In this document: positions 1 to 35,852 of the stretch, in pieces
Layout of the letters: the number at the start of each line of letters is the position of its first letter
Numbering within the stretch: the stretch's first letter is position 1
Assembly: GCA_024280095.1 (NCBI GenBank)
Contig: JAJRQU010000050.1
Coordinates: 1-35,852 of the forward strand
Length of the DNA: 35,852 bases
Direction of reading: 5' to 3'
Source of the DNA: Alphaproteobacteria bacterium
GTDB lineage: Bacteria > Pseudomonadota > Alphaproteobacteria > Sphingomonadales > Emcibacteraceae
The notes under the pieces: model-generated
Databases searched by the model: none
What the model saw: the letters and a program-made list of their open reading frames with translations, nothing else
Told to the model about the DNA's origin: nothing
Made by a program: the position numbers and the translations under genes

Positions 1-131
1 CACAAACTTCAGTTTGGCGAAAATTAAATAAACCACAAACTTCAGTTTGGCGAAAATTAAATAAACCACAAACTTCAGTTTGGCGAAAATTAAATAAACC
101 ACAAACTTCAGTTTGGCGAAAATTAAATAAA
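1..131. repeat. 33-bp tandem repeat, about 4 copies, may continue left of the window
   Basis: Unit CACAAACTTCAGTTTGGCGAAAATTAAATAAAC starts at 1, 34, 67 and 100; the last copy is cut just before the IS left end. The unit contains the small inverted repeat AAACT-TC-AGTTT. Confidence 0.95.
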
Positions 132-198
132 GAGAGGTGGTCCCAGAAGATAGGACAGTGTGTTAAGCTTTTATTTTGGTCATGAAAGGATCATATGA

Positions 199-495
199 AT
201 GAGTAGAACACGCAAAAATTATCCCGCAGCTTTTAAAACGAAAGTTGTTATAACTGCACTTCGGGACGACCGCCCTGTATCAGAACTTGCTTCTCAGTTT
301 GGAGTGCATTCGACGGTAATCGGTCGCTGGAAACGTGAAGCCCAGGCTTCCATGTAGGCCGGGTTTTCTGGCAAACTGGATGTACAGCATAATAATCACG
401 CCATGGAAGTGAAGGAATTGCATGCCAAGATTGGCCAGTTGACGGTGGAAAGAGATTTTTTGTCCGAAGCCTCCAGCCGCTTGATCCCCATATAA
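199..495 (+). pseudogene. IS3-family OrfA (HTH) remnant with internal TAG
   Basis: ATG at 199 gives MSRTRKNYPAAFKTKVVITALRDDRPVSELASQFGVHSTVIGRWKREAQASM then TAG at 355. The same frame continues KLDVQHNNHAMEVKELHAKIGQLTVERDFL. Confidence 0.75.
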
Positions 496-514
496 ATTTG
501 GGGGAGGCGTAAAG

Positions 515-1345
515 AAATGGTAGTGGCCGCCAATGTTAATCTGAGCATAACGGTGCAATGCCACCTGCTGTCGATCAGCCGATCAAGTTGGTATTATAAC
601 CTGAAAGGCGAAAGCCCGCTGAATTTAAAGCTGATGCGTCTGATTGATGAATAATTTCTGCTCACGCCCTATTACGGCTCCCGCCAGATGGCGCGGAATT
701 TGCGCCGGCAAGGGTATTGTGTCGGCCGTCACCGTATCCGCCGCCTGATCCGGATCATGGGCTTACGGGCGATTTATCAGGAACCCCGCACCAGCATGCC
801 GCATCCAGCGCACAAGATCTACCCTTATCTTCTGCGCTCCCTTGCCATTACCAGACCGGGTCAGGTCTGGTGCACGGACATCACCTACATCCCCATCAAG
901 CGGGGATTTCTCTATCTGGTGGCGATTATTGGCCAGAGACATAAAATGCTATAGCCGTAAAGTGCTAAGTTGGCGTTTGTCCAAACAGCATGGATGTGAG
1001 TTTTTGTCTGGAAGCATTGGAAGAGGCCTTTGCCCGCCATGGTCAGCCAGAGATATTTAACACCGATCAAGGATCACAATTTACCTCCTTTGATTTTACC
1101 TCTGCGCTGAAAGACAGGGGCATCAAAATTTCCATGGATGGCAAGGGTCGGTGGATGGACAATGTCTTTATAGAACGCCTCTGGCGTAGTTTGAAATATG
1201 AATGTTTATTTGAACGCTTTTGACAATGACCTGCAGGCCCGGCAGAATATTGGCTCTTGGCTGGGCCATTATAATCACACCCGGCCCCATTCCACTTTCA
1301 ATGGAGCGCATCGCCTGCCCTTGGGGTACAAACCCCCGATGAGGT
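515..1345 (+). pseudogene. IS3-family OrfB (DDE integrase) remnant, frameshifted with stops
   Basis: YYGSRQMARNLRRQGYCVGRHRIRRLIRIMGLRAIYQEP..., WCTDITYIPIKRGFLYLVAI, TDQGSQFTS, GRWMDNVFIERLWRSLKYE are spread over several ORFs (688-954, 990-1223, 1198-1431), with a TAA near 651. Confidence 0.8.
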
Positions 1346-1478
1346 TTATACTCAGAAAATCGAAAATCAGGGTCATGACCCTGATCAAAGGAAAAAAGCG
1401 GCATAACATTAAACAACATAACAAAGCTTAACATTGCCGCAAACCTGTCCAACAAAGTAGGACCACCTCTTACCTCCT

Positions 1479-3032
1479 GTTGCGGGTTGACCAGGATTTT
1501 TGAATAGCTACAATACGGGTCACTGTGGGCCTGTATGAGGCTTTGTTGCGGGTTGACCAGGATTTTTGAATAGCTACAATAGATGCAGAGGACAACAAAT
1601 GGCTGATCCCGTTGCGGGTTGACCAGGATTTTTGAATAGCTACAATCCGCCGACCAGGAAACCAATGCCGCCGCCGGTTGCGGGTTGACCAGGATTTTTG
1701 AATAGCTACAATGCAAGGGAAAAACGAACGATAGTTCCCCCAGTTGCGGGTTGACCAGGATTTTTGAATAGCTACAATAAAATGAGTTTAATATCCTTTC
1801 CCGCGCCGGTTGCGGGTTGACCAGGATTTTTGAATAGCTACAATATATTATTGGCGCACCAGAAGGCACACAGGGTTGCGGGTTGACCAGGATTTTTGAA
1901 TAGCTACAATTTTAAATACTCTTGATAGCCATACTTTCTAGTTGCGGGTTGACCAGGATTTTTGAATAGCTACAATTGGAAGACATTGCTATCAGGCATA
2001 TCCACGGTTGCGGGTTGACCAGGATTTTTGAATAGCTACAATTCAGGGTGGAAACAGAAAGATATGCCGTCAGTTGCGGGTTGACCAGGATTTTTGAATA
2101 GCTACAATACCTGTTATAAAACATGGCTTGCCGCGTAGGTTGCGGGTTGACCAGGATTTTTGAATAGCTACAATCAGACGCTCTCGATCACTTAATGATC
2201 TGTTGTTGCGGGTTGACCAGGATTTTTGAATAGCTACAATTTAAGGCCAAGGGCGAAGCCGCCGATACCGGTTGCGGGTTGACCAGGATTTTTGAATAGC
2301 TACAATGAACCAAGAGCAATACCGCTGTATAACCCCGTTGCGGGTTGACCAGGATTTTTGAATAGCTACAATTTACCAAGAATTGTCAAAGCTTTCATGG
2401 CCGTTGCGGGTTGACCAGGATTTTTGAATAGCTACAATTTAGAAGGAAGATTGGGCAAGGCGGTGGCTGTTGCGGGTTGACCAGGATTTTTGAATAGCTA
2501 CAATGCTCTTTTATAAATCGTCATATAGCTTCCTGTTGCGGGTTGACCAGGATTTTTGAATAGCTACAATCGCCACAATCGCCGCGATAACCGGAACAGC
2601 GTTGCGGGTTGACCAGGATTTTTGAATAGCTACAATAAATGATAGAACAACCATTATCAAGAAGATGTTGCGGGTTGACCAGGATTTTTGAATAGCTACA
2701 ATGACGTTCCAATGTTCGCGGTCGGACACACTGTTGCGGGTTGACCAGGATTTTTGAATAGCTACAATTCGGCCTGAATATTAACGATCCTGTTTCATGT
2801 TGCGGGTTGACCAGGATTTTTGAATAGCTACAATTTATTCTGAAAAAAGGAAAGATTATGAAAAGTTGCGGGTTGACCAGGATTTTTGAATAGCTACAAT
2901 AATCACATTAATCAATCAACAGGCGGCGCGGTTGCGGGTTGACCAGGATTTTTGAATAGCTACAATAATACCTCATTTGGAACAACCACTTTTGTAGTTG
3001 CGGGTTGACCAGGATTTTTGAATAGCTACAAT
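1479..3032 (+). CRISPR. CRISPR array, 24 repeats of 36 bp, 23 spacers of 30 bp (type II-C)
   Basis: Repeat GTTGCGGGTTGACCAGGATTTTTGAATAGCTACAAT recurs every 66 bp from 1479 to 2997. All copies read identical and all spacers differ. The plus strand is inferred as crRNA sense from the tracrRNA and terminator orientation. Confidence 0.98.
1479..3032 (+). promoter_or_regulatory. Candidate promoter embedded in each CRISPR repeat
   Basis: Repeat positions 9-14 TTGACC (-35-like) and 31-36 TACAAT (-10-like) with 16-bp spacing, in all 24 repeats. Confidence 0.6.
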
Positions 3033-3036
3033 AGAT

Positions 3037-3085
3037 AGGCGTTAACAGATTGATATGATTGATTTGTTAACGCTTTTCTTCTTTT
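3037..3085 (+). terminator. Rho-independent terminator-like hairpin after the last CRISPR repeat
   Basis: GCGTTAACA (3039-3047) pairs with TGTTAACGC (3065-3073), followed by TTTTCTTCTTTT on the plus strand. Confidence 0.7.
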
Positions 3086-3104
3086 AAATTCAAAAGGAAT
3101 AGAG

Positions 3105-3449
3105 TTAAAACAGTAATAATTGTTGTCTTTTTTCCGTCTTTTCATATCGTTTTCCATTGAAAACCTTAATGTTTTCATATTGCTTGTCGGTAATGGCTAG
3201 AATTTGTACTGACCCATATTCGGGCAGATTTTCACGAATGCGGCGTTCCATGGTTTGGCCGCTATCCTTGCCGGAGACCATACGATAATAGACCGAATAT
3301 TGGGCCATGGCAAATCCTTGGTCCAATAAAAAATTCCTGAACTGAGTCGCGGCCCGGCGGTCGGTTTTTTCAACCACGGGCAAGTCGAACATTACAAGCA
3401 TCCACAAAATATCATATCCACTTAACCAATATTTCTGATCCCGAATCAC
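3105..3449 (-). CDS. cas2: CRISPR-associated endonuclease Cas2
   Basis: 114 aa; MLVMFDLPVVEKTDRRAATQFRNFLLDQGFAMAQYSVYYRMV is Cas2-like. Sits between the array and cas1. Confidence 0.95.
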   Translation of the reverse strand: MIRDQKYWLSGYDILWMLVMFDLPVVEKTDRRAATQFRNFLLDQGFAMAQYSVYYRMVSGKDSGQTMERRIRENLPEYGSVQILAITDKQYENIKVFNGKRYEKTEKRQQLLLF

Positions 3450-3451
3450 GA

Positions 3452-4372
3452 TTAAATTAAGGCTCCCGATTTTCTGAATTGGGGAAATTCAAGCTGATTC
3501 TCTTTATTATGTAAGCTGGTGACAAAAGTCTGGGCCATACGGTGCATCGAATTCATCACCGTGGAGACGCCCTTTTCCAACTGCACATCAATATCCAAGA
3601 CCTTGGTGAGTTGTTTTTTCACTTCTGGCGTTAGAGCATTTTCTCCTATCATCCCCTGATCCATAAGGTCACGGACATTTTTATCAATCAATGGCCGATA
3701 GGGTTCCATAAGGTCATCCACAAGGGCAAAGGGGTTCTTGCGGTTATGATGATGAATGCCAAGAGCAGGCGTTAAGCCCGCACCGCAAATCGCCCGCGCG
3801 GTCGCGGCCCTCAGGATGCTGTAACCATAGTTCAAAAGGCTGTTTTCTGCCCCCATTTGTCGATCACGCTTAAAATCCATGCCAAAAAGTGATTTCCAGT
3901 AAAGCCGTGCGGCTTGGGCTTCCATATTTTCGGGATCACCAGACTTTACCCGATTGGCCAGAATATGAAATTCAGATAAAGTGGTCGCCGAAACATCAAA
4001 AAATTCAAGGGTGTTTCTTTGATTTAAGATTTTTTTCTGTACCACCGATTTCCAAATTCGCTTGGCCAGTGGAAGACCGCAGTCAATTTGCGCCCATAAG
4101 ATACCCGTCTGATCATAATGGGTATCATAGGGAAGCGATAATGCAAGGGGGTGGTAATTTTTACCACAGATGATAATTGGGGTTCTGCGTTCCGCCAATT
4201 CCATGATGAGTGTTTTGGTCAAAGTAATTTGATGAGCCGACAATATCAGGGTTGTCATATCATCAAGGGGGATACGGCCAACCTCCGTGCCATCTCGTTT
4301 TACAGTCATAAAACCGCGGTATTTTGACAAATGATGATCATCTTCGGCTATTTCAACAACTTGCGTCACCAT
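3452..4372 (-). CDS. cas1: CRISPR-associated integrase Cas1 (type II)
   Basis: 306 aa; GAENSLLNYGYSILRAATARAICGAGLTPALGIHHHNRKNPFALVDDLMEPYRPLID is characteristic of Cas1. Confidence 0.97.
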   Translation of the reverse strand: MVTQVVEIAEDDHHLSKYRGFMTVKRDGTEVGRIPLDDMTTLILSAHQITLTKTLIMELAERRTPIIICGKNYHPLALSLPYDTHYDQTGILWAQIDCGLPLAKRIWKSVVQKKILNQRNTLEFFDVSATTLSEFHILANRVKSGDPENMEAQAARLYWKSLFGMDFKRDRQMGAENSLLNYGYSILRAATARAICGAGLTPALGIHHHNRKNPFALVDDLMEPYRPLIDKNVRDLMDQGMIGENALTPEVKKQLTKVLDIDVQLEKGVSTVMNSMHRMAQTFVTSLHNKENQLEFPQFRKSGALI

Positions 4373-4375
4373 AAG

Positions 4376-7300
4376 CTACCCCTTTATTTGTCCATCGGCA
4401 TGATGATGTAATTTTCTTTTGAAGTTATTTTTTATCCAGACTGAAATGGTTTTAAAATCTTGCTTTCCTTCAGTATTATATTGTGGACGCAGGTCAAGTC
4501 GTCCACTGGACTTGTTTAAACCCGCGACTTTCATGATTTTATGTTCACTATTTTCTGCCAATTCAATCATATCATTTTTAAAAAGTCGTGTGATGAATTT
4601 TGCCGCCGAATGAATGGGTTTTCCATCAATTTGACCGTCATTTTTATCCGGATTTTTTCCCTTGCAATCCGCATAGGACCAAAAGACGCCCTTCCAGTCA
4701 AATTCACCTTTCTTCCATTTTCCCGCCTTGCCTTTTGGCAGTTGCCAAATATCGACACAAACATATGATTCTGGCGCGTATGCCTTATAGGGTGCAGAGG
4801 GAATAATAGTTGCCGATTGGTTTGACACCAATATGCGAATGGTTTTAATGTTATTTTCCTTGCCAAAATCGGCTAATGCCTTGTCCAGCTTAATGCCATT
4901 GGCCTTGGCCTCATAGACATGCTGTTTAACACGCTTACGCCAACCTTGATTACGGATGGCCCCAATTTCTTTTTCTGTGAGAGACGCTATTTTCTTTCGT
5001 GTTACCAGATTATATCCCTTAAGATCAGGATCTTGTTTTTCGGGGGCCACAATACCGTAAGCTGTTTCCTTATACATTTTGCCATTGGTTCCGTGATCTG
5101 CTTTATAAGATATAATCATATTATTCAGCCTATCTTTTAATTGATCACGCAAAGGCGTAATATCAGGCAGGTCAATATGTACGCGATCATCGGCACTTCT
5201 CTTGGTTTGGCTTGAGACCTGTTGAAGCATAGAGCGATCCGTTAAACCAACGACAAAGGCATCAATGGCATGATGACGGTGATCATTTCTTTCCTTGAAA
5301 TTATGATCGCCGAGCAAGCTGTTTAAGTGCCATTTTCCCCGCATCATGGCGGTCAGCCCGCCGGGGATTGTGGCAATCTTATTTTGATCGCATATATGGG
5401 ATAAATATCTTTTTGTAATTTTTGATATATAGGCATTGTCGGTTAATTGACGGGCCAAAAATCCGCCTTCCTCGTCAAACTTATTCATGGCATCTTCATC
5501 AAAACGCCAGCGTTTATTTTTGGGGAAAGATTTTGCCCGCTCTGCAATATCACGCCATATTATCCCCTGATCTTCATGCTGGTCATGAGCAAAGGCCTCA
5601 TAGGGCGTTCTGTTTCCTTTCAACCTGTTGGCTTGCCTTATGGCAACGGTAAGATTCGCAGGGCCGTTATCCAAAGTACGAGAAAAAGGTAGAATATGTT
5701 CAATTTCTGCTTCACCATTGAAAAGCATGGCTCCTGAAATAACCTTGCCTGTGAAGGGGCAATGACGGGTAAATTGATCAGATCCCAGCTCCTCCCAAAG
5801 GCGCATTTTTTTCAGGTCTGAGCCAGAAGGATTGCGTCCGCCATTAAGTTCGCGGTATAAAATAGCCCGCGCCTCATTAGCCTTGGCATATGTCTTATTT
5901 TGTTTGGCAATATCATCTCGCGCCTTAGCCGTTTTTTTAAGGTCTCGCACCAGTTCCACATGTATCTCTGATGGTGGGCCAAAGCGGTCAATCAAGCGGT
6001 TGATAAGTTTTCTGAGTTGATTTAGGGCAACATGCACCGTGGGGTTATTTATTTTTCCATAATGCTGTTCTGGATTATCTATCGCCTTAAAATCAGCCGG
6101 CTTGGCTCCAATGACACTGCCTTTTAGGACTTCTCCATAATAGGGAAGTTGATCAAGGATTTTCTCAACATCATATCTACTGTGATGAAAGAAAACCCCG
6201 TCATCGTCATAAACTTCACGAACGGCGGCGTCATAGCCTAGGTTATCTTCTTTCATGATAGCACCACAGCGCATCATAAATTTTCGCGATAGATGTGTCG
6301 TGGCGGAAGATAATTTAAATTTGCTGACGGCTTTTGCCTGTTCCGCATTAAAAGAAAAGACTTTCATCAAGTCGTGGATGAGCTGGGCATCATCCTCCGC
6401 ATCATGTAACATTTCCAATAGGTCATTTTGTTCATCTGTTGTAAGCTCGTCCCACTTATCATCCAATATTTCATCTTTTCGCATTGTAAAGGCTGTGGCA
6501 TTACCATTTAACTTGTCACGTGGGCCTGTTTCCAGATTGAATAAACATTCTCGCGGGAAAACGAGACCTCCATCAGGGTTCCTTAATTTTCGAATGGCAT
6601 TGAAGGCAATTGTTTTTTTACTGTTCAAGCAATTAATTAATATCGCCCTTTGATTGGTGTCTAGTTCGTATTTTTTTTGATCTTCATCGTAATATTGAAG
6701 GTTGCCTACCTCCTGCAAAATCCGAAATTCATGGGCAATGGGCAGGTCTTTATGGGCGCGATATTCTTCAATAAAAAACTCACAACGTCCCCGTTCCACA
6801 GGTTTTAATTTCCTTTGAAAAAATATGCCGTCGAATGCTTGAGATTCATTACCATTGCGTAAGTCATCCCAGTCTGAAATTGATAATTTATGGTGCTCTT
6901 TTTGATTTTTACGTATCTGATCAAACTCTTGCACATACATGGCGCGATCAGCATAAAGGTCACCTTCTTCGCCGCGAAATCGAGTGGACAGTCCGTCTAG
7001 GCGGCGGTTGTAAAGCCACTGGCCTAGGGTTCTATCCCCCAGTTCTTTCCGCAATTCTGAAATTTTGGGTTTGATTTTGCCTTTTTCTTCATCATCTCCG
7101 TCACTTTTCCGATTTGATAAAAAACCGCGCCTTTGACTAAAGTGAAATAAGCAACGGCCTAATTCGTGAGGCGTTAGGGCTCTTTCCAATGCTTCAGCCC
7201 TTAAGCGATAGGGGTCAAGATTTTCAAGTGTTTTTCTCTCACCCTTATTTTCTGGCATAAGTCCAAACTGGATGAGCCTTTCGATTAATTGCCTTTTACG

Positions 7301-7519
7301 GCGTAATCGGCGGTCACGATTTCGTCTTGCACCGCGGGCTATGCGTCTTTCTACGGCAAGGCTTTCCCCAACCCTGTCCTTGCTTGAGGGTTCTCTGCCA
7401 TCAGAAAAAATTCTTACTCCAGAATCTTTTAAATGCTGAATATTGCCACTGTTATTTAAAGAGAATGCGGCCCAGCCTAATGAATTAGTCCCCATGTCTA
7501 ATGCTAATCGCCACGTCAT
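4376..7519 (-). CDS. cas9: Cas9 endonuclease, compact type II-C
   Basis: 1047 aa. RuvC-I LALDMGTNSLGWA; Arg-rich bridge helix RRNRDRRLRRKRQL; RuvC-II IHVELVRDLK; HNH CPFTGK...EIEHILPFSRTLDNGPANLTVAIRQANRLKGNRTPYEAF; RuvC-III HHRHHAIDAFVVGLTD. No csn2 or cas4 nearby. Confidence 0.97.
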   Translation of the reverse strand: MTWRLALDMGTNSLGWAAFSLNNSGNIQHLKDSGVRIFSDGREPSSKDRVGESLAVERRIARGARRNRDRRLRRKRQLIERLIQFGLMPENKGERKTLENLDPYRLRAEALERALTPHELGRCLFHFSQRRGFLSNRKSDGDDEEKGKIKPKISELRKELGDRTLGQWLYNRRLDGLSTRFRGEEGDLYADRAMYVQEFDQIRKNQKEHHKLSISDWDDLRNGNESQAFDGIFFQRKLKPVERGRCEFFIEEYRAHKDLPIAHEFRILQEVGNLQYYDEDQKKYELDTNQRAILINCLNSKKTIAFNAIRKLRNPDGGLVFPRECLFNLETGPRDKLNGNATAFTMRKDEILDDKWDELTTDEQNDLLEMLHDAEDDAQLIHDLMKVFSFNAEQAKAVSKFKLSSATTHLSRKFMMRCGAIMKEDNLGYDAAVREVYDDDGVFFHHSRYDVEKILDQLPYYGEVLKGSVIGAKPADFKAIDNPEQHYGKINNPTVHVALNQLRKLINRLIDRFGPPSEIHVELVRDLKKTAKARDDIAKQNKTYAKANEARAILYRELNGGRNPSGSDLKKMRLWEELGSDQFTRHCPFTGKVISGAMLFNGEAEIEHILPFSRTLDNGPANLTVAIRQANRLKGNRTPYEAFAHDQHEDQGIIWRDIAERAKSFPKNKRWRFDEDAMNKFDEEGGFLARQLTDNAYISKITKRYLSHICDQNKIATIPGGLTAMMRGKWHLNSLLGDHNFKERNDHRHHAIDAFVVGLTDRSMLQQVSSQTKRSADDRVHIDLPDITPLRDQLKDRLNNMIISYKADHGTNGKMYKETAYGIVAPEKQDPDLKGYNLVTRKKIASLTEKEIGAIRNQGWRKRVKQHVYEAKANGIKLDKALADFGKENNIKTIRILVSNQSATIIPSAPYKAYAPESYVCVDIWQLPKGKAGKWKKGEFDWKGVFWSYADCKGKNPDKNDGQIDGKPIHSAAKFITRLFKNDMIELAENSEHKIMKVAGLNKSSGRLDLRPQYNTEGKQDFKTISVWIKNNFKRKLHHHADGQIKG

Positions 7520-7594
7520 AACGTACCCCTTTTTGTCTATATTTAAAAATATATATTGACTTATAGTTGTAAGGGACGCAATGTATTTATTGAG

Positions 7595-7677
7595 TGTAGC
7601 TACTCAAAAATCTTGGCAGTTCGTTAACACGATTTATGTCATAAAATTTAAAGGTTGGGTTCGCCCAGCCTTTTTTT
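7595..7677 (+). ncRNA. Candidate tracrRNA; 5' end not resolved
   Basis: TGTAGCTACTCAAAAATCTTGG (7595-7616) matches the reverse complement of the CRISPR repeat at 20 of 22 positions. It is followed by a weaker anti-repeat tail to about 7628, a small hairpin TTTAT-GTC-ATAAA, and a terminator. Confidence 0.88.
7653..7677 (+). terminator. tracrRNA terminator, possibly bidirectional with parE
   Basis: GGTTGGG-TTCG-CCCAGCC followed by seven T. It lies 4 bp from the parE stop codon (7682-7684 on the minus strand). Confidence 0.85.
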
Positions 7678-7681
7678 ATTG

Positions 7682-9667
<1,986 letters not shown>

Positions 9668-9799
9668 TTAATAATATTGTTAATGGTTTTTGGATACACT
9701 ATACGATCAAAGATAACAACATCCAGATATTGATTGAAATTGTATTTTTTAAATTATCGGGCATACTCGGTTCATGATGAATAATTGGTACCAAAAACA

Positions 9800-10831
9800 A
9801 TGAAGCAGGCGGGGACAGCATTTTTTTGGACCTATAGAAAAGAGGCCCTGTCGCTGGCGGGTCTTTTCCTCTTGGGAATGGGGTTTGGGGCCACATGGAT
9901 TTTCTACGATAATAATTTCAAAAATACGTCAAAAACGGAGACGTCTCTGGCTTTTGAAGAAGGCCATAATATTATTGAGGTTGAAATTTCTGATACTATC
10001 CCTGAAAATATCCCTGAAGATTTAGGCTATCCCTCTGAAAAAAAGCAAAAGATGCCCCCTGATATTACGGAAATGTGGAAATCAAATGCGGTAAAGGTCG
10101 CCGGCCATGTGGGGGGCAAACCTCAGGTTACGATCGTTATTGATGACCTGGGGGTGGTCAAAAAGTTGACTTTGGGGATCATCGGTTTAGAAGGCCCCCT
10201 GACGTTGTCTTTTTTGCCTTATGGCAAGAATTTAAGAGAAATAACGCGGTTAGCGGCAAGCAATGGTCATGAATTGATGGTGCATCTGCCCATGGAACCA
10301 CAGGGGGATAAAAATCCCGGGCCCCATGCCTTACGTGTCGCCGCGACAGACGGGAAAAATCTGCAAGATCTGTATTTTAACCTGTCACAGTTCGAGGGCT
10401 ATGTGGGACTGAATAATCATATGGGCAGCGCCTTTACTGAGGATAGGGCAGGCTTGAACATCATATTGGATGAGGTGAAGAGGCGAGGGTTGTTAGTATT
10501 AGATTCGCGTACATCGCGAAGGTCTCTATTGGCTGAATTGGCAACGGATAAGAATATCCCCAATATGACCAGGGATTTTTTCCTCGATAATGTGCAGGAT
10601 GTGGATTATATATTGGGGCAGCTCGGTAAACTTGAGGAAATGGCTAAGAAAAGGGGGCATGCCATTGCCATTGGTCACCCCTATAAGGAAACCATAGAAG
10701 CCTTGACGGTATGGCGGGCCACGTTAAAAGAAAAGGGCATTGTCCTTGTGCCTTTGTCCCATATCATGAAAAAGAAATATGATAAAATTCTTTTGGCAAA
10801 GGGTAAACAACAAGCCCAGCCATCGCATTGA
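9800..10831 (+). CDS. Divergent polysaccharide deacetylase family protein
   Basis: PQVTIVIDDLGVVKKLTLGIIGLEGPLTLSFLPYGKNLREITRLAASNGHELMVHLPMEP. N-terminal membrane anchor. The listed ORF starts at a TTG (9785); the first ATG is 9800. Confidence 0.85.
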   Translation: MKQAGTAFFWTYRKEALSLAGLFLLGMGFGATWIFYDNNFKNTSKTETSLAFEEGHNIIEVEISDTIPENIPEDLGYPSEKKQKMPPDITEMWKSNAVKVAGHVGGKPQVTIVIDDLGVVKKLTLGIIGLEGPLTLSFLPYGKNLREITRLAASNGHELMVHLPMEPQGDKNPGPHALRVAATDGKNLQDLYFNLSQFEGYVGLNNHMGSAFTEDRAGLNIILDEVKRRGLLVLDSRTSRRSLLAELATDKNIPNMTRDFFLDNVQDVDYILGQLGKLEEMAKKRGHAIAIGHPYKETIEALTVWRATLKEKGIVLVPLSHIMKKKYDKILLAKGKQQAQPSH

Positions 10832-10940
10832 TTTCCATTATCCACCAGACACGCATTAGAATTTAAATTTCGCAAGTGACCCATTTCCCGCCCCAAGCGC
10901 AAGCCTGAAGGGAAAAACCGGAAGGCGCATAGCGCCGACC

Positions 10941-11063
10941 TAGCGACCAAGCGGGAGCGCAGCCCCTAGCGGCGCTTGAGCGTAATCCAAATAAACAGGA
11001 GCCCTTGCGACTTAGCGACCAAGCGGGAGCGCAGCCCCTAGCGGCGCTTGAGCGTAATCCAAA
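10941..11063. repeat. Pair of identical 51-bp REP-like repeats plus a partial third copy
   Basis: TAGCGACCAAGCGGGAGCGCAGCCCCTAGCGGCGCTTGAGCGTAATCCAAA at 10941-10991 and 11013-11063; the tail GAGCGTAATCCAAA recurs at about 11070-11083. Contains CAAGCG...CGCTTG. Confidence 0.9.
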
Positions 11064-11092
11064 AAATCAGAGCGTAATCCAAAGAAAATAAT

Positions 11093-12619
11093 TTATTGTA
11101 TTTCAGGTATGCCGGAAAATCTGATGGCTTCTTCTGCGGCGCGGAATTGGGCGCGGGCTTTGGCTTGGCATTCGGCATATTCTGATTCTGGGTCGCTATC
11201 GGCAACAATACCTGCGCCGGCCTGAACATGCATCACATTGTCTTTTACGATAGCTGTCCGAAGAACAATACAGGTATCCATACTGCCATCTGCAGAAAAA
11301 TAGCCCACAGCACCGGCGTATATGCCGCGCTTGTCTATTTCCATTTCATCGATAATTTCCATGGCGCGGACTTTGGGGGCACCGCTGACGGTTCCGGCAG
11401 GAAAACCCGCAGCAAAGGCTTGAAGCGGCCCATATTCCGGTTTTATTTCGCCGCGAACTTCTGATACGATATGCATCACATGGGAATAAAATTCGATGAT
11501 TTTATTTTGGGTAGGCTTAACCGTTCCGGTCTTTGCGACTTTGCCCACGTCATTACGGCCCAGATCAAGCAGCATAAGATGCTCTGCAAGCTCTTTCGGG
11601 TCGGCAAGCAGGTCTTGTGCCAAACGCTGATCTTCTTCGGGCGTCGCGCCCCTTAGGCGGGTACCTGCAATGGGCCTGACCGTGATTTCACCATCCCGAA
11701 GGCGCACCAAAATCTCTGGGCTGGAGCCAATGACAGAGAAATCGCCAAATTTTAAATAAAACAGAAAAGGCGAAGGATTGGTTCTTCTCAGCGCGCGGTA
11801 AAGAGAGAAAGGCGGCAAGGTAAAGGGGGCTGTAAAACGTTGGGAGAGAACGACCTGAAAAATATCTCCGGCTTTGATATATTCTTTGGCTTTTTTGACC
11901 ATGGCCAAATATGTTTCTTTTGGCGTATTGGATATGGGGTCTTCCATCTTTAGAAGATCATGAGACATTTTTTTTGAGCCAGTGAGAGATTGGGATAGCG
12001 CATATTCAATCTCTGCTATCCTCATCTCTGCGTGGGCATAGGCCGCTTTTGCCGTTATTTTCTTTTTGGGCCGAACGGGTGTTACAATGGTCAACAGGTC
12101 GGTTACAGAATCGAAAACCACCATAATGGTTGGCCGCAGGAACATGGCATCCGGAATGCCAAGGTCATCTGGCTTTGCGGGACCCAGTTTTTCCATAAGG
12201 CGAACGATGTCATATCCCATGTAGCCTATTAGGCCCGCCGCTGAGGGCGGCATGCCAGCCGGCAGGTCAATAAGTGATTCATCGAGCAAATCCGCCAGAT
12301 TGTCCAATGCGCCTTTATCTTGAGGAGAATATGCAGTTTCGTCACGGGCCGCTGTTAAGGCAGATCGGTTAATCTCTGATTTATCCCCCACGCAGCGCCA
12401 TATGATGTCTGGTTTTAACCCAATGAATGTATAGCGCCCGCGAATGGCGCCGCCTTCGACAGATTCGAGCAGGCAACTGTATTCTTCTTCATTGGCGCTC
12501 AGTTTCATAAAAGCGGAAATCGAGGTCTCTAAGTCGGCGACTAATGTTGTCCAGACTATCTGAGGTTTATTACTTTCATATTGCGCCTTGAATGTCCCGA
12601 AATCTGGTGAAACAGACAT
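11093..12619 (-). CDS. trpE: Anthranilate synthase component I
   Basis: 508 aa; FYLKFGDFSVIGSSPEILVRLRDGEITVRPIAGTRLRGATPEEDQRLAQDLLADPKELAEHLMLLDLGRNDVG, FPAGTVSGAPKVRAMEIIDE. Confidence 0.95.
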   Translation of the reverse strand: MSVSPDFGTFKAQYESNKPQIVWTTLVADLETSISAFMKLSANEEEYSCLLESVEGGAIRGRYTFIGLKPDIIWRCVGDKSEINRSALTAARDETAYSPQDKGALDNLADLLDESLIDLPAGMPPSAAGLIGYMGYDIVRLMEKLGPAKPDDLGIPDAMFLRPTIMVVFDSVTDLLTIVTPVRPKKKITAKAAYAHAEMRIAEIEYALSQSLTGSKKMSHDLLKMEDPISNTPKETYLAMVKKAKEYIKAGDIFQVVLSQRFTAPFTLPPFSLYRALRRTNPSPFLFYLKFGDFSVIGSSPEILVRLRDGEITVRPIAGTRLRGATPEEDQRLAQDLLADPKELAEHLMLLDLGRNDVGKVAKTGTVKPTQNKIIEFYSHVMHIVSEVRGEIKPEYGPLQAFAAGFPAGTVSGAPKVRAMEIIDEMEIDKRGIYAGAVGYFSADGSMDTCIVLRTAIVKDNVMHVQAGAGIVADSDPESEYAECQAKARAQFRAAEEAIRFSGIPEIQ

Positions 12620-14529
12620 TATTGCTCCCGAGAGTCCAGTTGATCATGAACCGCATTGACGGCCCGTTCGTTGATGATTACAGGAAGGCTCACCTCTAGA
12701 TAACGCCAGTAATTGGACAATGTGCGCTGTTGATATTCCTGCGTCAATAATTGTTTCAGCTGAGCAGACTGCGCGGCTGTCATAGGGGCGTCTGGATGAT
12801 TGCGTGATACCAGTTTGATTATCACGAAACCATTATTATCTGCTGCCGGCATAATTCTTGCGCGGCCGATATCCAGTTGAAATATACTATCTTGCAAGGC
12901 CCGGGTGACTTTTCTCGTTTGATCATTGCGCGCCAAAGTTACCGAAGTATAGCCCATACTGCCATCAGTGGTTGCAAGATCTGCAAGAGATTCGCCGTCC
13001 TGCGCCTTGGTCAATATTTCATTGGCTTGCTCTCGCGCCAGTCTTTTGCGGGTATCTGCCATCCACATATCATAAACACTTGTCCTGATTTCCTCAAAGG
13101 GGCGTAGGGCAACTTCTGTGATACGATCAACCACAACAAGGAAATATTCGCCGTCGCCCATTTCTTCCAATAATGGCTCATCCCCCTCCAGTGTTTCAAA
13201 AGCACTGGCCAGAAATATGGGGTCACTGGGAATGTTGGGCAGAAGGTCACCTTTTGAATTATAGCCCTTGGCATCAATATTCAAGGCCACATTCAGCTTA
13301 AGGTTCAGATTAGCGGCAATATCAGCTAAAGAACCACCAGCGGCCAATTCATCATTTATAAGCTCTGATTTGGTATAGAGAAGGTCAATCGCTTTCTCAG
13401 TTTTCAGATGATCTTCAGCCTCTTGCCGTAAGTTGGCCTTTGTAGCCGTTGGGGCAGAAATCTTTGTGATGTTGAAAATCCGCCAACCAAAGTCCGTTTC
13501 CACTGGGGCGGTATAAGCCCCCTGATCTGCGGCAAATATACTATCAGCGGCAGAGGTGCCATATAAATCAAGGGCATCCTGATGGGAGTTTCCGATAACA
13601 GTGGCATCCTCGATAGTTGATCCTGTTGCGGCAATTATTTCATCAAATGTCTTGCCGGCATTTAAGTCTGCATATGCTTTGTCAGCGGCTTCCTTATCAT
13701 CAAAAAGAAGCTGTTCGAAATCCCGTTGTTCATTTTCAACAGATGCTTTGGCGGCGGCGCCCATAGCTTCATCAATTTCAGCGTCGGTAACGGTGATGTC
13801 GCTGACAAAATTCTTGATAGATAACGTGATAAAACGAATGTCACGATATTCAGGGGCCATATAGTTTGCCCTATTGTTACTATAATATTGTTCCAGATCA
13901 GATTCATTTGGTTCTGAGATATTAGCAATGGAAAAGGCCGGGATGGTCAGAATTTCAGCGGTTCTTTCTTCGTTTAAAAATTTTATAAAGGTTTTTTCTA
14001 CTGCATTTGGCACTGAAATTGCGCTGACGAGAGATGTCATCAGATACTGCCGCTCCAAGTCCTTGCGCAATATCTCTTCAAATTCTCCAGATGTATATCC
14101 ACGATATCCGGCGAGGCTTTCAAAAGTGTCTATACTAAATTCACCGAGCGTATTTTGGAAGGATTCAACGCCCATAATGAAATCACGAAGTTGGGCATCG
14201 GTAACCCGAATGCCTATGGTATGTGCGGCATATGCAAATGTTTTATTCTGCACCAGATCAGTGACCCATTTTCTTGACAGGCCTTGGTCGATGACCATTT
14301 CACGGGTGATTTTGCCGTTTGATTGTTGCTGTATCTCGGAAAATTTATTTTGAAATTCCCGTGCATATTCATTGAGGGTCAGCTTATCGTCACCGATTTC
14401 GGCAACTTTACTGCCCGCGCCGCCCAAGATGTCGCCGCCGATACCCCAAAGGGCAAAGCTGGCGATTAATAATCCAAGCAATGCCGTCGCGAAATAAGAG
14501 GTAAGGCCGTTTCTGAAAAACTGTAACAT
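12619..14529 (-). CDS. PpiD/SurA-like periplasmic peptidyl-prolyl isomerase
   Basis: MLQFFRNGLTSYFATALLGLLIASFALWGIGGDI N-terminal anchor, SurA_N-like and rotamase-like regions. Overlaps the trpE start by 1 nt. Confidence 0.85.
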   Translation of the reverse strand: MLQFFRNGLTSYFATALLGLLIASFALWGIGGDILGGAGSKVAEIGDDKLTLNEYAREFQNKFSEIQQQSNGKITREMVIDQGLSRKWVTDLVQNKTFAYAAHTIGIRVTDAQLRDFIMGVESFQNTLGEFSIDTFESLAGYRGYTSGEFEEILRKDLERQYLMTSLVSAISVPNAVEKTFIKFLNEERTAEILTIPAFSIANISEPNESDLEQYYSNNRANYMAPEYRDIRFITLSIKNFVSDITVTDAEIDEAMGAAAKASVENEQRDFEQLLFDDKEAADKAYADLNAGKTFDEIIAATGSTIEDATVIGNSHQDALDLYGTSAADSIFAADQGAYTAPVETDFGWRIFNITKISAPTATKANLRQEAEDHLKTEKAIDLLYTKSELINDELAAGGSLADIAANLNLKLNVALNIDAKGYNSKGDLLPNIPSDPIFLASAFETLEGDEPLLEEMGDGEYFLVVVDRITEVALRPFEEIRTSVYDMWMADTRKRLAREQANEILTKAQDGESLADLATTDGSMGYTSVTLARNDQTRKVTRALQDSIFQLDIGRARIMPAADNNGFVIIKLVSRNHPDAPMTAAQSAQLKQLLTQEYQQRTLSNYWRYLEVSLPVIINERAVNAVHDQLDSREQ

Positions 14530-14788
14530 TTATATAAGCACCTGTGTTTTATCGTTATTGGTAGAATTCTCAATATAGCATCTGAGCGGAATCACAAAAA
14601 TTGGTCGCATAATAGGGGGCTGTAAGGGCCATCGCAACCACAAAAAGATATGGGGCGGCGGTTTAAAAAAGTTTGTCTGTCTTTTCCATCACGGAAAGTT
14701 AAGAAAATGCCCTGTATTTTTTGGCGCGTTTCTGATAATCAACAGGGTGACGCTATATGGTATTGAAATTCAAATTTGAGGAAAACAC

Positions 14789-15529
14789 ATGACAGCACCT
14801 AAAGCCCTTGTTGCGGGTAACTGGAAAATGAACGGTTTGACAGCAAGTAAAAAGGAAATCGAAAAGCTGCAGAGTATGATTTCTGAAAATGGGGCCAATT
14901 GTGATGTTTTAATCTGCCCGCCTGCGACAATCATTGGTTTGCTGTCTGGGAAGGGCGTTGAGATTGGCGCTCAGGATTGCCATATGAATATAAGCGGTGC
15001 CCATACCGGCGATATTTCTGCGCTCATGCTGAAAGATCTTGGTTGCCATTATGTCATGGTGGGCCATTCTGAACGCCGCAGCGATCACGGGGAGTCAAAT
15101 GATATGGTGAAGTCCAAGGCAATTGCCGCGCAGCAGCAGGGCCTCGCGGCCATCATATGCGTTGGGGAAAGCGATGCCGAGCGGGAAAATGGTGAAACAT
15201 TGGATGTGGTGACAGCACAAATTAAAGGATCTATTCCTGAAGATGCCATAGTTAAAAATACCGTGATTGCTTATGAGCCTGTCTGGGCAATAGGGACAGG
15301 AAAAACGCCGACTGCGGATGATGTCGCAGAAGTACATATGGTTATTCGGAATTTACTGATGGATCGTTTCGGGGATGAGGGCGAGATGGTACGTATATTA
15401 TATGGTGGTTCTGTCAAGGCGTCTAATGCCCATGAGCTCATGTCTGTTCTTAATGTGAATGGGGCATTGGTTGGAGGAGCAAGCCTGAAAGCAGAAGATT
15501 TTTATGGTATTATTGCCACTTATCAATAG
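14789..15529 (+). CDS. tpiA: Triosephosphate isomerase
   Basis: [47 protein letters not shown]. Confidence 0.97.
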
Positions 15530-15652
15530 GGGGGAATTTCAATAGGGGGGCATTTTCTGTTCAATATACATTTTACGCTAGCCATATGAAACAGATTAGA
15601 GTAAAAGCCATTTAAATCAATTATTAATACAGATAATAAAAGAGTTTGAGAT

Positions 15653-15976
15653 ATGCAAGAGATCGTTCTTGTTGTTCATTTAATTTTGACAATTAGCCTT
15701 GTGATACTGGTGCTTATTCAGAAGTCCTCAGGCGGCGCGCTTGGAATCGGCGGCGGCGGCGGTGGGCAGGGCGGCATGATGGCTGGCCGTAGTTCGGCTA
15801 CTTTTCTAACCCGTGTTACGACATATATTGCCGTAGGATTTTTTGTTACGAGCCTGGGCCTTGCGGTTATTGCCAAGCAACAGACTGCGGATAGTTCGGT
15901 GTTTGATGTTGACAAAAAAACCATTGAACAGACGATACCAGAAGATAAAACAGAACCTGTTATTCCGGATTCTTAA
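15653..15976 (+). CDS. secG: Preprotein translocase subunit SecG
   Basis: LVVHLILTISLVILVLIQKSSGGALGIGGGGGGQGGMMAGRSSATFLTRVT. Confidence 0.92.
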   Translation: MQEIVLVVHLILTISLVILVLIQKSSGGALGIGGGGGGQGGMMAGRSSATFLTRVTTYIAVGFFVTSLGLAVIAKQQTADSSVFDVDKKTIEQTIPEDKTEPVIPDS

Positions 15977-15997
15977 TAAAGTAATTTAGCCTAGTAA

Positions 15998-17752
<1,755 letters not shown>

Positions 17753-17766
17753 AATATAATCTATAG

Positions 17767-19050
<1,284 letters not shown>

Positions 19051-19226
19051 ATGATATTCTGATATCAGGATTTTTAAGGCGGTCATCCTTATTGGCCGCC
19101 TTACCTGTATGCGCCATAAAATAGGCTACCACTATATATGGTATGGATGGTTAGTGGCTTGACTCTAAAAGAAAAAATATAAAGAAAAATCTTGACCGCG
19201 CGAATCAGGTGTGATTCTCTATAGGT

Positions 19227-19526
19227 ATGACCAATATAAGAGACATACAAAATAGATTTCAAAAAATGATCATTCCGATGATTTTTGCCATGATCATTGT
19301 CTATTTCTTTATCCACGGTATGCGCAGCATGCAGGTCAAGGCAAATCTGATTGAGGAAATTTCTGTCCTGGAGCAGGAGTATAATCTTGTGCATGAACGT
19401 AAGGTTGATATTGAAAGCCACGTTACTCTTTTGCAGCCAGATAATGTAGATCCTGATTTTCTGGATGAGAAATCCAGAGAAATACTTGGCCTTATGCACA
19501 AAGATGAAGTGATCCTTCTTCGATAA
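19227..19526 (+). CDS. Septum formation initiator family protein (FtsB/DivIC-like)
   Basis: 99 aa, N-terminal TM then coiled coil, LDEKSREILGLMHKDEVIL; between eno and pdhA. Confidence 0.8.
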   Translation: MTNIRDIQNRFQKMIIPMIFAMIIVYFFIHGMRSMQVKANLIEEISVLEQEYNLVHERKVDIESHVTLLQPDNVDPDFLDEKSREILGLMHKDEVILLR

Positions 19527-19724
19527 AAATAATATTTATTGTTCTGTTCCAATATTATAGTTTCTTTTCAACGTGTTGAAATCCCGATTAATCAAAATCC
19601 AGTTAATTTAAATTTTTTCTTGTATTTCAAAGACTTTTCATCATTATTTAGTAAATTTTATAGATAGTCTGCATGAGTAAGTAGGATTAATATTATCTTC
19701 AATGAGCAAGATGGGCTGATAGAT

Positions 19725-20789
19725 ATGGCTAAAAAACCAACCACAAAAAAAAACACCCCTAAAAAAATTACGAAAGGCGGCAAGGTTGCGGCGCGGCGCA
19801 GGCCCGTAAAACCAAAGGCTTTAAAAGCGACCTCAGATGAGCTGAAAGACTTTTATCGTGAAATGCTCATGATGCGCCGGTTTGAAGAAAAAGCCGGGCA
19901 AATGTACGGCATGGGCTTAATTGGCGGTTTTTGTCATTTATACATCGGACAGGAAGCCGTTGTGACCGGCATTCAATCAACGCTTAAAGCCGGGGATACT
20001 ATTTTAACCAGTTACCGCGATCATGCCCATATGCTGGCTTGCAAAATTGATCCCAAAGTCATCATGGCAGAATTGACCGGACGCGAAACCGGAATATCAA
20101 AGGGTAAGGGCGGTTCCATGCATATGTTTAGCGTGGAACATGGTTTTTACGGCGGACATGGTATTGTTGCCGCTCAGGTGCCTATTGGCGCTGGCCTTGG
20201 CTTTGCCCATAAATATCGGGGAACAGATAATGTATCGGTCGTATATTTTGGCGACGGCGCCGCTAATCAGGGACAGATTTATGAAACGTTTAATATGGCG
20301 GAACTCTGGAGCCTGCCGGTTGTTTTTGTCATTGAAAATAATCAATATGCCATGGGAACTGCTGTCAGGCGCGCGTCATCAGAAACCGAACTTCATAAAC
20401 GCGGCGAGAGTTTCCGCATTCCGGGCGAAGCGGTTGATGGTATGGATGTTCTTGCCGTTCGGGAAGCGGCCGCGCGGGCCGTTGAATGGTGCCGGGCCGG
20501 GAATGGCCCCATGTTGCTTGAAATGAATACTTATCGCTACCGGGGACATTCCATGTCTGATCCGGCGAAATATCGCTCTAAAGAAGAAGTCCAGAAGATG
20601 CGGGCGGAGCATGACCCTATTGATCAGGTGAAACAGCGGCTTTTGGAGGGAAAAATCATGACCGAGGATGAGATGAAAATAATAGATAAAGAAATTAAAG
20701 CCATTGTCGCCGAAGCCGCCCAATTTGCCCAAGACAGTGCAGAGCCGGCGCCCCATGAACTTTACACCGATGTTTTAGTCGCAGAATAG
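19725..20789 (+). CDS. pdhA: Pyruvate dehydrogenase E1 component subunit alpha
   Basis: [58 protein letters not shown]. Confidence 0.95.
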
Positions 20790-20802
20790 AGGATTTAAGA
20801 AA

Positions 20803-22182
20803 ATGACCATAGAAATTCTGCTGCCGGCAATGTCCCCGACCATGACGGAAGGCAACATTGTCAAATGGAATGTCAAAGAAGGCGATAAAGTTGCCGCAGG
20901 CGATGTCTTGGCCGAGATTGAAACAGATAAAGCCACCATGGAACTTGAAACCGATGAAGATGGGGTTGTCGGGAGAATATTTGTCCCCGAGGCAAGCCCC
21001 GAGACAAACGAAGGCATCGCCGTGGGAACGGTCATCGCCGTTCTTTTGGAAGAAGGCGAAGATGCGTCACATATCGACACCCCATCCACCATTGAAGCTG
21101 TTCCATCTGAAAATAAAACTAAAATAGAAGCCGTTGCCGCTCCTGCAATGCAGGTCGTTACAGAAGATGACTTTCCCGAGGGAACGACATTCACGTCAAC
21201 CACCGTGCGGGAAGCTTTGCGGGATGCCATGGCAGAGGAAATGCGCCTTGATGATGATGTTTTTATCATGGGCGAAGAGGTTGCTGAATATGAAGGGGCC
21301 TATAAAGTCACTCAAGGTTTGCACGCAGAATTTGGCGACAGGCGCGTTATTGATACGCCGATCACCGAACATGGTTTTGCCGGGCTTGGGGTTGGCGCTT
21401 CGATGGCGGGATTAAGGCCGGTTGTGGAATTTATGACGTTTAATTTTGCCATGCAGGCCATAGACCATATCATCAATTCTGCGGCCAAGACAAATTATAT
21501 GTCAGGCGGGCAAATAAGATGCCCCATCGTTTTTCGCGGCCCTAATGGGGCGGCAAGCCGGGTCGGCGCGCAGCATAGTCAGAATTATGCGCCGTGGTAT
21601 GCCCATGTTCCGGGCCTGATTGTTGTATCGCCCTATAGCGCTGCCGATGCCAAGGGGTTGCTTAAATCTGCCATTAAAAACCCAAATCCTGTGGTTTTCC
21701 TTGAGAATGAAATGATTTATGGTCAGAGCTTTGATGTGCCGGATATCGCAGATTATACGGTGCCAATCGGCAAAGCCAAAGTGGTGCGACTGGGCAGTGA
21801 CGTGACGTTGGTCTCCTATTCTATCGGCGTAAAATTTTCTCTTGCGGCGGCGGAAAAACTGGCGGCAGAGGGGATCAGTGCAGAAGTTATTGATCTTCGC
21901 ACGTTGCGTCCGCTTGATATGGATACGGTGATTGCCTCGGTCAAGAAAACCAATCGGGTCGTTTGCGTGGAAGAAGGCTGGGTCAGCTGCTCCATAAGCT
22001 CGGAAATTTCGGCGCGCCTCATGGAGGATGCCTTTGATTATCTTGACGCGCCCGTCCTGCGGGTAACCAATGCGGATGTGCCGATGCCCTATGCCGCAAA
22101 TCTTGAAAAACTGGCGGTAGTTACCGATGATCAGATCGTTTTGGCGGCGAAAAAAGTCTGTTACAAAGCGGGAGACAACTAA
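20803..22182 (+). CDS. pdhB: Pyruvate dehydrogenase E1 beta with N-terminal lipoyl domain
   Basis: Lipoyl domain [15 protein letters not shown] followed by an E1-beta transketolase region ([47 protein letters not shown]). Confidence 0.95.
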
Positions 22183-23399
22183 TGACGATAGAAATTTTTA
22201 TGCCCGCATTATCCCCGACAATGGAGAGCGGAAACCTTGTAAAATGGCTCGTAAAAGAAGGCGATCCTGTTGAAAGCGGTACAATGTTGGCCGAAATTGA
22301 AACCGACAAGGCGACCATGGAATATGAATCCATCGACGACGGTATCATGGGTAAAATCATTGTTGCAGAGGGGGCTGAAAATGTGGCTGTCGGCGAATTG
22401 ATTGCCATATTGCTTGAGGAGGGGGAAGATGCCTCCGCACTGGAAAATATTTCCACCAGCAAAGCTGAAGCGCCGGTCGTGGCTAAGGCCGAAACTGCGC
22501 CTGTTGTTGCCGCAACGGCCCCTGCGGCTCCTGTTGCGTCAACGGGGGACAGATTTTTTTCATCCCCATTGGCTCGAAGAATTGCGGCACAAAAGGGCTA
22601 TGACATTGCCGATATCAAAGGAAGCGGCCCTCATGGGCGCGTGATAAAGCGAGACGTGGAAAGCTATAAGCCTTCGGCGAAAACAGCTCAGACGCCCCCG
22701 TCGCTGGACGGCGATGCGCCTTATACCGAAATCAAGCTGAGCAATATGCGCAAAACCATTGCCAAACGCCTGACAGAATCAAAACAGACCGTGCCGCATT
22801 TTTATCTTGGCATAGATATTGAACTTGATAATTTAATGGCGGCGCGAAAAGAGCTGAACAGTATGTCGGATGACTATAAAATATCCGTCAATGATTTTAT
22901 CATTCGGGCTTGCGCCCTGGCTTTGAAAAAAGTTCCCGCAGCAAACGTACAGTTCGGCGGCGATGTCATGCGGCATTATGACCGTTCGGACGTTTCCGTT
23001 GCGGTTGCCATAGAAGGCGGCTTGGTCACGCCGGTAATACGCGGCGCGGAACAAAAAGGCCTGCGGCAGATTTCAGAAGAAACCAAGGCCTTGGCAAAAA
23101 AGGCCCGCGACGGCAAACTTATGCCGGAAGATTATACGGGCGGAACTTTTTCCATCTCCAATCTTGGTATGATGGGGATCAAGCAGTTTCAGGCGGTGAT
23201 TAATCCGCCGCAAGCGTCAATTCTGGCGGTTGGCGGCGGGGAACAGCGGGTTGTGGTTAAAGACGGCGTCATGACGTCAGCCATGGTCATGTCGGTAAAT
23301 CTGGCCTGTGATCACCGCGCCATTGACGGGGCCGTGGGGGCTGAATTCCTCGGGGCGATAAAGACATTTCTTGAACATCCCTCAACGATGCTATTGTGA
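22182..23399 (+). CDS. pdhC: Pyruvate dehydrogenase E2 (dihydrolipoamide acetyltransferase)
   Basis: Lipoyl domain [10 protein letters not shown], peripheral-subunit-binding SPLARRIAAQKGYDIADIKGSGPHGRVIKRDV, catalytic CDHRAIDGAVGAEFL. Confidence 0.95.
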   Translation: MTIEIFMPALSPTMESGNLVKWLVKEGDPVESGTMLAEIETDKATMEYESIDDGIMGKIIVAEGAENVAVGELIAILLEEGEDASALENISTSKAEAPVVAKAETAPVVAATAPAAPVASTGDRFFSSPLARRIAAQKGYDIADIKGSGPHGRVIKRDVESYKPSAKTAQTPPSLDGDAPYTEIKLSNMRKTIAKRLTESKQTVPHFYLGIDIELDNLMAARKELNSMSDDYKISVNDFIIRACALALKKVPAANVQFGGDVMRHYDRSDVSVAVAIEGGLVTPVIRGAEQKGLRQISEETKALAKKARDGKLMPEDYTGGTFSISNLGMMGIKQFQAVINPPQASILAVGGGEQRVVVKDGVMTSAMVMSVNLACDHRAIDGAVGAEFLGAIKTFLEHPSTMLL

Positions 23400-23410
23400 G
23401 GCATAAAGCT

Positions 23411-24832
23411 ATGATAAAAGAAAATTTTGACATTGTCGTTCTGGGCGGCGGGCCGGGGGGCTATGTGGCGGCCATACGCGCCGCGCAGCTCGGTTTTAAA
23501 ACAGCTGTGATAGAGCGGGAAAGTCTGGGCGGCATATGCCTGAACTGGGGCTGTATTCCCACCAAGGCTTTATTGCGATCCGCCGAAGTCTTTCATAATA
23601 TGAAACATGCGGCGGATTATGGCCTTATTGCCGAAAATCTTGGTTTCGATCTGGATAAAGTTGTTCAGCGTAGCCGGGGCATCGCGGCCCAGCTTAGCGG
23701 CGGCATTGCCCATCTGATGAAGAAAAACAAGATCACCGTTATCGAAGGTGACGGAAAACTTGTAAAAGCCGGGCATCTTACGGTATCAAAAGATGGCAAG
23801 AAAATCGCCGATGTGACGGCAGATGATATTATCCTTGCCACCGGCGCGCGGGCGCGGGAATTACCCCATTTAAAAGCTGACGGCAATCTTATCTGGACGT
23901 ACCGTCATGCGTTAGTCCCCAATGTCATGCCGAAAAAATTACTTGTTATCGGCTCGGGGGCCATTGGTATTGAATTTGCCAGTTTTTATAATGAGCTGGG
24001 CGCGGAGGTGACGGTTGTTGAAATGATGGACCGGGTTCTGCCCGTGGAAGACGAAGAAATTTCCGCTTTTGCGCAGAAATCCTTTAAATCACAGGGTTTG
24101 AAGATAATAACTTCTGCGTCCGTGACCAAATTGGACAAGAAAAAAAATACCGTTATTTGCACGGTTGAGGATAATAAAGGCAAGGCCCAAACCATCGAAG
24201 TTGATCGGGTGATTGTTGCTATAGGAATCACCGGTAATGTGGAAAATATTGGTCTGGAAGAGAATGGCATCAAAGTTGATCGCGGCCATATTGTCGCCGA
24301 TGAATGGGGTCATACAGGTATCAAAGGCATTCATGCCATTGGTGATTTGACCGGCCCGCCGTGGCTTGCCCATAAGGCCAGCCATGAAGGTGTGATCGTG
24401 ATCGAAAAAATCGCCCGTGACAAGGGAAGTAAAGAATTCAAAGACTTACATCCGATAGATAAGGGAAATATCCCCGGCTGCACCTATTGCCGCCCCCAAG
24501 TGGCAAGTGTCGGCATGACCGAAAAAGCCGCCAAGGATAAAGGCCACAAAGTGCGGGTTGGCCGTTTTCCCTTCATGGGTAATGGCAAGGCAATTGCGCT
24601 CGGCGAAGCAGAAGGGCTTGTAAAGACAGTATTTGATGCTAAAACAGGCGAGTTGCTGGGCGCGCATATGGTGGGCGCTGAAGTAACCGAGATGATACAA
24701 GGCTATACCATTGCCCGCACATTGGAGACAACCGAGGCGGAATTGATGCATACGGTATTCCCTCATCCGACACTGTCAGAAATGATGCATGAAAGTGTTC
24801 TGGATGCTTATGGCAAGGTGATACATTTTTAA
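23411..24832 (+). CDS. lpdA: Dihydrolipoyl dehydrogenase (E3)
   Basis: VVLGGGPGGYVAAIRAAQLG, GGICLNWGCIPTKALL, HTVFPHPTLSEMMHESVLDA. The ATG at 23411 is preferred over the GTG at 23396. Confidence 0.95.
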   Translation: MIKENFDIVVLGGGPGGYVAAIRAAQLGFKTAVIERESLGGICLNWGCIPTKALLRSAEVFHNMKHAADYGLIAENLGFDLDKVVQRSRGIAAQLSGGIAHLMKKNKITVIEGDGKLVKAGHLTVSKDGKKIADVTADDIILATGARARELPHLKADGNLIWTYRHALVPNVMPKKLLVIGSGAIGIEFASFYNELGAEVTVVEMMDRVLPVEDEEISAFAQKSFKSQGLKIITSASVTKLDKKKNTVICTVEDNKGKAQTIEVDRVIVAIGITGNVENIGLEENGIKVDRGHIVADEWGHTGIKGIHAIGDLTGPPWLAHKASHEGVIVIEKIARDKGSKEFKDLHPIDKGNIPGCTYCRPQVASVGMTEKAAKDKGHKVRVGRFPFMGNGKAIALGEAEGLVKTVFDAKTGELLGAHMVGAEVTEMIQGYTIARTLETTEAELMHTVFPHPTLSEMMHESVLDAYGKVIHF

Positions 24833-25795
24833 ATGACAAATAAATACCAGCGTAAACCAGATTGGATCAGGGTTAAGGCTCCCGTTTCAAAAGGCTATCA
24901 GGAAACCGTTAAAATGATGCGGGATCTGAACCTGAATACGGTTTGTGAGGAGGCCGCTTGCCCCAATATCGGTGAATGTTGGGAGAAAAAACATGCCACG
25001 GTGATGATCCTCGGCGATACCTGCACACGGGCCTGCCGCTTTTGTAATATCAAGACCGGAAAAGGCAATCCGGTTGACCCAATGGAGCCGGATAATGTGG
25101 CCATCGCCGCCGGTAAAATGGGCCTGAACCATATTGTGATTACCAGCGTGGACAGGGATGATCTACCGGACGGCGGCGCGGATCAATTCGTAAAAGTTAT
25201 CCAGAAACTTCGCGAACATGCGCCCAATACCACCATTGAAATTCTTACCCCGGATTTTCGCAATAAACCGGGTGCCTTGGAAAAAGTTGTGGCCGCCAAG
25301 CCCGATGTGTTTAACCATAATCTGGAAACGGTGCCGCGGCTTTATAATCATATTCGGCCCGGCGCGCGTTATTTTCATTCCATGCGGTTGCTGGACCTTG
25401 TGAAACAGATTGACCCGACCATATTCACCAAGTCCGGCATTATGGTAGGCCTTGGGGAAGCGGAAGACGAGGTCATGCAGGTCATGAATGACATGCGGTC
25501 GGCCGATATCGATTTCATCACCATTGGCCAATATCTTCAGCCCACGAAAAAACATGTGGCCGTGGCCGATTTTATCACGCCGCAGCAGTTCGATAAATAT
25601 GCCGCCCGCGCCAAATCAAAAGGCTTTTTGCATGTGGCCTCATCGCCCCTGACAAGATCATCTTTTCATGCAGGGGAGAATTTCGACCAGTTAAAAGCCG
25701 CACGTGCTGAAAAATTGCTTAAAGCACAGGCCAAACTGGACGCGCCCATAGACATCGCGGAAATGGCGCGCTTAAACCCTCTTAATGAGGAATAG
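24833..25795 (+). CDS. lipA: Lipoyl synthase
   Basis: [39 protein letters not shown] (radical SAM CxxxCxxC), [12 protein letters not shown]. Confidence 0.97.
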
Positions 25796-26230
25796 ATGCC
25801 AAAATTCACCGAGGCCAGAGACTTCCCCTACAGCAAAGACCAAATGTATAAAATGGTCGCCGATGTGGATGCTTATCCTGAATTTCTGCCGTGGTGCCAG
25901 GGCGTCAGGGTCTATAAGCGCACCGAAGACAGCCTGCACGCTGACCTGATTATTGGCTTCAAAATGTTCCGCGAGCGTTTCACCTCCCAAGTGACTTTTA
26001 CTGATGACTGCATAGAGGTCGAATATATCAAAGGCCCCCTGAAATACCTTCATAATCACTGGCAATTCACCGAAAACAAGGATGGCGGTTGCCACGTCGA
26101 TTTTCTGGTGGACTTTGAATTTAAAAACAAGATTTTCGAAAAAATGATCGGCGGCTTCTTTACTGAGGCCGTGAGCCATATGATTGGTGCATTTGAGAAG
26201 CGGGCTGATGAGTTGTATGGTTCTGCTTGA
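25796..26230 (+). CDS. RatA/Coq10-like START-domain protein
   Basis: RDFPYSKDQMYKMVADVDAYPEFLPWCQGVRVYKRTED; immediately follows lipA. Confidence 0.88.
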   Translation: MPKFTEARDFPYSKDQMYKMVADVDAYPEFLPWCQGVRVYKRTEDSLHADLIIGFKMFRERFTSQVTFTDDCIEVEYIKGPLKYLHNHWQFTENKDGGCHVDFLVDFEFKNKIFEKMIGGFFTEAVSHMIGAFEKRADELYGSA

Positions 26231-26274
26231 AATCACAAAATGGATGGTTATTATGGCGCGGCAAGTGAGAAACC

Positions 26275-27000
26275 ATGGACGAAATGATGCACATCAGTAT
26301 TGTCAGAAATATTTTATATTTACCCTTGGCCATTTTCTATACCATCTTATCCATTCCCCTCTTTTTTATAAATCTTTGCATTCCAAAGAAAAAATATACA
26401 AGGATGCAGCTGTTATCGGCTGAGAATGAGAGGTCATGGCGGCTTGATGAAATGGGGGACTTTATCAGGACGGGTGATAAGGTCTTGGATGTGGGCTGCG
26501 GCAACGGCAAGTTTGGCGAAGCTATTGCCAAAAAATATGGCGCAGCTGTGTGCGGTGTTGATGTGGTTAATTACGCCAATTCGGACATTCAAATAGACTT
26601 GTATGATGGCCATTCCTTACCCTTTGAAAATGATAGTTTTGATGTAATTGTTATGGCGTTTATGCTTCATCATGTAAAACATCAGGATAAAATTTTTTCA
26701 GAAGCCATACGTTGTTCCCGCAGGGGGATCATCGTTTATGAAGATACTTATTTCACGCCGTGGCAATGGCTATTCACCATTTGGAATGATTTCTATTCCA
26801 ATATGGCGGTTGGAACGGTGAAAATTGTCAAGGGTCTGGAGGGCAAAGGCATCTGGAGCATGCCGCTTCCCTTCACTTTCCGGAGCGTAAAGGGCTGGCA
26901 TGCATATTTTGCCCAAAAATCCTTAAAAATCAAGAAAACTATCCTCCGGCACAGTGATGTCAAACCCCATTCCAAAGTGGTTTTCTTGCTTGAAAAATAG
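26275..27000 (+). CDS. Class I SAM-dependent methyltransferase
   Basis: GDKVLDVGCGNGKFGEAIAKKYGAAVCGVDVV, LPFENDSFDVIVMAFMLHHV. Confidence 0.85.
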   Translation: MDEMMHISIVRNILYLPLAIFYTILSIPLFFINLCIPKKKYTRMQLLSAENERSWRLDEMGDFIRTGDKVLDVGCGNGKFGEAIAKKYGAAVCGVDVVNYANSDIQIDLYDGHSLPFENDSFDVIVMAFMLHHVKHQDKIFSEAIRCSRRGIIVYEDTYFTPWQWLFTIWNDFYSNMAVGTVKIVKGLEGKGIWSMPLPFTFRSVKGWHAYFAQKSLKIKKTILRHSDVKPHSKVVFLLEK

Positions 27001-27044
27001 AACTGGCACGTTCTTAGAGTGCTCTAAAGTAGTCATTCCGGACT

Positions 27045-27192
27045 TAATTATGTCTTTTCGCTCATTTGCAAACAGTTTTGAATGATTGATCCGGTAGCGT
27101 TTGAACTCTGAGACATCTAAAACATTATAGCCACGCCAGCAATCCGAATAAACAATATTGTCGGGTTGAACTTTCTCTCTGATGATCGGCAT
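27045..27192 (-). pseudogene. ISXO2-like (IS1595-family) transposase fragment
   Basis: MPIIREKVQPDNIVYSDCWRGYNVLDVSEFKRYRINHSKLFANERKDI resembles the ISXO2-type DDE core; the ORF diverges after this. Confidence 0.7.
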
Positions 27193-27235
27193 CAGGATTT
27201 TGCTCTATGTAGATCAGACAACATTTCCTTGGTTT

Positions 27236-27772
27236 TTATTCGCCCATATCCCGACTGATCTGAGAAAGTATTTCTTCGCGGTTATCTTCGGTCAGCAGGG
27301 CGGATAATACTTTCCAGAAACCTTCTACTGAAGTGTCACCGGCTTTTTCAAAGGCCTTGAGCATATGGTCTTTTTGATGTTCCGTGATATTGTCCAAAAG
27401 CTTTTGGCCTTGATCCGTTAAGTAGAGCAACCGTTGCCGCCTGTCCGGATCGCCGATATCCTGCCTGATATAGCCCTTTTCGACCAAGCTGCTTAAGACC
27501 CGCGATAGGCTTTGTTTGGTTATATTAAGCAGCTTGAGTAACGCGGCGACTTTCAATCCGGCGTTGCGGCCAACAAAATGTAAAACCCGGTGGTGGGCGC
27601 GGCCAAAACCATAGGTATGCAGAACATCATCAGGCCAGCTGACAAAGTCCCGGTAGCCAAAATATAATAGCTCCATTCCCTTGAGGAATTTTTGATGGTC
27701 ATCATGTGATTTTATGTCAAAAAATACGTCAGTCATATTGACATATTTAAATTGTAATGTTACGCATATCAA
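27236..27772 (-). CDS. MarR-family transcriptional regulator
   Basis: LKLLNITKQSLSRVLSSLVEKGYIRQDIGDPDRRQRLLYLTDQGQKLLD. The true start may be the internal MTDVFF. Confidence 0.9.
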   Translation of the reverse strand: MICVTLQFKYVNMTDVFFDIKSHDDHQKFLKGMELLYFGYRDFVSWPDDVLHTYGFGRAHHRVLHFVGRNAGLKVAALLKLLNITKQSLSRVLSSLVEKGYIRQDIGDPDRRQRLLYLTDQGQKLLDNITEHQKDHMLKAFEKAGDTSVEGFWKVLSALLTEDNREEILSQISRDMGE

Positions 27773-27812
27773 GTCTTAAGTGTAATATAATTACTTAGAG
27801 GTTTTAAAAGAA

Positions 27813-28688
27813 ATGTCATCCACAACATACGACGACCGGGACGGCGTCATTTGGTATAACGGTGAACTCATAAACTGGCGCGATGCCAAGGTTCATATAT
27901 TGACCCATGCGCTTCATGATGCCAGCAGTGTATTCGAGGGTCAGAAGGCTTACGGCGGCGAGATATTCAAATTGCGTGAACATTCACAAAGGCTCATTGA
28001 ATCAGGACGTATGCTGGGATTTGAAAACCCTTATACGGTAGAGGAAATTGATCAGGCGGCCATTGATGTGGTGAAGGCGAATGGTCTTGTGGATGCTTAC
28101 GTTCGGCCCATTGCGTGGCGCGGTTCTGAGATGATGGGGGTCGCGACAAAAGGCTCTAAAATTCATTTTGCCGTTGCCGCATGGGAATGGCCGCCTTATT
28201 TCGGGGAAGAAGCGCTTCATAAGGGTTTGCGTTTGGAAATGGCAAAATGGCGGCGGCCCGCTCCTGATACGGCACCGGTTCATGCCAAGGCTGCGGGGCT
28301 TTATATGATTGCCTCCCTTTGCAAGGATGCCTCGGCGGCCCATGGTTATGATGATGCGTTGATGCTGGATTACCGGGGGCAAATAGCCGAAGCCACGGGC
28401 GCCAACATATTTTTCCTGAAGGATGGCGTGCTGCATACGCCGACGCCGGATTGTTTTCTGGACGGGATCACCCGCCGAACGGTTATCGGGCTTGCTAGAA
28501 AACGCGGGTTCGATGTGGTTGAACGGGCGATTATGCCCGATGAGATGGCGGATTTTGAGCAAGCCTTCCTGACCGGAACCGCCGCCGAAGTCACGCCGCT
28601 GAGTGAAATAGGGCCCTATAATTTTGTGGTTGGTGATGTTTGCAAGATCTTGATGAAAGACTATGCCGACCTAGTGAATCGTAGGTAA
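27813..28688 (+). CDS. ilvE: Branched-chain amino acid aminotransferase
   Basis: Fold-type IV PLP aminotransferase: THALHDASSVFEGQKAYGG, LMLDYRGQIAEATGANIFFLKDG, FLTGTAAEVTPL. Confidence 0.9.
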   Translation: MSSTTYDDRDGVIWYNGELINWRDAKVHILTHALHDASSVFEGQKAYGGEIFKLREHSQRLIESGRMLGFENPYTVEEIDQAAIDVVKANGLVDAYVRPIAWRGSEMMGVATKGSKIHFAVAAWEWPPYFGEEALHKGLRLEMAKWRRPAPDTAPVHAKAAGLYMIASLCKDASAAHGYDDALMLDYRGQIAEATGANIFFLKDGVLHTPTPDCFLDGITRRTVIGLARKRGFDVVERAIMPDEMADFEQAFLTGTAAEVTPLSEIGPYNFVVGDVCKILMKDYADLVNRR

Positions 28689-28859
28689 GTCGATCCGTTT
28701 TTTATAGAATATTCTGATTTAAGTATGTTGGTCAAATTTTCTTGTTGTTTTGATAAGGGAAACGGTTGCGTCCTGCGTTCTTTTGCCTATACTGCGCGGG
28801 AAAAATTGGCATATCCTTAAATCACAGCATTCTTAGATCACAGCAGGCAGGAAATACAG

Positions 28860-30095
28860 ATGGCGGAAAAAATTAAAAAAGTGGTACTCGCCTATTCGGG
28901 CGGCCTTGATACCTCCATTATTCTGAAATGGTTGAAAGATACCTATGATTGTGAGGTTGTGACCTTTACGGCTGATCTTGGTCAGGGGGAAGAGCTGGAA
29001 CCCGCCCGTAAAAAGGCAGAGATGTTTGGCGTCAAAGAAATTTTCATCGAAGATCTTCGGGAAGAATTTGTGCGCGATTATGTCTTCCCCATGTTTCGGG
29101 CCAATGCGCTTTATGAAGGGGTTTATCTGCTTGGAACGGCTATTGCGCGCCCCTTGATCGCCAAACGCCAGATTGAAATCGCCCATGCGGTCGGGGCCGA
29201 TGCTGTTTGTCACGGCGCCACCGGAAAAGGCAATGATCAGGTTCGTTTTGAGCTGGGATATTATGCCCTTGACCCCGATATTAAAGTGATTGCCCCTTGG
29301 CGCGAATGGGATCTGAACAGCCGGACTAAACTGATTGATTATGCAGAAAAACACCAAATTCCCGTAGAAAAAGACAAGCGCGGCGAAGCGCCATTCTCTG
29401 TTGATGCAAATCTGTTGCATACGTCGAGCGAGGGTAAGCTTCTGGAAGACCCGTGGGACGAAAGCCCTGAATATGTCTTTAATCGCACCGTATCACCAGA
29501 AGATGCGCCGGATGAGCCGACCTATATTGAGGTTGAATTCAAAAGCGGAGATGCGGTGGCTATCGACGGCGTTAAAATGTCACCGGCGACGATTCTGACA
29601 AAATTAAACGAACTTGGCGGGGCCAATGGTATTGGCCGTCTTGATTTGCTTGAAAATCGTTTTGTTGGCATGAAATCACGGGGCATATATGAAACGCCGG
29701 GCGGCACTATTCTGCTGACCGCGCATCGGGGCATTGAAAGCATTACCCTTGACGGCGGGGCCATGCATTTAAAAGACGAGCTGATGCCCAAATATGCCGA
29801 ATTGATTTACAATGGTTTCTGGTTTTCGCCAGAGCGTGAAATGCTTCAGGCCCTGATCGATAAATCTCAGGAACATGTGAGCGGGTTCGTGCGGCTGAAA
29901 CTGTATAAAGGCGGTGTGCATCTGGTGGGCCGTAAATCACCTGAAGAATCGCTCTATTCTATGGAGCATGTGACTTTTGAAGAAGATGAGGTTTACGATC
30001 AACGCGATGCGGCAGGCTTTATCAAGCTGAATGCCCTGCGCCTGAGATTGCTCAATAAGCGCGGTAAAACGCGGATTAACCCAAGTTACGAATAA
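28860..30095 (+). CDS. argG: Argininosuccinate synthase
   Basis: [45 protein letters not shown]. Confidence 0.98.
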
Positions 30096-30117
30096 AAAAA
30101 CTTTTGTCAGAAATATT

Positions 30118-30157
30118 AAAGGCGGCTGGAGAATATAGTCCAGCCGCCTTTAATTTT
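30118..30157 (+). terminator. Terminator-like hairpin after argG
   Basis: AAAGGCGGCTGGA-GAATATAG-TCCAGCCGCCTTT, perfect 13-bp stem followed by AATTTT. Confidence 0.85.
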
Positions 30158-30172
30158 GGATGATAAAAAATA

Positions 30173-31168
30173 TTATGCCTTGCGTCTGCGCATCAAGCCA
30201 AGCCCCAAAAGCCCGAGACCGAGAAGGGCGATAGGGGCAGGCTCAGGAACTCTGGCCGCATTGATCAGGGCTTTTCCGAAGGCGGCGTGCACAGGGGCCG
30301 TCGGGTGAAAAGGATCTGCGTAGAAAAAGCTGTTATCCGCGCAAAGTATTGGCGTAATATTGCTGCAAGCCGTTGTAAAGTCTGTGATGCCATCGGCAGC
30401 AGCACCGCCGCTTGAAATATAATTTTCAGCAAAGGCAACCGCGTCAAATATGCTCACGCCCGCCATGCCGGAAAGGCCAGCAGACAATAGGCTGTTAAAC
30501 TCCCCAACCAGAAGGTCGGCAAAACCTACTGCGCCAAGGCCACTGCTTTGAACCAATGGTGTATCGCCAACATCGGGGGCATTGACAACAAGAAAATTCA
30601 TGGCGCCTGCCGTTTGCAGGTCAAGGATGCTGTCCAGAATAGCCGAAACAGCTTCTCCGATCACTGTGAAGGCATCTGGGCCAGCATCAAGGGCGTCCCC
30701 AATATCATTTCCGCCGATAAAAATCAGATAAAGGGCGCCAGCATCAAGTATGCCGCCAGCTTGGGCAATAGCCTGCCCGGTTTGCAGGGCAAGAAAAGGG
30801 GCGGCTGCTACGGGAAATACGCTCGTTGTTACGTCACGGGCGCGTCCCCCGGCAAAGGCATAATTGTTGGCGAGGCCGTCAGTGGTTGGATTGTCTGGCG
30901 AAAAGAAACTGGGCGCGAGAACCAAGCCCATTTGTGCCGCCAGAATTTCAGTGGCCGTCGGCCCGTTGGTAAAACGATCAGGTACGCCAGGACCAAGTAG
31001 GCCCTGAAGATTACCATTTTCACTAAGGCTATCTCCAAAAACATATAGGTCAGTAAAGGGCGTTGCGAGGGCGTTTTGCTGCGAAAAGGCAAATATGATG
31101 AAAATTATACTGCCTCTCATAAGTTTTTTAAAGCCCTGAGTCAGTATTGATTTTGATTTGTTAGGCAT
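30173..31168 (-). CDS. SGNH/GDSL esterase with PEP-CTERM sorting signal
   Basis: Signal peptide, FGDSLSENGN (block I), GGND (block III), DPFHPTAPVH (block V), C-terminal VPEPAPIALLGLGLLGLGLMRRRKA. Confidence 0.88.
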   Translation of the reverse strand: MPNKSKSILTQGFKKLMRGSIIFIIFAFSQQNALATPFTDLYVFGDSLSENGNLQGLLGPGVPDRFTNGPTATEILAAQMGLVLAPSFFSPDNPTTDGLANNYAFAGGRARDVTTSVFPVAAAPFLALQTGQAIAQAGGILDAGALYLIFIGGNDIGDALDAGPDAFTVIGEAVSAILDSILDLQTAGAMNFLVVNAPDVGDTPLVQSSGLGAVGFADLLVGEFNSLLSAGLSGMAGVSIFDAVAFAENYISSGGAAADGITDFTTACSNITPILCADNSFFYADPFHPTAPVHAAFGKALINAARVPEPAPIALLGLGLLGLGLMRRRKA

Positions 31169-31279
31169 TTATTTCTCCCTTTAAGACATGTTATTGAAAT
31201 TATGTTTTATTGAATTTTTTATATTTCATGCAATTTTTATACCTACAGGCGAAATATGTTATATATCCTGGGTCTCAGG

Positions 31280-31380
31280 GATTTTTAGAGTAAAATTTTA
31301 GACAAACCATGTTCAAAACTGTAAAATATCCCGACAGTCTGTCAGGATATTTTACAGTTCTTGATTTTTAAGAGTAAAAT
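31280..31380. repeat. 43-bp near-perfect palindrome flanked by near-identical direct repeats
   Basis: AACTGTAAAATATCCCGACAG-T-CTGTCAGGATATTTTACAGTT (31317-31359, 20 of 21 pairs). Flanks: GATTTTTAGAGTAAAAT (31280-31296) and GATTTTTAAGAGTAAAAT (31363-31380). Confidence 0.9.
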
Positions 31381-31438
31381 GATTTAGGCTAATAGGCGTT
31401 ATAAATTTTGAGCGCAAAAAATAAAAGGAAATGATCGC

Positions 31439-31789
31439 ATGTCCAATCACCATAACATAAATTACGTAGAATTTCCTGCGCAGGATTTGGCGGCGACGAA
31501 GGCTTTTTTAAATAAGGTCTTTGGCTGGGAATTTCAGGATTATGGCCCGGAATATGCTGCTTTCACAGGGCAGGGAATAGATGGTGGTTTTTATAAGTCA
31601 GATTTAAAGGCCTCATGCTCCCAAGGCTCCGTCCTTGTGGTTTTATATAGCCGCAATCTGGAGGGTACATTAGCCGCCGTAAAAGAGTTTGGCGGAACGA
31701 TTATAGAAGATATTTTTGCCTTCCCCGGCGGGCGGCGGTTTCATTTTACAGAGCCAAGCGGTAATGAATTGGCCGTCTGGTCAGAATAA
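31439..31789 (+). CDS. VOC (glyoxalase/bleomycin resistance-like) family protein
   Basis: INYVEFPAQDLAATKAFLNKVFGWEFQDYGPEYAAF, GRRFHFTEPSGNELAVWSE. Confidence 0.88.
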   Translation: MSNHHNINYVEFPAQDLAATKAFLNKVFGWEFQDYGPEYAAFTGQGIDGGFYKSDLKASCSQGSVLVVLYSRNLEGTLAAVKEFGGTIIEDIFAFPGGRRFHFTEPSGNELAVWSE

Positions 31790-31828
31790 GGCCCTTGATC
31801 TTTATTCTTTTATAGTGAAAGTTATGTC

Positions 31829-32782
31829 ATGAGCTCAGACTGGAAACCAATTTGGCAAACCATAAAACTGTGGCATGAGGCCGGGCGTAACATTGCCCTT
31901 GCCACCGTTGTCGATACATGGGGATCGTCCCCCCGGGCAGCAGGCAGCATGATGATTGTGGATGAGGCGGGCGCAATCGAAGGTTCCGTATCGGGCGGCT
32001 GTATCGAAGGGGCCGTGATACAGGCGGCGCAGGACGTCATGATATCAAAAGCGCCTCAAATACTCGATTTTAGTGTCAGCAATGATCAGGCATGGGAGGT
32101 TGGTCTGTCTTGCGGCGGACGGGTGAGGGTCATGGTTGAACCCATTGAGGCGAAATTACCCTTTATGGATAATATCCTATCGGCGACTACTCCGGTAAAG
32201 CTGACCACCGATTGTCTTACCGGAAAGACATCTTTTTCCGCATGTGATGCCTCAGAGAAGAGCAAGTTGGAAGATCGGGATGGGAAGATCACCTTTCACC
32301 AAATACTGGAACCGCCCCTGAAATTATTTATCATTGGCGCAGTTCATATCACGCAGGCCATGGTCAAAATCGCTCAAAGCCTTGATATTGCTGTTTTGGT
32401 TATTGACCCGCGCACCACTTTTGCCAGCGAGGCCCGTTTTTCAGGCGTTGACCTCTGCACGGATTGGCCTGATGAGGTTTTGGCCGCGCAGGAAATTACC
32501 TCTGGCACGGCGATTGTGACCCTGACCCATGATCCAAAACTGGATGATCCGGCCTTGGAGGTCGCGCTGAAATCTGATGCCTTTTATATTGCCTCATTGG
32601 GCAGCCGGAAAACCCATGCGGCCCGCACCGCCCGCCTATCGGCGAAGGGCTTTTCAGAGGCGGAGATTGCCCGAATTCATGGGCCTGCAGGCTTAAGTCT
32701 GGGCGCGAAAACCCCTGCTGAGATTGCCTTGTCTGTCATGGCTGAAATGATTGGCCTCTACCGGCGGGGCGGCGACAAATGA
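31829..32782 (+). CDS. XdhC/CoxI-family protein (molybdenum hydroxylase maturation)
   Basis: LATVVDTWGSSPRAAGSMMIVDEAGAIEGSVSGGCIEGAV, YIASLGSRKTHAARTARL, IHGPAGLSLGAKTPAEIALSVMAEM. Confidence 0.9.
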   Translation: MSSDWKPIWQTIKLWHEAGRNIALATVVDTWGSSPRAAGSMMIVDEAGAIEGSVSGGCIEGAVIQAAQDVMISKAPQILDFSVSNDQAWEVGLSCGGRVRVMVEPIEAKLPFMDNILSATTPVKLTTDCLTGKTSFSACDASEKSKLEDRDGKITFHQILEPPLKLFIIGAVHITQAMVKIAQSLDIAVLVIDPRTTFASEARFSGVDLCTDWPDEVLAAQEITSGTAIVTLTHDPKLDDPALEVALKSDAFYIASLGSRKTHAARTARLSAKGFSEAEIARIHGPAGLSLGAKTPAEIALSVMAEMIGLYRRGGDK

Positions 32783-34422
32783 AATTCGGAGAATTCCCCC
32801 TATCCCAGGTTCTTGGGGCTATTTTGGTGCATTCCGTTCGTTTGTCATCACGAAATTTGAAAAAAGGCCGAAGGTTATCCGAGGCGGACATAAAACGGCT
32901 TTCTGACAATGATATTCCTTATGTAACCGCCGCAATTCCTGGCCCGGATGATATGATGGAGGATGAGGCCGCAGGGCATATTTCGGCGCATATCTCAGGT
33001 GATCATATTAGCTGCGCCGAGGCCTTTACCGGACGGGTGAATCTTTATGCAGCAGAAGATGGCGTGGTGTCCATAAATGAGCCGGGGGTCAATAGATTAA
33101 ACCATATGGATGAGGCAATCACCTTTGCCACTATCGCTCAAGAGGCCATCGTTCATAAAGGACAGCTGGTTGCGACCGTAAAGATCATTCCATTCTGTGT
33201 GCAAGCTAAAACGGTGAAAAGAATTATCACAGAAGCTGAACAAGATTTGATCGCGGTAAGTCCTTTTGTTTCGCAAAAAGCCGTCATGATTCAAACAATG
33301 TTGAGCGGCACCACAGAAAAAATCCTTACCAAGACGAAAAAAGTCATGACGCATCGGCTTAATCTTTTTGGTATGTCATTGGTGGATGACCTCAGGTGCG
33401 CGCATAAGGAAAAATCTCTCGCGGATTTTCTGAAGAATAGGGGCGGCGCGCATGATATTACCCTGATTATGGGGGCATCGGCGATTACGGACCGCAGAGA
33501 TGTTATTCCTGCGGCGATTATTCGCGCGGGCGGCGAGATTATTCATTACGGTATGCCTGTTGATCCGGGTAATCTGATGCTTTTGGCGAAATTGCATGGC
33601 AAATGGGTGCTTGGCCTGCCGGGATGTTCGCGGTCGCCAAAATTAAATGGTATTGACCTTATATTATCGCGTATCTGTGCGGGGCTGGATGTTACGCGGG
33701 ATCAGGTGATGAATATGGGGGTTGGCGGCTTGCTCAGTGAATATCCCGGCAGGCCTCAGCCCAGAGAGAAAAGACCCCAGCCCAGAGAGAAAAGATCGAA
33801 GAATATGATGAAACCCGCCAAAAAAATAGCCGCCCTTGTCTTGGCAGCGGGCCAATCCAAAAGAATGGGCCGGGATAACAAACTTCTGCTGCCATATGGG
33901 CAAGGCACCGTTCTGTCTCATGTGCTTGGGCAGATTAATCAAGCGGGTATCAATGATGTATATGTGATCACGGGTCATGAAAAAGAAATTGTTGAACAAG
34001 AGGTTAAAAAATGCAGTGGGGTTGCCATTTATAATGATCTGTATGAAGAAGGTCTTAGCACATCGGTTAAGGCCGGGATTGGTGCCCTGCCGAAAGATAT
34101 TGACGCGGTTATGATAATATTAGGGGATATGCCGAATATTTCGGCTGATATATTGCGCAAAATCATGGCGGCCTATAATTTGGCGCAAGGTCAGTCAATC
34201 ATCATCCCCACCCATAATGGCAAACGCGGCAACCCCATATTATGGGATGCGGATTTTTTCGGTGATTTTGAAAGACTGGAAGGTGATATGGGGGCAAAAA
34301 TTCTGCTGAATGATTATCCGGAATATATCACCGAGCTTGAAACATTGTCCGACGCCATTTTTTTAGACATTGATACCATCGAAGCCTATGAGGACCTGAA
34401 AAAGCGAGATTCAAGTAGATAA
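32779..34422 (+). CDS. Molybdopterin-binding / MobA-like nucleotidyltransferase fusion protein
   Basis: N-terminal MoeA/MoaB-like molybdopterin-binding region; C-terminal AALVLAAGQSKRMGRDNKLLLPYGQGTVLSHVL nucleotidyltransferase (MocA-like). Overlaps the xdhC-like gene by 4 nt. Confidence 0.88.
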   Translation: MKFGEFPLSQVLGAILVHSVRLSSRNLKKGRRLSEADIKRLSDNDIPYVTAAIPGPDDMMEDEAAGHISAHISGDHISCAEAFTGRVNLYAAEDGVVSINEPGVNRLNHMDEAITFATIAQEAIVHKGQLVATVKIIPFCVQAKTVKRIITEAEQDLIAVSPFVSQKAVMIQTMLSGTTEKILTKTKKVMTHRLNLFGMSLVDDLRCAHKEKSLADFLKNRGGAHDITLIMGASAITDRRDVIPAAIIRAGGEIIHYGMPVDPGNLMLLAKLHGKWVLGLPGCSRSPKLNGIDLILSRICAGLDVTRDQVMNMGVGGLLSEYPGRPQPREKRPQPREKRSKNMMKPAKKIAALVLAAGQSKRMGRDNKLLLPYGQGTVLSHVLGQINQAGINDVYVITGHEKEIVEQEVKKCSGVAIYNDLYEEGLSTSVKAGIGALPKDIDAVMIILGDMPNISADILRKIMAAYNLAQGQSIIIPTHNGKRGNPILWDADFFGDFERLEGDMGAKILLNDYPEYITELETLSDAIFLDIDTIEAYEDLKKRDSSR

Positions 34423-34899
34423 CTCCAAGGGAATCGATGTGGTGTATTTTATTTTAGTAACGGCAAAGCGGGAATGAACTTCCTTTACCATATCCATTTT
34501 AAGCAGTTTTTTACGTAAAAAATCTTCATAGGTTTGCATGTCGCGGGTTATCACGCGCAGCATATAATCCATTGACCCGCTGATGGTATAACATTCAGTA
34601 ACCTCAGGGTAGGTAATGATGGTGCTTTCAAAAATTTCCAAAGCTTCTTCTGTGTGGGTTGATAATTTTACGCTGGCATAGACAATAATATCCAGATCAA
34701 GTTTTTTGGGATCAACCAAGGCGACCCGCCGGGTGATGATGCCCCTATCTTCCAGTCTTTTAACCCGCCGCCAGCAAGGGGCTGTCGACAGCCCAACTTT
34801 ACGTGCAAGGTCAGCGTTGGTGAGGGCGCAGTTATTTTGAAGTTCATTCAGTATTTTTTTATCTGTTTTAGTAAGATTGTGGGGCATTTTTTCACTCAA
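34411..34899 (-). CDS. Lrp/AsnC-family transcriptional regulator
   Basis: LTKTDKKILNELQNNCALTNADLARKVGLSTAPCWRRVKRLEDRGIITRRVALVDPKKL. Confidence 0.95.
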   Translation of the reverse strand: MSEKMPHNLTKTDKKILNELQNNCALTNADLARKVGLSTAPCWRRVKRLEDRGIITRRVALVDPKKLDLDIIVYASVKLSTHTEEALEIFESTIITYPEVTECYTISGSMDYMLRVITRDMQTYEDFLRKKLLKMDMVKEVHSRFAVTKIKYTTSIPLELST

Positions 34900-35301
34900 T
34901 CTAATGATTTAAGTAATGGATTCTACGCGCATTTCTGAAATTGGCAATAAATTAATGGGGATAAATTCAAAAAATCATTCGATTCTCTATAGTCTTTGAT
35001 CAAATATAATTTCACAAATGGGGTTCAATAACACTCAAAACAGAATTATTTTGAAATATTATTTTAAAGGCAGCCTTGATATTTAAGCTATTATCCTGCA
35101 AAAACACGCCCTGTACTGTAATATTATTTCGATTTTTGGACTATTTCGTTGCAGATATGCGCAAAAGCCAGAAAGTGACATTTTAAACATTTATCTCCCC
35201 TGAAATGCCGTCAAAAAAAACCTCGACAAAGGAAAAATCAAACTCTACGAAAGGTTATAAATTCAGGTTAAATATTTTGACGCAAGAATAGAGATACCGA
35301 A

Positions 35302-35852
35302 ATGATGGACGTAAATCAGTTTAAGGGCCATGAGCAGGTTGTTTATCTGCATGATAAAGAAACAGGCCTCAAAGCCTTTATTGCGGTTCATGATACGACG
35401 CTCGGGCCCGCTGCGGGGGGCTGCCGTATGTGGAATTATGATAATGAAGTTGACGCCCTTAACGATGTGCTTCGCCTGTCAAGAGGCATGAGCCATAAAA
35501 ATGCCATAGCCGGCCTTAAGCTTGGCGGCGGAAAAGCAGTGATTATGGGCAATTCCAGAACAGATAAAACCGAGGCACTTTTTCGATCTTTTGGCCGTAT
35601 GATTGACAGTCTTGGCGGTAAATATATTTCTGCGGAAGATGTGGGTATTTGTGTGGAAGACATGGAAATAGCCGCTGAGGAAACCCAATATGTGGCGGGC
35701 TTGACCAAAGGCGCGCATGCCAGCGGTGATCCGTCCCCCTTTACAGCAACGGGCGTTTTTCTTGGTATTAAGGCGGCCGTAAAATATAAGCTTGGTCAGG
35801 ACAGCCTTGAAGGCTTGACCATAGCGGTTCAGGGCGTTGGGCATGTGGGCTA
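35302..35852 (+). CDS. Glu/Leu/Phe/Val dehydrogenase (leucine dehydrogenase-like), truncated by window end
   Basis: [81 protein letters not shown]; open to 35852, so absent from the ORF track. Confidence 0.92.

Follow-up and report, generated by a model that had tools for sequence, protein, structure and literature searches.

The array described here belongs to an ordinary, apparently intact type II-C CRISPR system (tracrRNA, cas9-cas1-cas2 and a convergent array), and each of its repeats probably carries the promoter from which the following spacer is transcribed. Among the readings of the sequence that we considered, transcription of every crRNA from its own repeat is the best explanation, given the II-C architecture, the conservation of the −10 element and the precedent of Campylobacter jejuni and other II-C systems. 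Such transcription is already known for the subtype, and this array is predicted to be another case. The −10 half of the candidate promoter is well supported by comparison of related arrays, whereas the −35 half is only plausible.

The locus and its array

The analyzed stretch of DNA (35,852 nucleotides, hereafter the window) makes up one complete contig. The genome to which it belongs, that of an Emcibacter-like alphaproteobacterium, is incomplete, and Emcibacter MAGs are its nearest named relatives. The features of the locus are listed in Table 1. The array contains 24 perfect copies of the 36-bp repeat GTTGCGGGTTGACCAGGATTTTTGAATAGCTACAAT, the first one included, and 23 spacers, all of exactly 30 bp, so that the period is 66 bp from end to end. 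In every repeat TTGACC and the terminal TACAAT are separated by 16 bp and together match the promoter consensus in 10 of 12 positions. The initial annotation had reported this arrangement, and its coordinates proved exact for 24 of 24 copies; its arithmetic for the guide is also correct, as initiation some 7 nt downstream of TACAAT would leave approximately 24 nt of the spacer.

The 24 identical copies were counted as one observation of the motif, not 24. An equal or better promoter match on the + strand was obtained for 0.13% (0.0013) of 200,000 shuffles of the repeat, and a match with the −10 element exactly at repeat positions 31–36, for 0.018%. Elsewhere in the window, 16 matches as good were counted over 68,552 strand-bases. 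The chance origin of the motif is unlikely, yet the motif is not extraordinary alone, and its weight comes from the comparisons below. On the crRNA strand, the −10 element forms the 3’-end of each repeat, as in II-C systems with repeat-embedded promoters. No TG extension precedes it, repeat positions 28–29 being AG; the extended −10 element (TG or equivalent) is not required of all members of this group, and here TTGACC is present instead.

Table 1. Features of the type II-C locus and its surroundings (window coordinates).
Feature	Position	Strand	Details
Decayed rve/HTH_21 (IS3-like) insertion element	133–1470	+	inverted ends AGAGGTGGTCC/GGACCACCTCT; 8 bp before first repeat
CRISPR array	1479–3032	+	24 identical repeats, 23 spacers; crRNA strand from tracrRNA duplex orientation
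TTGACC, −35-like, repeat positions 9–14	1487–1492 (first copy), every 66 bp to 3005–3010	+	
TACAAT, −10 element, repeat positions 31–36	1509–1514 (first copy), every 66 bp to 3027–3032	+	
Predicted start of the spacer-1 transcript	1521, every 66 bp	+	about 7 nt past TACAAT, ±2; predicted from σ70 geometry
Intrinsic-terminator-like hairpin (3039–3073) with U-rich tail	3039–3085	+	−17.1 kcal/mol, z −6.3
cas2	3105–3449	−	
cas1, type II	3452–4372	−	TIGR03639
cas9, uninterrupted	4376–7519	−	1047 aa; TIGR01865, 571 bits
Predicted tracrRNA promoter TTGACT-17-CAATGT	7556–7584	+	conserved in 7 of 7 close relatives
Predicted tracrRNA	7590–7680	+	anti-repeat 7595–7626; terminator hairpin 7650–7673 and T-run

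The RuvC and HNH domains of Cas9 are uninterrupted, and its closest solved chains by sequence are Cas9 proteins of 1082–1092 aa (8ja0, 6jdq), the 1082-aa 8ja0 being the best. Neither csn2 nor cas4 was found beside cas9, cas1 and cas2, and the cas genes of the locus, all three uninterrupted, are of type II only, in agreement with subtype II-C. Beyond cas9 and the array lie a gyrase B-type gene and the insertion element, respectively. The HNH motif of this Cas9 reads EIEHILPFS, with the metal-binding aspartate beside the HNH histidine replaced by glutamate; in the 49 loci where the motif was found, EH occurs in 35 and DH in 14. An intergenic region at 10936–11070 of the window contains two tandem copies (95% identical) of a 72-bp GC-rich unit.

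The predicted tracrRNA with its anti-repeat adjoins the locus, also as in II-C systems; a search of Rfam yielded no match. For the + strand of the repeat, the tracrRNA:repeat duplex has an energy of −38.4 kcal/mol and includes 34 of the 36 repeat bases, compared to −30.9 kcal/mol for the opposite orientation. The crRNA strand is therefore the + strand, convergent with the cas operon. The reverse orientation of the array and the tracrRNA was rejected given the weaker duplex, and no terminator was seen on that side.

The array showed no protospacer match in phage records, nor did a search of viral contigs reveal an exact match to the seeds of spacers 23, 20 and 19. An 18-base core of spacer 22 matched viral contigs 19 times; these matches, with 7–9 mismatches over the spacer, were ascribed to chance. 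Spacer 12 (2241–2270) matches 27 of 30 bases in a DNA cytosine methyltransferase gene from a genome of the same genus (L161:6720-6749), followed by CTAAAAAG. Since the match covers a conserved motif, it may not be a true protospacer.

Conservation of the repeat 3’-end

Related arrays were collected by Cas9 searches of Emcibacter relatives, the order, the class and the phylum, which yielded 69 arrays. They were oriented by the cas9 strand and not by the repeat sequence. The non-redundant set comprised 41 repeats that differ from one another at more than 6 bases. T31 and A32 are each present in 40 of these 41 repeats, and the single exception to both (L111) resembles a shift of the register by one base. 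T occupies position 36 in 34 repeats and C in seven, and position 33 varies freely. Positions 31, 32 and 36 correspond to −12, −11 and −7 of a −10 element. The tracrRNA duplex predicted for five relatives does not include positions 31 and 32, and yet TA is retained there. Positions 33–36 are mostly outside the duplex as well (paired in 22, 20, 14 and 7 of 38, respectively). Many alphaproteobacterial σ70 promoters have no T at −7 (PMC8407463). The C at position 36 in some relatives fits such promoters, and for the same reason something other than promoter function may have contributed to T36 being nearly fixed.

Additional evidence is provided by the first repeats. In II-C systems new spacers are acquired on the cas2 side, at the last repeat, and the oldest repeat is the first one (PMC12080349, PMC6008519), in which decay of the initial ~15 nt is known (PMC12080349). 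The first repeat contributes no handle to a wanted crRNA; hence only a role ahead of spacer 1 should persist in it. With first repeats at contig ends set aside, 56 remained, of which 28 are decayed and contain 137 changes: 100 at positions 1–8, 21 at 9–14, 11 at 15–18, five at 19–30 and none at 31–36. In the 28 decayed repeats this amounts to 0.446, 0.125, 0.098, 0.015 and 0 changes per site, respectively, the difference between the last two segments being small (5 of 336 vs. 0 of 168 sites changed). The intact 3’-end is what a promoter needs, and as the first repeat neither belongs to a wanted crRNA nor serves for acquisition in II-C systems (PMC12080349), the preservation of this end argues for a promoter role. 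The protected stretch reaches back to position 19, which is wider than σ70 recognition alone requires. We also considered reading selection on the −35 box from the decayed first repeats and abandoned this, as positions 9–14 are inseparable from their neighbors.

Flanks of the array and the proposed transcripts

The two flanks of the array behave differently. Among close relatives, the identity of the 60 bases upstream of the array is 0.20–0.33, and that of the 60 bases downstream, 0.57–0.78. As the upstream flanks are unrelated, a conserved leader promoter is absent upstream of the first repeat, which is the arrangement expected with promoters embedded in the repeats. The space immediately upstream is occupied by the insertion element, which contains a promoter-like 10/12 match at 1220. 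A second, partial copy of this element (88%) is found on another contig (C121) of the same genome. At the contig end, window positions 1–131 comprise four perfect tandem copies of the 33-bp unit CACAAACTTCAGTTTGGCGAAAATTAAATAAAC, which is also found on contigs C27 and C162.

Downstream, the first base of the terminator-like hairpin (3039) is the start site predicted for the promoter of the last repeat. On the + strand, comparable oriented terminators occur in 24 of 41 relatives; the − strand has them in three of the 41, and shuffled sequences, in 2.4. A second terminator detector applied to 43 loci found 27 against 7.6 expected, and four on the other strand. We found no description of a terminator abutting the last repeat in the literature searched. 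The downstream flank (3033–3085; also L035-L134) has A at flank position 13 in 38 of 41 cases, and since this base is locked in register, the flank probably doubles as the acquisition leader. The terminator may protect the convergent cas genes from transcription coming from the array.

In the mechanism that we infer, RNA polymerase with the housekeeping σ factor would bind the repeat via TACAAT, probably aided by TTGACC 16 bp upstream. Transcription would start about 7 nt into the next spacer and yield first a guide of ~24 nt and then the next repeat. The latter would pair with the tracrRNA and the resulting duplex would be loaded into Cas9, with possible trimming of the 3’-end by RNase III. 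Read-through transcripts would be nested and end at the terminator, which would also shield the convergent cas operon. The crRNAs had been initially annotated as processing-independent. This agrees with the predicted 5’-end and does not extend to the 3’-end: 34 of the 36 repeat bases lie in the long duplex with the tracrRNA, which makes 3’ trimming by RNase III likely, and in C. jejuni the 3’-end is produced by RNase III (PMC3656092). Thus only the 5’-end should be called processing-independent.

A broader generalization may be tentatively offered, with a probability that we place short of one half. In alphaproteobacterial II-C systems, the acquisition flank would also be a built-in terminator beginning at the predicted start site of the last repeat, so that the transcripts form a nested, 3’-co-terminal set and the newest spacers, adjacent to the terminator, are read by the largest number of promoters. 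In the clade studied here, a full −35 box would reside inside the segment pairing with the tracrRNA, and this stretch would be under selection in two ways, as a DNA site for RNA polymerase and as an RNA partner of the tracrRNA.

Alternative readings and known systems

From the sequence, the chance that TTGACC acts as a −35 box appears somewhat better than even. The alternative, a serious candidate though we would not bet on it, is that TACAAT and the bases immediately upstream suffice, TTGACC being kept for pairing with the tracrRNA and having little role as a −35 box; it is a variant of transcription from each repeat and does not exclude it. Consistent with it, positions 9–14 also pair with the tracrRNA, a −35 box matching in 5/6 or better is found in only six of the 41 non-redundant repeats while T31 and A32 are nearly universal, and decayed first repeats change at 9–14 as often as at 15–18. 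Nor did we see a trade-off between the −35 box and the extended −10 element across relatives: by presence or absence of TG, the repeats with TTGAC divide 3/3, and those without it, 18/17. On the other hand, TACAAT here lacks TG, so that upstream help is expected, and class-wide the best −35 box at 15–19 bp has 3.66 matches vs. 2.74 in shuffles. Further, the predicted tracrRNA promoter of the clade is TTGAC-17-CAATNT-like in seven of seven cases, and hence the host polymerase probably uses TTGAC. Finally, all members of the close clade have TTGACC, even though the predicted tracrRNA duplex leaves A12 bulged out; the invariance in itself was discarded as evidence, because 27 of the 36 positions are invariant there and six invariant positions are expected in ~15% by counting. 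Pairing with the tracrRNA and common ancestry confound the −35 signal and explain much of it. The better −35 match claimed in the initial annotation therefore stands as a comparison of strings and not as a demonstration that the −35 box is used, given the pairing, the 6 of 41 and the lack of protection in decaying first repeats.

Two other readings dispense with promoters in the repeats. It is unlikely that a single promoter, upstream or in the insertion element, yields a long pre-crRNA cut by RNase III and the tracrRNA, with the repeat ends kept for Cas1-Cas2 or for pairing. This route is standard for type II-A, and the near-full-length anti-repeat and the match at 1220 would suit it; positions 19–36 of the first repeat could be kept so that RNase III frees spacer 1. 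However, the upstream flanks share nothing among close relatives, the insertion element is only 8 bp from the first repeat, positions 33–36 never changed in the 28 decayed first repeats while being mostly outside the duplex, and acquisition in II-C systems uses the other end (PMC12080349, PMC6008519). Still more improbable is that TANNNT at the 3’-end is a recognition sequence of Cas1-Cas2 and resembles a promoter incidentally. The last repeat does abut the conserved acquisition-side flank with its position-13 A (38 of 41), and T36 is commoner than expected of alphaproteobacterial promoters (PMC8407463). Yet the oldest repeats, unused in acquisition, have zero changes at 31–36, the conserved bases fall at −12 and −11 (and for the most part −7) while position 33 is unconstrained, and C. 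jejuni repeats do act as promoters (PMC3656092).

Campylobacter and Neisseria have measured crRNA promoters within their repeats; transcription from each repeat would add Alphaproteobacteria, where we found no measured ones in the literature searched and where the comparative evidence is strong. It would explain how the array can be used although an insertion element ends only 8 bp upstream of it. The system also offers a testable case in which a single short repeat acts as a promoter, pairs with the tracrRNA and receives new spacers, and for engineering, a 36-bp repeat starting its own guide would allow compact arrays requiring no outside promoter.

Several characterized II-C systems can be compared with this one. 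The Neisseria repeat ends in GCTACAAT, like the repeat here, and has TG before TACAAT, unlike the repeat here; to our knowledge, it contains no TTGAC at the right distance. Individually transcribed crRNAs were reportedly described by Zhang et al. (2013) in the II-C systems of N. meningitidis and N. lactamica. RNase III is reported to be dispensable in Neisseria, and a route that does not depend on RNase III has been reviewed for both Neisseria and Campylobacter (PMC8616872). The proposal that the present system works as in N. meningitidis holds as far as a start in each repeat is likely, judging by the II-C layout, the conserved −10 element and published II-C data (PMC3656092, PMC12080349); use of the −35 box and full independence of processing are less well supported than the initial annotation proposed. 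With C. jejuni, the locus has in common the tracrRNA/cas9/cas1/cas2/array layout, 36-bp repeats, 30-bp spacers, the −10 element at the repeat 3’-end, and a start a few nucleotides inside each spacer, predicted here and measured in C. jejuni, where dRNA-seq placed the starts at spacer position 5 (Dugar et al. 2013, PMC3656092). The C. jejuni repeat has the extended −10 element GGTAAAAT, whereas the repeat here has TACAAT without TG and TTGACC 16 bp upstream. Repeat promoters were generalized to II-C systems by Feussner et al. (2025), in whose arrays the oldest repeat decays, acquisition occurs at the last repeat and each repeat contains a promoter (PMC12080349). Those arrays have terminators upstream, of which none was found in the window; here the terminator follows the last repeat, and the first repeat is intact.
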